57,723 nucleotides of DNA, from NCBI GenBank assembly GCA_009843815.1, contig VYCS01000039.1, positions 1-57,723 of the forward strand, given 5' to 3'. The notes beneath the pieces were generated by a model that was not told where the DNA came from, did no database searches, and worked only from the letters and a program-made list of their open reading frames with translations. Of this stretch, positions 1-57,723 are shown in pieces. Source of the DNA: Cenarchaeum sp. SB0675_bin_21. Lineage in GTDB: Archaea; Thermoproteota; Nitrososphaeria; Nitrososphaerales; Nitrosopumilaceae. Position 1 is the stretch's first letter; each line of letters starts with the position of its first letter. Position numbers and translations under genes: made by a program.

Positions 1-168
1 CTGCAACCACAGAGACACCAGCACCACCCAAAAGAGGTCGTGGCAGACCCCGCAAGACTGCAACCACAGAGACACCAGCACCACCCAAAAGAGGTCGTGG
101 CAGACCCCGCAAGACTGCAACCACAGAGACACCAGCACCACCCAAAAGAGGTCGTGGCAGACCCCGCA
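1..168 (+). repeat. 57-bp tandem repeat, about three copies
   Basis: Near-perfect direct repeats begin at positions 1, 58 and 115 with a 57-base period; the third copy diverges just before the stop codon. Because 57 is a multiple of three, copy-number change keeps the AT-hook reading frame. The array may continue upstream of the window. Confidence 0.9.
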
Positions 169-179
169 AAAACACTTAG
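3..179 (+). CDS. C-terminus of an AT-hook repeat protein (5' end outside window)
   Basis: Frame 3 reads an uninterrupted series of 19-residue repeats, each holding the basic core KRGRGRPRK followed by a TATTETPAPP spacer, ending in a TAG at 177-179. GRP flanked by Arg/Lys is the AT-hook motif, which binds the minor groove of AT-rich DNA. Three hooks are visible, so the protein is probably a DNA-binding or chromatin-associated protein with a disordered basic tail; the rest lies upstream of the window. The open frame +1 across the same bases (40-237) gives a low-complexity His/Gln/Pro product and is a by-product of the repeat. Confidence is high for the motif and moderate for function. Confidence 0.75.
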   Translation, partial: ATTETPAPPKRGRGRPRKTATTETPAPPKRGRGRPRKTATTETPAPPKRGRGRPRKNT

Positions 180-249
180 CTCTGACACATCTGTCGATTT
201 TTTGTTTTTTACAAATCACTCCGTCATGAATTTATGACCGTTTAATCAT

Positions 250-1812
250 ATGTCATGTAACATGAGAACTCAGATGGATGATGCGTGCGACAAAATAGCC
301 CAGAGATTACTCTGTATGAAGGATCCGACTCCTCAGGACGCTAAAAAGATAATTAAAAGTGTCTGCGCAAAGATGTCTTTAGAGCGAATACCTCGCAAAC
401 AAGAGATATTGGCTGCCGCAGGCGATGATGGTTATGTCAAACTCCAGACTATATTGCTAAAGAAACCCGCCAAGACCGGCTCTGGTGTGGCTGTGATAGC
501 CTTGATGCCCAAGCCATATGCCTGTCCACATGGCCGCTGTACGTACTGTCCCGGCGGCATTACATACAACACCCCCAACAGCTATACGGGTACTGAGCCG
601 TCCACCATAAATGCCATGGAGCATCAATACGACCCGGCACTACAGATAACCACAAAACTGGACCGGCTTATATCATACGGGCACGATCCATCAAAACTTG
701 AACTGGTAATAGTTGGTGGCACATTCATGTTTATGCCCGAACAGTATAGGTATAATTTTATAAAATCCTGCTATGACGCGCTAAACAAAACAATATCGCC
801 TACAATTGAATCGGCACAAAGACTCAATTCCGTATCTGCAATACGGAATGTCGGCTTCACCATAGAGACCAAGCCCGACTATTGCAAGGCCGAACATATC
901 GATACCATGTTGAAGTATGGCATAACCCGGGTCGAGATAGGGGTCCAAACTCTAAGAGAACAAGTATACCGTATAGTAAATAGGGGTCACACCTTTGATG
1001 ATGTTGTAGAGTCGTTCCAGGCCGCTAGAGATGCGGGTCTCAAAATAGTGGCACACATGATGCCTGGCCTTCCCACCATGTCGCCTCAGGATGATATAGA
1101 TGACTTTGCACAACTGTTTGATGATGAGCGTCTACGCCCGGATATGCTCAAGATATACCCCTCCTTGGTACTGCGCAACACACCGCTCTATGAACAGTAT
1201 CTGGATGGCTCCTATACGCCTTATGATGACTCTGCAATGATCAATGTACTGGCTACTGCAAAGGCAAAGTTTCCTGAATGGATACGTGTAATGCGTATAC
1301 AGCGTGAGATACCATCTGTGGATATTGTGGCTGGTCCAAATCAGGGTAATCTGCGCCAGCTAATACTAAACGAGATGGAACGTCGGCATACCCGATGTCG
1401 TTGTATACGATGTAGACAACCAAAACGAATATCTACAAAACTACACAAGAGACGTATTGATTATATTGCATCTGGAGGCAACGAGGTGTTCCTATCGTAT
1501 GTTGATAGTGATGATCAAATATATGGTTTCATACGGCTGCGCAGACCCAGTGAAAAGTCACATAGACCTGAAACTGTAAACTCTACGCTAGTTCGGGAGT
1601 TACATGTGTATGGCCGCCTGTTGGGGATAGGCAAGCACGGCGGCATACAACACTCTGGTCTTGGCAGAGACCTGCTTGCAGAAGCCGAACGTATATCGAA
1701 GATAGAATTTGGAGCAGAACGTATACTGATAATAAGCGCCGTCGGCACCAGACAGTACTACTCCTCTTTGGGGTATTCATTATATGGACCATACATGTCA
1801 AAATCTCTGTGA
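250..1812 (+). CDS. elp3: Elp3-type tRNA uridine-34 modifying radical SAM / acetyltransferase
   Basis: A 520-residue protein with the Elp3 layout. A radical-SAM domain carries the cysteine cluster CPHGRCTYCPGG (Cys92, 97, 100) that should hold the [4Fe-4S] cluster, and a C-terminal GNAT domain (about 400-520) has the acetyl-CoA loop region GIGKHGGIQHSGLGRDL. The family adds carboxymethyl groups to U34 of tRNA; archaeal Elp3 acts alone without the other Elongator subunits. The start ATG at 250 follows an AT-rich stretch; an ATG at 262 is an alternative. LysRS follows 18 bases downstream, so the two tRNA-related genes probably share a transcript. Confidence 0.95.
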   Translation: MSCNMRTQMDDACDKIAQRLLCMKDPTPQDAKKIIKSVCAKMSLERIPRKQEILAAAGDDGYVKLQTILLKKPAKTGSGVAVIALMPKPYACPHGRCTYCPGGITYNTPNSYTGTEPSTINAMEHQYDPALQITTKLDRLISYGHDPSKLELVIVGGTFMFMPEQYRYNFIKSCYDALNKTISPTIESAQRLNSVSAIRNVGFTIETKPDYCKAEHIDTMLKYGITRVEIGVQTLREQVYRIVNRGHTFDDVVESFQAARDAGLKIVAHMMPGLPTMSPQDDIDDFAQLFDDERLRPDMLKIYPSLVLRNTPLYEQYLDGSYTPYDDSAMINVLATAKAKFPEWIRVMRIQREIPSVDIVAGPNQGNLRQLILNEMERRHTRCRCIRCRQPKRISTKLHKRRIDYIASGGNEVFLSYVDSDDQIYGFIRLRRPSEKSHRPETVNSTLVRELHVYGRLLGIGKHGGIQHSGLGRDLLAEAERISKIEFGAERILIISAVGTRQYYSSLGYSLYGPYMSKSL

Positions 1813-1830
1813 TGCAACTAGCGGAGTGAT

Positions 1831-3426
1831 ATGATGACTACTGATACCATTGGCCGGGGGACATGGATTGACAAGCTGGCACACGACATGATACAGCGGG
1901 AGATGAGTCTGAATCGCAGTCTGGACGAAACCATAATTGTGGAGAGCGGCCTTGGTGCATCGGGAATACCCCATGTGGGCAGTCTGAGTGATGCTGTCCG
2001 CTCTTATGGCGTAAAACTATCTTTGGAGGATATGGGCTACAAGTCCATGCTGTTGGCGTACTCGGACGACTTGGATGGGCTTCGTAAGATACCTGATGGC
2101 TTTCCCAAGAGCTTGGAGGATTTTGTGGGGCAGCCCGTATCTCTTATACCTGACCCGTTTGGAAGCTACGAGTCGTATGCACATCATATGTCTAGCATAC
2201 TATTGGATGGACTAGACAAACTGGGCATAGAGTACAAATCCCAGAGAGCGTTTGATGCGTATAAGGATGGGCTGCTATCAGAGCAGACACATACAATACT
2301 AAAACAGTCTGATTACATAGGTGCAAAAATCAAGGAGATTGTGGGGCAAGACAAGTATGTGACATCACTACCATACTTTGCAGTCTGTGAAAAGTGCCAC
2401 AAGATATACACAACACACTCATACGAATACAACCCATCATCGTATACTATACAATATAGATGCCAGGATACTACAATTGGCGGAAGAGTGGTGTCTGGTT
2501 GTGGCCATCAGGGCAGTGTGGATATACGCAAGGGTTTAGGCAAATTGACATGGAAGGTGGAGTTTGCCGCCCGTTGGAGCGCCTTTGATGTACGCTTTGA
2601 GGCATACGGCAAGGATATAATGGATTCGGTATCCGTAAACGATTGGATATCTGAACATATACTTGGGCATGCTCCACCACACCACGTCCGCTATGAGATG
2701 TTTCTAGATCGCGGAGGAAAGAAGATATCAAAATCTAAGGGCAATGTTGTAACTGCACAAGACTGGCTTGATGTGGGTACTCCGCAGTCGTTACTTTTGC
2801 TTATGTATAAGAGAATACAGGGTGCTCGCCGTCTGGGCCTTGAGGATGTGCCTATGTTGATGAACGAGTATGATGAGCTGGAGAATATGTACTTTGGTGT
2901 TACAAAGATGGACAACCCCGATAAAACAACTCGACTAAAAGGCTTGTACGAGTATGTGCATCTATTACGCCCTCCAGACACGATACGCCCTCATGTAAGC
3001 TATACATTATTGGTCGAGTTGGCTAAGATATACACAGGCGATAATCGTACAGAGCAGATACTACAGAAATTAGATGCATACTCAAAACTACCCGATGACA
3101 CATCATCTGTAAAACAACTGATAACGCTGGCTGGACGGTTTGCAGACGAGTACGGCCATATGGAGCGCGAAACAATACAACTGGACACAAATGTAATACC
3201 TGCAATATCTGCACTTGTGGCGTCACTTCAAGACAACCCAGATGCAGATCCCCAAACATTGGTATATTCGGCAGCCAAATCCCACAACATAAAGCCCCGG
3301 ATGTTCTTTGAGGCCCTGTACAAAATAATATTGGGAACTCGCGGGGGTCCCCGTCTGGGCCCATTAATATCGGATATGGGAAGATCAAAGGTGATAGATA
3401 TGTTACGGAGATATTTACCAGAGTAG
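1831..3426 (+). CDS. lysS: Class I lysyl-tRNA synthetase
   Basis: A 531-residue archaeal class I LysRS, which charges tRNA-Lys in the cytoplasm. The HIGH-like signature is PHVGS near residue 48 and the KMSKS-like signature is KISKSKGN near residues 297-304. Between them lie Cys pairs (CEKCHK and a later CGH) that fit the zinc-binding insertion of this family. Length is normal. This is the archaeal class I enzyme rather than the class II form of most bacteria and eukaryotes, and supports the archaeal assignment. Confidence 0.96.
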   Translation: MMTTDTIGRGTWIDKLAHDMIQREMSLNRSLDETIIVESGLGASGIPHVGSLSDAVRSYGVKLSLEDMGYKSMLLAYSDDLDGLRKIPDGFPKSLEDFVGQPVSLIPDPFGSYESYAHHMSSILLDGLDKLGIEYKSQRAFDAYKDGLLSEQTHTILKQSDYIGAKIKEIVGQDKYVTSLPYFAVCEKCHKIYTTHSYEYNPSSYTIQYRCQDTTIGGRVVSGCGHQGSVDIRKGLGKLTWKVEFAARWSAFDVRFEAYGKDIMDSVSVNDWISEHILGHAPPHHVRYEMFLDRGGKKISKSKGNVVTAQDWLDVGTPQSLLLLMYKRIQGARRLGLEDVPMLMNEYDELENMYFGVTKMDNPDKTTRLKGLYEYVHLLRPPDTIRPHVSYTLLVELAKIYTGDNRTEQILQKLDAYSKLPDDTSSVKQLITLAGRFADEYGHMERETIQLDTNVIPAISALVASLQDNPDADPQTLVYSAAKSHNIKPRMFFEALYKIILGTRGGPRLGPLISDMGRSKVIDMLRRYLPE

Positions 3427-3428
3427 AT

Positions 3429-3626
3429 ATGGCTCACAGCGAACACAATAAGGCTAGAAACAAGGGTGGTTTTGCCTTGGTGATAATGGGTGCGTTACTG
3501 CTGTTTTTGGCCCCTACAATATATCCTAGCATGCCCGAGGCGGGTGTGGCTTCACTGGCAGCAGGTTTTGCTCTGGGCGGATTGGGCTTTTATGTACATT
3601 TTGTACGATACCGGTTGCGCCGTTAG
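3429..3626 (+). CDS. Small two-helix membrane protein
   Basis: A 65-residue protein starting 2 bases after the LysRS stop. A basic N-terminus (MAHSEHNKARNKGG) is followed by two hydrophobic helices, about residues 14-33 and 39-58, joined by a short Pro-containing turn, and a basic tail RYRLRR. This suggests both ends are cytoplasmic. No known family recognised; the tight linkage to lysS argues that it is a real gene. Confidence 0.6.
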   Translation: MAHSEHNKARNKGGFALVIMGALLLFLAPTIYPSMPEAGVASLAAGFALGGLGFYVHFVRYRLRR

Positions 3627-3674
3627 TGCATATGTGACAAGACCGCTAGATGATACAAGACGACAGAACCCAAA

Positions 3675-3782
3675 GTGGATGGAGATGCTGATATAGATGG
3701 ATATGCCAAGACCAAAACACGACATGACTTTGATCCAATACATCCTACCACAAATCATAAAAAACAGATTAATGTGATGTGA
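3675..3782 (+). CDS. Possible 35-residue acidic/basic micro-protein
   Basis: A GTG-initiated frame reads MDGDADIDGYAKTKTRHD and continues to a TGA overlapping the start of the next gene by 4 bases. It has protein-like composition with no hydrophobic stretch. The frame stays open upstream to about 3655 without a better start. It lies in the only gap between lysS and the coiled-coil gene. Weak support: it could be non-coding spacer. Confidence 0.2.
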   Translation: MDGDADIDGYAKTKTRHDFDPIHPTTNHKKQINVM

Positions 3783-4531
3783 CAGAATATAACATATTGG
3801 GAATATTTGGTAAAAAGAAAGTTGATGACACTAATGATATGACCAAAGATCTCGCAGATGAAGTATCAAATCTGCAAGACAAAGTAAGGAAACAAAACGA
3901 CCTATTACAAGAGGCAACCTCGAAACTAGAGACTGTCCGTTCTGAGTATGATACCATTGTACATGATCTGATGAAGATAAAAAAAGAGATAAATGAACAA
4001 CGCCAAGAGCGTACACGCCTTGAGCAAATAAACTCGGGCATACGGGATGAGATTGCGCAGGGTAAGATGATACTTCGAAAGACCAGCAAGGATTTGGAGT
4101 CGGCAAAGACCCTTGCAAATGATCTTACCAAGTCTACAACAAAACTAAAAGAGACAAAAAAAGAGTACAGCTCCATAAAAGCACGTCTTGACAAATTACA
4201 AAAGACTGCAGTATATAGCAGCACAGATACACTACACTATAAAGAACGGTTGGAGGTTTTAGAGTCAGAGCGCCAAGGCTTTCGATATCAAATACGTGAA
4301 CAACACGAGGTGATTGTAAAACTACAGGAACAACTTGCCCGTGCTCAGAGACGACACAGTACATCCTCAACAAAAAACAGTCCCGACAAAGGCGTGGTGG
4401 AGGCGGCCAGCGCCATGGTGGCATCATTTCGCAGAGAGATGCTTGATGCCCAAAATGAGCTGGCCGAGGAGCGCGCCAGACACGCCAAGACGCTCAAGAA
4501 ACTTGAGGACATAAAAAAACAGAGTCACTAA
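3779..4531 (+). CDS. Coiled-coil protein
   Basis: A 250-residue, highly charged protein starting with GTG. After a short N-terminal segment (MTEYNILGIFGKKK) almost the whole chain, residues about 15-150 and 160-245, shows heptad-like leucine/isoleucine spacing with many Lys, Glu, Gln and Arg, indicating long coiled coils. There is no signal peptide or membrane helix. No enzymatic motif is visible. It could have a structural or scaffolding role, but no function can be assigned. It converges with pus10, whose stop overlaps its own. Confidence 0.75.
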   Translation: MTEYNILGIFGKKKVDDTNDMTKDLADEVSNLQDKVRKQNDLLQEATSKLETVRSEYDTIVHDLMKIKKEINEQRQERTRLEQINSGIRDEIAQGKMILRKTSKDLESAKTLANDLTKSTTKLKETKKEYSSIKARLDKLQKTAVYSSTDTLHYKERLEVLESERQGFRYQIREQHEVIVKLQEQLARAQRRHSTSSTKNSPDKGVVEAASAMVASFRREMLDAQNELAEERARHAKTLKKLEDIKKQSH

Positions 4532-5601
4532 TGTGTAATATTCATAAAGTCGAACCATCGACACTCGCATTCTGTCTGCAGCGTAGATGATATGGATGGA
4601 TGAACATCATCCCCACTTACAAATCGCTTAACCGACAGACCGCCTTCCACATCTATTATAACCTGTAATGATGTATCTGACAACCGCTTGTAGTGTATGG
4701 CGTGTATCTTTTTGATGGATACTTTACCGGCTTGATCTGACACGCGTACTGTTCTGTCCATGTGATGTAATGGTTTGAGGTTGTCTGGCATATTATTCTG
4801 GAATGATATAATCATGCGAATCTGCGAGCGCATAGTGGGCATACGGGCCGGCATGGAAGGTATAGTTTGTATACTGTGAAACTGTAGCTGCCCTACGTCT
4901 AATCTATCTGGTATCTGGCGACGTTTGGGATTTTTAATTCTTACATAGAATCTTCTACCATCGCCTAGAACACGGCTTGTAATGTCTTCGCCACCACACC
5001 ATACAAAACAAAAGTTGGTCCCGCCCGTTATATCATATAGATGCTTTTGAAATATGCCTTGTATGCTCTCTGTCTTATATTTGGTAAAGTTGCAGTCTGC
5101 ACATCCTTGACCGTTACACTGGACACATAATACATCTCTTTGAGGTATGGTTCTACACCTCTTTGTGTACTGTGCCTGAACCAGCATCTGTCGGGAGCGA
5201 ATCTCGCATGAACCAAATCTAGTATCCATCAATACTGTGATGTCTGGATTGGTTCGGTCCAACCTCTTTTTGGTGCGTTTGGATATTATATCTATCAGCT
5301 GACCTGTAAGTGCTGTCTTTATCGAACTGGTACCACGCGCACGAAGTTTTGAGCGTATGTAGTCGTCTCGGTCTAATATTGACGGCTTTAGTGTGGCGCC
5401 TATCGTAAATGTCTCAAACTCGTATAGTTCTGTACGTCTGATGATTATGTCCGACATCTCCTTTATGGTATTCATCATGCCGTGACATATGAAGCACTTC
5501 TGTCCGGGCACTGACTTTATCACACCTGATAGTCTTGCAAGACACCCATCACACAGCGATAACTTGGGATGTATACTGTGATCGTTTGTAGACTCTGGCA
5601 T
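4528..5601 (-). CDS. pus10: tRNA pseudouridine synthase Pus10
   Basis: A 357-residue archaeal Pus10, which makes pseudouridine 55 (and often 54) in the T-loop of tRNA. Two CxxC pairs at residues 17/20 and 36/39 form the N-terminal zinc site of the family. The conserved catalytic block reads GGEDITSRVLG with Asp206 as the probable nucleophile, followed by GDGRRFYV; the usual Arg before Glu-Asp is Gly here. The ATG is chosen because its A is the last base of the upstream SRP54 stop (TAATG); the longer open frame reaching 5814 lies entirely within SRP54 and lacks Pus10 features. Confidence 0.9.
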   Translation of the reverse strand: MPESTNDHSIHPKLSLCDGCLARLSGVIKSVPGQKCFICHGMMNTIKEMSDIIIRRTELYEFETFTIGATLKPSILDRDDYIRSKLRARGTSSIKTALTGQLIDIISKRTKKRLDRTNPDITVLMDTRFGSCEIRSRQMLVQAQYTKRCRTIPQRDVLCVQCNGQGCADCNFTKYKTESIQGIFQKHLYDITGGTNFCFVWCGGEDITSRVLGDGRRFYVRIKNPKRRQIPDRLDVGQLQFHSIQTIPSMPARMPTMRSQIRMIISFQNNMPDNLKPLHHMDRTVRVSDQAGKVSIKKIHAIHYKRLSDTSLQVIIDVEGGLSVKRFVSGDDVHPSISSTLQTECECRWFDFMNITH

Positions 5602-6923
5602 TAACCCAGACCCATCCGCCGCATCAGGTCTGGCATCTTGCGGCCTTTGTTGGACTTTATCATGGTCTTTGTAGAGTTGTAGTTCTTGATCATATTCTTG
5701 ACGTCCCGTTCTGTGCAGCCGGCCCCGCGGGATATTCTCTTTGTTCTGGAGCGGTTTATCATGTCTGGATTCATCTGCTCCTCTTCGGTCATACTCTGTA
5801 TCATGTATCGCCACTTCTCCATATTGGCGTCTATGTCCTCCATGCGTTTGTCATTTACCTGACCTGCAAACATGGGTATGCTGTCTAACATATTCTTTAG
5901 GGAACCGGCACTTGTCACACTCTCTATCTCCTCTAGAAAGTCTATCAATGACATCTTGCCCCGGTATATGCGCTTGGCACGATTTCCATCTGCCACATTC
6001 TCCAATTTTTTTGCCAAGTCTAGTATTGCCTGTATGTCACCCATGTCTAGCATTCTGCCAACAAAACGTGTGGGCGAGAACGGTACCAAATCATCTATCC
6101 TCTCGCCATTACTGATGAACATTATTCGCGCTCCGGTTGCTGCGGCCGCGGCCAACGCGCCACCTCCCTTACCAGAACCATCCAATTTTGTCACTATTAT
6201 GCCTCCTACAGGAGCTGTCTCATGAAATGCCTTGGACTGCGCAAAGCATTGCTGACCTACTGTTCCATCTATTACTAGTATGGTCAAGTCTGGTTGGGCT
6301 ACCTTGCTGATGCTCCTCATCTCATCTAACAGATCAGACTCCCTTCGGTGACGTCCTGCAGTATCTATTATGATGACATCACATGTATCCTTAAAGTGCT
6401 CTAGCCCCCTCTTTACTATATCATCGGCATCTTGGTTTGTTTCATTTCCATACACTTCGGTCTTTGCCTTATCGCACATAGTCTTTAATTGGACAAGCGC
6501 TCCAGGCCTGTAGTTGTCAGCACCTATGACCCCTACGGTATTACCTTTATCATGTAATATCTTTGATAGTTTGGCGCAAGTAGTGGTCTTTCCACTTCCT
6601 TGTATTCCCAGTAGTAGTATGCGCATGGTCTTGTCCTTTGGAACCTCCAGTGTATATTCGTCGCCCAACAGGGATGAGAGCTCCTCGTATAGTATCTTTA
6701 TGATGTGTTTTTTGCGGGATAGTCCTGGCGGCGGAGTCTCATCTAGTGCTCTTTGTTGTAGTCGTTTTGTGAGACTGACTACCAACCCTGCCTCAACATC
6801 CGACATAATTAGTGATCTCTGAATATCTTTTTTGAGTTGTATTATGGTCTCTTTATCTACACTATTGGACTTTACTATCTTGTCTATCGCTCCTCGCAGG
6901 TCTTTTCTAAGATTATCTAACAT
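5601..6923 (-). CDS. srp54: Signal recognition particle GTPase SRP54
   Basis: A 440-residue SRP54/Ffh. The helical N domain (1-90) leads into the GTPase with G1 GIQGSGKTT (106-114), DTAGRH, and TKLDGSGKGGGA. The M domain (about 300-440) is Met-rich with the SRP-RNA-binding segment RSRTKRISRGAGC. It binds signal sequences of nascent membrane and secreted proteins together with SRP RNA and delivers ribosomes to FtsY. It overlaps pus10 by one base and follows the Dph6-like gene by one base, so the three genes are probably cotranscribed. Confidence 0.97.
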   Translation of the reverse strand: MLDNLRKDLRGAIDKIVKSNSVDKETIIQLKKDIQRSLIMSDVEAGLVVSLTKRLQQRALDETPPPGLSRKKHIIKILYEELSSLLGDEYTLEVPKDKTMRILLLGIQGSGKTTTCAKLSKILHDKGNTVGVIGADNYRPGALVQLKTMCDKAKTEVYGNETNQDADDIVKRGLEHFKDTCDVIIIDTAGRHRRESDLLDEMRSISKVAQPDLTILVIDGTVGQQCFAQSKAFHETAPVGGIIVTKLDGSGKGGGALAAAAATGARIMFISNGERIDDLVPFSPTRFVGRMLDMGDIQAILDLAKKLENVADGNRAKRIYRGKMSLIDFLEEIESVTSAGSLKNMLDSIPMFAGQVNDKRMEDIDANMEKWRYMIQSMTEEEQMNPDMINRSRTKRISRGAGCTERDVKNMIKNYNSTKTMIKSNKGRKMPDLMRRMGLG

Positions 6924-6924
6924 G

Positions 6925-7602
6925 TTATATCAGTATGGCATCTGATATTTCAAACCTTCCTATATATCCGTCCCAGTTGTGTGTGCCGCAGAGCATGATT
7001 GGCCTTGAAAAGAGGGGACAGTCCACCACAAAGGTCTCAGCTTCACCACCCTCAAAGTCTATGGCAAAACCATGCTTTCTGCTTAAATGATGTAGGTCTT
7101 TTATGTCTGGTGTGGTAATCAGGCGTCCTAGCCAGGCTTCGTTTAGACCTCCGGCCGAGACACTCTGTATTATAAATTTGAAACCAGACTGTATTATATC
7201 TGACATGTACTGTATGGCAGGACCATTTCTCCACACTGGTGATACTACTGCTAAATTATTTGATTTGGCTATATGCTCAAATCTGTCTCTTTGATATATA
7301 CTTCGTATGCCACCATGCAGTATTCCATCTATGTTGTAGTTTTGTATGGCCCACTGTACTACTTGATTTAATGTATGGTCTTCGGCCAAACTATCTGTAT
7401 CTGAGTGTATGGCATAATGTGGAATTCCCATGGATGCTGCTTGTATCTTGGTGTACTTTATGCCAGGATAGTGCAATAGATGACTATCTGATGATGCAGG
7501 ATTGACAGATAACAGGCAGCAGATACTGTGTCCTGCATTTATTGCCTTGTATATGGCGTATGTGCTGTCTTTACCGCCCGAGAAGAGCGCCGCCAATCTC
7601 AT
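6925..7602 (-). CDS. dph6: Diphthine-ammonia ligase family (Dph6-like ATP pyrophosphatase)
   Basis: A 225-residue N-type ATP pyrophosphatase with the PP-loop SGGKDS at residues 8-13 and the family segment GILHGGIRSIYQRDRFE near the middle. Archaeal and eukaryotic members amidate diphthine on elongation factor 2, the last step of diphthamide synthesis. The neighbourhood (SRP54, aIF5A) is translation-related and consistent with this role. The ATG follows a strong cluster of hydrophobic residues (MRLAALF) normal for the family. Confidence 0.85.
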   Translation of the reverse strand: MRLAALFSGGKDSTYAIYKAINAGHSICCLLSVNPASSDSHLLHYPGIKYTKIQAASMGIPHYAIHSDTDSLAEDHTLNQVVQWAIQNYNIDGILHGGIRSIYQRDRFEHIAKSNNLAVVSPVWRNGPAIQYMSDIIQSGFKFIIQSVSAGGLNEAWLGRLITTPDIKDLHHLSRKHGFAIDFEGGEAETFVVDCPLFSRPIMLCGTHNWDGYIGRFEISDAILI

Positions 7603-7680
7603 AATAAAGACGCCTCATAACTCATAATCCTCATCATATGTGATCAGATGGCTTTTCCAACTATCATCGGCATCTCAAGG

Positions 7681-8091
7681 CTAGTTTTTAACGCGCATTA
7701 TTTTAGTTCTATCCATGACCTTCCAGTATTCTACATTTTGATCATTTGCCAACTTGCCCTCCAACTCTTCCTCTATCAGTGTTATGTCTATGGTCTCAAA
7801 TGTCTCTGAGTCCATTATCTGTATTGTGTCTCCTATGATGGATATTATCTGTCCAGTCCTCTTGTCTATGAGAGGTACGTGTACCTGCATGCTGACCGGA
7901 CCCACATGTGGCCTCTTTTGACCATCAAAGACACCTACTCCCACTATGCGGGCCTTTGCAGCCCCGTGTTTGCCAGGCTTTGATGTATCGTACTCGGATA
8001 TTTTACAGGGCTCGCCGGTGGGCTGATCGCTTACAGGCAGGAGTATGTATGAGCCTATCTTGAGGGAGCCTAAATCTACAGGTTTGCTCAT
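7681..8091 (-). CDS. eif5a: Translation initiation factor 5A (aIF5A)
   Basis: A 136-residue aIF5A. The hypusination loop SKPGKHGAAKARIVGVG places the modified lysine at about residue 41. The N-terminal SH3-like barrel is followed by a C-terminal OB-fold ending RTKIMRVKN. The ATG at 8091 (MSKPVDLGSL) is preferred over the in-frame ATG at 8157 because the extra 22 residues are not family-like and overlap an AT-rich promoter region. The protein relieves ribosome stalling at proline-rich sequences. Confidence 0.94.
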   Translation of the reverse strand: MSKPVDLGSLKIGSYILLPVSDQPTGEPCKISEYDTSKPGKHGAAKARIVGVGVFDGQKRPHVGPVSMQVHVPLIDKRTGQIISIIGDTIQIMDSETFETIDITLIEEELEGKLANDQNVEYWKVMDRTKIMRVKN

Positions 8092-8130
8092 GGTATGAGG
8101 TTTAGTTGAGATGTATTTATCTTTATTTGG

Positions 8131-8145
8131 ATAATTATTTAAGAC
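8131..8145 (+). promoter_or_regulatory. Probable TATA element for tRNA-Tyr
   Basis: An AT-rich element reading about TAATTATTTAAG is centred roughly 28 bases before the first base of tRNA-Tyr, the normal spacing for archaeal TBP promoters. It also lies in the divergent promoter region of the aIF5A gene. Confidence 0.45.
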
Positions 8146-8167
8146 AAAGAATTTCATATGTTAATAT

Positions 8168-8288
8168 CCCAAGCTAGCTCAGCCTGGTAGAGCTTCCGGC
8201 TGTAGTTGCCGGCTTGAGGCTGGCCAAAGAGCAGCATATCAGGCAAACAGAAACCGGGTTGTCGAAGGTTCAACTCCTTCGCTTGGGA
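8168..8288 (+). tRNA. tRNA-Tyr (GTA) with a 47-base intron
   Basis: The acceptor stem CCCAAGC pairs with GCTTGGG at 8281-8287, with discriminator A at 8288. The D arm is GCTC...GAGC, the anticodon GTA is at 8202-8204, and the T arm is GAAGG-TTCAACT-CCTTC. The CCGG half-stem before the anticodon pairs with the CCGG at 8254-8257 only after removal of about 8206-8252, placing the intron at the canonical 37/38 position where archaeal splicing endonuclease cuts. The mature tRNA would be 74 nt. Confidence 0.93.
8206..8252 (+). other. tRNA-Tyr intron (canonical 37/38 position)
   Basis: A 47-base insertion directly after the base 3' of the anticodon. Its borders were set by restoring the 7-base anticodon loop and the 5-bp stem. 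The intron begins TTGCCGGCTTG, and its GCCGG could pair with the exon CCGG sequences to give the bulge-helix-bulge needed for splicing; exact cut sites could shift by a base or two. Confidence 0.75.
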
Positions 8289-8294
8289 TTACAG

Positions 8295-8320
8295 TCCGGA
8301 GAAGATTCCTCTTCTCCGGA
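8295..8320 (+). terminator. Perfect 10-bp hairpin after tRNA-Tyr
   Basis: TCCGGAGAAG at 8295-8304 pairs perfectly with CTTCTCCGGA at 8311-8320 across a 6-base loop, starting 7 bases after the tRNA. It is not followed by a T-run, so it may be an RNA 3'-processing or stability element rather than a classical terminator. The rest of the stretch 8321-8580, before the S24e promoter, shows no gene I can support. Confidence 0.6.
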
Positions 8321-8583
8321 TGTTTATCTGTATAATTCCTCCTACAAGTTTGGATGATGGTTGCGATGCAACATTATGAATTATTATACATAATAAACGG
8401 AATTCAACGCAATCTAATACTGTATGATATCAGAGTGTGAGAAGAACCGGGCAGTAACACGCCCATACTGATGAGAATATAGTCAAGATGTGACATATGA
8501 TATGGCGAATAATGCAGGTTAGTGGGATGATGAACTATCGCAGAGGGGCGTAACCCAAACTTGTGGGCGCCTCTGTACCAAGA

Positions 8584-8591
8584 TTTATATG
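8584..8591 (+). promoter_or_regulatory. TATA box of the rps24e-rps27ae operon
   Basis: TTTATATG lies about 27 bases before the ATG at 8615, the spacing of a leaderless archaeal transcript. This spacing decides the start of S24e against the in-frame upstream ATG at 8561, which lies before the TATA box. Confidence 0.65.
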
Positions 8592-8614
8592 AAAAACAAG
8601 CCGATGCAATCGAT

Positions 8615-8911
8615 ATGTCAATAATACAAATGAAGAGTGATGTGAACAATCAGTTTTTATCCCGTCGTGAGATGACATGTGACTTTGTTGGATTAGGAGG
8701 AAAGCTACTAAAGAGTCAGGCCGTAGATATGATAACTGGTGAGTACGACCTAAAAGACAAGTTTGTTATACCAATATCCTTGAGAAATCAAGTGGGACGG
8801 ACTACAATTACAGGTACATTTTACGTCTACGATGATGAATCCCTGGCCAAGAAACATATCAATCCTGCAATATTTACTCGTCTGGCAAAACAAAAGGGTG
8901 ATGATGCATGA
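8615..8911 (+). CDS. rps24e: Ribosomal protein S24e
   Basis: A 98-residue small-subunit protein of the archaeal/eukaryotic type. After MSIIQMKSDVNNQFLSRRE comes the family block ISLRNQVGRTTITGTFYVYDDE with the basic tail FTRLAKQKGDD. Start ATG at 8615 is placed just downstream of a TATA box and gives the usual length; the upstream in-frame Met adds residues unlike the family. The last codons overlap the start of S27ae in an ATGA arrangement, so translation is likely coupled. Confidence 0.93.
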   Translation: MSIIQMKSDVNNQFLSRREMTCDFVGLGGKLLKSQAVDMITGEYDLKDKFVIPISLRNQVGRTTITGTFYVYDDESLAKKHINPAIFTRLAKQKGDDA

Positions 8912-9078
8912 GTGGAAAGAAGGGATATAGCCCAAAAGTATACCAGTATTATACAGTACAAGACAATAAGGCAACCACCAGCAAAAAGATATGTTCTCGG
9001 TGTGGTCGTGGCGTATTTATGGCCGAACACAAAAACCGACGGGCATGCGGCAGATGTGGCCTCACTGAATTTTATTAA
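8908..9078 (+). CDS. rps27ae: Ribosomal protein S27ae
   Basis: A 56-residue zinc-ribbon ribosomal protein read as MSGKKGYSPKVYQYYTV followed by CSRCGRGVFMAEHKNRRACGRCG and ending LTEFY. The four Cys (two CxxC pairs) should bind one Zn2+. The ATG overlaps the TGA of S24e. S24e-S27ae pairing is standard in Archaea. The frame overlapping it at 8912-9100 is not a gene. Confidence 0.95.
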   Translation: MSGKKGYSPKVYQYYTVQDNKATTSKKICSRCGRGVFMAEHKNRRACGRCGLTEFY

Positions 9079-9122
9079 ATCTAAACCGAAATCAAATTAA
9101 TATGGTGATTGCTATGTACATT

Positions 9123-9197
9123 GGGCTCGTTGCATAGCATGGATAGTGCGAACGCTTGCGGAGCGTTAGGTCGGGGGTTCGAATCCCTTCGGGCCCG
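9123..9197 (+). tRNA. tRNA-Arg (GCG)
   Basis: A 75-nt cloverleaf: acceptor GGGCTCG/CGGGCCC, D stem GCAT/GTGC, anticodon stem AACGC/GCGTT around the loop TTGCGGA (anticodon GCG), T loop TTCGAAT and discriminator G. No intron. An AT-rich TATA-like element (AAATTAATATGG) lies a little over 20 bases upstream. Confidence 0.92.
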
Positions 9198-9474
9198 CCT
9201 ACTTGATAAACTTGTAAAGGTATGTCGGCTCAGACACACTAAAGATATGTTGGAAAGGACAATAACTACCCATCAAGGCTGTTTAGTATTCAGTATGGGG
9301 GTCCCTACAAAAGTTGGATTGCGCCCCTGTGAGATGGCCTGTCATCCCTCTTGAGTGGTGTAGTACAATACACAACAGACTTTCGGACTGGCCAAAACCT
9401 TACGATTTACGTAGGTTTCACACTACCCGGTAAATTTACTGTAATGTCTACAGTATATCGTCTCTACAGGTGAT
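9198..9474. other. Gene-free stretch after tRNA-Arg
   Basis: About 277 bases between tRNA-Arg and the methyltransferase stop. No convincing protein frame on either strand. Mixed base composition rather than simple AT-rich spacer means a stable RNA is possible, but I could not identify RNase P, SRP RNA or box C/D signatures. Confidence 0.3.
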
Positions 9475-10320
9475 CTACTTGTCTGGCATGGTCTTGAAAC
9501 ATGCTATCTCTATCCAGCCACTACTCTCGGTGGGAAAGAGATGATTTGCTCCGGTCCGTCTCCTCTCTATGTTGGACATTGTATGTCTGCGAATATCAAA
9601 ACCCCCAATGGCTTTTGCGCGCTGTACGATGGCGTTGTATTCAAACCTGTCTATCTCCAAATTATAGGGCAGTGTGTCTTGTATTATGCCAAAGACGCCA
9701 TCAGGTATGTGGGCGCGCTCCTTATCTATCATGTCTCTAGGTACAATATACTCTAAAATTACATGGTTTACTGCATGACTTGAGAATTGACGTACTAACT
9801 CCCACAAAACTCCGGGTTTTAGATAATATGATATGCCCTCAAATATCAGTAAAGTAGGTTTACTCCTGTCCCATCTGGCATCTACAACGTTTGATACAAC
9901 TCTTGATGATTGATTCAAGTCCGCCGTTATACACATTATGCGACCTGTATCCTGTATGACCTTATTTACCAGTAGTTGTTTGTGCTCCATCTGGTCGGCA
10001 TCAACCTCATACACTTGTACTGTATCGTTTAGTGATGTTATCTCTAGTGAGAGAGCATCCATACCACTACCAAATATTATCACTTGGTTTATACCACTTT
10101 GTACACTAGATTTGACTTCTTGTAGTATGGCACTCTTCCTGTTTAGTACAAGCTCGTCTAAGTGCGGCCAGACCTGTGCGCATTCTCGTAAAAGACCTCT
10201 TCCAGATGAGAGGTTCAACATGCTCCTGTATATCTGGGAGTTTTTGCTTGTATGTATGCCATCCTTCATCAGTAACATAACAAATGCCGAGGTATCTGAG
10301 AGTTGGACCGATGCTGTCAT
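9475..10320 (-). CDS. Class I SAM methyltransferase of the LCM/Ppm1 family
   Basis: A 281-residue protein resembling the leucine carboxyl methyltransferase-like family (COG3315). The SAM-binding glycine motif is VIIFGSGMDALSLEI, an acidic residue ends the next strand (VYEVDADQ), and LLIFEGISYYL matches the family post-I block. Substrate unknown; members methylate protein carboxylates or small molecules. It is divergent to the next gene, sharing the AT-rich interval around 10345. Confidence 0.75.
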   Translation of the reverse strand: MTASVQLSDTSAFVMLLMKDGIHTSKNSQIYRSMLNLSSGRGLLRECAQVWPHLDELVLNRKSAILQEVKSSVQSGINQVIIFGSGMDALSLEITSLNDTVQVYEVDADQMEHKQLLVNKVIQDTGRIMCITADLNQSSRVVSNVVDARWDRSKPTLLIFEGISYYLKPGVLWELVRQFSSHAVNHVILEYIVPRDMIDKERAHIPDGVFGIIQDTLPYNLEIDRFEYNAIVQRAKAIGGFDIRRHTMSNIERRRTGANHLFPTESSGWIEIACFKTMPDK

Positions 10321-10379
10321 TATCAGAACTGCATAGAATCAAAATATATAATTATCATATTAATGCGATACAATCCGTA

Positions 10380-10730
10380 TTGGCTGATTTTGTGCATCAA
10401 GAGTATAAGACTGTGTATATTCGTGATGTAATACCCATGGATCTGGATGATCTCATTACAATGATGTCTGGTGATGGAGCGGGATTGGCATATTGGGCTG
10501 ATGGTGTACTCTTTGTGGCCTTCTCTACAGATGCATCTGAGTCAATGGCAAGAAAGGAGATTGAAGGAATAACATATCTAGACAGGCTGATATTTACAAA
10601 ACATCCTAGGTTCTCTCGCACGGTGAAGTCTACTACAAACTTTGAAATTCCCGTTGTCAATGTGCAGAACAGCAATTTCTTTGGTAAGTTAATACGCTGG
10701 ATTAAAAACCAGCCGTTCTGGAATGACTAA
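10380..10730 (+). CDS. Conserved-looking hypothetical protein upstream of tag
   Basis: About 116 residues from the TTG at 10380 (MADFVHQEYKTVYIRD), ending NQPFWND. A longer in-frame start at 10284 would overlap the divergent methyltransferase, while a TATA-like AAAATATATAATT at 10341-10353 favours the shorter form. It is a soluble alpha/beta-looking chain with a C-terminal Trp-rich basic segment (GKLIRWIKNQPFW). It overlaps tag by 8 bases, so the two are probably cotranscribed. No family recognised. Confidence 0.6.
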   Translation: MADFVHQEYKTVYIRDVIPMDLDDLITMMSGDGAGLAYWADGVLFVAFSTDASESMARKEIEGITYLDRLIFTKHPRFSRTVKSTTNFEIPVVNVQNSNFFGKLIRWIKNQPFWND

Positions 10731-11277
10731 AAAGCGATGCTCCTGGGCTGTGGGCGATGCCATGATTTTATATCATGATACTGAGTGGGGAAGACCTCAG
10801 CATGATGACAACAAACTCTATGAATTTCTAGTTTTGGAAGGTGTGCAAGCTGGCCTGTCATGGAGTACCATACTGAATAGACGAGAAGGGTATAGGGCAG
10901 CATTTGATGGATTTGATCCTCATATAGTATCAACGTATGATGAAAAAAAGATTCAAGAGATGCTGCTAAATCCTCGCATAATTCGTAACCGTCTTAAAGT
11001 TAAATCTGCCATAAATAATGCAGTTAAATTCTGCAATATACAAAAGATACATGGCACTTTTGATAGCTACATCTGGGGCATGATAGACTCCCCAATAAAA
11101 AATTCATTTAAAAGTACAGATGAACTTCCTCAATATACTCATATGTCACAATTAATGAGCAAAAAATTAAAACAGGACGGATTCACCTTTGTTGGTCCTA
11201 CCATATGTTATGCATTTATGCAGGCAGTTGGAATGGTAAATGATCATACTGTGGACTGTTTTTTACATAATATATGA
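10723..11277 (+). CDS. tag: DNA-3-methyladenine glycosylase I
   Basis: A 184-residue Tag protein that removes 3-methyladenine from alkylated DNA. Visible family features: N-terminal CSWA (Cys6, a zinc ligand) and YHDTEWGRPQHDD, the pocket segment LEGVQAGLSW with Glu39 and Trp47, and the C-terminal HTVDCFLH supplying zinc ligands. Length is typical of bacterial Tag. Tag is best known from bacteria, so an old transfer is possible, but codon use looks like the neighbours. Confidence 0.93.
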   Translation: MTKKRCSWAVGDAMILYHDTEWGRPQHDDNKLYEFLVLEGVQAGLSWSTILNRREGYRAAFDGFDPHIVSTYDEKKIQEMLLNPRIIRNRLKVKSAINNAVKFCNIQKIHGTFDSYIWGMIDSPIKNSFKSTDELPQYTHMSQLMSKKLKQDGFTFVGPTICYAFMQAVGMVNDHTVDCFLHNI

Positions 11278-11343
11278 CTATAATATTACACTGTCATGAA
11301 ATGTATCCAACGCTTTTTATTATGTATGTGCCAATTGTAAACA

Positions 11344-11844
11344 ATGAAATTATCTGACGAGATGACGACTGCCCTTAATGACCATATAACCCTTGAGTTG
11401 GCCGCATCACAGTTCTATCTGTCTGCTGCTGGCTGGTGTGAAGTGTCTGGTTATGATGGTGGCGCAGCCTACCTTTATGCGCAAGCCGACGAGGAACGGG
11501 CCCACATGCTAAAGATTATAAAATTTATGAATAGCCTTGGCGTGCGTGCCGCTATTCCTGCAGTGCCACAGCCAGATGTAAACCCTGAAAGCCTAGAGAA
11601 CCTTCTCTCCATGTCGCTGGCAAATGAGCAGAGTGTCACCGCATCCATTAATAATACTCTGTCACTGGCGTATAAACTACCTGAATATTCAGTAATTGAT
11701 CTTTTGGAGTGGTTTGCCACCGAACAAGTTCATGAAGAGACAAAGTTTGAGGCGATACTCCAAAAGTTTGATACAATTGGCCGAGATGGCTTGGCCGTAG
11801 CCGAGATAGACAAGATTCTTGCATCATCTACTGGCGGAGAGTAA
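11344..11844 (+). CDS. ftn: Ferritin
   Basis: A 166-residue non-haem ferritin forming a four-helix bundle that stores iron. Ferroxidase-type ligands are visible in LELAASQFYLSAAGWCE and DEERAHMLKIIKF, and again in WFATEQVHEETKFE. An AT-rich TTTTTATTATG lies about 30 bases before the ATG. A T-run follows the stop. Iron storage fits a lineage rich in Fe and Cu enzymes. Confidence 0.93.
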   Translation: MKLSDEMTTALNDHITLELAASQFYLSAAGWCEVSGYDGGAAYLYAQADEERAHMLKIIKFMNSLGVRAAIPAVPQPDVNPESLENLLSMSLANEQSVTASINNTLSLAYKLPEYSVIDLLEWFATEQVHEETKFEAILQKFDTIGRDGLAVAEIDKILASSTGGE

Positions 11845-11847
11845 TTA

Positions 11848-11854
11848 TTTTTTT
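11848..11854 (+). terminator. T-run terminator after ferritin
   Basis: Seven consecutive T directly after the ferritin stop codon, typical of archaeal intrinsic termination, which needs a T-rich stretch without a strong hairpin. Confidence 0.5.
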
Positions 11855-11905
11855 ACATAATTAACGGTGATACCATTAAAAATGTGTACATCTAAATTAT
11901 TAATC

Positions 11906-12037
11906 ATGATACGTATTGTAAAGGCATTTGTTCTGGTTGTTGTTGGTTTGATCACCATCATTGTGGGTGCCTTTATGTTGCGCGGTAATATGCATATGTG
12001 GGATCGAGGCAAGAGTGCCACCGACAGAAAAAAATAG
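11906..12037 (+). CDS. 43-residue single-pass membrane protein
   Basis: Reads MIRIVKAFVLVVVGLITIIV then GAFMLRGNMHMWDRG and a basic tail ending DRKK. One clear transmembrane helix (residues 4-25) follows a basic start, predicting a short charged tail outside or a reversed topology. It is a probable real micro-gene since it sits in a run of tightly spaced small frames in the same direction. Confidence 0.5.
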   Translation: MIRIVKAFVLVVVGLITIIVGAFMLRGNMHMWDRGKSATDRKK

Positions 12038-12046
12038 TCCCACTAT

Positions 12047-12235
12047 ATGATAATAAACAGTATGGTGGGACCGCAAGATGGTGGTTTTGGCTTTGATCAA
12101 TCCCGTAAATATACGACAGTAGATGATATCGATAACGTATGCGTTCAGTGTCAGGCTGGCCAACACAGAAACTGTTTGGCAAAGAGTGGTGTAATATCTG
12201 AGTGTGAATGCGAGCAGTGTCTTGTATTTGGATAG
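12047..12235 (+). CDS. Small Cys-rich protein, possible zinc-binding
   Basis: Up to 62 residues; the Met at 12062 (MVGPQDGGFGFDQ) is the likelier start. The C-terminal half carries CVQCQAGQHRNC and CECEQC, giving six Cys plus His in a spacing suitable for a zinc knuckle or a metal cluster. No domain recognised. Starts within 10 bases of the preceding micro-gene. Confidence 0.6.
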   Translation: MIINSMVGPQDGGFGFDQSRKYTTVDDIDNVCVQCQAGQHRNCLAKSGVISECECEQCLVFG

Positions 12236-12250
12236 ATCACCCTGTGCCTT

Positions 12251-12260
12251 TTTAAATATT
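12251..12260 (+). promoter_or_regulatory. TATA box for the zinc-finger micro-gene
   Basis: TTTAAATATT lies about 22 bases before the ATG at 12278, consistent with a leaderless transcript. Confidence 0.5.
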
Positions 12261-12277
12261 TGAGTTTATTATTATTT

Positions 12278-12394
12278 ATGATGAGTCTTGAGTTTCGCTG
12301 TATGTATTGTGGCGCATCATTTGGTCGGAATGTGATTGGCCTAGCCCGACATATAAGAGAGCAGCATGATGCGCAACGCCATAAGCTTCAATAG
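12278..12394 (+). CDS. 38-residue C2H2-type zinc finger protein
   Basis: Reads MMSLEFRCMYCGASFGRN then VIGLARHIREQHDAQRHKLQ. The pattern C-x2-C-x12-H-x4-H with the hydrophobic Phe and Leu between is a classical single C2H2 zinc finger. Such one-finger proteins occur in Archaea and are candidate DNA- or protein-binding regulators. TATA box in the right place. Confidence 0.7.
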   Translation: MMSLEFRCMYCGASFGRNVIGLARHIREQHDAQRHKLQ

Positions 12395-12413
12395 TGGTAA
12401 TCTTTTATTATAC

Positions 12414-12515
12414 ATGATGCGTCGAGACAAACAGATAGTAATCTGGGTGGCCATTATAGGTAGCGGTCTGGCATATTATTTTGCATACGGTCATATAGCC
12501 GATATGATGAGGTGA
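12414..12515 (+). CDS. 33-residue single-pass membrane peptide
   Basis: Reads MMRRDKQIVIWVAIIGSGLA then YYFAYGHIADMMR. A basic start (RRDK) precedes one hydrophobic helix of about 18 residues, so the N-terminus is probably cytoplasmic. The stop is 4 bases before the next gene. Comparable micro-genes sit immediately upstream. Confidence 0.45.
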   Translation: MMRRDKQIVIWVAIIGSGLAYYFAYGHIADMMR

Positions 12516-12519
12516 TTTT

Positions 12520-12969
12520 ATGACTGTTATATCCGATGAAGTTGCAGAGTTTGTACAGAACGAACGTCTAGGCTATGTTGCCACAGTATCTCCGGACTGT
12601 AAACCCAACCTATCCCCAAAAGGGAGTATAATACGCAGCGGGCCTGAGAGCCTGGCATTTGCTGATATACGCTCACCTGACACTGTAGAAAATCTGGAGT
12701 CCAATGATGCCGTTGAGGTGAGCGTCATAAGCCCCATAATACGACGGGGGTACTTGTTTTCAGGACGTGGCCACATTCATAAGAGTGGCGCACTCTTTGA
12801 TGATTTAATCAAAAAGTTTCGCGACATGGGAATACAAAGTCCCATAAATACGGTTGTGGTAATTGATGTTGATCATATAAGTGACACCAAATCCCCTCTA
12901 TATGACTTGGGGTATACTGAAGAGCAGATAAAGGATACTTGGAAGAGAAACTATTTTGAAAACAGTTAA
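12520..12969 (+). CDS. Pyridoxamine 5'-phosphate oxidase-like FMN-binding split-barrel protein
   Basis: A 149-residue protein with the family opening FVQNERLGYVATVSPDCKPNLSPKGS and the barrel strand VEVSVISPIIRRGYLFSGRG. This family binds FMN or F420 and includes oxidases and reductases of unknown substrate. Length fits a single split-barrel domain. The exact reaction cannot be told from sequence. Confidence 0.85.
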   Translation: MTVISDEVAEFVQNERLGYVATVSPDCKPNLSPKGSIIRSGPESLAFADIRSPDTVENLESNDAVEVSVISPIIRRGYLFSGRGHIHKSGALFDDLIKKFRDMGIQSPINTVVVIDVDHISDTKSPLYDLGYTEEQIKDTWKRNYFENS

Positions 12970-12991
12970 CTAAGGCCCTGTCACATGTGAT

Positions 12992-13090
12992 ATGATGCCA
13001 CTAAGAAAGAAGGGGAAACACCAAAGGTGGGCGGATCAGCGAGCCACTAGGCGACGTACAAAGAAGGCAAAGTCTGGCAAACCACGATAG
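12992..13090 (+). CDS. 32-residue very basic micro-protein
   Basis: Reads MMPLRKKGKHQRWADQRATR then RRTKKAKSGKPR. About half of the residues are Arg, Lys or His. It resembles the flexible tails of ribosomal or nucleic-acid-binding proteins. Start could be either of two adjacent ATGs. Function unknown; reality is moderately likely given its composition. Confidence 0.4.
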   Translation: MMPLRKKGKHQRWADQRATRRRTKKAKSGKPR

Positions 13091-13130
13091 CTATCAAGAT
13101 TTTTTACACTCTCTTCTATACTACCCACTA

Positions 13131-13835
13131 TTGGACCCATTGTATAGAATCAAGAATGCCCGCTTGAACGGTCATCTACCAGATGATGTATCTGCCAAAA
13201 TACTGGAACGTTTCTCCATTGCTGTTGATGGAATAGACAGAATTGAGCGCGCATCCGGACTATACTTTCCAACTGCATATGTGGAACCATCTGCAGTAAT
13301 CTCTCCTGCCTCACAGTTCGGATATGGGGTGCTCTTCGCTAGAACGATACCGCTATTTGATGGTGGACGCTTTGGAGTTTTAGTACAGATATCTGCACCG
13401 CTACTTGTGTATGGCTTAAAAGGTACGATACATGCCATATTGGCTCATGAATTTTTACACTACTTGGAGCTGATGCGCAGAATACATCGGGGTGAAGTTC
13501 TCTCTGATGAGATAACCGGCAACCTATTTGAAGGCGCATACTTGGATCAAACCCGTATACTTGAACCGGCCGCAGTATTCAAAGACCGTACACTGATAAA
13601 TCACATAAAGAAGAGATTCGCTTCCAGCTTCCAAGAGCCCCGGCTAGAAAGAAAGGTAGTGGAGAAGTGGATAAATGCTGGCCTCCCAAAGACTGTCATA
13701 CCATTGGATAATAATCGGGTAAACATATCTGCTGATCTACTCACAAAGATGCGTCTTCCCTCAGACATGGTGACTGCACTTGATATAATGTATGAAAAAA
13801 GTAAAAAGATCAGGACAAGATACAAGTTATACTAG
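13131..13835 (+). CDS. Putative zinc metallopeptidase-like protein (HEFLH motif)
   Basis: A 234-residue soluble protein with TTG as the apparent start (MDPLYRIKNARLNG). HEFLHYLE at residues 106-113 is an HExxH zinc-binding motif in a predicted helix (GTIHAILAHEFLHYLELMRR), with Asp126/Glu127 (LSDE) about 17 residues later as a possible third ligand. There is no signal peptide. I do not recognise the family. The stop codon directly abuts tRNA-Pro on the other strand. Confidence 0.7.
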   Translation: MDPLYRIKNARLNGHLPDDVSAKILERFSIAVDGIDRIERASGLYFPTAYVEPSAVISPASQFGYGVLFARTIPLFDGGRFGVLVQISAPLLVYGLKGTIHAILAHEFLHYLELMRRIHRGEVLSDEITGNLFEGAYLDQTRILEPAAVFKDRTLINHIKKRFASSFQEPRLERKVVEKWINAGLPKTVIPLDNNRVNISADLLTKMRLPSDMVTALDIMYEKSKKIRTRYKLY

Positions 13836-13909
13836 TGGGATTGGCAGGACTTGAACCTGCGACCCCTGGTACCCAAAACCAGAATCATACCAAGCTAGAC
13901 TACAATCCC
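13836..13909 (-). tRNA. tRNA-Pro (TGG)
   Basis: Minus-strand 74-nt cloverleaf: acceptor GGGATTG/CAATCCC, D stem GTC/GAT, anticodon stem CTGGT/ACCAG around TTTGGGT (anticodon TGG), T arm GCAGG-TTCAAGT-CCTGC, discriminator A. No intron. Confidence 0.93.
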
Positions 13910-13953
13910 GTGATGTGTAATCTGTTGCATGGCAATTTTTATCTTTGTGCGCA

Positions 13954-15252
13954 ATGACCCAATATCATATGATGAATGCGTTATCAATAGGGGGCTTTGA
14001 TCCATCATGTGCATCGGGTATACAAAGAGACATGAGGGTGGCCAGCTCTCTTGGACTGTATCCACTCAGTGTTGCAACAACAATAACAACTCAAAACACA
14101 TCTGAATTTGGTGTTGTGCATCCGTTATCTGTCCATGTCATATCGTCCCAGTTGAATGCAGTTCTATCAGACTTTAAAGTTGATGTAATAAAGGTTGGAA
14201 TGCTATATACTCCCGATATCATACATGCAATACATGATAGGTTATGTGATGTCTCTGCCCCTGTAATCTTGGACCCTGTTGTACGGTCTACTACTGGCGG
14301 CTCCCTACTGCAACATGACGCCAAAGATACATTACTTGATGTGATGCTGCCAAGATCTTTTATTGTAACGCCGAATCTCTATGAAGCAAAGTATCTGACT
14401 GATGTCACGCATGATGGACTGGCAGGCGCGCAAGACGCCGCCAAGTTACTACACCAGTATGGTGCTGACAATGTCGTAGTTACTGGCGTAAAGGAGAACG
14501 ATGAGATTGTGGATGTCCTGTATAATGATGATGGTTTTCAGTATATACGAGGTGAGCGTCTTTACGGTGATAGTAGAGGCGGCGGCTGTACATACTCTGC
14601 AGCACTATCCTGCTTGGTGATATCCAACAGTGTTGCAGCTGCCGCCAAGCGGGCAAGACTCATCTCGTATACAACACAACATGCCCCCATCTCGGCAGGC
14701 AAGACAACCCCGATAGCATCTGAGATCCCCACACAGTTGGAGTCTGCAATCGATGATGTAATATCCATACCTGATATGTACCGGCTGATACCACAATGCC
14801 AGACTAATTTTGTACATGCACCAATACATGCTACAGCCCCTGATGAAGTCTTTGGAATTCAGGGCCGACTGGTGCGCGCAGGCAAAAGAGTAGTAATGGC
14901 CGGAGTTATATCTCCGAACGGCTCCAAACATGTATCTGCTGCAGTCTGCGCAATCCGGGGCCGATTCTCCAATGTGCGGTCCGCCATAAACATAAGATAC
15001 TCACAAGATATACTCTCCATGTTAATACGCGCCCGTCTCACTGTGGCATTTTATGATCGTACATCCGAACCACCAGAGATAAAGGAGTCTGGCTCATCTG
15101 TATCTTGGGGTGTAAGTTGGACAGCTGCGCAGTGTATGGATCCTCCAGACGCCATATGTCATAGAGGTGACTTTGGCAAAGAGCCAATGATAATACTATT
15201 TGGTGATTCGCCCAACGATGTTGTATCTAAAATAAGAAGACTTTTCTCTTAA
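13954..15252 (+). CDS. thiD-thiN: Bifunctional HMP kinase / thiamine-phosphate synthase (ThiD-ThiN)
   Basis: About 432 residues. The N-terminal ribokinase-fold ThiD domain (1-255) has ALSIGGFDPSCASGIQRDMR, DPVVRSTTGG and the anion-hole region YGDSRGGGCTYSAAL. The C-terminal ThiN domain (about 260-430) joins the pyrimidine to the thiazole moiety to form thiamine phosphate. The usual GTGC of ThiD reads GGGC here. ATG 13954 is preferred over the TTG at 13945. I see no TPP riboswitch upstream. Confidence 0.9.
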   Translation: MTQYHMMNALSIGGFDPSCASGIQRDMRVASSLGLYPLSVATTITTQNTSEFGVVHPLSVHVISSQLNAVLSDFKVDVIKVGMLYTPDIIHAIHDRLCDVSAPVILDPVVRSTTGGSLLQHDAKDTLLDVMLPRSFIVTPNLYEAKYLTDVTHDGLAGAQDAAKLLHQYGADNVVVTGVKENDEIVDVLYNDDGFQYIRGERLYGDSRGGGCTYSAALSCLVISNSVAAAAKRARLISYTTQHAPISAGKTTPIASEIPTQLESAIDDVISIPDMYRLIPQCQTNFVHAPIHATAPDEVFGIQGRLVRAGKRVVMAGVISPNGSKHVSAAVCAIRGRFSNVRSAINIRYSQDILSMLIRARLTVAFYDRTSEPPEIKESGSSVSWGVSWTAAQCMDPPDAICHRGDFGKEPMIILFGDSPNDVVSKIRRLFS

Positions 15253-15254
15253 AT

Positions 15255-15980
15255 ATGGGGGCGCTCACATTTAATCGCATGCAGTCTGTAATATTGGCAG
15301 GTGGTTTGGGTACCCGTCTACTTCCATATACAATGTTCATGCCCAAACCAATGTTGCCATTGGGCGAGAAGCCAATCCTCGAACATATAATCGAGTGGAA
15401 CATAAGAAATGGCATAACTGATATCATACTGTGTATCAGTTATCTGGGTCGTGTAATAGAGGACTACTTTGAAGATGGTACAAGAATCGGCGCTTCCATA
15501 CAGTATGCACTGTCCCGTAAACCACTATCTACGGCCGGACAGCTAAAGACAGCTCAGGAACTTGTCCATGGAAGATTTGTCTGTTTATATGGAGATTCAA
15601 TATACGACTTTGACTTATCCGACATGATATACGCGCACGAAAAGAGAGATGCATTCATTACCATGGGACTGCACGAATATGACTCTTCCATACCTTACGG
15701 TGTTGTGGATACCGATGAAGGTGGCAATGTGTTGGCCTGGCGCGAAAAGCCCAGTACCAAAGTCAACATAAACATGGGCTGTTATGTTATGGAGCAGGAT
15801 ACACTAGACTACATACCAAAGGATAAGCCATGGGGCATGGATACAGTGATTAATACTGCTCTGGAGAAGAGAGAGACCGTACTGGCATATCTCACTAAGG
15901 GTAACTTTATCGATGTGGGGACATACTCGTTATACAAAGAAGCAAGTCTGGAGTTTCGTAAAAGACTAGGTGACATCTAA
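15255..15980 (+). CDS. Sugar-1-phosphate nucleotidyltransferase
   Basis: A 241-residue RmlA/GlmU-like nucleotidyltransferase. VILAGGLGTRLLPYT is the nucleotide-binding signature, MPKPMLPLGEKPILEH provides the catalytic Lys region, and GDSIYDFD contains the metal-binding Asp. ATG at 15279 (MQSVILAGG) is more family-like than 15255. There is no left-handed beta-helix, so it is a single-domain pyrophosphorylase. The GNA1-like gene overlaps its stop by one base, which suggests that the two make an N-acetylated sugar nucleotide, but the sugar cannot be told from sequence. Confidence 0.88.
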   Translation: MGALTFNRMQSVILAGGLGTRLLPYTMFMPKPMLPLGEKPILEHIIEWNIRNGITDIILCISYLGRVIEDYFEDGTRIGASIQYALSRKPLSTAGQLKTAQELVHGRFVCLYGDSIYDFDLSDMIYAHEKRDAFITMGLHEYDSSIPYGVVDTDEGGNVLAWREKPSTKVNINMGCYVMEQDTLDYIPKDKPWGMDTVINTALEKRETVLAYLTKGNFIDVGTYSLYKEASLEFRKRLGDI

Positions 15981-16417
15981 TGACAGAGATATTGGTTCGC
16001 AATCTTGTACGAGAAGACATTAAAAATGGCTTTTTGGAAGCACTGGACGCTCTGCGCCCTGCCAGTCACATGACGTATGATACATGCTATGCGATATATG
16101 ATGATATCAAAGATGATCCCAACAGAGTGGTGGCAGTTGCGGTATTGAATGGTTATATTGTGGGCACGGCCTCATTAATTCTGGAGCGTAAATTCATACA
16201 TGATGGTGGCCGTGCAGCCCACATAGAGGATGTCTCTGTAAACTCTAAATTTCAAGGACAGAGTGTGGGCCGTCTACTGATTCAGTATCTTTTGGATGTG
16301 GCTCTCCACAGTGGATGTTACAAGACCACACTGGACTGCAAAGATGATGTTGCCGGATTTTATCAGAGATTGGGCTTTGTACATAATGGTTTGTCCATGC
16401 GAATAAATCACATGTAG
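15980..16417 (+). CDS. GNA1-like glucosamine-phosphate N-acetyltransferase (GNAT)
   Basis: A 145-residue GNAT protein that strongly resembles eukaryotic GNA1, which acetylates glucosamine-6-phosphate. Shared blocks are LERKFIHDGGRAAHIEDVSV, the acetyl-CoA loop FQGQSVGRLLIQ, GCYKTTLDCKDD and FYQRLGF. It starts one base inside the upstream nucleotidyltransferase stop. Together they could supply UDP-GlcNAc-type precursors for glycosylation of S-layer or surface proteins. The substrate is inferred. Confidence 0.85.
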   Translation: MTEILVRNLVREDIKNGFLEALDALRPASHMTYDTCYAIYDDIKDDPNRVVAVAVLNGYIVGTASLILERKFIHDGGRAAHIEDVSVNSKFQGQSVGRLLIQYLLDVALHSGCYKTTLDCKDDVAGFYQRLGFVHNGLSMRINHM

Positions 16418-16848
16418 GGTCTTTTTGGCCTGCGAGGTTTGGCGCGCAACAAAATCATCCCAAAGATTATGACTGGTATTGAGACTATCATAAAGAGTGG
16501 TGGCGATATCTCTGTTGCCACAGTTATATATACGGGGTCTATGCCATCCTGATACGTGTAACAGAATGCCATGCCAGCTAGTAGGGTAGCTCCACCAATT
16601 ATAATCATCATCCCCACCTTCCTTGAACCATGTCTCTTGGAGAGTATGAACGACACTGCCGCCATTACGGATGCGGGGGCGGCTCCTATGGATATGAACT
16701 GCAGTATCTTTGGATTCGGCTCAAATATTATGCCAAACTCCATATCTTCGGGAGCCTCTTGCATGTAATTGTATATCGATACCATCTCGCCTACAAACAT
16801 AGCAAAGAGCCCCATACTGGCAGCAGCTATCCATACCTCAACACCCAT
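16408..16848 (-). CDS. Four-helix membrane protein downstream of galT
   Basis: About 146 residues from MGVEVWIAAASMGLFAMF. Hydrophobic segments are at roughly 5-22, 48-68, 75-92 and 112-132, and the tail RAKPRRPKRPYM is strongly basic and probably cytoplasmic. The ATG at 16848 is preferred because the longer frame to 16971 lies within galT. Converges with the GNA1-like gene with a 10-base overlap. No family recognised. Confidence 0.65.
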   Translation of the reverse strand: MGVEVWIAAASMGLFAMFVGEMVSIYNYMQEAPEDMEFGIIFEPNPKILQFISIGAAPASVMAAVSFILSKRHGSRKVGMMIIIGGATLLAGMAFCYTYQDGIDPVYITVATEISPPLFMIVSIPVIIFGMILLRAKPRRPKRPYM

Positions 16849-16870
16849 GACTTGGATACAACCATCAGTA

Positions 16871-17839
16871 CTATAAGTTAACACCCACTGCACCAATCCA
16901 TTCTCGCCTGCTGGCCACAGACAGATCTTTGGCGGCATCCTCTGGCGATACATTACATAGTGAGACTCCAAAACCCTTATCCATGCCCGCCGGGCCTGAA
17001 GTGTGGGGGTATACCTCTATGTGCCAGTGCAAGCGAGATGTCTTCTTCTTTTCAGGGGATAGGTGGAATGCCAGACTGAACGATACGCCCGGCAATGTCT
17101 TTGTCAAGCCACCCAATGTGGACCACATTAACATGGCCAGATCATGGAGGTCTACTTGTGTCAGTTTGAGAAAGCTGACGCTGTGTTTTCGAGGAACTAT
17201 CCAAAACTCATAGGAGCTAGAAGGTGGCCACGGACATATCGCTATAAAGTTCTTTGAGGTTAATATCTGTCGTTTTCCCCCCGTCTCTTCGTCTACTATC
17301 TGGCACATGGGACATATGCCCATCTCACTCTTTATATCGCGACTTGACTCAATCTCGGTCTTTATGGTTGGCGGAATTACTGGCAGCGTTACTAGTTGAA
17401 GATGTGGCTCTGGTATGTCTGATGGCCGCATGTCTGCAAACATCATCACATATCCTACCTTTGCCTGATCATATAACCATCTTATTCTGTCCTGTGCTGC
17501 CACTAGTAGATTTGCCCAGCGTTCATACTCTTGCATATTGGGAGTCTTGTCAATTGTGGCCACCAAAACATTGTGGCGCCCGTAGGCTGGCTGCGCAAAC
17601 CATGGACTCTTCTGATAGAATAGTTTGGCATCAGTATTCACTATGGGATTGCGACTTTCAAATATCTGTATCGTCCAACCGTTAGACTCATAATGTCCGT
17701 CTACTATATGTAATATGCCATTATGAAACACCATTGAGACTGTCGGCTCTTCTTCTAGATCCATGCCGTCCGGACCATCAACTTTCGGCCGTGTTATGGT
17801 GATTCGATTGTTTATATGGTTTGATCTTAGTAATCTCAT
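16871..17839 (-). CDS. galT: Galactose-1-phosphate uridylyltransferase family protein
   Basis: A 322-residue GalT-like nucleotidyl transferase of the HIT superfamily. CPMC near residue 175 is a likely zinc pair, and RLHWHIEVYPH near 275 has the HxHxE-type active site whose His forms the uridylyl intermediate. It transfers nucleotides between sugar phosphates. The exact substrate in this archaeon is unproven. Its ATG overlaps the TGA of a short upstream protein-like frame. Confidence 0.85.
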   Translation of the reverse strand: MRLLRSNHINNRITITRPKVDGPDGMDLEEEPTVSMVFHNGILHIVDGHYESNGWTIQIFESRNPIVNTDAKLFYQKSPWFAQPAYGRHNVLVATIDKTPNMQEYERWANLLVAAQDRIRWLYDQAKVGYVMMFADMRPSDIPEPHLQLVTLPVIPPTIKTEIESSRDIKSEMGICPMCQIVDEETGGKRQILTSKNFIAICPWPPSSSYEFWIVPRKHSVSFLKLTQVDLHDLAMLMWSTLGGLTKTLPGVSFSLAFHLSPEKKKTSRLHWHIEVYPHTSGPAGMDKGFGVSLCNVSPEDAAKDLSVASRREWIGAVGVNL

Positions 17840-17918
17840 GTATTATCTTTAGATGTTATCCACTCTTCAAAAGTCTTTATGCCGCAGGTTTCTCTCAAGG
17901 CTGGAATGGCCTCGACTC
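17836..17918 (-). pseudogene. Possible C-terminal gene remnant ahead of galT
   Basis: A frame with no start reads RVEAIPALRETCGIKTFEEW then ITSKDNT and ends in a TGA that overlaps the galT ATG as ATGA, the arrangement used between real genes elsewhere here. It looks like the end of a protein whose body has been lost: a stop precedes it and the sequence further upstream is not coding. Function of the lost gene unknown. Confidence 0.35.
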
Positions 17919-18216
17919 TTCAAATCCCGTATATTGTACTGTTTAATTGCAGATTTGGGAGACAAAATGTATTAAAGCCGTAAACAAGTTATGATTCTGC
18001 GGCAAAATAGTATTCTTGTGTGCGCCGTCACCTCTACAACAAGCATCTCAAGATTGCACTTAGGTGTGTGGTCTGGGATGGAGACCATACGTCAAGGAGA
18101 CCCTACGCGCCGTCTTGTGGTACGGCGGCAAATGAATAGTTCCTACTTGCATCCGCGGTCTCAGTAGGTGCTGTATAGCGCAACTAAAATATTTGGATTG
18201 TTGATATGGAATCATA
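17919..18216 (+). ncRNA. Possible structured RNA in a gene-free stretch
   Basis: No protein frame is credible here. The plus strand holds two strong hairpins: GTGTGGTCT pairs with AGACCATAC around 18067-18091, and CGCCGT pairs with ACGGCG around 18108-18127. Base composition is more balanced than ordinary spacer. I could not match it to RNase P or SRP RNA signatures, so this is only a candidate. Confidence 0.25.
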
Positions 18217-18669
18217 ATGTCAACTTACAAGAATGCCTACAACGAAAAGGCGGTAGGCCAGATTGTACCCATAGTCCTTGTAGTATTTCTGATTGTACTA
18301 TACATGATGTCGGCACAGGGTGATCGTAATTATGCAGCCTCCATACTGATTGGGGCGGCAGCAATTACAATGATATTCTGGGCGCGTATTCTTAAAAAGT
18401 TCATAGTGAGTCAACAGTCCAAATTTGTCGCGCGAGAGCCTGAGACCAAAAACTGGATGTATGACCTGATAAAAGACGAAGGTGGCTTTGTCTTTGTAGC
18501 TGAGGTGCCAGGTCCCGTAGAGAAGATAACCGTGCGACTGGTGGATGGAACCCTGTATATACGTGGGAGTGGAGGTTTTGCACGCGAAGTACCAATAACG
18601 GGTGCAGACAGAATGGAACTTTCAGACTTTAAATATAGAAATGGTGTCCTGACACTCCGAATATCCTAA
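18217..18669 (+). CDS. Membrane-anchored protein with Hsp20/CS-like domain
   Basis: A 150-residue protein. Two transmembrane helices (about 15-33 and 38-58) are followed by a cytoplasmic beta-sandwich reading FVFVAEVPGPVEKITVRLVD and FKYRNGVLTLRI, which matches the strand pattern of small heat-shock/p23 proteins, ending with the family-typical NGVLTL strand. It could tether a chaperone domain to the membrane. It converges with top6A with no gap. Confidence 0.75.
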   Translation: MSTYKNAYNEKAVGQIVPIVLVVFLIVLYMMSAQGDRNYAASILIGAAAITMIFWARILKKFIVSQQSKFVAREPETKNWMYDLIKDEGGFVFVAEVPGPVEKITVRLVDGTLYIRGSGGFAREVPITGADRMELSDFKYRNGVLTLRIS

Positions 18670-19761
18670 TCATAAACTGCGGGCCAACTCTATCTTTTGA
18701 GGCAGATATCTGTCTGTTATGTTGGTCAAACCATACTTGGAGAATGCTTCTAGTTCAGCCTTACGCTTTATCTTTAGAAATGTATCCAACTCTTTTCTCC
18801 ATATGCCGTGAGAGTATCGAGGATCTCTCTTTAGATCTTGGCATCTCTTTATGTCTGACTCGGTCATGGGTATGGTGGGCAGCTCGAATCGTTCTATGTC
18901 TGTAGCCCAAACGCCCACCCACTTGGCATCAGGTACAGTCAATTCACGCAGATGCGCAGCATTTGCAGAACCTGATTTTATCACCATGGCTATATGTTCC
19001 CCATATACGTCTCCATCTGTTAATATGATTACCGGCAAAGACATCTCATCATGTAGTCGTTTTAGTAGAGTACGCGTAGAGCGCGCAGCCTGGCCACCAG
19101 TGTCAACTATTATGGATTTGAACTTTTTATCCACCTGTTCTTCTACAAATCTAGTAAACAGTCCACCTTTTTCAATGGCAATCACTAATTCGGCACTGGT
19201 ATCTATGAGCTCGGCACTAGTTAAACTTGGACCTATCGCGTATCCATCTGGGTGATTTGCCAGATTCATCCGTTTGCCCTCATATCCAGGTACAGTATAT
19301 TCAATATCTAAATCACCAAATATTGAACTACGCTCCTCAGGGAATATGTGCATCTCTTCCCGGGGTTTTGTCAGTACGGCCTCCAAGTCCTCTATAATGC
19401 CATTGGACTCGGACTGGTTTTTGAAGTCTACAGCAAATGCCTGAGATGAGTAATACACATCACGTAAGGTGGATGACTTTTTTTCATGTGTCAATCTGTT
19501 GGCAAAGAATGCCAGCCACATTAACTGTGTAAAGGAGCGTACCTGCGCAGTGTTCTTTGAGCTTCGCTGCGCCGATGAATTTCCTAGTATGTATTGGCGT
19601 AGCGCGTCATCATATACTATATTGCTGACGGACCTACTTGGTACCTCAAAGGCAGGAAAACGACCACGATTCAGGTCATCGTATACCCGTGAACCGTGCC
19701 TCTTTAACATCTCTAGCATCTCTTTCTGCTTCTTCTCTGCCCGGCTCTTCTTAGACATCAC
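18670..19761 (-). CDS. top6A: DNA topoisomerase VI subunit A
   Basis: A 363-residue Spo11-like subunit. The DNA-cleaving tyrosine lies in STLRDVYYSSQAF and the Toprim domain has VIAIEKGG...F with the metal site LTDGDVYGEHIAMV. With subunit B it relaxes and decatenates DNA in an ATP-dependent type IIB reaction. Its start overlaps the end of top6B by 11 bases, so the two are made from one message. Confidence 0.97.
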   Translation of the reverse strand: MMSKKSRAEKKQKEMLEMLKRHGSRVYDDLNRGRFPAFEVPSRSVSNIVYDDALRQYILGNSSAQRSSKNTAQVRSFTQLMWLAFFANRLTHEKKSSTLRDVYYSSQAFAVDFKNQSESNGIIEDLEAVLTKPREEMHIFPEERSSIFGDLDIEYTVPGYEGKRMNLANHPDGYAIGPSLTSAELIDTSAELVIAIEKGGLFTRFVEEQVDKKFKSIIVDTGGQAARSTRTLLKRLHDEMSLPVIILTDGDVYGEHIAMVIKSGSANAAHLRELTVPDAKWVGVWATDIERFELPTIPMTESDIKRCQDLKRDPRYSHGIWRKELDTFLKIKRKAELEAFSKYGLTNITDRYLPQKIELARSL

Positions 19762-21562
19762 TTCCTCCTGCCTTTAACATCTGTATATACTTGGGCTCGG
19801 TACTCCGACCTGCCAGTTCAGTACAGAACTGTGATATAAGTGGCATATACTTTGCGTACAGATTCGCCCTCTTCTTTGCCTCTTCAGCCTTGCCTCGCCT
19901 AGACATATAAGATGATAGTCTTCGTGCCAGAAACTGCATGGCCAGTCTTAACTCCTTCTCTATTTCAGGCCGGTCTGCTACATTCTCCTTGCCGACTGTC
20001 TTGTATGGTATTCGTGTAGAGCATATATGTGAGGCTATGACCATGGGAGCATCATGTTTTACCTTGTAGCGACTCCAATCTATGTCGTTTACCACCTTTA
20101 GAACAACATCGCTACCTTCATCGTACAATAATGGTATACGGTTGGCAAATCTATATGTTTTAATTCCGCGACTCTGAATCTTTCCACCATATGCTATACC
20201 CATCTCTATGATAAATGGAAAGCCCGAATATGCCGATGCCCCCCTCTGTATAACCTCTTGAAAGTCTGGCTCAAAGAACTCTTTCATGCCCTGCTCCAAA
20301 GGACTCTCTCCTAGTGGTGCCAAACATGAAGGATTTGGGGCTAAAAAGCCCTCGTATGACTGTAGAGAGTCGCTCAGTTTTACAAGGTCTGCATTTCTCA
20401 ACAATCCTATATTTTGTTCAGGCTTGAATCCTGCAAATTTTATGAAGCTCTGGGCCGTCTTTGGACCCATCCTCTGAAATCTGTCGGTCAGAAATGACAG
20501 TAATGGTTCACCTGCAAGTAGACTCTTTATGTGATTGTAGAATGGTTCTTTGTTCTGTAGTGGTGCAGTCTTGCTCTGGGATTTGATACCATCATAGTAT
20601 AGTATTGTATTTGTATCCAAATCTATATCTTCTATGATGACATTCTGTAGATATTTTGACTTGCACTTTAGTGCATTTGTAATACAGGCTGCGGTCCTCT
20701 GTTCTGGTTTGAGCCTCTTCCATCGTTTTATGGCTTGGGCAGACACTGTATTATACGATGAGTCTTCATCCTTGATGTTTAATGTTCTGTATAGTGTAGT
20801 ATCTATGGACATGCCATCCCGCCTTGACTGCACTATCATACGACGTATCGTCTCTACATCGACACCATGCGGGTGTGGATTTATTATTGTGGGTGGTTCG
20901 GGCATTGTCTTTAGTATGCGCTTGTATACGAACTTGCCGTCTTTGGGATCCTCAAATGTTATGCTGGCATAAGGGGTTATCAGTGACGTCTGATATATGT
21001 AGTCGCGAATCTTTGAGCCTGCCTTTGAATAGTCTCCCTCCAAACTGATACTTACCGAGAGGCCTCTCTTCTTTGTCTTCTTCTGGGACTGTTTTAGTAT
21101 TACGGGCTTGTTCTTTTGTATATCTAGCAGTATCTCAAAGATGTGTGCCGTTTGACCATCAGTACAACTAGATACCTTGACTGGCTTGTTGGTGGTTATC
21201 TGGCCGTATAGTATTGCCATTGTGGCTCCTAACCCAAACATTCCTCTAGCCTGCTTTAGGCCAAACTTTGAGCCATAAAGAACTGTACCAAATGCTAATG
21301 GTACATGTTTCTTGGGTATACCCGGACCATTATCGTGTACGGCTAGTGTGTATGTGCGCGGGTCTTGTCTGTCATCTTCGGCCTTTATGACTAACTTTAC
21401 GTTAGGCAGTATTCCTTTCTGGTCACATGCGTCCAATGAGTTTTCAACAAACTCTCGTACTGCCGTGTATAATGAACGTGTGGGGTTGCTGAATCCTGCT
21501 AAATCTCTATTCCTGTAAAAAAATTCGCTGGGTGATATTTGGTTGAACCTCTCAGTTGACAT
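19751..21562 (-). CDS. top6B: DNA topoisomerase VI subunit B
   Basis: A 603-residue GHKL ATPase subunit. EFVENSLDACDQ carries the catalytic Glu and Mg-binding Asn, VHDNGPGIPKKHV is the G1 box, and GLGATMAILYGQI the G2 region. A helix-two-turn-helix and a transducer domain with the switch-lysine region (residues about 300-500) follow. Coupled to top6A. It overlaps the KH-domain gene by 11 bases. Confidence 0.97.
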   Translation of the reverse strand: MSTERFNQISPSEFFYRNRDLAGFSNPTRSLYTAVREFVENSLDACDQKGILPNVKLVIKAEDDRQDPRTYTLAVHDNGPGIPKKHVPLAFGTVLYGSKFGLKQARGMFGLGATMAILYGQITTNKPVKVSSCTDGQTAHIFEILLDIQKNKPVILKQSQKKTKKRGLSVSISLEGDYSKAGSKIRDYIYQTSLITPYASITFEDPKDGKFVYKRILKTMPEPPTIINPHPHGVDVETIRRMIVQSRRDGMSIDTTLYRTLNIKDEDSSYNTVSAQAIKRWKRLKPEQRTAACITNALKCKSKYLQNVIIEDIDLDTNTILYYDGIKSQSKTAPLQNKEPFYNHIKSLLAGEPLLSFLTDRFQRMGPKTAQSFIKFAGFKPEQNIGLLRNADLVKLSDSLQSYEGFLAPNPSCLAPLGESPLEQGMKEFFEPDFQEVIQRGASAYSGFPFIIEMGIAYGGKIQSRGIKTYRFANRIPLLYDEGSDVVLKVVNDIDWSRYKVKHDAPMVIASHICSTRIPYKTVGKENVADRPEIEKELRLAMQFLARRLSSYMSRRGKAEEAKKRANLYAKYMPLISQFCTELAGRSTEPKYIQMLKAGGSDV

Positions 21563-22127
21563 CCTGTCCCTCCCATAGTATCATCTTGTTTAAACGGTTC
21601 TGCCGGTTGGCTGCCTCTAGCTTGCCATACGCGGCGGCATGCATGCTACCTGACAGTATGGAGTGAACCGCTGATATGACGGTGCGCATCCTATTCTCTT
21701 TGGCTATGATTGCTACAGTCTTACCATATACTGATATGCGACTCTGTCCTAGATGCTCCAAATTACGACGCGCCCGTCCCTTCTCGCCAATTATTCTGCC
21801 CCGTATTCTCTCCATGGCCCCATTGGACTTTCCTACGTACTCTTGCAGGTTTAGCACATGCAACCTGTATGTATCATCCAAGAGCAGCATGGCATTGGAC
21901 ATCGAAAAGCCTCTGGACATGGCTAGTATAATATTTGTAGCCTTGAAGGGTTGTACCTTCATTATGTCATCAGAGGCAGATTCGATGTTGACCTCGCCGG
22001 TATTGCCATCTATGGTAATATTGACACCGCAGGACTCTTCTATGGACTTTTTTGTACTACCTGCCTTTCCAATTATGACGCCAATACGATCGTTTGGCAC
22101 TGTTATGGCCTTGGAGAATATCACCAT
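21552..22127 (-). CDS. KH-domain RNA-binding protein, Dim2/Krr1-like
   Basis: A 191-residue protein with two KH domains. The first contains VPNDRIGVIIGKAGSTKKSI (GxxG loop IGKAG) and the second IRGRIIGEKGRARRNLE (GEKG). This is the archaeal relative of Pno1/Dim2, which binds the 3' end region of pre-16S rRNA and assists small-subunit maturation. Its 7-base overlap with rio1, a kinase for the same process in eukaryotes, supports that role. Confidence 0.92.
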   Translation of the reverse strand: MVIFSKAITVPNDRIGVIIGKAGSTKKSIEESCGVNITIDGNTGEVNIESASDDIMKVQPFKATNIILAMSRGFSMSNAMLLLDDTYRLHVLNLQEYVGKSNGAMERIRGRIIGEKGRARRNLEHLGQSRISVYGKTVAIIAKENRMRTVISAVHSILSGSMHAAAYGKLEAANRQNRLNKMILWEGQDVN

Positions 22128-22900
22128 ATGCTCATCTCTTTTAGTATGGCAGAAGTCTCTCTTGTTAATACGCTTCGTTTTGTAAAAAATCTGTTTATAT
22201 TGTTGATGTCTCTGTACAGGAACGACTCTGCTGAAGGGTGGCGTCGATCCACAGCAGACCCTAAATCAAACAATACCAATCCCTTACCTGTCTTGAATAC
22301 ATTGTACTCTGAAAAGTCTCCATGTACCAAACCACCCTTCATGTATAACTGTTGTATCATACGTATGGCCTCTTTGTAGTCGTTCTCATCCACTGCGCAG
22401 CTCAGAAGAGTAGGTGCTGGCTTACCATCCTGCCCTATAAACTCCATGGCCAATACGTTGTTTAGTACGCGTATGGGCTTTGGAACACAAACACTGGTCT
22501 GGGAGGCTACTGTGAGATTCTTGAACTCTTTCTGTGCCCATAGATGTACTATACTGCGGGTATTTTTACGAAATTTTGAAAAGCGTGGATCGCCCTGTAT
22601 GTATTTGATACGTCTTTTGAAGTTTGATGTGGTTACAAGATATATCTTGAGAGCTATATGTTTACTGTCCGTATCTTCACCAAGAAAGAGTAGTGACTCC
22701 TTACCTGCCCCTACGGAACCATCCACTCCTGATATTGTACCATCGGTAATCATCTTGTGCAGTGTCATGACCGTCGGCTTGTCTAGCACTTCATTGATGG
22801 TCTTTCTTCCCTTAAAGCCATCCTGTAATGATGTATGTGTATCTTTCTTTAATTTCTGGTTTATGCGTGCCCGTATCTTTGAATCAATATAGTCGCTCAT
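22121..22900 (-). CDS. rio1: Atypical serine protein kinase RIO1
   Basis: A 259-residue RIO1 kinase. The glycine-poor loop region STISGVDGSVGAGKES, the ATP-contacting Lys in HIALKIYLVTTSNFK, the catalytic loop VHGDFSEYNVF and the metal-binding LFDLGSAV are all present. RIO1 acts in late 40S/30S maturation. Overlaps the KH gene, and DUF424 with aIF2-beta lie just upstream on the same strand. Confidence 0.96.
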   Translation of the reverse strand: MSDYIDSKIRARINQKLKKDTHTSLQDGFKGRKTINEVLDKPTVMTLHKMITDGTISGVDGSVGAGKESLLFLGEDTDSKHIALKIYLVTTSNFKRRIKYIQGDPRFSKFRKNTRSIVHLWAQKEFKNLTVASQTSVCVPKPIRVLNNVLAMEFIGQDGKPAPTLLSCAVDENDYKEAIRMIQQLYMKGGLVHGDFSEYNVFKTGKGLVLFDLGSAVDRRHPSAESFLYRDINNINRFFTKRSVLTRETSAILKEMSIW

Positions 22901-22990
22901 TCACTAAACATGATATGCTTTTGATGGCTTAAAAGTGAATTGTCCTGTTTAGATGGAATCCTACAGGACCTGGTCTTCGCGTGACATAGC

Positions 22991-23284
22991 TCACATTCGG
23001 AATACTATCAAAAAGGGTACGTCTGATATCTTTCGAACACCAGCTAGTGAGCCTAGCCCCAGGTCTGTTGATAGCGAGACTATACGTTCACCAGCCATGT
23101 TGATTATGTCTGACCCTCTTAGGAGCGTCTTGGCCTCTTCTTCATCTACAAGACGCTCACCGTAATAACTGGGCTTTATACTAATTGAGATGGAACCATC
23201 GGTTACCTGACGGCCTAGTATATCTGCATCACATATGTTTAGCATGGCGCTGTTGTTGTATGAGGTGGTCTTTACAGAGAACAT
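22991..23284 (-). CDS. DUF424 family protein
   Basis: About 97 residues from MFSVKTTSYNNSAMLNICDADILGR. The order of blocks (SISIKPSYYGERLVDEEEA, then DIINMAGERIVSLS, then a C-terminal hydrophobic strand) matches the archaeal DUF424 family, which is often found beside aIF2-beta. The ATG shares its A with the aIF2-beta stop (TGATG), so translation is coupled. Its function is unknown, though the context points to translation initiation. Confidence 0.85.
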   Translation of the reverse strand: MFSVKTTSYNNSAMLNICDADILGRQVTDGSISISIKPSYYGERLVDEEEAKTLLRGSDIINMAGERIVSLSTDLGLGSLAGVRKISDVPFLIVFRM

Positions 23285-23706
23285 CACGCATACTTGCCTT
23301 TCAGTGTGGATTTTGCACCACACGCCTCGCATACGAGAAACGATATACGATTCTCTTTTATTGTTCCGGTATCGGGACTTTTACATGTGGGACATTGTAC
23401 GTACTCTCTGAAGTATATGTGAAATAATCTGGTAAAATCTTCAGGCTCCCTCTTTCCTATGAACATGGCCTTGTCGCCTAGCCTCTCTGCTGGAACTGCA
23501 AACTCTTTTGAGAGGTACTGCAGTATCTTGTTGGGGTCCCGTCGAAGCACCTTTGTAAAGTCGGTAAAGTTGCGCAGAAACGTCCGTTGACCCTCCCACA
23601 TGACATCGACAAGGGGTAGATCAAAGCGAGATACAGACTTGTTTGAGCGTTCATCCAACTTGTCTTTTATGCGGTCCAGAAGGGCAGTGTAATCATCCTG
23701 ATTCAT
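23284..23706 (-). CDS. eif2b: Translation initiation factor aIF2 subunit beta
   Basis: A 140-residue aIF2-beta. A central alpha/beta domain (LPLVDVMWEGQRTFLRNF, LSKEFAVPAERLGDKAMFIG) is followed by a zinc ribbon with CPTC and CEAC pairs. It works in the aIF2 trimer that brings initiator tRNA to the ribosome. First gene of the minus-strand block that continues with DUF424, rio1, KH, top6B and top6A. Confidence 0.96.
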   Translation of the reverse strand: MNQDDYTALLDRIKDKLDERSNKSVSRFDLPLVDVMWEGQRTFLRNFTDFTKVLRRDPNKILQYLSKEFAVPAERLGDKAMFIGKREPEDFTRLFHIYFREYVQCPTCKSPDTGTIKENRISFLVCEACGAKSTLKGKYA

Positions 23707-23748
23707 AAATAAATAATATCTAAACTACCTATATGGGTTTTCAAATAT

Positions 23749-23892
23749 CTACAATTTGCCTATGCGGAATACCACACTACCGGTCTCTGGGCACGTTCCC
23801 TTCACGGCGGCACGACCATTCTTCATAGTTACCTCGACTGGGTCTTTGATCTCAACTTTTTTACGGCATTTGACACAATATCCTTGTACCAT
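23749..23892 (-). CDS. DUF5679-type zinc-ribbon micro-protein with degenerate second knuckle
   Basis: A 47-residue protein starting MVQGYCVKCRKKVEIKDPVE and ending VVFRIGKL. CVKC supplies one Cys pair; at the place where the family normally has CPxCG this copy reads CPETG, so one of the four metal ligands is missing. Relatives are associated with topoisomerase C-termini or stand alone in Archaea. An AT-rich promoter-like stretch lies upstream. Confidence 0.75.
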   Translation of the reverse strand: MVQGYCVKCRKKVEIKDPVEVTMKNGRAAVKGTCPETGSVVFRIGKL

Positions 23893-23948
23893 GTTTGATG
23901 TGTAAATTTTATTGTGTATTATATCTTACTGATTTTGGTTCCTCTCTC

Positions 23949-24614
23949 AAAGTCGGGTGACGGTTGATGTGTGTTGGATAGTGTTAAATACGTTATTGAA
24001 CCGTACTATATGATGGCTCTAGTCAAAAATAGCAGGGCAGTAACACGTCCATACACAAAAAATTTGGGTATGCGGCATGTGTTTGAACATGTCAGGAAGG
24101 TGGCAGAGGTGGCGTACATTATAGCGAATAATACGGGAAAGGATACCTATGGTGTTAATGCATTGATGTATAGTACAATGCGCGGCCCTACAGTTGGCAG
24201 AAGAATGGGAAGTTTGGCCATAATATGCGTCGCAGATTATATTCTGCCATGATGCGGAAAGCATCGAATTTAATTTATGAAAAGTCCCAATTTTTGGGAG
24301 TGGAGGCATTACATATGCGTCCACACAACACATCCAAGCTATGTGCTGTATGTAGAACCCCACTAACTGGAACTTATCATAAAAAAGACTACACCCACTG
24401 CCGTACAGTTGGCGTAGATCGTGACGTCAACGCAGTGGAGAACATACGGCGAACAAGCGCCGTATCCCGGTATGGTCGTAAGGTTTCGGCCAGTCTGGGC
24501 GAAGTCCGTCGTGGTGTGGATGTAATACTCGATCCCACACCACTCATACAGGGTTGCTGGAGCAACTGGGCCGACAGCCTATCCCGCATGGCGGGGGTGT
24601 AATCACCCGACTTT
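23949..24614. mobile_element. Remnant TnpB-type element bounded by a 12-bp inverted repeat
   Basis: AAAGTCGGGTGA at 23949-23960 is repeated in perfect inverted form (TCACCCGACTTT) at 24603-24614, directly outside the degenerate tnpB frames. The repeat may mark the ends of a deleted element, like a small non-autonomous derivative. IS200/IS605 elements normally end in subterminal hairpins rather than inverted repeats, so the boundary interpretation is tentative. Confidence 0.5.
23971..24602 (+). pseudogene. Frameshifted, truncated tnpB (IS605 OrfB) remnant
   Basis: Two overlapping frames give successive parts of a TnpB C-terminal half. The first (to 24252) includes RKVAEVAYIIANNTGKDTYG and ALMYSTMRGPTVGRR, aligning with the RuvC-II segment of the TnpB at 43777; the catalytic Glu is Asn here. 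From about 24174-24210 homology continues in another frame as MRRRLYSAMMRKASNLIYEK then HNTSKLCAVCRT, the zinc-finger part, and VDRDVNAVENI, the RuvC-III part. The N-terminal half is gone, so the protein is inactive. Confidence 0.7.
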
Positions 24615-24746
24615 TCGGGAAAAACCCTGATTTTGGTTGTGCACACACAACTCCGCTTTAGAAGTCATGATGTGTTTAAACAACATGATTTTTGTACAAG
24701 TCCGTGCTGAAATCAATTTATATGCCACTGATGCCACCCATAAACC

Positions 24747-25703
24747 ATGAATGGAGACCAATTAAACCGATACTCCAGGCAGATAATGTTGGACGATATA
24801 GGAATGGATGGCCAACAACGACTCATGGAGTCGAGAGTCACTGTGGTTGGGGCCGGTGGACTTGGCACACCTATACTTACACACTTGGTCGCGATGGGTG
24901 TGGGACATGTCCGGGTAGTTGACCGGGACATCATCGAACTTACAAACCTTCATCGACAGACACTGTACTCTGATGTGGATATCGGTTCGCCCAAGGTTGA
25001 CGCGGCAGCATCAAGGTTGAGGAGACTTAATGCCAATGTGGATATAAAAACGGTACCAGTATCAGTGAACCGGAGATCTGCACGGTCGGTGGTTGACAAA
25101 TCTGACATTGTGATAGATGCGCTTGACTCGGTAGACGCTAGGTATGCACTGAATGAAGCATGTGTTGATCTTGGCATACCGTTTGTTAGTGGCGGCGCCG
25201 TAGGTACATCCGGACAGGTGTTTATAGTGGTACCTGGCAAGACCGCGTGCTATGAATGTGCGTTTCCCGGTCTGGATGAGGATCAGATGCCATCATGCGG
25301 CATTGAAGGGGTGAATCCGGCAATACTGAGTGTTATTGGCGGTATGGAGGTGGCTGAAGCTGTTCGTATACTGTGTGGATTGGAGCCGGCCACACTAGGT
25401 AGTGTTTTGCACATCAATATAGCCACGGCCGACTTTATTAAGATACGTATGGATCGTGTGGAGGAGTGTCCCGCATGTGGGAGTGGTACAAGACGTTCGG
25501 TGGAGGACGGCTACATCACCGAGGAGTTGTGCGGTAGAGGCGGAAAGAGGACGTTTGCCATCTCGCCACCATCGCCGCGTAAAATACTACAAGCAGATGA
25601 CAGGTTAAATGTTACAGAGGGTGACGGCTCGGCCATAATAACCGGTTGTCCCACAGAGGAGGAGGCAATTGACCTGTACGAGCAGCTGACCGCACCTGCT
25701 TGA
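24747..25703 (+). CDS. moeB: E1-like adenylyltransferase (MoeB/ThiF/UbaA family)
   Basis: A 318-residue protein. VTVVGAGGLGTPILTHLVAMGVG is the ATP-binding Rossmann motif, DRDIIELTNLHRQTLY the family signature, and the conserved Cys of PSCGIEGV lies where MoeB/E1 enzymes have their active cysteine. CAF and CPACG supply zinc ligands. It activates the C-terminal glycine of a ubiquitin-fold sulfur carrier (MoaD, ThiS or SAMP). A C-terminal extension of about 70 residues follows the CPACG zinc site; its role is unclear. Confidence 0.9.
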   Translation: MNGDQLNRYSRQIMLDDIGMDGQQRLMESRVTVVGAGGLGTPILTHLVAMGVGHVRVVDRDIIELTNLHRQTLYSDVDIGSPKVDAAASRLRRLNANVDIKTVPVSVNRRSARSVVDKSDIVIDALDSVDARYALNEACVDLGIPFVSGGAVGTSGQVFIVVPGKTACYECAFPGLDEDQMPSCGIEGVNPAILSVIGGMEVAEAVRILCGLEPATLGSVLHINIATADFIKIRMDRVEECPACGSGTRRSVEDGYITEELCGRGGKRTFAISPPSPRKILQADDRLNVTEGDGSAIITGCPTEEEAIDLYEQLTAPA

Positions 25704-25895
25704 TTAGAATAGCTACCAAATCTACATGATGACATTGGGTTTTACAGTACCTCTTGTAAGTTGCAACAATTCGACCTCAATCTTTGTTGGCTCAAACCTA
25801 TATTGCCAGCTATATGGCGTTTCGGGGTATGTCCCACTAGTATGGCGCCTCCGGCGCCTCAATTAATATTGTATTTGTGATGTGAATAGTCAAAC

Positions 25896-26696
25896 ATGAT
25901 CTTGATAAAGTTGGGAGGCTCAGTTATTACAGACAAGTCTGTTCCACTCTCGTTTAGTAAGGATGTGGTATACAAGATGGGCGAGGCCATATATGGCCTA
26001 TCTGAATCTGAACCTGTAATCTTGGTGCACGGCGGTGGCTCATTTGGGCATTACTATTCTGTACAATACGACATGCATACTAAACCCAGACGATACAGTC
26101 TGGATGGATTTGCCATTGTCCGTAATTCCATGGTAAAACTGAACAGTCTGATACTTGATGTACTGGCGCAGTGCGGTTTGAGAACATACTGCTGCCCACC
26201 ATCCGTACTGGTGTATAGTAATGATGCCCCGTACCATGATGGTAGTATAACAAACAAATACAATGCAATACCTGAACGGGTGCAGGAGTTGCAGACCATT
26301 GCAAAATCTGGCATGTGTCCTGTATTGTACGGCGATGCTATGTGGCACAAAGACAAGATGTCGTATATACTGTCCGGCGATGTTATTATGTCGATGCTCT
26401 CAGAGATGCTACACCCACGATTGGCAGTATTTACAATGGATGTGGATGGTTTGTATACATCCATGGAGTCTAAAAAGATCATACCAAAGGTGGACGCTCA
26501 AAGACTAGCCGAATTTAATATTACTGATGATACGCAAAAAAACGACGTGACTGGAGGCATGGTTAGAAAGGTACGTGCGGCCACGGAGATATCCAGCAAT
26601 GGTGTTGATGTATTCTTTGTAAATGGAAAGAAACCAGACCGGCTCACCAACATACTACATAACAAATATGCAGGTACATACTTTTCTTCAGACTGA
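25896..26696 (+). CDS. ipk: Isopentenyl phosphate kinase
   Basis: A 266-residue amino-acid-kinase fold enzyme of the archaeal mevalonate pathway, phosphorylating isopentenyl phosphate to IPP for lipid synthesis. ILIKLGGSVITDKS is the phosphate-binding start, HGGGSFGHYYSV contains the His that contacts substrate, and TMDVDGLYT plus NDVTGGMVRKV form the ATP site. The stop overlaps the convergent TIM stop by 9 bases. Length normal. Confidence 0.93.
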   Translation: MILIKLGGSVITDKSVPLSFSKDVVYKMGEAIYGLSESEPVILVHGGGSFGHYYSVQYDMHTKPRRYSLDGFAIVRNSMVKLNSLILDVLAQCGLRTYCCPPSVLVYSNDAPYHDGSITNKYNAIPERVQELQTIAKSGMCPVLYGDAMWHKDKMSYILSGDVIMSMLSEMLHPRLAVFTMDVDGLYTSMESKKIIPKVDAQRLAEFNITDDTQKNDVTGGMVRKVRAATEISSNGVDVFFVNGKKPDRLTNILHNKYAGTYFSSD

Positions 26697-27350
26697 TGTA
26701 AAGGCATACGCCAACTCTTCAAGAATCTGCAAGGGGTCATCGGCTTTGACCACGCCACTGGCGACTAGTATACCACTGGAGCCTAACTTTAGAGCCGTAC
26801 TTACATCTGAACCATTGACTATTCCGGCACCACATAGTAGTTTGGTCTGTACGTTTAGCTTATCTATACTACTACGTGCATCCCGTATCAATGCTGGCTG
26901 CTGTGTGGATATGGATTTACCTGTACCAATAAGTTCTGGCGGTTCTATGGCTACATAGTCTGGTTCTAATTTGGCACATGTTATGGTTTCATCGACAGTC
27001 TGTGTGCAGACTACCGATACCATGTTTAGTTTGTTTAATGCGTCTATGATCTTTGTTATGTGACTTAGGGGCACTCGATGTTCGCTGTGGTTTATTATGG
27101 CTCCATATATGCCTGAATTTTTTAACAGAGTTGGTACTATGTGTCCTGTGGAGCTACCAGGTTCAGCAATATCTACATGTTGAGCCATTATCTTGGTATC
27201 AAGATCAGATAGCCATTTGAGCAGATGCTGGGGTGGCGCTATGACTATCTCTGTACCACTGGCACGGGATATATTATATGTGCTCTTGACAAACTCTCTT
27301 GTGTCATCATCTGACATTTTGGTATAGTTTTTGCAGTTTATCAATAACAT
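26688..27350 (-). CDS. tpiA: Triosephosphate isomerase (archaeal type)
   Basis: About 220 residues, the short archaeal TIM. LLINCKNY holds the Asn-Lys pair, NHSEHR the catalytic His-type segment, AIEPPELIGTGKSIS the catalytic Glu with the phosphate-gripping loop, and LCGAGIVNGSDV the second phosphate site. ATG 27350 (MLLINCKNY) is preferred to 27377. Functions in gluconeogenesis between dihydroxyacetone phosphate and glyceraldehyde 3-phosphate. Confidence 0.94.
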   Translation of the reverse strand: MLLINCKNYTKMSDDDTREFVKSTYNISRASGTEIVIAPPQHLLKWLSDLDTKIMAQHVDIAEPGSSTGHIVPTLLKNSGIYGAIINHSEHRVPLSHITKIIDALNKLNMVSVVCTQTVDETITCAKLEPDYVAIEPPELIGTGKSISTQQPALIRDARSSIDKLNVQTKLLCGAGIVNGSDVSTALKLGSSGILVASGVVKADDPLQILEELAYAFTSV

Positions 27351-27373
27351 TGTACTATTGTGGTGTATGATCC

Positions 27374-27550
27374 TCACTTATAGAGATTGTGTGTATGTGA
27401 CATTGTTGTAAATTCGGCTGATGAGATATAACCAAGTAATAGCTTCGTTTTTGAGATATTATTTATCACAAATACAGGTTTATTGGCATACTCAAAACAA
27501 CCATGTACATGCTTAAGACGAAATGAAAAATCGTTGTTCTGAAGCTGTAA
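27374..27550 (-). CDS. Hypothetical 58-residue protein
   Basis: Frame starting MLQLQNNDFSFRLKHVHG and ending TMSHTHNLYK, in the gap between polB and tpiA and in the same direction. No motif; a mixed polar composition with a central hydrophobic strand (ANKPVFVINN). Start sites further upstream at about 27565 and 27586 also exist. It could be a real small gene or random; no promoter decides. Confidence 0.3.
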   Translation of the reverse strand, partial: LQLQNNDFSFRLKHVHGCFEYANKPVFVINNISKTKLLLGYISSAEFTTMSHTHNLYK

Positions 27551-27649
27551 CATGAAGCATAATGCCATCAGTCGGATTTGCAACAATGCCTCGGCACAGC
27601 ATGCGCAAATCCATAATGTACACCATAATGTGGTCAGACATTTTTTTAA

Positions 27650-30600
27650 CTAATAAAAATATTGATCCAAAGACGTCTGTTTTGGTTTACCTAACACTGA
27701 CTCAAAGTCCATGTTTAATGGGGCCATTATTTGATCTAATGTTGACTCCATAAATTCAAGATACTTTTTTACGTCTATATCCTCTGGCTTTGCCATGGAT
27801 AGCGGCTTTACGCCGGTACGGCTGTTGGTCTTGACATATGATATTATGGTGCCACGTTTGATATCTTTATTATTATCCAAAAGTTTGGCGGCCCTTACGT
27901 GTTGTGGTATGGTCTTTGTGTAATCTTCTAAATTCCTGCTCAGCATAATATTGAACGCCAACTCTTTCATGGGTATAGTCTGGTCTTCCAGACGTTTTGC
28001 ACTCTCTGCTATCTTTGTTGATATGGAATTCCGGGCCAACTCAAACTCATTTTGGTCTTGTACTGATGAGAGTATGCTTGTTATGTCAATAAATAATGTC
28101 TTGATAAATTGTGGTGTGTGGGATTTTTTACCTGTTAAACCTTTGACATCCACCCATCCTTCTTTTAATACGCCAAAATAATTCTTTTTTCTATTGGACA
28201 ACACACAATATCGGTACTCTTTGTCTACTTCTAAATCGACACCATGATTCTTTTTGGCTATGTCTATGACATGTTTAATCTGTTCTTCACTGGGATTTTT
28301 TAAGAATAGCGAGTCTGTATTATGTAGCAGAATATTACCAATACCTCCACAGAAATGATGGTTTGCAGTCTCAACATCATATACATAGTCGTTTGCATCC
28401 TGTACTGTAATACTCTTAATTTTATGCGGATTTGTAATGTTGCGCAGCCCTAGTGTAATTCTTATTATGCCCACAGACGATATATCAAATGAGTATGCGA
28501 TACCTGCCATGTCTAATATAGTGGTTATGTGTTGTATAATGTAACACTCGTCTTGCTTGATGTCTATGTGATTGCTGTGTTGTCTTTGATACTGTTCTAT
28601 GCCACTAGTAAATATTTTATTGTCGTATTCTAAACAGTGTGATTTTAAAATATTAGATGTATAATCAAGCAGAATGCCACGGCTTGTACTAATCTCTGAA
28701 ATACACGCTGTAATAAAACCACACCAGTATGCCACCTTCTCTGGAACATCAATCTTGTATGGCGTATTGTGTAATGGAAATTGATTTACTGTATCTCCAT
28801 TACACAATTCGGTGGGTTTTGTCTCTCTATTATTTATAACGAGGCTGTGATCTTCGGTACATTGCACAAAACCCGTGTTGGTAAGTATGCTGTATATCTT
28901 CTTTTGAGTCTTGTGTCTGTATACGTGTTTTATCTGTTGAAAGCCATTTTCAGTCCATATCTGGATATTATGTTTAGTAATAATATTGAATAACTCTTCA
29001 ATGGGAATTATCTTTATGGTATTATTCATTAATATTGTCACGGGTGTACTTCCCACAACACTATCTCCATACAACACCTTTATTCCTGCATCATCGCATA
29101 GCTTGGCAGTCTCTTGTATGGTGTATCTGCCCACGGCGGTCGTGGCTTCTGCTGCAGGTAAAAAGTATAATGGAAATATCTGAGCTCCCATTACACCATA
29201 GCTGGCGTTTAGTATTACTTTAAGCGCTTGCGTAATTACTGCATACTGTTGTCTGTCTTGTTCGCTGACATCTGGCGATTTGGATAGTGTCTTGTAGTAG
29301 TTTACGCGAAGCTCGCGCAGTGATCCTATAATCAAAGCAGTTAGGCCATTCTTTTTACCACACACCCAATGTTTGGTCTTTGGTATGGTGTTTTTTTGAC
29401 ATTCGGGGTGCGAGCATCGGACGGTCTCATACGACAGATTCTTCACCTTTATTATGCTGGGATATAGGCTTGCAAAGTCCATGACAACGACCGTAAAGTG
29501 TACCCCCTCTATGGGCTCTATGACCAACCCACCACGATATTTTTTATCTTTAATTACCGCATCTGCTGTGACATCTTTAGAGCGTTCTTGCAGCTCACTC
29601 TGTTGTGGAATCAGTGCATTCATCTTGCGATGCTCAAAGTATAACAAACTACGAATCCACTGTGAGACTCCTAGACGTGCTATATCATCAACAGGCATCC
29701 TACCTATTCTGCTTATTATAATCAATAAATTCATCAATAAATTATTATTAAATGTAGTAAGCTTTAGTGTAATTCTAGCATCATTCCAACAGTAGTTGGC
29801 AGTCTCGTATAGTGTTAGTTCATTTAATTTTTTTCCATAGTCTATCTTTTTTTCGCCTATTAGAGCTTCGGCCACCGCATCCAAACCAAACGTATTGTAC
29901 TTTCCAGAGAATGCATATATCTGGAATGACCTATTCGACATGGTACGATACAAATCCAGATGTACACCCTCTTTTAGTGTGGCAGAGTTCTTCATCATGT
30001 ATAGTGGATTATCGCTGTCGGGAATTCCCAGCCGTTTAGCCCTATAATACAGGTATGGTAAATCAAATTCATCCCCATTATACGTTAATAAAAATGGAAA
30101 ATCCTTCATTATGTCAAACGTATCCTGTATCATTGTTTTTTCATCGGCGTAAAATTTTATTTTTACATCAGAGTTTAGTTCATTATTCCCACGTGTGACA
30201 CCGGTCTCCAAAACAAATACCTGACTGAAGTTATCCGTGCCATCAAAACCAACCGCCGTTACTTTTTTTTCAGCTAATTTAGGATCTGGTATACGTCCCT
30301 CATCTGCATCCACCTCTATGTCTACAGCAACCCGTCGTATGGGTGGTATGGGTTGGTTTAGGAGATTGGCCCACTCATTTATGAACTCCTGAAACTGCTT
30401 TGTATCCACCATCTCATCACTGGCTATATTGTCCCAGAGAAGAGATTTTAGTGCCATTTTGATATCTTTAGATATATTTTCATCTTGACTGTGTATCCTT
30501 GAATCTTTTATAGAGTAATATTTGCCAATTATGAGTCTCTTGTCATACAGATAGTTTTCATAATACTTGATGTCCGACTCCCATGTGTTTATTACATTTC

Positions 30601-30934
30601 GTATACTTTTATCGCTGTTTGTGCCACCTATTGCTAGAGGGTCTTCGGTGATTATCTTTGTCATTGTCACCTGCTGGTCCTTTGCCAAATCTTGTAGTGT
30701 AAAAGGTACCACATCAACTATGTCAGAACGATCACCTAATTTTATGCCTACCTCTTGAGGAGTCAAATCTGTGTAACAGTACGGTTTGTGCCCTGTAGTG
30801 TCATTCCATAGTATGATCTTTTTTGAGTCTGGCTCGTAAAACTTTAAGACCGCCGACTTTGCCACACCGTCGTATGTGGCTGAGACCAGCATGGACCGGG
30901 GAACGTCTTTGGCTTGTATCGTATTAGACGACAT
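27650..30934 (-). CDS. polB: DNA polymerase B with an in-frame intein
   Basis: A 1094-residue precursor. The exonuclease has DIEVDADEG, NGDEFD and YCWNDAR; polymerase motifs are DFASLYPSI, KVILNASYGVMG, and YGD/TDS, which is split by a 248-residue intein (residues 625-872). After splicing the enzyme is about 846 residues, normal for archaeal PolB. The extreme C-terminus KQTSLDQYFY is a canonical PCNA-binding PIP box. Replicative or repair polymerase acting with the sliding clamp. dCMP deaminase lies 3 bases upstream. Confidence 0.96.
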   Translation of the reverse strand: MSSNTIQAKDVPRSMLVSATYDGVAKSAVLKFYEPDSKKIILWNDTTGHKPYCYTDLTPQEVGIKLGDRSDIVDVVPFTLQDLAKDQQVTMTKIITEDPLAIGGTNSDKSIRNVINTWESDIKYYENYLYDKRLIIGKYYSIKDSRIHSQDENISKDIKMALKSLLWDNIASDEMVDTKQFQEFINEWANLLNQPIPPIRRVAVDIEVDADEGRIPDPKLAEKKVTAVGFDGTDNFSQVFVLETGVTRGNNELNSDVKIKFYADEKTMIQDTFDIMKDFPFLLTYNGDEFDLPYLYYRAKRLGIPDSDNPLYMMKNSATLKEGVHLDLYRTMSNRSFQIYAFSGKYNTFGLDAVAEALIGEKKIDYGKKLNELTLYETANYCWNDARITLKLTTFNNNLLMNLLIIISRIGRMPVDDIARLGVSQWIRSLLYFEHRKMNALIPQQSELQERSKDVTADAVIKDKKYRGGLVIEPIEGVHFTVVVMDFASLYPSIIKVKNLSYETVRCSHPECQKNTIPKTKHWVCGKKNGLTALIIGSLRELRVNYYKTLSKSPDVSEQDRQQYAVITQALKVILNASYGVMGAQIFPLYFLPAAEATTAVGRYTIQETAKLCDDAGIKVLYGDSVVGSTPVTILMNNTIKIIPIEELFNIITKHNIQIWTENGFQQIKHVYRHKTQKKIYSILTNTGFVQCTEDHSLVINNRETKPTELCNGDTVNQFPLHNTPYKIDVPEKVAYWCGFITACISEISTSRGILLDYTSNILKSHCLEYDNKIFTSGIEQYQRQHSNHIDIKQDECYIIQHITTILDMAGIAYSFDISSVGIIRITLGLRNITNPHKIKSITVQDANDYVYDVETANHHFCGGIGNILLHNTDSLFLKNPSEEQIKHVIDIAKKNHGVDLEVDKEYRYCVLSNRKKNYFGVLKEGWVDVKGLTGKKSHTPQFIKTLFIDITSILSSVQDQNEFELARNSISTKIAESAKRLEDQTIPMKELAFNIMLSRNLEDYTKTIPQHVRAAKLLDNNKDIKRGTIISYVKTNSRTGVKPLSMAKPEDIDVKKYLEFMESTLDQIMAPLNMDFESVLGKPKQTSLDQYFY
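28319..29062 (-). mobile_element. PolB intein in the YGDTDS active-site motif
   Basis: 248 residues beginning with Ser (SVVGSTPVTI) and ending ILLHN, followed by extein Thr. Block B is CTEDHSLVI (TxxH-like) and the C-terminal splicing blocks are YVYDVETANHHFCGG and ILLHN. The centre contains AYWCGFITACISEI, resembling a LAGLIDADG helix without its acidic residue, so the homing endonuclease is probably decayed. Insertion right between the catalytic Asp and Thr-Asp-Ser matches the known archaeal pol-c position. Confidence 0.92.
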
Positions 30935-30937
30935 GGG

Positions 30938-31450
30938 TTACTCCACATGAGTGGATGCCAGCCTGTTTATCCATCGACTTATACGTGCCCTATCCATTAA
31001 AGTGGTCTCTACACCTGCGTCTCTAATCAGAGAGTTTGTATCTTGTGAATACTCTGTCATGTATACTATACGTTTGATTCCTATTGTAACGGCCAACTTT
31101 GTGCATTGTAGACACGGAGACAAAGTGCTGTATAATGTAGCTCCATTGGTGGTACTAATTCCCAGCATTGAGCAATGTATTATGGCATTGGCCTCAGCAT
31201 GTGTACACATACATCTGTCTAGTTGCTCACCGGATTTGATCTTTCCCTGTACCCTATCGTGGCATCGTTTACACCCACCATCGCAACAGTTTGTTATTCC
31301 TGGTGGTGTTCCGTTGTATCCTGTTGCCAACTGCCTATTTCCTTTGGCAATGACGGCGCCTACCTGTCTGGCGATACAGTTAGAGCGCAAGCTTGCTAAT
31401 TCTGCTTGAATCATAAAGTATTCATCCCAGTCTGGTCGTTCAAACTTCAT
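30938..31450 (-). CDS. dCMP/cytidine deaminase family protein
   Basis: A 170-residue zinc-dependent deaminase. CTHAEANAI supplies the zinc His and proton-shuttling Glu, and SPCLQC the two Cys ligands. Extra pairs CCDGGCKRC before them are typical of dCMP deaminase. It makes dUMP for thymidylate synthesis. Its place 3 bases upstream of polB suggests joint expression of nucleotide supply and replication genes. Confidence 0.9.
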   Translation of the reverse strand: MKFERPDWDEYFMIQAELASLRSNCIARQVGAVIAKGNRQLATGYNGTPPGITNCCDGGCKRCHDRVQGKIKSGEQLDRCMCTHAEANAIIHCSMLGISTTNGATLYSTLSPCLQCTKLAVTIGIKRIVYMTEYSQDTNSLIRDAGVETTLMDRARISRWINRLASTHVE

Positions 31451-31656
31451 TGTATTGTGTAGTATATCTTTAAGATATATTTCATTTGTTGTATGGGTTC
31501 CCCTCCAAAGTTTAATGCTAGTTAACTAGTGAATAAGGTTGAATTACGATCTTTAATAGCTTAAATTATTACAATAGATATGTTGTGTAGTGTGAAACCC
31601 CAAAACAACGAACCTTGGTATGTTGTCTTCATAGAACTGTATAATCTATGTGATGT

Positions 31657-31809
31657 ATGGATTTTGAGGAGACTGCATCCAAACTGAAAAAGAGTATCGC
31701 GGAGGCTGATGGATTAGGTTTAGATGATGGGGATGTGCTTCGTGATGGGGCAAAGCTCCTACGGATGGTGAGGCGGAATTTCAAAAATGCATCCGGAAAG
31801 GATCTCTAA
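31657..31809 (+). CDS. 50-residue helical small protein
   Basis: Reads MDFEETASKLKKSIAEADGL then GLDDGDVLRDGAKLLRMVRR and a basic tail ending GKDL. It is charged, helix-rich and shows amphipathic periodicity. The following gene starts 23 bases inside it. Other small-gene pairs in the window share such overlaps, which supports reality. Function unknown. Confidence 0.5.
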   Translation: MDFEETASKLKKSIAEADGLGLDDGDVLRDGAKLLRMVRRNFKNASGKDL

Positions 31810-32017
31810 ACTATGTAGAAAACTAGAAGGTATAAACCAGAGATTAAACAAGGACTATGATGAATATGATCATATCCCATTACGTATAGCCGAGCATTAT
31901 GATAATATAGAATTATTACGGCAGGATCGAAGCCGAGTCCGTCACACAAAAACAGATATCTACAGTTCCACCCTCAAGATGGAAGTAATAATCCAGCATA
32001 ATGACATCAACAAGTGA
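31787..32017 (+). CDS. 76-residue charged helical protein
   Basis: Reads MHPERISKLCRKLEGINQRL and continues with alternating charged and hydrophobic residues (DNIELLRQDRSRVRHTK). Overlaps the preceding 50-residue frame in a different phase, suggesting translational coupling. A coiled-coil-like small protein without recognised family. Confidence 0.5.
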   Translation: MHPERISKLCRKLEGINQRLNKDYDEYDHIPLRIAEHYDNIELLRQDRSRVRHTKTDIYSSTLKMEVIIQHNDINK

Positions 32018-32164
32018 TAATTTGTAGTGTGGCCTTTTCACACGCATCGACTTTTCATAGACTTCCGGCACTTAGTATGAGCATTTGAATGATGTTCTAT
32101 TCAGTCTAATTCCCTGATATTTTGTGTAATAACTAATTAATCGGGTATACTATCTCTGATTGTA

Positions 32165-33667
32165 GTGAAATATATAGAGAAAAAGTACATACGCCAAGAT
32201 ACAATAGAGCATAGGGACTATCAGATAAATCTCGCTCATGATGCTGTCAATGAAAACTGTATTGTTGTTCTGCCTACTGGTCTGGGCAAGACCACCGTGG
32301 GATTATACGTTATGGCAGACTACTTGGCACGAAATACTGGCGGTTCACTGTTTTTAGCTCCCACCAGAGTGCTGGCCAGTCAACATTACAATTTTCTTAA
32401 AGATGCGATGACTTTGGATGATATATCGCTGGTGACCGGTGAGGACTCTGTACAGAAGAGAAAGCAGCGATGGATTGCCAGTGTGGTCTGCGCAACACCT
32501 GAGATTGCCCGGAACGACTTTGAAAGAGGTGTGGTGCATCCCAGTCAGTTTAATCTGGTTATATTTGATGAGGTACATCGTGCCGTGGGAGATTATGCGT
32601 ATACTGTCATTGCGCAGAGATTTGTTGGCAGAGACGTTCGTATCATGGGTATGACTGCCACACTACCCAGCGAGATGGAAAAGGCCACTGAGATTGTTAC
32701 ACGGCTTCGGATATCCAAGGTGGTTGAACGTACGGACACAAGTGATGATGTAAAGCCATACATTCAGGATACTCAAACACAGTGGGTTATGATTGACTTG
32801 CCACCAGAGATGATTCGCATGCAGCGAGATCTCAAGCGAGCCTTGACTGACAGGTATAATATACTGAAAAGCAATGGTTCTCTGAGTTTGGGCACGCCTT
32901 CACTCTCCACACTACTTCGTATACGTCAACGTATATTCTCACAGTATCGTGGCCTGATAGTACCGTTGATGAGTGCAATTCGCATACATTATGCCCTGAA
33001 TATATTGGAGGCCCATGGCATAACACCGTTTTTGAACTTTTGTGCTCGTACCCGTAAGAAGGGCGGCCCTGGGACTATTGACTTGTTGGACAACGACAAG
33101 TTCTTTTCCCGAACAGTTCAATCCGCCACACAGTACCAGTCTCAGGGGCTTGAACACCCCAAGATTCCAAAACTACGTGAACTATTGGCTAAGATACCTG
33201 GCAAGGTCTTGATATTTGCCAGCTACAGGGATACTGTGGATGTCATATATGACAATCTACAAAAGATGAATATTCCATCAGCAATATTGATAGGTAAGGC
33301 TGGCGAGACCGGCTTAAAACAAAAAAAGCAGATTGAAACAGTACAAAAGTTTCGAGATGGTCAATACAGGGTACTGGTCGCTACTAGAGTGGGCGAGGAG
33401 GGACTGGACATAGCCGAGGTGAACCATGTGATATTTTATGATAGTGTGCCCAGCTCAATACGCTACATACAACGAAAAGGCCGTACAGGAAGAAAGAATA
33501 CTGGAAAATTGATAGTTCTAATTGCCAAAAATACCATTGATGAGACCTATTACTGGGTCGGAAAGAGAAAGGTAAAGGCTGCCAGTAATGTTGGCAGCAA
33601 GATGACCCGCCTATTAAACGAAAACAAGAGCAAACCTGCGCAGACCAGCATGGATGCGTTCACCTGA
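32165..33667 (+). CDS. hef: Hef-type superfamily 2 helicase without nuclease domain
   Basis: A 500-residue SF2 helicase starting with GTG. VLPTGLGKTT is Walker A, IFDEVHRA the DEVH box, MGMTATLP motif III, and RYIQRKGRTGRKN motif VI, with the Hef/FANCM insertion between the two RecA domains (about 210-310). The ERCC4 nuclease domain of euryarchaeal Hef is absent. The last residues QTSMDAFT resemble a PIP box and would tie it to PCNA. It probably remodels stalled replication forks. Confidence 0.92.
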   Translation: MKYIEKKYIRQDTIEHRDYQINLAHDAVNENCIVVLPTGLGKTTVGLYVMADYLARNTGGSLFLAPTRVLASQHYNFLKDAMTLDDISLVTGEDSVQKRKQRWIASVVCATPEIARNDFERGVVHPSQFNLVIFDEVHRAVGDYAYTVIAQRFVGRDVRIMGMTATLPSEMEKATEIVTRLRISKVVERTDTSDDVKPYIQDTQTQWVMIDLPPEMIRMQRDLKRALTDRYNILKSNGSLSLGTPSLSTLLRIRQRIFSQYRGLIVPLMSAIRIHYALNILEAHGITPFLNFCARTRKKGGPGTIDLLDNDKFFSRTVQSATQYQSQGLEHPKIPKLRELLAKIPGKVLIFASYRDTVDVIYDNLQKMNIPSAILIGKAGETGLKQKKQIETVQKFRDGQYRVLVATRVGEEGLDIAEVNHVIFYDSVPSSIRYIQRKGRTGRKNTGKLIVLIAKNTIDETYYWVGKRKVKAASNVGSKMTRLLNENKSKPAQTSMDAFT

Positions 33668-33711
33668 CACAAATTTCAGAATTTAGCGTATCAAACTTTA
33701 AAAATAGTTAT

Positions 33712-36111
33712 ATGACACTAAAACATCATTTGCGTTTAATGATGAAAATTCTTACAGTGACAATCGTTGCAATGTTTGCAATTACATTGACTAGTAGCGC
33801 ATTTGCGCAGACTGATGACAAAATGATGATGATGGATAGCACGCCCTTGTCTGGAACTATAACCATTGGTGGTCTATTTCCCCTTACAGGTGATATAAGC
33901 TCCATTGGTATACAAATGCAGGCTGCATCCGAGTTGGCAGTTGAGGACTTTAACGCATACCTTGAAGAAGAGGGAGCTCAGTGGCGGTTTGTACTGTCTT
34001 CAGAAGACACAGCCACCAACCCTGCAATTGCATTAGAAAAGATACAAGCCCTCTATGCACGAGGAATTAGTAATATAATAGGACCAATAACGAGTGGTAA
34101 TACGCTAAACGTCAAGGACTATGCTGACAGTAACGACATGTTAATAATGAGTTGTTGCTCGACGGCACCCAATCTAGCTATATCTGGCGACAGCATCTAT
34201 AGATTTGTACCAGATGACGAAAACCAAGGCAATGCGTTGGGCAATCTTCTTACCAGAGACGATATTAAAGCAATGGTTCCGGTTTGGAGGGGAGACCCAT
34301 ATGGAGACGGCCTGCGGGAAGCAGCCGCAGCTAACTTTGAGTCTAGAGGCGGTGAAGCACATCCTGGAGTAAGGTATGCACCTGATACGCCCGAACTGTC
34401 ATTGGAGGCGGCTCTCTTGGCAAAGTATGTGCAAGAGATGGCTGACGAACACGGTACAGAAAATGTAGCAGTCTTTGTAATCGCATTTGATGAGATCGCT
34501 AGATTGATTCAATCTGCCTCACAACACCCAATACTCAGAGATGTATCTTGGTATGGAACAGAGTCTACCGCTGATTCGGACGAACTAATTAATGATAGAA
34601 TTGTATCTGAGTTTGCCGACACAGTCGGCTATACGGCGATGCAACTCTTGCCTAGCCCTGGCCCTGAGAGAGAACGTATTCAAGACCAATTGACAGAAGA
34701 GCTGGGCACAACACCCAATGTATTTGCATACCAAGCATACGACTCCGTATGGGTATTGGGCAAGGCCATAATGAAGGCGAACAGTGCTGATTCAGCATAC
34801 ATCAAGAGCGTACTTTATGATGTGGCAGCAACCTATAGTGGTGCTACAGGATCCACAGCTCTTAACGATGCAGGTGACCTAGCAGTAGCTAACTACCAAG
34901 TGGTGAAAGTGGAAGATGGTGCCTGGATACAAAAGGACAAGTACTCTGCAGCCAGAGATCTTCTAATACCGTCCACCCAACCTGAAGAGGATGTGACAAT
35001 TGGTTCCATATATCCCCTGACCGGTGACCTCTCTGCAAGAGGTCCACACAGACTGGCTAGTAGTCAACTTGGCGTTGCAGACTTTAATTCGTTCCTGACA
35101 TCACTGGATATTGACTGGAAGCTTAAACTGGTTAGTGAGGATTCTGAGACCAAAGCGACTGTAGCATTTGATAAGGCTCAGGTACTTAAAACCAGAGGCA
35201 TAGATGTTATCATTGGAATACCCGCAAGCGGTAACGTTCTACAAGTCAAATCATACACTGACACCAACAATATGCTCGTACTCAGCTGTTGCTCTACATC
35301 GCCAACTTTGGCCATTCCCAACGATAGTATCTTTAGGGTGGCTCCTGATGATGCCACACAAGCCCGTGCCCTTGCTAAATTGATGGAAACTTCAGGCATA
35401 GAGCATCTAGCTATAATACACAGAGGAGATGACTATGCAGACACATTGGCTGAATACACCGCAGAGAACTTTATGAAGTTTGGTAATGCGGAAGAACCGA
35501 TCCGTTACATTGAAACATCAGAATACTCTAGTTCAGTATCATTGCTGGCAGATACGGTACAAGAACTAGTGGATGCACATGGTGCAGACAAAGTTGCAGT
35601 ATTGATGATATCATTCGATGAATCTGTAAATATCGTTCAAACTGCAGCCTCATATCCCATTCTAGATGATGTTAGGTGGTTTGGTGCTGAAACACATGTC
35701 GGAGTATCGTTCTTTGCAGACGATGCAATTGCCGATGAGTTTATCAATTCGGTAGACTTTACGGCATTGTTTGTGTCTGATGAGGGCAATGAAGGTGATG
35801 TGACTGAACGTATTACACAACACATACGAGACAAATTTGGTGCAGATCCTGCTTCATACGTGAAGCAAGCATATGATGCTGCATGGCTCATAGGATTGTC
35901 CATACTTGTAAGCGGCTCTGATGATACATCTGTATTAAAAGAAACCTTACCTATTGTGGCATCAACGTATAGTGGTGCCTTGATTTCTACTGAAATGAAC
36001 GAGAATGGTGACTTGCTACCATTGGACCTTGCAATATGGCAAGTAATTGATAGCGAATGGGTAGAACAAGGTACGTATTCACTGTCTACAGGTACGATTA
36101 TACCAAAATAA
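33712..36111 (+). CDS. Secreted protein with two tandem LivK-type substrate-binding domains
   Basis: A 799-residue exported protein. A signal peptide (MMKILTVTIVAMFAI... to SAFAQ) precedes two homologous type I periplasmic-binding domains, about 45-410 and 415-799. Each repeats the blocks GGLFPLTGD or GSIYPLTGD, SCCSTAPNLAI or SCCSTSPTLAI, and RGDPYGDGL or RGDDYADTL. No transmembrane anchor or transporter genes are adjacent, so it may act as a solute-binding or sensing surface protein. A paralogue lies at 46477. ATG at 33739 is an alternative start. Confidence 0.9.
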   Translation: MTLKHHLRLMMKILTVTIVAMFAITLTSSAFAQTDDKMMMMDSTPLSGTITIGGLFPLTGDISSIGIQMQAASELAVEDFNAYLEEEGAQWRFVLSSEDTATNPAIALEKIQALYARGISNIIGPITSGNTLNVKDYADSNDMLIMSCCSTAPNLAISGDSIYRFVPDDENQGNALGNLLTRDDIKAMVPVWRGDPYGDGLREAAAANFESRGGEAHPGVRYAPDTPELSLEAALLAKYVQEMADEHGTENVAVFVIAFDEIARLIQSASQHPILRDVSWYGTESTADSDELINDRIVSEFADTVGYTAMQLLPSPGPERERIQDQLTEELGTTPNVFAYQAYDSVWVLGKAIMKANSADSAYIKSVLYDVAATYSGATGSTALNDAGDLAVANYQVVKVEDGAWIQKDKYSAARDLLIPSTQPEEDVTIGSIYPLTGDLSARGPHRLASSQLGVADFNSFLTSLDIDWKLKLVSEDSETKATVAFDKAQVLKTRGIDVIIGIPASGNVLQVKSYTDTNNMLVLSCCSTSPTLAIPNDSIFRVAPDDATQARALAKLMETSGIEHLAIIHRGDDYADTLAEYTAENFMKFGNAEEPIRYIETSEYSSSVSLLADTVQELVDAHGADKVAVLMISFDESVNIVQTAASYPILDDVRWFGAETHVGVSFFADDAIADEFINSVDFTALFVSDEGNEGDVTERITQHIRDKFGADPASYVKQAYDAAWLIGLSILVSGSDDTSVLKETLPIVASTYSGALISTEMNENGDLLPLDLAIWQVIDSEWVEQGTYSLSTGTIIPK

Positions 36112-36118
36112 GAGACTA

Positions 36119-36132
36119 TTTTTTTACTTTTT
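36119..36132 (+). terminator. T-rich terminator after the binding-protein gene
   Basis: Two T-runs (7 and 5 T) directly follow the stop codon, fitting archaeal intrinsic termination. A small perfect inverted repeat (CGTAGG-TACT-CCTACG, 36144-36159) follows 11 bases later. Confidence 0.55.
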
Positions 36133-36296
36133 AAAACTATAACCGTAGGTACTCCTACGATGACGAACGAAGCATCATGTTGTCTCTGAAATAAACTGTC
36201 AGTACGAGACTTGATATGTAAGGTTCGATATAATTTGTGGGATGAATATCTTGTGGCACAAAACAAATTTATGGATTGTGTGATGGAAAAAAAATT

Positions 36297-36809
36297 GTGG
36301 ACCTGCGCAGTCTAATATCTGATCATGCCGACTTTCCAAAGAAAGGAATACTCTTTCATGACTTTGCACCCATACTCAAAGACCCACAAGCACTATCGTA
36401 CGTTATAGATGAATTTTCAAACCTATACGATATGAATAATGTGGATGTCATAGTCGGCATAGAGTCCCGCGGTTTCATACTAGGCACGGCCATGGCAGTC
36501 AGACACCAGAAAGGCTTTACAATGATTCGAAAGGCTGGCAAAACTCCCGGTAGAACCATAAAAACATCATATGAACTAGAGTATGGGAGTAGTACCATAG
36601 AGATGAGATGCGATGCATTAGACAAGGGTCAGAGGGTTCTGTTGTGTGATGACTTGTTGGCTACCGGCGGTACCATGAAGGCGGCCGCGGACCTTGTAAA
36701 CAGCATGGGATCTATAATATCTGGAATGGCATTTATCATAGAGTTGACTGATTTGAATGGACGAAACACAATAGGAGACTACAACATACACAGTCTGGTG
36801 AAGTATTAG
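36297..36809 (+). CDS. apt: Adenine phosphoribosyltransferase
   Basis: A type I PRTase of about 170 residues that salvages adenine to AMP. Family blocks: DFPKKGILFHDFAPIL, VGIESRGFILG, and the PRPP-binding VLLCDDLLATGGTMKAA. The GTG at 36297 (MDLRSLISDHADFP) fits the family N-terminus and lies about 30 bases after a TATA-like AAATTTATGG; a TTG at 36276 would add seven residues. MTA phosphorylase, which releases adenine, follows directly, making a short salvage operon. Confidence 0.93.
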   Translation: MDLRSLISDHADFPKKGILFHDFAPILKDPQALSYVIDEFSNLYDMNNVDVIVGIESRGFILGTAMAVRHQKGFTMIRKAGKTPGRTIKTSYELEYGSSTIEMRCDALDKGQRVLLCDDLLATGGTMKAAADLVNSMGSIISGMAFIIELTDLNGRNTIGDYNIHSLVKY

Positions 36810-37598
36810 ATGAATACAGCAGAGATTGGAATATTTGGCGGTACTGGCATATATGACTCTGATTTACTATCAGATGTACGACAGGTGTCAGTACAGACAC
36901 CATATGGCAGTACGTCTTCAGAGATAACACTAGGTGTTTTTGATGGGATGAATGTAGCATTTCTGCCCCGGCATGGCAAAAAGCACTCTTTGGCACCTCA
37001 CATGATAAATTATCGGGCTAATGTATGGGCGTTTAAAGAGCTGGGGGTACAACGTATAATATCCCCATCGGCCGTGGGGAGTCTAAAGTTGGATATAGAG
37101 CCCGGACATTTTGCCATACCGACTCAATTTATAGACAACACAAAGGGACGAAAGACATCATTTACATCCGAAGGCAATGTCATACACATATCCGTTGCCG
37201 ACCCGTTCTGCCCCCAACTACAAAATGTCATATATGATATATCTGATACAATACCAACAAAACTTCACCCTGACTGTACCTATGTGTGTATAGAAGGTCC
37301 TAGGTTCTCTACAAAGGCAGAATCAAATATGTATCGTACATTGGGCGCCGATATCATTGGAATGACCGTGGTACCCGAAGCTCAATTGGCCCGCGAGGCT
37401 CAAATGTGTTATGTTTCTATATCCATGGTTACCGACTATGATGTCTGGGCAGAGAGACCAGTTACGGCAAAGGAGGTTGCCGCCACAGTCTCCCAAAACT
37501 CTGAGACATTCTCTGCTATGCTAGGTGCACTACTAAATAACATGCCAAAACAGAGAGAGTGCTCATGCGCAGATGCACTACAAGATGCCACCCTTTAA
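36810..37598 (+). CDS. mtnP: S-methyl-5'-thioadenosine phosphorylase
   Basis: A 262-residue PNP/MTAP family enzyme that cleaves methylthioadenosine to adenine and methylthioribose-1-phosphate. IGIFGGTGIYDSD is the phosphate loop, FLPRHGKKHSLAPHMINYRAN the classic MTAP block, EGPRFSTKAES the substrate region and VTDYDVW the purine-binding Asp. It starts one base after the apt stop, so adenine release and recapture are encoded together. Confidence 0.95.
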   Translation: MNTAEIGIFGGTGIYDSDLLSDVRQVSVQTPYGSTSSEITLGVFDGMNVAFLPRHGKKHSLAPHMINYRANVWAFKELGVQRIISPSAVGSLKLDIEPGHFAIPTQFIDNTKGRKTSFTSEGNVIHISVADPFCPQLQNVIYDISDTIPTKLHPDCTYVCIEGPRFSTKAESNMYRTLGADIIGMTVVPEAQLAREAQMCYVSISMVTDYDVWAERPVTAKEVAATVSQNSETFSAMLGALLNNMPKQRECSCADALQDATL

Positions 37599-37882
37599 CT
37601 GTCTGCAAAACTCTCTTTTTGTAGCCCTTCTGGAAGATTGATGTTTCCCTGCACCAAATTATGTTGAAGCGTGTCTATTATGTTATCTATATCATAACCT
37701 AGGGATTTTATCTCTTTGATGGTCTTTTTTGTAAGTTTGGCTCCAATGTTTTGACCTCCAATCCTTCCAAATGCAATGGCACTAAACCCAAAAGAGTTAC
37801 CGTCCATCTCAAACCTACCTGTTACCTTGGCGGCCATCTGGCTGCCATCCACCGACTCTACGTACACATCCATATCCGTCAT
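37595..37882 (-). CDS. Hypothetical small protein
   Basis: 95 residues with beta-strand-like start (MTDMDVYVESVDGSQ, FEMDGNSFGFSAIAFG) and helical end (KKTIKEIKSLGYDIDNIID). No signal peptide or known motif. It overlaps the next upstream gene by 4 bases and the mtnP stop by 4, so it is the last gene of a four-gene minus-strand set. Confidence 0.6.
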   Translation of the reverse strand: MTDMDVYVESVDGSQMAAKVTGRFEMDGNSFGFSAIAFGRIGGQNIGAKLTKKTIKEIKSLGYDIDNIIDTLQHNLVQGNINLPEGLQKESFADS

Positions 37883-38310
37883 ATCTCTACAGCTTTGTTT
37901 ATATGATCATCAATTAAAAAACTCCAATAACCTTCCTCGACCACCTGATAGTTCTCTACTGATATGTCTACAATCTCGTCATCTATGCGTTCGTGCTTTA
38001 TTATGCCATTTTCAGGAAGCCTCACCAGAGACCAACGGTCCTTGCCTTTTTGAAGTTTTGATATTAGAACGCCCCACTTTTCATCAGGTTCTATATGCGG
38101 CATACCCACTATGTCTGCTATGGCCTCTATTCCCAACTGCTTCTCCTCACAGAATCTCTTTTTACAGGCACCACAACGCCATACATCTACAGAGCCTATT
38201 GTGCGCTCATTGATGTTTATGTTTACTACTCCAAAGTATACTGGCTGATGTGTGCAGGACTCCGAGTCCATGACATTTGCATTATTATGATGCCTATTTA
38301 GTTCTTGCAT
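37879..38310 (-). CDS. Hypothetical protein with a zinc-ribbon-like Cys pair
   Basis: 143 residues. One CGAC pair with Cys further on (WRCGACKKRFC) could hold zinc together with an N-terminal Cys/His (CTHQP). The remainder looks like an alpha/beta domain ending SFLIDDHINKAVEI. It overlaps the HTH regulator gene by 17 bases and the 95-residue gene by 4. An ATG at about 38271 (MDSESC) is an alternative start. Confidence 0.6.
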   Translation of the reverse strand: MQELNRHHNNANVMDSESCTHQPVYFGVVNININERTIGSVDVWRCGACKKRFCEEKQLGIEAIADIVGMPHIEPDEKWGVLISKLQKGKDRWSLVRLPENGIIKHERIDDEIVDISVENYQVVEEGYWSFLIDDHINKAVEI

Positions 38311-38659
38311 TATCGTATGACTCCTCTAAGACTACCCCGATATTATCTACTGCCTTGTTGCGCACAAACGGAACGTTTCGCCTCTCACACTCTCTTCTGT
38401 ACATATTTACAGCAGTAAATCTAGGATGCATTGCTTCATACTCTGATTTGCCATACTCTATGAATCCACCCAGTGATATAAGAGACTCTGCTGCAGACTG
38501 TGCCTCCTGATGGGATATCTTTAACATCTCTGATATTTTATGCGCATCCATTCTGCCAGTGGTATTAACCAAAAGGTACACTCTTGTCTGCATATGACTC
38601 AGGCCAACCTCCTGCATCAGAGTCCTCTCCAAATCTTTGATTTTACTATCTGTTGTCAT
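38294..38659 (-). CDS. TrmB-like winged-helix transcriptional regulator
   Basis: 121 residues. A winged HTH is visible: VGLSHMQTRVYLLVNTTGRM, then AHKISEMLKISHQEAQSAAE as recognition segment and LGGFIEYGKSEYEAMHPRF as wing. It lacks the C-terminal sugar-binding domain of full TrmB, so it may respond to a different signal or act as a small DNA-binding protein. In an overlapping cluster with the membrane protein gene upstream. Confidence 0.8.
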   Translation of the reverse strand: MTTDSKIKDLERTLMQEVGLSHMQTRVYLLVNTTGRMDAHKISEMLKISHQEAQSAAESLISLGGFIEYGKSEYEAMHPRFTAVNMYRRECERRNVPFVRNKAVDNIGVVLEESYDNARTK

Positions 38660-38864
38660 CTGTTTGTTTCACAAATATCCTTTTTGCCAATTTATATGCG
38701 AGTATCATGGTTGCAAAATGAACTGCTGCCGCTACAATGGCAGGCATAACCATCTCTCCAGTTAGATACCATAATATTAAAAATGTCGATACCGATGGAA
38801 CAGTTATTATCGCTCCTAGTATGGAGCCCCGAACAAATATGTCCCTGGTGGATAACTTTTCCAT
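38646..38864 (-). CDS. Small two-helix membrane protein
   Basis: 72 residues from MEKLSTRDIFVRGSILGAII. Hydrophobic helices at about 13-33 and 37-56 end in a basic tail AKRIFVKQTDDNR. Overlaps the HTH gene by 14 bases, so it heads a four-gene operon with it and two hypotheticals. Such regulator/membrane pairs may form a one-way sensing unit, but no function is known. Confidence 0.6.
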   Translation of the reverse strand: MEKLSTRDIFVRGSILGAIITVPSVSTFLILWYLTGEMVMPAIVAAAVHFATMILAYKLAKRIFVKQTDDNR

Positions 38865-39187
38865 GTTCTCACAATATAAGATGCTATAATAAAAACTACC
38901 GTTGTATTTAATGGGAATTCTATAGTACATTAGAAATCATATTATTGTTGGGTCCAGAACTCCAAAACATGATACTGGGTTTTAAATAAAGTAGTCTTAA
39001 CCACAGCTTGGTTATTCTTGCTAGTGTTTGCAATTGTAGCCATAATGGCCCCATCCAATGAACGAAACAATATCTAAAATACCACATGTTATGCCACATG
39101 AGCGGTATCTAAAGACAACTATATTTTTTGAAGTGGTTTAATCCCTTTCATATACAAAGGCTCGAATCTGTAAATGTATCGTCTTGT
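38865..39187. other. Gene-poor interval with a start-less membrane-like frame
   Basis: AT-rich spacer shared by diverging promoters. On the plus strand, 38991-39077 reads TTAWLFLLVFAIVAIMAP followed by SNERNNI and a stop, a clear transmembrane-like peptide, after the TATA-like TTTTAAATAA, but no ATG or GTG begins it. It could be a decayed or unconventional-start micro-gene. Otherwise I see nothing. Confidence 0.3.
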
Positions 39188-41272
39188 TTACTTTCGTTCG
39201 AAATCATACGTGGTCTGGGCAGTGTTTGTTCTATCCTCAACTATTATGGTGTATATGCCTGCTGTTTTGATTGTCCAGGGCAGTATTCCTGTACCATCTG
39301 TAGTGATGTATGACCTTAATGGCCCTTCTATGAGAGTATCCCCAGCAAGTATTCTCACAGTCACCTGCGAGCCACTTGCGCCACTTACCACAATGGATGT
39401 ATCCTGACCAACAGTCCTGATATTTACAGAGAGGTTATTCTGTTGCGCATCATCTACGATAACACTAATTATATCTGATGTCTGTCCGCTGGACATTTTG
39501 ATGGTCCAGTCTCCGTTTATGGCATTTAGCGGTATGCGAACCTGTCTCTCTGATACTAGACCTGTTCTATCTGAGAAGGTATCTATCGTCTGCACTATGT
39601 CGCCATTCGGATCCAACAATGTAATCCTGATTATGACATTGGGTGTGACCATACCAAGTATCTGTACCTGCTCGCCCGGAGAGTATCTATCCTTTATGGT
39701 GTCTATCTTTATCTCTGATGCACTCATGGAGAGACCGACACCAAATCTGTAGCTGGTCTGAGCAGTCCCCTTCTGTGCTATTGCTGTATATACGCCGGTG
39801 GAAAAGTTCTGTATACTCATTTCGTATACTGCCCTGCCGTTGCTTTGCAGCTCTATGGTGTCTCTGAACACAATGGTGTCGGTGGGGTCGGTCACCAAAA
39901 ATGTAACCATCTCATTTGGCATACTCTCGATTGTAACTTTGGGTCTGTCAGAATGAAGATAATTGGACTGATCAAACATTATACGGACGGGTACTTCGAC
40001 CTCGCTACCTAGACCAGCATATGTGACATGATGCTCTGAGCCCTGTGTGAGTATCAACGTGTATGTTCCTAACAGTGAGTTTGTCTGTGTCGGGTACTCC
40101 CACTGTATTGTACCATCAGCGCCCACCTGTATGGTATCTATTGCAACATCATTGCCGTTGGGACCCTGTAGTATCAATGATACATCAACATTTGGTGCAA
40201 CTTCGCCCTCAAACCGTAACGTCTGGCCAGGCTCAAAGACTGAACGTACGGCTTTCACTAAAATCTGTGTGTCTGACTCAACAGTCCATGTACGACTAAT
40301 GATGCTACTTCCATCAGTTATCTCTATGGTGTATTCACCAAAGTCCGAGCTCAGAGGTATTACCATACTATCGCTTAAACTCCACAGGCCATCCGAGCTT
40401 ATGCTTACAGGAACACTACTTACAGCTTCTCCCTGCGGATTGATTAGTGTGGCTTTGATAGTTGTACCCGTGGGACCAGTTCCGGATATATCTACGAAAT
40501 CCCCAATACGATGTGTATCCTTGATGGATGTTATGGCTAGTGTGGTGTCTATGCTTGTATCCGGCGCAGCTTCCAACCTTAAACTCAACGGAATTGACTC
40601 ATTACCGATCTCGTCGGTTATTACAAACTCAATTCTGTCCTTCAGGTTTTCTGGGAGCGTCAATGTTGTAACAAAGCCCCCACTCGAATCTGTCATGAAC
40701 GAGCTCATCTTGATATCTTGTATGAACAACTCTAGATTGTGATTGGGTGCAAAGTCGACCCCCACCACACGTATGGTGGCACCAACTATGGGTTTTGATG
40801 GTATAGTATAGAATGTAGACTCTGAAAGTATGCCATCTGAACTTGTCGACGTAACTTCGGGTGGCTCCTGAGGCGTTTCATCTAATGCCTCATGCCGTAT
40901 TATCCAGCCTTGCTCAAGTATGTCATCCCCACTAGCCATTAGCCAGGCTAATTGAGCGCCCTCTCCCTGAAACTTTAATCCAACCTTTACGGATTGGTTA
41001 GGCTCAAGCATACCGTTTATCATTTGAAGTGTCTGCTCATCGGATACGACCCTCCAACCAGGCTCTGCTACATATGACTGTATACTATGATCAGTTGTAA
41101 ACCATATTGCAATTCGGTCTATATCAGTATCATATATGTTGGTGAACTCTGTTAGTATACTGTTGTCTAGAATTGATACATCTGTCTGTGCATAGACATT
41201 TGCCACCGCAATAACACACAGTGCCGATATGACTACACCTAGTATCATTATATGCTGATGTATAATAATCAC
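39188..41272 (-). CDS. Large secreted protein of tandem beta-sandwich (Ig/MG-like) repeats
   Basis: 694 residues. A signal peptide (MILGVVISALCVIAVANVYA) is followed by several repeats of about 95 residues with a shared pattern: DRYSPGEQVQILGMV or THRIGDFVDISGTG, then LLDPNGD or LINPQGE, then GDWTIKM or GEYTIEI. This is the strand pattern of Ig-like/macroglobulin surface domains. No C-terminal anchor or sorting signal is visible. Likely a cell-surface or secreted adhesion/structural protein. The alternative start is 41248. Confidence 0.8.
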   Translation of the reverse strand: MIIIHQHIMILGVVISALCVIAVANVYAQTDVSILDNSILTEFTNIYDTDIDRIAIWFTTDHSIQSYVAEPGWRVVSDEQTLQMINGMLEPNQSVKVGLKFQGEGAQLAWLMASGDDILEQGWIIRHEALDETPQEPPEVTSTSSDGILSESTFYTIPSKPIVGATIRVVGVDFAPNHNLELFIQDIKMSSFMTDSSGGFVTTLTLPENLKDRIEFVITDEIGNESIPLSLRLEAAPDTSIDTTLAITSIKDTHRIGDFVDISGTGPTGTTIKATLINPQGEAVSSVPVSISSDGLWSLSDSMVIPLSSDFGEYTIEITDGSSIISRTWTVESDTQILVKAVRSVFEPGQTLRFEGEVAPNVDVSLILQGPNGNDVAIDTIQVGADGTIQWEYPTQTNSLLGTYTLILTQGSEHHVTYAGLGSEVEVPVRIMFDQSNYLHSDRPKVTIESMPNEMVTFLVTDPTDTIVFRDTIELQSNGRAVYEMSIQNFSTGVYTAIAQKGTAQTSYRFGVGLSMSASEIKIDTIKDRYSPGEQVQILGMVTPNVIIRITLLDPNGDIVQTIDTFSDRTGLVSERQVRIPLNAINGDWTIKMSSGQTSDIISVIVDDAQQNNLSVNIRTVGQDTSIVVSGASGSQVTVRILAGDTLIEGPLRSYITTDGTGILPWTIKTAGIYTIIVEDRTNTAQTTYDFERK

Positions 41273-41281
41273 AAATAAGTA

Positions 41282-43327
41282 TTAGTCGCTTTTGTATTGG
41301 TTTACGTGCTCTGCTATGGTCCTGTATAGTGACCTAAAGTTGTCCCGTGTCTGACTACTGAGAAAGTCTGTCTGACGGGTGGAAATCTTGTCGCATATGT
41401 AACGAGTTATGTCCAGATGATCAAACTCTCCCCAGTCATCCTCGTAATGTTCGCTCCATATCTCTGATAGTGACTTGACTATGCCACCATCCCCGTCCAC
41501 CAACTCAGAGGGTATGTCGGTGTACCTCTTACCCCGAAGCTTGACCTCATATGTCTGGTTTACCGCGTACAGATAGTCATTACGGGCAATATAATCCTCT
41601 ATTGACTCTAGTTTTTTACCATCTCTCTCATAGAATACTGTCTGTATGCTTGAGAATCCGTTTTGAGCCAAGGCTGCCGCTATGTGACGTGACTCTATTG
41701 TGTCGTCTAGCAGTATTATTGTCTTGTAGCCATGATCCCTATAGAATATGGATAGAGGTAGGACTGCATCCTTTGAGTGACTGGCCACGACATTTAGCGG
41801 GTTCATGGATATGCTGGGATCTTGAACAAACTTATCAAATGCATTCAGATACATCGCATCAGACATGGTTTCCACTATGACTACGGGTCGGGAGTTGATA
41901 CCAATACTTGTGTCTGTTATGGACTGAACTAAACCCCGGGATAAACCATACAGTATTGGTGTCAATGTCTTACTATCTGCATTCCAATAGTCATAGAAGA
42001 TTCTACTAAGGTGTCGCCGTCTGTCCAACTCCACTACTAACAGATTACCTGGATTATAATCAAATATCATAAAGGGTGAGTGTGTTGCGTATAATACCTG
42101 ATTTGAACCTGCCAGATCCCTGAGCAAGTCTGCTATGCCCAACTGTTGTGTCGGGTGCAGATTACGCGCCGGCTCATCAAGTAGCAGTATGGCCTCTTTT
42201 AGCTCTGCACGTTGTGTCTCAGCAGCAAAGTTGACTATGAATGAAAATGTCCACTTGAATCCTTCGGCCCGACGATTCAACAGTCCTGTATTAGTAATAG
42301 TCCCATCATGGTGTACGTCTGATATGACAAGACTCATTATATTTCCCGGATTGTACCTCAAATCCACACGTATGGGGTCCCCCTTCCAGGTGGGATTCAG
42401 TCTCTTTGTCAGTCGGTTGCTGGAAGTGTTCAGTATCTTTATGAGTGTGGAGGGACTGTCCTTGAAAGACTCCAAAGCGTCCAAATCCAGCTCTGCTAAA
42501 TAGAACAAATTCCTCACAGTCTCTGCCTTGTCGAACTCTTCCACATACTCTATGGCATCCCTTCTCTTTTCTCTTTGATCATCACTAAACTCATTGAGAT
42601 TGATATTTCCATGTATCTTTTTGTAGTCGGAGAAGTAGACAAATCTAGGATGTAACTCTGAACTGATAAAGTTCTCCAATGTCTTTCTCTGACTCATGCC
42701 TTCCATTATACTCTCAAAACTGTTCTGAGGGCTCTCGTATATTGCAGTCCACTCTTTCAAGACCTGATCCTCCCGCATGGCTATTGTTCTTATCTGCGTA
42801 TTCAAATGATTAAATCCTGCATCAAATTCCTGTGATGTCTGTGGTTGAGGCGACTCAAGAAAGGTTGAATCTATCTTTTCTCGTATGTGATTGGGTATGG
42901 TACTTAAAAAAGTCTGAACATCATTTACAAAGTTACTCCAAGATCTGGAGTCAGGCTGTATGGTCTCATCAATCTGTACATCTCCAAAACTATACTGCAC
43001 TTCTGAAGATTTGTTGGTACGAAAGAGCTTTATCTCTCTTATCTCTGGTATGTCTGGAAAATTTTCTTGTATTATGGTAGTCTCTGTCTGTGTCAGCTCA
43101 AAGTTGCCTTCTGCCAGTACTATCTCAGACTTTAACTCCTCGGACATCTCATCACACAAGTCCAGCTCTGAGGCGTGCCCATCCTTGTTTAGAAGTGTGA
43201 GGGCTTCTAGTATTGTGGTCTTACCACTCTCATTGCGCCCCACAAATGTGGCCAAATCTCCCACTGATATCTCGCCAGAGTCATGTATACATCTAAAAGC
43301 CCTGACACGGAATTTGCGCAATCGCAT
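41282..43327 (-). CDS. OLD-family ATPase-nuclease (AAA + Toprim)
   Basis: 681 residues. The N-terminal ABC-type ATPase has Walker A FVGRNESGKTT (29-38), the signature region before LLLDEPARNLHP (Walker B) and YATHSPFM (H-loop). The C-terminal half has a Toprim nuclease: VVIVETMSDAMYLNAF and TIILLDDTIE. This is the overcoming-lysogenization-defect architecture, known from phage defence and DNA repair. No partner helicase (as in Gabija) is adjacent. It sits at the edge of the mobile-element island. Confidence 0.88.
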   Translation of the reverse strand: MRLRKFRVRAFRCIHDSGEISVGDLATFVGRNESGKTTILEALTLLNKDGHASELDLCDEMSEELKSEIVLAEGNFELTQTETTIIQENFPDIPEIREIKLFRTNKSSEVQYSFGDVQIDETIQPDSRSWSNFVNDVQTFLSTIPNHIREKIDSTFLESPQPQTSQEFDAGFNHLNTQIRTIAMREDQVLKEWTAIYESPQNSFESIMEGMSQRKTLENFISSELHPRFVYFSDYKKIHGNINLNEFSDDQREKRRDAIEYVEEFDKAETVRNLFYLAELDLDALESFKDSPSTLIKILNTSSNRLTKRLNPTWKGDPIRVDLRYNPGNIMSLVISDVHHDGTITNTGLLNRRAEGFKWTFSFIVNFAAETQRAELKEAILLLDEPARNLHPTQQLGIADLLRDLAGSNQVLYATHSPFMIFDYNPGNLLVVELDRRRHLSRIFYDYWNADSKTLTPILYGLSRGLVQSITDTSIGINSRPVVIVETMSDAMYLNAFDKFVQDPSISMNPLNVVASHSKDAVLPLSIFYRDHGYKTIILLDDTIESRHIAAALAQNGFSSIQTVFYERDGKKLESIEDYIARNDYLYAVNQTYEVKLRGKRYTDIPSELVDGDGGIVKSLSEIWSEHYEDDWGEFDHLDITRYICDKISTRQTDFLSSQTRDNFRSLYRTIAEHVNQYKSD

Positions 43328-43464
43328 TAATGTTTTGTATATATACAGAGCGATTTAATTCCTTCGGGAGTGTGCGCAATCAGGAGGTCTGTATCCGATA
43401 ACTAGAGCAATAATAACTTACATATTTTATCAATAAATTGGACTATTACACAGTCTTTATGTTG

Positions 43465-43647
43465 TTACTTTCGTCGTCGTCTCTGCCCAGGCTTATTCTG
43501 CCCAGGAAACCTACTTAATAATATCCTTTTACGATAGTTACTCTTGTTCTGTAGACTGGAGTTTGTGCCTATTCTTTTACGACCATCTATCTTTGGTGTC
43601 TGACCTCGAACTTTACCTGCTTTTGTAAGCGAACCGTGAGTTGCCAT
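43465..43647 (-). CDS. rps30e: Ribosomal protein S30e
   Basis: A 60-residue, very basic protein. MATHGSLTKAGKVRGQTPK matches the family start and GQNKPGQRRRRK its end. It is a small-subunit protein of Archaea and eukaryotes. It lies alone between the OLD gene and the transposon-rich segment. Confidence 0.93.
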   Translation of the reverse strand: MATHGSLTKAGKVRGQTPKIDGRKRIGTNSSLQNKSNYRKRILLSRFPGQNKPGQRRRRK

Positions 43648-43776
43648 TATACATTATAATGATTCTAGTTGAAATTTAATTGTTGTGCAGAGGACAACGG
43701 GAATTATATACATGAGTAGGCAAGATACTTGGCCAATGGGTGTATATTTATAAAGTACTATAATGTATAAAACAGC

Positions 43777-45114
43777 ATGTATCGGTCTTGTGGCTTCCGC
43801 ATAGAGTTAACACATTCACAGGCGCGCCACATATCCAATATACGGGACTCGCAGCGGTTCGTGTACAACTGGGCCGTGGAGCGGCTGCTAGCCGACCCCA
43901 CACTTACCGCATATGACCTTTCCAAGGAGTTCACCAAGGTGAGGCGTTCCGTACGGTGGCTACAAAGAGTGGAGCGCATATACCAAAATACTGCCATACA
44001 CCAGGTCCGCGCTGCGGCAGATGTCTCGAACAAATACGGCAATGGTGAGCTAAGTCTCCGTTCCAGAAAGCGCAGCAATACAAAGGCAATATCATGTGAT
44101 GTGTAGCCGCGATTTGTAAACAACAAACACGCGTCATTGCCGGGCCTTGGTGTTGTTGAATTGTGCGAGGAGCAGCCATATCAGTTTCCACACAACTGGT
44201 TGTATGGCGCCAGGTCATTCCGTTTGGTACAAGTTACACCAAAGTCGTGGATGCACGTTAAACCATGCGACCACATCTACCGGCTACATATAACATATAC
44301 TGTATCAGCACCCGAACAGCGCGCCAAAACTGGTGTTGTTGCTGGCATAGACCGAGAGATAACAAACCCAACCGTTGTATGTAAGACAGACCATGACACA
44401 TCAAATATCATATCATATGATACTGCAACTGCGTTCCGCACGAACCGCACATGGAATGATGAAGCGCGCCGCACCATATCACGCCGCAACAAACACTCCG
44501 ATTCGACGTATAAAATTAAACGCAAACGAGAAAAGTACAACCAAGGTAATGCAAATGACCGCGAGTATGCGGAGTGGCTTCTAGCCAAGAAGATATGCGA
44601 GGGTGTGGATGCAATATATGTTGAGCAGCTCAATCTGGAGGCCATGACTCGGCGCGGTGGCCGGCACAAGAAGGGCACGAATCGCGGCATGAGGTTCATT
44701 AGACATAGTATGATACTGCGAAAGATACGCATTGTTGCGGAGCGACTGGGCATCCATGTAATAGAAATAAATCCAAAACACACCAGTCAGGAGTGCAGCG
44801 TGTGTGGCTACACAAACAAGGAGAACCGAGATGGGGAGACGTTCAAGTGTTTGGGATGTGGGCATGTAACAAACGCCGACGGTAACGCGTCAGTGAATAT
44901 GATTCAACGGGGAACCGGTATGAAGGTTCCCGCGGGGGAAGGAATAGCCCTCGAAAGGCGTGAAATGGGCCGGAACCGGAAGCCCCCAGTTTGTGCAGTT
45001 CCGGACGCCAGACGGCGGCGCGAGAATCAAGCGTGTAATCGACCCGAGACATCAAGCGCCATGAAGCATCTGGGAAGATATGTGTATGTTGTGCGTGTCT
45101 ACTCAGGTATATAA
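43777..45114 (+). pseudogene. tnpB: TnpB (IS605 OrfB) interrupted by one in-frame amber codon
   Basis: A single frame of about 445 codons is broken only by TAG at 44104-44106. N-terminal part: FRIELTHSQARHISN and RFVYNWAVERL. After the stop: RuvC-I GIDREITNPTV, RuvC-II YVEQLNLEAM, the zinc finger CSVCGY...CLGCG and RuvC-III NADGNASVNM. All catalytic acidic residues are present. TnpB is the RNA-guided nuclease of IS200/IS605 elements. No TnpA is next to it. A recent nonsense mutation is the simplest reading; suppression is possible. Confidence 0.85.
44104..44106 (+). other. In-frame TAG within tnpB
   Basis: The codons before (SCDV) and after (PRFVNNKHAS) keep the same reading frame, and homology to the family resumes immediately, so this is one point mutation rather than a frameshift. 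Confidence 0.8.
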
Positions 45115-45206
45115 TTCTCAGAACAACGTTTCATAATTTGTATGTCTCCCGGCAGCAGATTGGTGTAGCGGACCCCTACGGACAGTCAGATCACTAAGTA
45201 CATAGC

Positions 45207-45568
45207 GTGCCATATGAAGATAAAGATCGTATACGGACAAAAGAATCGAACGGTCACTCCCCATACGGCAAGCCCAAGCGGACACCGGCAGAGAAGGATA
45301 CTAGGAACGTGGCTCTGGAGCAGCTGGGCGGTGGGTGCACCACCGCGTTGCTTGCCAAAATAAAGATAAGCGCAAAAAACACCAGGAGTGGAATGAGAGG
45401 GTCGGGTACAACAGCAAGTGGATGGTGACGATTATAATATACTCATTCAAGAGGCTGCTGGGCAAGGCGCTCCGGGCGGTAAAACCTGAGTATATAATGA
45501 TAGATATTGCTACAAAGATAACCGTGTATGACAAAACCCGGGACGTTATGCGTAAGGCCACGGAGTGA
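45207..45568 (+). pseudogene. Frameshifted C-terminal remnant of a DDE transposase (IS5/IS4-like)
   Basis: Part 1 (from 45207) reads PYGKPKRTPAEKDTRNVALE then QLGG. After a shift near 45330 part 2 reads WNERVGYNSKWMVTIIIYSFKRLLGKAL, matching the C-terminal block of IS5-type transposases, where the catalytic Glu normally follows the W-(I/M)-V; here Thr replaces it. The upstream catalytic domain is missing. An inactive insertion-sequence scar directly downstream of tnpB. Confidence 0.6.
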
Positions 45569-45585
45569 GACGTATATAACGCCGT

Positions 45586-45659
45586 CCCGTGCGGCCCGGA
45601 ATCCGCATGGTGGTCGGACTGTCCAGGTTGCGTTAGGTCACGAATTATAAAATACTGTT
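45586..45659 (+). repeat. 73-bp transposon-end repeat, copy 1
   Basis: Runs from CCCGTGCGG to ATACTGTT just after the DDE transposase remnant. It aligns with 49542-49614 at about 80% identity with one single-base gap, and most differences are transitions. Likely the right-end sequence of the insertion sequence. Confidence 0.75.
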
Positions 45660-46162
45660 TCGCAGCGCCCATCCCGTGACCGCGCTATATTCGCCGGGCT
45701 CCAGACCGGCCGTACCGCAAGGTCGCGCGAATGGCTATCGCAGAAACGCGGAGCAGATAGCAAAGATTGGTTCCGACTGCCAATCCAGTCTCAGTTGTGT
45801 TTCACGTAAATCGTAAATTAGTTATGGACAAGAGGTCTACATAATCTCTACTGGATGCCTATGCGCAGGTCTAATCACTAATGTCTTGACAACGGGCCCA
45901 TTCCCATTGAATGCCGGGCCCCTCTAGACCCGTAACTTTTTGGATAATGGCATGAGATGAGGTCCTCAGTCCAGTCGACTACTACCACTCATGCAGATAA
46001 TACAAAAATGCGTCAATCCGCATTCAAATTATGTGCATCGGTTTTCGTAATGGGCTGACATGACTCCATTTTTCTTGCTGCACTCTTCACCATCTCCATC
46101 ATACATTTCGATCCCATCCATTGGTAGGTCGCTGTCATTCGTTGTGTTGGCACCATCTACTT
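45660..46162. other. Gene-free stretch inside the island
   Basis: No supportable gene. The first half (45660-45840) has GC-rich, coding-like composition without a long frame and may be more insertion-sequence debris. GGGCCC occurs at both arms of an imperfect palindrome near 45895-45920. The remainder is spacer before the micro-gene on the minus strand. Confidence 0.35.
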
Positions 46163-46255
46163 CTACCGCATGAACGTGCCGCCGGCTAAGAGCATACTGA
46201 TTCCGGTAATTACAAAGACTGCACCCAGGCCTGCCATGAGTAATTTTTTGTTCAT
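46163..46255 (-). CDS. 30-residue membrane peptide
   Basis: Reads MNKKLLMAGLGAVFVITGIS then MLLAGGTFMR. It has a basic start and one hydrophobic helix. AATATTATATAATTTG, a strong TATA-like element, lies about 30 bases upstream on this strand. Its composition and promoter make it a plausible micro-gene of unknown function. Confidence 0.4.
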   Translation of the reverse strand: MNKKLLMAGLGAVFVITGISMLLAGGTFMR

Positions 46256-46476
46256 CAGTGTCTATGTGCAAACAAATTATATAATATTTATGTAATGTTA
46301 CAAGGCGGAAAGTTATCTCTGCTTGCCTGTAGGTGTAAAGTTTGGGTGTCTGGCTTGCCCGCCGGTAGAATGCGTACTTCGTTACAGGCGCCTGATTTGA
46401 CATATACATCAAGGCGCTGTTCATTTGGCCTAGCACTCCTTCAGTATGTTTTTATATTTCCGAGGACTCTCCACGC

Positions 46477-49275
46477 GTGATGAGATCAGCTCCATACCTG
46501 TTGGTCCTGCTGGTGGCTGTAGCAGGTGTGGCCATGTGGTCTGACTCGCTAGCCGATCATGCAGAGGTAACTATATCCATCCGGGATGGAGCAAACCAGT
46601 TGGGATGTGAGCAGTATGATGCATGCTATAGCCCCAGCGCCGTGTCACTTGATGCTGGTGGCGAGGTGATCTGGTCCAACGACGATTCTGTCACTCACGT
46701 TATAGCCAGTGGTACGCCGGAGAACGGTGATACGAGGTTCGCCCAAGCTACACTGGAGCCAGGCCAGACGTACTCACTACGCCTGCATGATCCTGGTACC
46801 TATCCGTTCTACGACCCAGACCACCCCTGGATGACCGGGATGATAACAGTGCAGGGTGGGGCCGCTGATGACCATCACGATGGCGACGGCCAGCCGGTCT
46901 CCCCTCTGCACGGAACGGTCGTGGTGGGAGCATTACATGCCATCACCGGAGAACTAAGCGACATAGGAGGAGAGGCGCGGGTGGGCGCCAAACTGGCCGT
47001 ATCCGACTTTAACGAATATCTAGAGGAACAGGGCGCCGGATGGAGGCTTGAGATCGTCGAAGAGGACACAGCTACCGATCCGGATACTGCTCTTGAAAAG
47101 ATAGAATCTCTTCACCAGCGGGGGATTGGCATACTACTCGGCCCGCCGGCCAGTGCCAGTGCCGTTAACATAAAGGAGTATGCTGATTCGCAGGGGTTGC
47201 TACTTTTGTCCTGCTGCTCTGCCGCGCCCAGTCTGAGCATTGCAGATGACAGCATCTACAGACTGGTTCCCGACAGTGCCAACCAGGCAATCGCCTTGGG
47301 TAAATTACTTGAGCTCAACGGGATAGAGGTACTGGTTCCAATATGGCGGGGAGATGCCTATGGCGACGGAATGCGTGCCGCCGTTGCGGAGATCTTTGAG
47401 GCCGCCGGTGGAGTGGTCAGCAACGGGGTACAATACGGGGACGGCCCGTCCCCGAGTATGACGGTCCCGCTAGACGGGGATGTCGGGGCCGATACAACAG
47501 ACGCGCCTGACCTACCCGCATACCACAACGAGGCCGGCCTTCTAGCAGAACACGTCCGGGAGGCCGTAGACCGCCACGGCGCCAACAAGGTGGCCGTACT
47601 GGCGGTATCCTTTGATGAGATGACCGAGATAGTGCTGGCTGCCTCCCAGCACGACATCCTGGATGATATACTCTGGTTTGGCTCCGGCTCGCTGGCCAAC
47701 GCGCCCTATCTGGTAGAGGGTGAAGCCATATCTGACTTTATGGGGACCGTCAACTTCACAACGGCCTCGTCGATGGTCAGTCCTGGATACAGGTTCGACA
47801 ACGTGACGGACAGGGCCTTGGAGATAATCGGCAGAACACCTAACCTGTTCACATACTCAGCATACGACTCCGTCTGGCTGGTAGGCAAGTCGATAATGGA
47901 GGCCGGCAGTACCGAGCCGGCCGCAGTCAGGGAAGTACTGCCGGAGGTAGCTGCCTCCTACAGCGGTGCCATGAGCAGTACCCAGCTGGACGAGGCTGGA
48001 GACCTTTTGCTTGCCAACTACAGAATATGGACCATTGTAAACGGCACTTGGGTGGAGACGGGCAAGTACTCTGCGGAGAGAGACCTACTGGTAGCCGCCG
48101 TCCAGCCGACCGGCGAGGTGCGCATAGGAGCACTATATCCGGTGACCGGCAGCACCAAAGGGGCCGAGAACCGGGAGGCCGCACTATTGGGGGCCAGAGA
48201 CTTTAACGCATTTCTGTCTAGTATCAACGTGGACTGGCGGCTGTCCATCATACCGGAGGATACCATCTCCAACCCCTTCACGGCGCTGGTCAAGGCCCGG
48301 GAGATGCACCAAGACGGCATCGACATTATAATCGGACCCCAACTCAGTATCAACGTCGAACGGGTGGGCAGGTATGTCAACCAGAACAGCATGATGCTGC
48401 TCAGCTGCTGCTCCACCGCTCCGAGCCTGGCTGTTCCCGGAGACGGAATATTTCGGCTCATCCCGGACGACTCCAAGCAGGGCGTTGCGGTAGGCAGACT
48501 ACTGGAAAGCGCAGGCATCAAGGCGATGGTTTCCATATGGCGTGGTGATGTCTACGGCGATGGCCTGCGGGCTGCTACTGCCGAGAGCTTCGAGTCTAGA
48601 GGCGGTATCGTGGGAGATGGTGTGCGGTACGGTATCGCCGAGACGGACTTTACAGAGGAGGTGGCAGCTCTGGCGGATGAGGTCAGAGCCATGGTGAATG
48701 AGTACGGGGTCGACAAGGTAGCAGTCTTTGCGGCATCCTTTGGTGAGGGCGCCAAGAAGATCGCAGAAACGTCATCCACGGTCGACATTCTTACCGATGT
48801 CCGATGGTTCGGCTCCGAAGCACTGGCTAAGACCCCCGTACTGACCGAGGAGGCGCTGCTCGACCTGGCCCATTCGGTCCGGTTTACCGCCTTACAGGTG
48901 GCCGACAATCCGGGCTACTCGTACGAGCGCGTGCACCAGCACATATCTGATACATTCGGGCAGGAACCTACGTCTCATGTCTACCGTTCCTATGATGCTG
49001 TATGGCTGGTCGGCCTGTCAATACTGCATACGGGGATGGCAGATGCAACCGCCGTCAAGTCCGTATTCCACGATGTAGCTTCTGGTTACAACGGCGCCCA
49101 AGACAGTACCGTGCTGAACGAGGCAGGCGATTTGGCCTCCGCCGATTATGCCGTCTGGCAGGTAGTCGATGGAGAATGGAAAGAGATTGGCCGATATTCG
49201 TTGCTTGACGACTCGTTGGCGATACACGATCATGGACAATCCAGTGGTGACCATGAGGTGGATCGCGACCCCTAG
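46477..49275 (+). CDS. Cupredoxin-like domain fused to two LivK-type binding domains; GC-rich
   Basis: 932 residues. A signal peptide (about 1-27) leads to a plastocyanin-like domain (30-130) with VIWSNDDSVTHV and TYPFYDPDHPWMTGMITV; the His and Met ligands remain, but Asp replaces the Cys of the usual YxC motif. Two periplasmic-binding domains follow (about 145-535 and 540-925), each with an SCCS(A/T)APSLxx block. It is a paralogue of the protein at 33712. GC is visibly higher than in flanking genes (41 of 60 bases at 47401-47460), suggesting transfer. Confidence 0.88.
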   Translation: MMRSAPYLLVLLVAVAGVAMWSDSLADHAEVTISIRDGANQLGCEQYDACYSPSAVSLDAGGEVIWSNDDSVTHVIASGTPENGDTRFAQATLEPGQTYSLRLHDPGTYPFYDPDHPWMTGMITVQGGAADDHHDGDGQPVSPLHGTVVVGALHAITGELSDIGGEARVGAKLAVSDFNEYLEEQGAGWRLEIVEEDTATDPDTALEKIESLHQRGIGILLGPPASASAVNIKEYADSQGLLLLSCCSAAPSLSIADDSIYRLVPDSANQAIALGKLLELNGIEVLVPIWRGDAYGDGMRAAVAEIFEAAGGVVSNGVQYGDGPSPSMTVPLDGDVGADTTDAPDLPAYHNEAGLLAEHVREAVDRHGANKVAVLAVSFDEMTEIVLAASQHDILDDILWFGSGSLANAPYLVEGEAISDFMGTVNFTTASSMVSPGYRFDNVTDRALEIIGRTPNLFTYSAYDSVWLVGKSIMEAGSTEPAAVREVLPEVAASYSGAMSSTQLDEAGDLLLANYRIWTIVNGTWVETGKYSAERDLLVAAVQPTGEVRIGALYPVTGSTKGAENREAALLGARDFNAFLSSINVDWRLSIIPEDTISNPFTALVKAREMHQDGIDIIIGPQLSINVERVGRYVNQNSMMLLSCCSTAPSLAVPGDGIFRLIPDDSKQGVAVGRLLESAGIKAMVSIWRGDVYGDGLRAATAESFESRGGIVGDGVRYGIAETDFTEEVAALADEVRAMVNEYGVDKVAVFAASFGEGAKKIAETSSTVDILTDVRWFGSEALAKTPVLTEEALLDLAHSVRFTALQVADNPGYSYERVHQHISDTFGQEPTSHVYRSYDAVWLVGLSILHTGMADATAVKSVFHDVASGYNGAQDSTVLNEAGDLASADYAVWQVVDGEWKEIGRYSLLDDSLAIHDHGQSSGDHEVDRDP

Positions 49276-49541
49276 ATTCTGTCCTCGCGTGTCTGAGTCG
49301 TGATTTTACGCACAGATATAATTCGTGCACAAGTCCGATTCGAACGCACCATCAATGCGTGTTCCTCCGGTTCCGGAGCGGCCGGATGCCCGACTCCCAT
49401 CCTATGTGCTCGGGACTTGTTGGACCGTCCGGCGTGGTGATCCACAAGCGGTGTATGATAAACTTGCTGAACCATACAACAGGTGTCGTCAAAAACTCGC
49501 CGATATTCGTTCCGGACCAAAATGCATACGATGCCCCCCGC
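49276..49541 (+). pseudogene. Probable insertion-sequence debris
   Basis: GC-rich stretch between the receptor gene and copy 2 of the end repeat. Frames here (for example one reading AVYDKLAEPYNRCRQKLADI) resemble the C-terminal end of IS transposases such as the one at 45335 (VYDKTRDVMRK) but are too short to assign. No intact gene. Confidence 0.35.
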
Positions 49542-49614
49542 CCCGCATGGCCCGGGATCCGCATCGTGGTCGACTGTCCAGGCCGCGTTAGGCCACGAAT
49601 TATGAGGTGCTGTC
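49542..49614 (+). repeat. 73-bp transposon-end repeat, copy 2
   Basis: Same orientation as copy 1 at 45586-45659. Upstream of each copy is a GTGTATGA(C/T)AAAAC/T-like stretch (about 45522 and 49453), implying that both copies are the 3' ends of related insertion sequences. The two bracket the GC-rich receptor gene. Confidence 0.7.
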
Positions 49615-49626
49615 CTCGATACACTA

Positions 49627-49636
49627 TTTTTAAATT
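49627..49636 (+). promoter_or_regulatory. TATA box of the shikimate operon
   Basis: TTTTTAAATT is centred about 27 bases before the ATG at 49659. It lies just outside the island repeat and decides the start of the first operon gene, since a longer frame extends up to 49359 without family similarity. Confidence 0.6.
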
Positions 49637-49658
49637 GGGACATTACACAGAATACAAC

Positions 49659-50423
49659 ATGGTGGATGGCATCAAATTAAGATTGAATCGTATTATGCGA
49701 GATGGAAAGATGTTATGTGTTCCCATGGATCATGGCATATCAAATGGCCCCATACCTGGTCTTGAAAGACCTGAGGATGTAATACAAAAGTGTAAGGGTC
49801 TTACTAGTGTAATTATAAACAAAGGTATACTAAAATCATTATACCGTCCGCCAGATGTGGGTATACTTGTACACTTTTCTGCTAGCACATCCCTCTCACT
49901 TAGCCCCAATCGCAAGATGCTGACCGGCAGTGTGGAGGAGGCTGTTCGCATGGGTGCAGACGGTGTCTCATTGCACATAAACGTAGGTGGTAAGGAGGAA
50001 CCAGAGATGCTGTCCCAACTAGGGGAGGTGGCTGATCACTGTCAGATGTGGGGTATGCCACTACTGGCTATGATGTATCCTAGAGGTGAAAATATACAAG
50101 ACCCACATGATCCCGATATAGTGGCCCATGCGGCCCGTATTGGCGCCGAATGCGGTGCCGATATAGTAAAGACAGTATATACAGGCGATGTGAAGTCTTT
50201 TGCCAAAATAGTACACAGTACACCAGTGCCCATAGTAGTGGCAGGTGGTCCACGAGTCGACGGTGATCACGGTATACTACAGATGACACAAGACATAATG
50301 GAGGCAGGCGCCAAAGGTGTTACATATGGCAGAAACATATTCTCCCATAGAGACCCCCCAGCCATAACCACTGCATTATCTCGTATAATATTTGGCGGAG
50401 AGTCAGCAGGATCGGTGATGTAA
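49659..50423 (+). CDS. aroA': 2-amino-3,7-dideoxy-D-threo-hept-6-ulosonate synthase (archaeal shikimate step 1)
   Basis: 254 residues, FBP-aldolase class I fold. [20 protein letters not shown] is the family opening, [10 protein letters not shown] holds the Schiff-base Lys, and [12 protein letters not shown] the phosphate site. It makes the precursor of 3-dehydroquinate in organisms without DAHP synthase. ATG 49659 is preferred because of the TATA box and normal length. The next gene, DHQ synthase II, is its partner enzyme. Confidence 0.92.
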
Positions 50424-50424
50424 A

Positions 50425-51453
50425 GTGTCTGAGAATAAAAATATTATTGTGGCCCCCACCAAAGTCGACCCGAATTTTCTTCAAAATATATATGAATTAG
50501 GCATTAGGACCATATTTGCCGATACAGTTAACACATTTGATGTTCCATTAAATGTGATACGTCCCAGCGGCGATTCTACATATGTCTGGGAAAGTGATAA
50601 TAATGAGCGAGCAGGCAGGCGCTATCACATACTGTCTAATGCCGACATACAGATTATGCTCAATGACGCATCTGCTGGGCTAGACTTTGTTATAGCTGAT
50701 GTGGATGACTGGAAGATAATACCATTAGAGAATACAATTGCCAAACTGCACGATGTGGACTCAAAGATACTGGTTGTGGCCAAGACGGCCGATGAGGTGC
50801 GCAAGATGTTCTCCATACTGGACATTGGTGTGGATGGTGTCATCTTGGAGACAGACTCTATACAGGAGGTCTCAAATACAGTATCTCTCCAAGACCAGTC
50901 ATCCTTTGAGATGATACCTGCCCGAGTTACCGCAGTTCGCGAGGTCGGTGATGGTGAAAGGGTCTGTGTTGATACGGCATCCATCCTACACATGGGTGAA
51001 GGGCTATTGGTGGGCAACCGTTCAAACTTTCTATTCCTAATACATAACGAGTCGGTAGGCTCATCCTTTACATCCCCCCGCCCGTTTCGTGTAAATGCTG
51101 GTGCCGTCCACTGCTATACGCTATCTCCTGATGGTACAACCAGGTATCTATCTGAGATAGAGAGCGGCTCTGAAGTAGTAGTAGTCACAAAGAGTGGTGC
51201 TTCACGTCGCGCCATAACCGGACGCTCAAAGATAGAGCGGCGACCCATGCTGTTTGTTACTGCTACCACATCTTCAGAGTCTGGAGGAATAATTGCCCAA
51301 AACGCTGAGACAATACGATTTGTACGTCCTGATGGTGAGCTGGTGTCGGTGACACACCTAAAGGAAGGAGATGAGATAATGGTACATGCTACACCTGCCG
51401 CCGGACGTCACTTTGGCATGAAGGTGGCAAGTGAGTATATACTGGAGAAATGA
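50425..51453 (+). CDS. aroB': 3-dehydroquinate synthase II
   Basis: 342 residues, archaeal-type DHQ synthase that oxidatively deaminates the ADH product with NAD+. GTG start one base after the previous stop. Conserved features include SADIQIML-like segments, ILVVAKTADEVRKMFSILDIGVDGVILET, RVTAVREVGDGERVCVDT and RPFRVNAGAVHCY. The pair with the upstream synthase replaces bacterial AroG/AroB. Confidence 0.94.
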   Translation: MSENKNIIVAPTKVDPNFLQNIYELGIRTIFADTVNTFDVPLNVIRPSGDSTYVWESDNNERAGRRYHILSNADIQIMLNDASAGLDFVIADVDDWKIIPLENTIAKLHDVDSKILVVAKTADEVRKMFSILDIGVDGVILETDSIQEVSNTVSLQDQSSFEMIPARVTAVREVGDGERVCVDTASILHMGEGLLVGNRSNFLFLIHNESVGSSFTSPRPFRVNAGAVHCYTLSPDGTTRYLSEIESGSEVVVVTKSGASRRAITGRSKIERRPMLFVTATTSSESGGIIAQNAETIRFVRPDGELVSVTHLKEGDEIMVHATPAAGRHFGMKVASEYILEK

Positions 51454-52115
51454 AGTATACCACATGCGTCTCCATAGCTAACCAGTCCCCCGAAGCTATA
51501 CTGTTGCAGATTGATGAGGTGTTAAAGTCATCCAAATATGTGGAGCTGCGACTGGACTATTTGAAATCTACTGATGATGTGATGTATCTTCTAAAGAAAG
51601 CTACTCCATATATGGGCAATGTAATCTGCACCCTAAGACCCAAGCGTGAAGGAGGTCTGTACGATGGTACAGAATCCCAGCGAATACAACTACTAAAAAC
51701 TATATCTGAGTACAAACCTTACCTTTTAGATGTGGAATATTCTACTATAGCAAAGACCAATCTTGCCGATGATCTATTATCTGACATAATGGTGTCTTGG
51801 CATGATTTTGAAGGCACCCCAAAATTAAATACGCTTATACATCAAATGAACCAGATGGCCGACTACTCAAATGTAGTAAAGATAGCTACATTTGCCAAGA
51901 GTACTATGGATGTCGCCAAAGTCTTGGCATTATACGCTCATGCAAAGACACCTTCTCTGGTAGCCTTTGCCATGGGTAATACAGGACGATACAGCCGGCT
52001 CTGTGCAATGCATATGGGTAGCCCGTTCATGTATGTTTATGTGGGCAAGGCTGTGGCGCCTGGCCAATACTCACTTCAAGATGTACGGAAGATAGAAGAG
52101 GAAGGTGTGCTATAA
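51450..52115 (+). CDS. aroD: Type I 3-dehydroquinate dehydratase
   Basis: 221 residues. VELRLDYLKS and CTLRPKREGG are the type I substrate-binding blocks, SWHDFEGTP contains the catalytic His, and VVKIATFAKS the Schiff-base Lys. It overlaps aroB' by 4 bases (ATGA). The product feeds AroE, encoded 4 bases later. Confidence 0.94.
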   Translation: MKYTTCVSIANQSPEAILLQIDEVLKSSKYVELRLDYLKSTDDVMYLLKKATPYMGNVICTLRPKREGGLYDGTESQRIQLLKTISEYKPYLLDVEYSTIAKTNLADDLLSDIMVSWHDFEGTPKLNTLIHQMNQMADYSNVVKIATFAKSTMDVAKVLALYAHAKTPSLVAFAMGNTGRYSRLCAMHMGSPFMYVYVGKAVAPGQYSLQDVRKIEEEGVL

Positions 52116-52119
52116 GATA

Positions 52120-52944
52120 ATGACTGTCAAAAACACAAAAGCATTTGCCATAATAGGCGACCCCATCGACCATTCTTTGTCGCCGACAATTCACAATGCA
52201 GCGTATAGGCGCTTGGGTATGAACTGCATGTATATGGCGTATCGTGTACGGGCCGATGAGTTAGAGGAGGGCGTAGAGTCACTCAAAGAGGCCAATATAC
52301 AAGGGTTCAATGTTACAATTCCCCATAAGGTAAGTATAATGAAGTATTTAGATCATTATGATCAAACATGTAATATCATAGGCGCAACCAATACTGTACG
52401 TATGAAAGATGGCGTATCATACGGGTACAACACAGATATGGACGGATTCTTAAAACCTCTGATAGATAGGAAGGTTCAACTCAAAGATGCAAACGTATTG
52501 CTTTTGGGGGCGGGCGGTTCGGCGCGGGCCGCGGCATTTGGGTTTATCAAACATAAAGTGAACAGTATACGTGTATGTAATCGTACAATAAGCAAGGCCG
52601 AGTTACTCTCTGAATTTTGTCGTGAATACGGGGTGTCATCAGATGCGGGACCCATACCTGATAGCATACATGCTGAATTTGATATAGTGGTGAATAGTAC
52701 CTCGCTGGGAATGGGTGGCGGACAACCTACAGATGTAAAAAATATATCGCCAAACACGACAGTATATGATATAGTGTATAGGCCTATAACCACGCCCCTA
52801 CTGAAACAGGCCTCTGAGGCCGGGGCGCAGATCATACCCGGATGGGAGATGCTACTACATCAGGCAGAGTTGGCATTTGAGATACTCACAGATGCAAAGG
52901 CGCCCAGTGATGCCATGCGCCGTAGTCTTTTGGGAGGCTTTTGA
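52120..52944 (+). CDS. aroE: Shikimate dehydrogenase
   Basis: About 274 residues. The N-terminus AIIGDPIDHSLSPTIHNAAY holds the shikimate-binding SLSP, NVTIPHKV the catalytic Lys, and LLLGAGGSARAAAFG the NADP Rossmann loop; VNSTSLGMGG and GWEMLLHQ are conserved. ATG 52120 (MTVKNTK) fits after the aroD stop. Its stop overlaps the shikimate kinase start. Confidence 0.95.
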   Translation: MTVKNTKAFAIIGDPIDHSLSPTIHNAAYRRLGMNCMYMAYRVRADELEEGVESLKEANIQGFNVTIPHKVSIMKYLDHYDQTCNIIGATNTVRMKDGVSYGYNTDMDGFLKPLIDRKVQLKDANVLLLGAGGSARAAAFGFIKHKVNSIRVCNRTISKAELLSEFCREYGVSSDAGPIPDSIHAEFDIVVNSTSLGMGGGQPTDVKNISPNTTVYDIVYRPITTPLLKQASEAGAQIIPGWEMLLHQAELAFEILTDAKAPSDAMRRSLLGGF

Positions 52945-53792
52945 TGAGGAGTGCCCTAGCTACTACGCATGGGGCCATATCTTTGGTGAATGCAATAGGT
53001 ACCGGACATGGTGTTACCATGGGCACATCACTTACCACAACTGTTCGTATGTCGACTGTGCCTGGTAAAGGCATTACTATACACACGCGCAACCAGAGCT
53101 CAAAGATGATAGCCTTTACCATACAGAACATAGTGCCTTCTCATGAATTGGGGCGCAACAAGATAAATGTCTGGGTGGACTCACAAGTGCCCGTTGGTTG
53201 TGGTCTTAAAAGTTCCAGCGCAGTCTCTACTGCAGTGGCCATGGCATGCTCTAACGTATTTGATCTGGATGTGCCCGAAAAGAAGTTGTTAGCGGCCGGA
53301 ATGGATGCATCCATTCGTTCTGGTGTCAGTATAACGGGGGCATATGATGATGTCTGTGGGTGTTACTATGGAGGAATAAATCTGGCGTACAACTACAAGG
53401 CAATCCGATTTCGTCGAGATCGTATATCTTCAGACCTCAAGGTGGTGTTGTTCATACCTAATAATCGTACCCGCAAGAATCCCAGGAACTTGAAGAAGAT
53501 GGCACATGTGCTGGATGCTGCATGGCGGCTGGCCAAGGATGGGCGTTATTGGGATGCCATGCTGATGAACGGTCTGGCCGTCTCGCCTATACTGGGGCCG
53601 GATCCCTACATATTGAATATGTTGTTGAATGCTGGAGCTGTTGGCGCGTCATTGTCTGGGAATGGACCAACTATAGCTGCAGTGGTTTATGGTGGTGAGG
53701 TACGTGATGTTGAGAAGGTATTTCAGACATTACCGGGGCATACTATAATAACTGCCATAAACAACACAAAGGCATACTCTCATGAATTGTAG
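52944..53792 (+). CDS. aroK: Archaeal shikimate kinase (GHMP type)
   Basis: 282 residues, unrelated to bacterial AroK. The GHMP ATP loop is VPVGCGLKSSSAVSTAVAMA, followed by ITGAYDDVCGCYYGG and the C-terminal GASLSGNGPTIAAV. ATG 52944 overlaps the aroE TGA in a TGATG arrangement. Position in the operon, between AroE and AroA, confirms the role. Confidence 0.94.
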   Translation: MRSALATTHGAISLVNAIGTGHGVTMGTSLTTTVRMSTVPGKGITIHTRNQSSKMIAFTIQNIVPSHELGRNKINVWVDSQVPVGCGLKSSSAVSTAVAMACSNVFDLDVPEKKLLAAGMDASIRSGVSITGAYDDVCGCYYGGINLAYNYKAIRFRRDRISSDLKVVLFIPNNRTRKNPRNLKKMAHVLDAAWRLAKDGRYWDAMLMNGLAVSPILGPDPYILNMLLNAGAVGASLSGNGPTIAAVVYGGEVRDVEKVFQTLPGHTIITAINNTKAYSHEL

Positions 53793-55044
53793 TGTATCAA
53801 AGTCCATACTCTCTGGTAGTATTACATGTCCGCCCAACAAGAGCTATACCCATAGGGCAATATTTTTGGCGTCATTGGCAGGGAGGGATAGCCGTGTTAC
53901 AAATGTATTGGTATCTGGTGATACGATGGCCACAGTGCAGGCATGCAGGGCAATGGGAGCATCTTTGGATATTCAGAATGATGACCTCACAGTTCATGAT
54001 GCTATATGTCCATCTGGGGATGTATCCATCGATGCGGCAAACTCGGGCACAACAATACGGTTGGCATCTGCCATATCTGCTGTATATCCATGTACTGCCA
54101 GACTATATGGAGATGAGTCGTTACAGAAGAGGCCCATGCAGCCACTCTTGGACTCGTTGGAGATGGTGGGCGCTAAATGCTCATCAACAGATGGCTGTGC
54201 TCCGTTAAGTGTATCTGGCCCTATGAACGGAGGTGCTGTATCCGTACAGGGTAACTTATCCAGTCAGTTTGTCTCGGCCCTAATGATGGCTGCTCCTCTG
54301 ACCAGCCGTGGCTTGGATGTGACTATTCAGGGCGAGATGGTGTCAAAGCCGTATCTGGATATGAGTCTGGCTACAATGCGCCACTTTGGTGTTGGTGTTA
54401 GAACAATACTGCCGTACAAGCGATATGAGATACAACCTCAAATGTATAGGCCCGCCTCTTTTACCATTCCCATGGACTACTCTAGCATGGCATTGTTGCT
54501 ATCTGCAGCAGTTCTTTGCGGGAATGATCTAGAGATATTGGGCTGCATGGATGACCTTCCACAGGGAGATGAGGTCTTTATAGATATATTAGACATGTTG
54601 GGCGTTGACGTATATACTGGCAATGACTCCACCCGTATATCCAATGATGCTAAATTAAACGGAGGTGTATTTAATCTGGGCAACTCTCCAGATCTACTAC
54701 CGCCATTGGCAATTCTTGCATTAAAGACCTCAAAACCGATAACCATAACAGATACGAGCCATGCTCGACTCAAAGAGACTGATCGTATATCTATAATATC
54801 CTCTGAGCTGACTAAACTGGGTGTTAAAGTAAAAGAGAACCCTGACGGCATGGTGTTGTATCCATCTGACTCATTACATGGAGCCACATTAAACTCGCAT
54901 GATGACCACCGATTATTCATGGCTTTCTGTATCGCTGCTATGTATGTGGGCGATTGTACAGTTACTGGTGCCGAATCTGCAGCAATATCATATCCAAATT
55001 TTGTAAATGATCTAAAGAGTATTGGTGCCCGAATAGATATTTGA
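53782..55044 (+). CDS. aroA: 5-enolpyruvylshikimate-3-phosphate synthase
   Basis: 420 residues. PPNKSYTHRAIFLASLA holds the substrate-contacting Lys/Ser, DAANSGTTIRLAS the NSGT motif, GDESLQKRPMQPLLDSL the Arg/Pro site, and SHARLKETDRI and NSHDDHRLFMAFCIAA the C-terminal active-site blocks. It ends the six-gene operon; chorismate synthase is not in the window. Overlaps aroK by 11 bases. Confidence 0.96.
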   Translation: MNCSVSKSILSGSITCPPNKSYTHRAIFLASLAGRDSRVTNVLVSGDTMATVQACRAMGASLDIQNDDLTVHDAICPSGDVSIDAANSGTTIRLASAISAVYPCTARLYGDESLQKRPMQPLLDSLEMVGAKCSSTDGCAPLSVSGPMNGGAVSVQGNLSSQFVSALMMAAPLTSRGLDVTIQGEMVSKPYLDMSLATMRHFGVGVRTILPYKRYEIQPQMYRPASFTIPMDYSSMALLLSAAVLCGNDLEILGCMDDLPQGDEVFIDILDMLGVDVYTGNDSTRISNDAKLNGGVFNLGNSPDLLPPLAILALKTSKPITITDTSHARLKETDRISIISSELTKLGVKVKENPDGMVLYPSDSLHGATLNSHDDHRLFMAFCIAAMYVGDCTVTGAESAAISYPNFVNDLKSIGARIDI

Positions 55045-55190
55045 GGTATCAGGGACGTGTTCTGTGGATGGTTACACAAAAATTCCCGTACTTGTGCATG
55101 TCCATAGAACCAGTCAAGATAATTCCCAAAGATGCGAAAGTAAATCCCCTAGGCAGATGAGTATTACGCCATATGTGTGGGAAGTGAGAT

Positions 55191-55262
55191 ATGGTGTCAG
55201 CTGATGCCCGTGCTAGAAAGAAGGAAGGTATGCGCCTAAAAGGTCATAGACACGTATACTGA
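55191..55262 (+). CDS. Possible 23-residue basic peptide
   Basis: Reads MVSADARARKKEGMRLKGHR then HVY. A purine-rich GGAAGTGAG lies just before the ATG and could act as a ribosome-binding site. It is strongly basic like the micro-protein at 12992. Very short; chance origin is quite possible. Confidence 0.25.
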   Translation: MVSADARARKKEGMRLKGHRHVY

Positions 55263-55490
55263 CAGCCACCATAAGACAGTAATCTTTGGACTCATGACCT
55301 CCAACGCAACTAAAGGTTCAGTGTGGGAGACTGCGCACGGTTTTTGGAATTAATAATGCACATGATGGGGAATCTGCACTCTATACCTAAACGTCGTGTA
55401 CAACACCACATTCAAAGTGTAACAATGAAGACGATTGCAATCATTAGTTGTCTGTACTTTTACCATGCTGTATATTCACATCGAATCCAT

Positions 55491-55512
55491 GCACATACAA
55501 ATGAGTATGTGC
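55491..55512 (+). repeat. Perfect 8-bp hairpin ahead of msrB
   Basis: GCACATAC (55491-55498) pairs with GTATGTGC (55505-55512) around a 6-base loop, about 50 bases before the msrB ATG. It could be a regulator-binding palindrome or a transcript-end structure. Confidence 0.4.
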
Positions 55513-55559
55513 CCCCATGACAAGAAGGACTCAAATAATATAATTATACATGCGTTGTA

Positions 55560-55943
55560 ATGGACGAACCAGTAGCAGATATACGTAGTCGGCTTACGCC
55601 AGAACAGTATGATGTATGTTTTAACAAGGGTACCGAACCACCATTCACTGGCAAATACTACAACCATAAAGAGTCAGGAATGTACATCTGTGTATGTTGT
55701 GGCGCTTCACTCTTTGAATCCACATCAAAGTTTGACTCTGGTACCGGTTGGCCCAGCTTTACAGAGCCGTCAAGAGACGACTCGGTACAATTCCATCAGG
55801 ATGCATCATATGGAATGATTCGCACCGAGGTGACGTGTAAAAGGTGTAATGCACATCTAGGACATGTCTTTGATGATGGCCCGGGCCCTACACGACTTCG
55901 ATTCTGCATTAACTCTGCATCTTTGAATTTTAGGGATGATTAG
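55560..55943 (+). CDS. msrB: Peptide-methionine (R)-S-oxide reductase MsrB
   Basis: 127 residues that repair oxidised methionine. [11 protein letters not shown] and [18 protein letters not shown] carry the two zinc CxxC pairs, GTGWPSF the substrate pocket, and RFCINSASL the catalytic Cys. TATA-like AATATAATTATAC stands about 20 bases upstream. Converges with fen1 (4-base overlap). Confidence 0.95.
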
Positions 55944-56959
55944 AACCACTTATCTAGCGTCTCACTCTTTTTTGATATCGTCTTCTTCATTCTGTTTAGT
56001 GTTTGTAGTGTTCTTGTCTCTGCAAAGCTTCGTTCAGTCATATACTTGAGTATCTCTTCGTACCGAATACTACCAAAAGTAATATCTTTTACATCTGCTA
56101 CATCCGGCTCCAAAAATATGCGACGAATCTCCTGATATGGAATGTCTGCCAAATCATCCTGTATGCGAGGTATGTCTTCCAAACCAGCATGCTTTTTGAT
56201 CATTTTGATGGCGGTCTTTGGGCCTATGCGCGGTATGCCTGATGGATTAAAGTCTGTACCGATCATTATTCCGACATCCACCAACTGTTCACGACTGATG
56301 CCGTGCGATTCTAAAATGCTGGTAAGATGTATGAGTTCCGGTTCAACTGTAATGTAATAATTTTGGTTGGGTATCTTGCGTCTTCCGCCACTGGTAAAGT
56401 TACGCACCAGTCTCTGAGCTCCAAACAGCACCGAGTCATAGTCTTGGCTAGCCGATGCCCAGGCCTGCCCTGTAGTAGTTAGGTGGGCTGCCGTGGCTTC
56501 CCCCTCGGATGGTGCCTGTATTGTGGGTATGCCGAACAAGTCCAGTAACTCTTTTGACTCTTTGATCATGGAATCTTGTATTACCGTGGTCTGCTGAGCA
56601 TACTTTTTTGCCAACTCCACGTCTCCTTCTAGGCGTGCCTGCTCGTATCGTATACTTGCCGTCATCTTTGATGCCTTACGCCTCTCAATTTCAGCGGCTT
56701 TAAGTGATGGGGGCTTACCATCAAATATCCAGACAGGTTTTATTCCCATGGATAAAAAGTTGGCGTTACGATGTAACAGACCGCTAAGGTGGCTGGTAAT
56801 CTGATCGTTTAGGTCAGAAAGCAACTGACCATCGCTACCCCGAATTGTAGTTAAAAACTGGTAGAGTGAGTTATAGGCATCTATGGCAACTATCTTTCCG
56901 TTAAATACTTCAAGAGATGTCTTCTCTCGCACAACTATGTCTTTGAGATTTAGACCCAT
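55940..56959 (-). CDS. fen1: Flap endonuclease 1 (FEN1)
   Basis: 339 residues. Metal-binding acids are in [36 protein letters not shown] and [17 protein letters not shown] (helix-hairpin-helix). It removes 5' flaps during Okazaki-fragment processing and base-excision repair. The C-terminus SETLDKWF is a PIP-like peptide that lacks the leading Gln of the usual QxxLxxFF. Confidence 0.96.
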
Positions 56960-57111
56960 GAATAATCCTTCATCTTCATCTATTTTGAGATTGTGGTGTA
57001 TGTCTCCTGCAAATATATGGAATTATTGTAGTGTATGTACAACTCGAGAATTATAGAGAAAAAAAAGATTCCGATGGGCTAAATATGAAGATCAAACTTG
57101 CAGGAGGCACT

Positions 57112-57121
57112 CTACTATATA
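57112..57121 (+). promoter_or_regulatory. TATA box of tRNA-Ser
   Basis: CTACTATATAGG-like sequence about 28 bases before the first base of tRNA-Ser, at standard archaeal spacing. Confidence 0.6.
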
Positions 57122-57144
57122 GGGGATATCGATTGTAATAGTTT

Positions 57145-57227
57145 GTCAGGATAGCCAAGTGGTTACGGCGGCGGTCTCGAAAACCGCTACGCGCAAGCGT
57201 GCAAGGGTTCAAATCCCTTTCCTGGCG
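57145..57227 (+). tRNA. tRNA-Ser (CGA)
   Basis: An 83-nt class II tRNA: acceptor GTCAGGA/TCCTGGC, D arm GCC...GGC, anticodon stem GCGGT/ACCGC around CTCGAAA (anticodon CGA), a long variable arm built on GCGC-AA-GCGT, T loop TTCAAAT and discriminator G. No intron. Confidence 0.93.
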
Positions 57228-57309
57228 CTACTCATAGAAACTATATAGTTAAGGACAAATCATGTATAGCTCTTAAATACTCTTTTGGTCTATATACTAT
57301 GAAGAGAAA

Positions 57310-57390
57310 TGCCATATGAAGAAGTTTGTTACCAGAGACTAGAAAGAGAAAATCCGGAGGAATACCGGTCATTACGTAACAAAAAATAAA
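57310..57390 (+). CDS. Possible 26-residue charged micro-protein
   Basis: Reads MPYEEVCYQRLERENPEEYR then SLRNKK. Two AT-rich elements (CTTAAATACT and CTATATACT) lie within 40 bases upstream. The start MPYE also appears at the transposase remnant at 45207 (MPYEDKDRI). It may be a fragment of a transposon gene or chance. Confidence 0.25.
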
Positions 57391-57433
57391 ACTCATCTCT
57401 TTTTCTGACATGTCTGATGTGTTCTTAAGGGAA

Positions 57434-57723
57434 TTATATACAAAAGTACACAGCCTCGGCTGTACACTCATGCCTTTTCTGACGGCTTTTTTGTATACAG
57501 TGGAGCATAGAAGGTGTTGGCTTGTAGCCCTCCTTGTGCCCCGGCCGTCTTAGGACGACGTTCCCCGCCGCCCTATACAGAATGTTCCAGGCGGCATTGA
57601 CATCCGCGTGGAATACCCTGGTACAATTAGTGCAAATGAATTTGTCGCGTGATGTACACGACTCTGAGTCTACGTGACCACACACATGGCACGTCTGGCT
57701 CGTATATTTGGCCGATGCCCCCA
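57434..57723 (-). CDS. tnpB: TnpB C-terminal part (gene continues beyond the window)
   Basis: The minus strand, entering from the right edge, reads GASAKYTSQTCHVCGHVDS, then FICTNCTRVFHADVNAAWNI, ending EAVYFCI and a stop. These are the zinc finger and RuvC-III regions of TnpB. An imperfect hairpin (GTACACAGCC/GGCTGTAC) at about 57447-57470 near the gene end resembles the subterminal structure of IS605 right ends, where the guide RNA is encoded. It is a different lineage from the copy at 43777. Confidence 0.8.
   Translation of the reverse strand, partial: GASAKYTSQTCHVCGHVDSESCTSRDKFICTNCTRVFHADVNAAWNILYRAAGNVVLRRPGHKEGYKPTPSMLHCIQKSRQKRHECTAEAVYFCI

Follow-up and report, generated by a model that had tools for sequence, protein, structure and literature searches.

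The window, that is, the whole stretch of 57,723 nucleotides analysed here, is contig C15 of the genome of Cenarchaeum sp. SB0675_bin_21 (1.61 Mb in 48 contigs), an ammonia-oxidising archaeon of the sponge type. Two congeners were compared with it: its closest genome, Cenarchaeum sp. SB0662_bin_33 (G002, the sister genome; contig VXON01000090.1), and MAG 277c_17 (G001; JAGWAW01). Another genome used, G003 (2,045,086 bp), is presumably that of C. symbiosum A. The locus is bounded on the left by the gene for ribosomal protein S30 and on the right by an aldolase gene, the first in a conserved 3-dehydroquinate synthase II operon (PF01959). Homology to the sister contig stops at position 43687 and resumes at 49618. 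The features found at the locus, together with two related ones elsewhere in the window, are listed in the table.

Features of the locus and related features in the window.
Feature	Position	Strand	Evidence or remark
Two-domain receptor paralogue, host-like composition	33712..36111	+	47% identity to the GC-rich receptor; GC3 0.373
Ribosomal protein S30 gene, last native gene of the left flank	43465..43647	-	Pfam PF04758, E=5.7e-9
TnpB element target duplication, left: AGGACAAC	43691..43698	.	7/8 match to right copy
IS copy 1, IS5 family, decayed, transposase internally deleted	43693..45659	+	43693-43698 plus 45120-45659, split by the TnpB element
TnpB element, nested in left end of IS copy 1	43699..45119	+	Terminal inverted repeats GGGAATTATATACATGAGTA...TACTCAGGTATATAATTCTC
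Broken TnpB gene, N-terminal part (HTH_OrfB_IS605)	43777..44106	+	PF12323, E=4.2e-6
Broken TnpB gene, RuvC / zinc-ribbon part	44137..45114	+	PF07282, E=2.7e-18; NF040570 guided_TnpB above cut-off
OmegaRNA-like conserved 3' region, reaching into right terminal repeat	44918..45119	+	Between-genome conservation, consensus fold
TnpB element target duplication, right: AGAACAAC	45120..45127	.	7/8 match to left copy
Repeat 1, right end of IS copy 1	45586..45659	+	Genome-wide alignment of IS copies
Spacer, IS copy 1 to receptor	45660..46476	.	GC 0.474; host intergenic 0.404
Receptor-like gene, GC-rich, 932 aa	46477..49275	+	Pfam: cupredoxin, two ANF_receptor / Peripla_BP_6 domains
Repeat 2, solitary 77-bp right end, same IS family	49538..49614	+	Ends GACAG...TGTC
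Native right flank: 5' flank plus DeoC/LacD-type aldolase gene (start 49659)	49615..50423	+	PF01791
End of second TnpB element, other TnpB lineage, same terminal repeat, contig edge	57429..57723	-	Terminal-repeat match

The predicted receptor has a hydrophobic N-terminus which, judged by eye, resembles a signal peptide. A reading made from the sequence only had described the gene as differing in composition from its neighbours and as having a paralogue of host-like composition at 33712, and both descriptions were borne out: its GC is 0.579 and its GC3 0.648, compared with a GC3 of 0.440 ± 0.043 for the 39 other genes of the window (4.8 SD). The sequences flanking it are also elevated in GC (0.474 and 0.531 vs 0.404 in intergenic DNA). 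The cupredoxin domain has an aspartate at the position of the copper-ligand cysteine of most relatives (FYDPDHPWM vs YFCLVHPWM), so that a blue-copper function of this domain is doubtful.

Searches of the genome with the receptor family gave 41 matches. In a domain tree the receptor fell into a clade of the genus Cenarchaeum alone (SH-aLRT 99), and its closest relatives, all congeneric, are 47-52% identical to it, whereas the figure for two neighbouring core genes is 73-89%. No foreign donor was detected at E<=1e-120 among 250 genomes of the family beyond the congeners and two distant members (39-41%), and none in viral contigs. The paralogue at 33712 is a mosaic, its first half being 85% identical to a gene of the sister genome and the second half sharing 90% identity with a different gene of the window's genome; exchange of modules thus does take place in the receptor family, and we infer that recombination is the likelier route for the GC-rich receptor as well. 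Among 118 genes, sampled with a bias towards receptor and repeat loci, 13 had a GC3 above 0.6, and many of the 13 encode receptors or other apparently secreted proteins. Such genes (C21:44431-46104 with a GC3 of 0.78, C13:21963-28034 with 0.69-0.73, and others) form sharp single-gene islands, and receptor genes of the congener G001 have a GC3 of about 0.7-0.8. The high GC suggests acquisition from GC-rich congeners but is no sign of transport by insertion sequences, because most of the islands have no IS on both sides.

The two direct repeats that bracket the receptor proved to be real: their ungapped 42-bp core is 83% identical, and a whole-genome search aligned them at 85% over 67 bp (E=1.3e-14). 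They belong to the same IS family, lie in the same orientation and are both remains of decayed copies. Genome-wide alignment identified them as right ends of an IS5-family element with a terminal inverted repeat of about 19 bp (consensus GACAGCGTTTCATAATTCG), copies of which extend to both IS ends in G001. Target duplications are 8 bp long, as left-end and right-end contigs of G001 could be paired by identical flanks (CATGGCAT; TTGCTACC) and the IS copy on C8 of the window's genome has the 8-bp flanks AATTAAGC/AATTATGC. A transposase fragment from G001 matched PF13737 (DDE_Tnp_1_5; E=4e-9) and the NCBI IS5 family model NF033579 (E=9e-14, with a score under the curated cut-off of the model). 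An IS5-type DDE transposase, the length of the terminal repeats and the 8-bp duplication are thus shared with the IS5 family, but the copies in the window's genome are internally deleted. The 8-bp duplication presumably points to the ISH1-like subgroup of that family.

When searched against the whole genome, the repeat gave matches far beyond chance; the two occurrences are, however, no special pair, since the family comprises eight copies in this genome and further ones in G001. Likewise, the description of each repeat as following IS debris holds for copy 1, where 45122-45659 represents an IS that has lost internal sequence and retains a C-terminal transposase remnant, but not for copy 2, which is a bare right end with no transposase debris alongside. 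Lone right ends of this family also occur at C13:30741 and C21:46171. Since several contigs of congeners are broken off about 77 bp into the IS, the length of repeat 2 (~77 bp) might be suspected to be a k-mer artefact of assembly; this was rejected, as the fragment resembles no other copy at more than about 85%. Neither the spacer after IS copy 1, past 45658, nor the interval between receptor and repeat 2 (49276-49537) had a match in four genomes.

IS copy 1 starts at 43693, to the left of the TnpB element, and not at about 45.1 kb. The boundaries of the TnpB element, 43699 and 45119, were set by alignment with seven other copies in the genome, to which it is 83-85% identical (terminal repeats GGGAATTATATACCTGGGTA...TACCCAGGTATATAATTCCC). 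Removal of the element together with one copy of its target duplication gave GACAACGTTTCATAATTTG, which matches the IS consensus at 17 of 19 positions. As an IS5-type end is restored once the TnpB unit is taken out, IS copy 1 extends from 43693 to 45659 and predates the TnpB unit. A left end of IS copy 1 at 45122, with a flank (AATTCTCAG) whose 9-bp match to the flank of the sister operon would mark a single insertion point, was considered and rejected, because in the seven-copy alignment the TnpB element ends with AATTCTC, and AGAACAAC is its target duplication.

The sequence-only reading proposed a comparison with related genomes for an empty site, and the sister genome lacks 43688-49617 at this place. 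A clean empty site is not available there because the ATPase-S30 block is inverted relative to the operon in the sister contig. The same reading had the receptor arrive between two related IS copies, and the corresponding composite transposon would consist of two direct IS5-type copies that moved the receptor as a unit into the interval between S30 and the operon and then decayed. Two related copies do bracket the gene, although copy 2 is a 77-bp end; they agree in family and orientation and are similarly diverged (about 15%), the interval is absent at the operon of the sister, native homology resumes where repeat 2 ends on its outer side, and the composition of the receptor is aberrant. The outer 8-bp flanks, GTGCAGAG (43685-43692) and CTCGATAC (49615-49622), nevertheless match at only 3 of 8 positions, where a target duplication would be expected of such a unit. 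Copy 1 may moreover have a target duplication of its own, as GTGCAGAG and TCGCAGCG (45660-45667) match at five of eight positions, which hints weakly at a solo insertion (chance about 3% per comparison). With copy 2 reduced to its end, other GC-rich genes devoid of IS pairs and no second location of a receptor plus IS unit found, the composite model is unproven and somewhat disfavoured, and we regard it as unlikely. Repeats combined with an odd composition can mimic a composite transposon when outer duplications, nesting and genome-wide copy number disagree.

It appears fairly probable instead that the locus is a rearrangement-prone intergenic site, between S30 and the aldolase/dehydroquinate synthase operon, where mobile elements piled up and decayed and which the receptor reached, or where it stayed, most likely by recombination and not as transposon cargo. 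An IS5-family element, of a kind that makes 8-bp target duplications, inserted at 43693, an inverted-repeat TnpB element later inserted inside its left end, and the solitary right end at 49538-49614 is a leftover of the same IS family. The receptor itself is a member of a large family (about 40 matches) of secreted binding proteins, which is specific to the lineage and whose members are reshuffled between paralogues and congeners. Against this explanation stand the direct right ends around one gene, the GC-rich flanks and the native homology directly after repeat 2, all as for a composite unit, and the weakness of the 5/8 match as a target duplication of copy 1. Homologous recombination between dispersed IS right ends, by which the receptor came in with a lone IS end and replaced the intervening DNA, could draw on the lone right end that adjoins a GC-rich gene on C21 and the one within 3 kb of such a gene on C13, on the likeness of the IS copies (about 85%) and on inversions near both receptors; yet a 77-bp stretch with 85% identity would serve homologous recombination poorly at present, no locus of origin was found, and this route seems decidedly improbable. 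That the receptor is an old resident which kept its high GC and is flanked by IS copies by chance would accord with the genus-wide occurrence of its family and the GC3 of 0.7-0.8 in congener copies. Given its absence from the sister contig at the operon, and host-like paralogues whose low GC3 shows the direction in which resident members drift, we consider this very improbable. Blocks neighbouring the locus are inverted between the window's genome and the sister. The receptor part of the locus is a case of genome plasticity of an ordinary kind.

Of more consequence than the receptor segment, and worth pursuing further, is the TnpB element nested at the locus. Labelled IS605-like, the unit is not IS605, as it has terminal inverted repeats of ~20 bp and 8-bp target duplications. 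The right terminal repeat contains the stop codon of TnpB. Duplications of 8 bp, exact or nearly so, were found around TnpB copies in the window's genome (AAATTTTT, GACAAATT, CAACTTAG, ATGAACAA/ATAAACAA) and in G001 (GGCCGCTG, TACTACGC, GAGATTCA), TnpB being intact in some of these duplication-flanked copies and broken in others. The same ends occur with a second lineage of TnpB, a protein of 450 aa that shares 30% identity with the first, and its elements are flanked by the duplications ATTTGTAA and GACCTTAA/TACCTTAA. Y1 (HUH) TnpA (PF01797) was absent from the window's genome and both congeners, and none of 41 genomes (the window's own and 40 relatives) scored over the cut-off, while five control genomes were positive. 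Viral contigs contained no match to TnpB or to its terminal repeat.

The 3' end of the TnpB element is conserved between genomes (identity 0.77-0.88, compared with about 0.63 in the coding body) and may encode a guide RNA. In the consensus fold of this region the last stem is made with bases of the terminal repeat; the fold is tentative, because only three pairs have two-sided changes. Rfam gave no match in 43600-49700.

The ends of the TnpB element resemble those of IS1595-family transposase copies in the sister genome, the autonomous copies having been compared at one end. There, IS1595-type transposases, intact or decayed, have their start some 50 bp inward of GGGAATTATAT ends (L271, L274, L288), and the GGG... 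terminal repeats are common to the TnpB elements and the transposase copies L271, L274, L288 and L286. The window element, which has no transposase of its own, would have relied for its movement on an IS1595-type DDE transposase acting in trans. Judged from the sequences, it is likely that in this genus TnpB and its guide RNA were captured by a cut-and-paste IS1595-type DDE transposon, and at least twice, since two TnpB lineages of 30% identity have the same ends. As a passenger of the transposon TnpB would then spread, and both its stop codon and the scaffold of its guide RNA would have been accommodated in the terminal inverted repeat.

Prokaryotic TnpB has been described in IS200/IS605 and IS607 elements (PMC8612924, PMC6188088), and both groups were among the 13 families of a thaumarchaeal survey (PMC6563490). 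Like them, the elements studied here encode a TnpB protein and have at their right end an RNA region that is conserved and structured. They differ from IS200/IS605 by true terminal inverted repeats, 8-bp duplications and the absence of any Y1 TnpA match over cut-off in the 41 genomes, and from IS607, which has a serine recombinase TnpA and neither inverted repeats nor a target duplication, by the presence of both. Fanzors reside in inverted-repeat transposons with target duplications in eukaryotes (PMC3627910, PMC10711439). Fanzor1 / Fanzor2* elements and those of Cenarchaeum have in common a TnpB-type nuclease in such a transposon and a terminal repeat predicted to form part of the guide RNA scaffold; here, in contrast, host and TnpB are archaeal and the transposase family is another one. 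In the open-licence literature searched, no description of a prokaryotic TnpB in an inverted-repeat DDE transposon was found. If true, the proposed capture would give Fanzor capture, which has to date been reported in eukaryotes, a counterpart in prokaryotes, and multi-copy archaeal TnpB elements with terminal inverted repeats and exact 8-bp duplications would allow a test, in a prokaryote, of the way in which the guide RNA of an RNA-guided nuclease becomes adapted to a DDE transposon. A decayed element of the sister genome (L286, 1018-2475) contains a remnant of an IS1595 transposase and the C-terminal part of TnpB between one pair of ends, with flanks that match at five of eight positions.

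TnpB genes of two lineages were found in carrier elements with terminal inverted repeats of approximately 20 bp (GGGAATTATATAC...) and 8-bp target duplications. No Y1 TnpA, the transposase of IS200/IS605 elements, was detected in the window's own genome. In a decayed element of the sister genome Cenarchaeum sp. SB0662_bin_33 (G002), one GGGAATTAT end pair encloses the remnant of an IS1595-type transposase together with the C-terminal part of TnpB. The second TnpB element of the window is flanked by gttcttaa, which is identical to the right flank of the copy on contig C28. As this flank is common to both while the left and right flanks of the C28 copy differ from each other, C28 may be a misjoin of repeat copies.

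Mobile elements and GC-rich islands (L, analyzed stretches; C, contigs)
Feature	Location
TnpB elements with inverted repeats and duplications	window 43699-45119; L202-L207, L209, L210, L212, L251, L258
Second TnpB element, broken off by contig end	window 57429-57723; L252
Decayed element, GGGAATTAT end pair	L286 (G002:C69) 1018-2475
Miniature element, 119 bp, IS5-type ends, 8-bp duplication, no transposase	L009 3899-4017 (C8)
Miniature element, 380 bp, TnpB/IS1595-type ends, 8-bp duplication, no transposase	L261 451-830 (C12)
GC-rich single-gene island, apparently secreted protein	C21:44431-46104 (L014/L266)
GC-rich single-gene islands, apparently secreted proteins	C13:21963-28034 (L170/L011)

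Comparison of window positions 41295-43687 with L142 (VXON01000090.1) revealed that the two congeners carry the ATPase-S30 block in opposite orientations with respect to the aldolase/DHQS operon.

The cupredoxin domain of the GC-rich receptor (46477-46900) carries Asp at the copper-ligand position (FYDPDHPWM), where most relatives have Cys. GC-rich single-gene islands with apparently secreted products recur as a class in this genome of 44% GC. The paralogous receptor (33712-36111) is a mosaic: its first half shares 85% identity with a gene in the sister genome, placed next to the same helicase in opposite orientation, and its second half 90% with a different gene of the own genome (C34).
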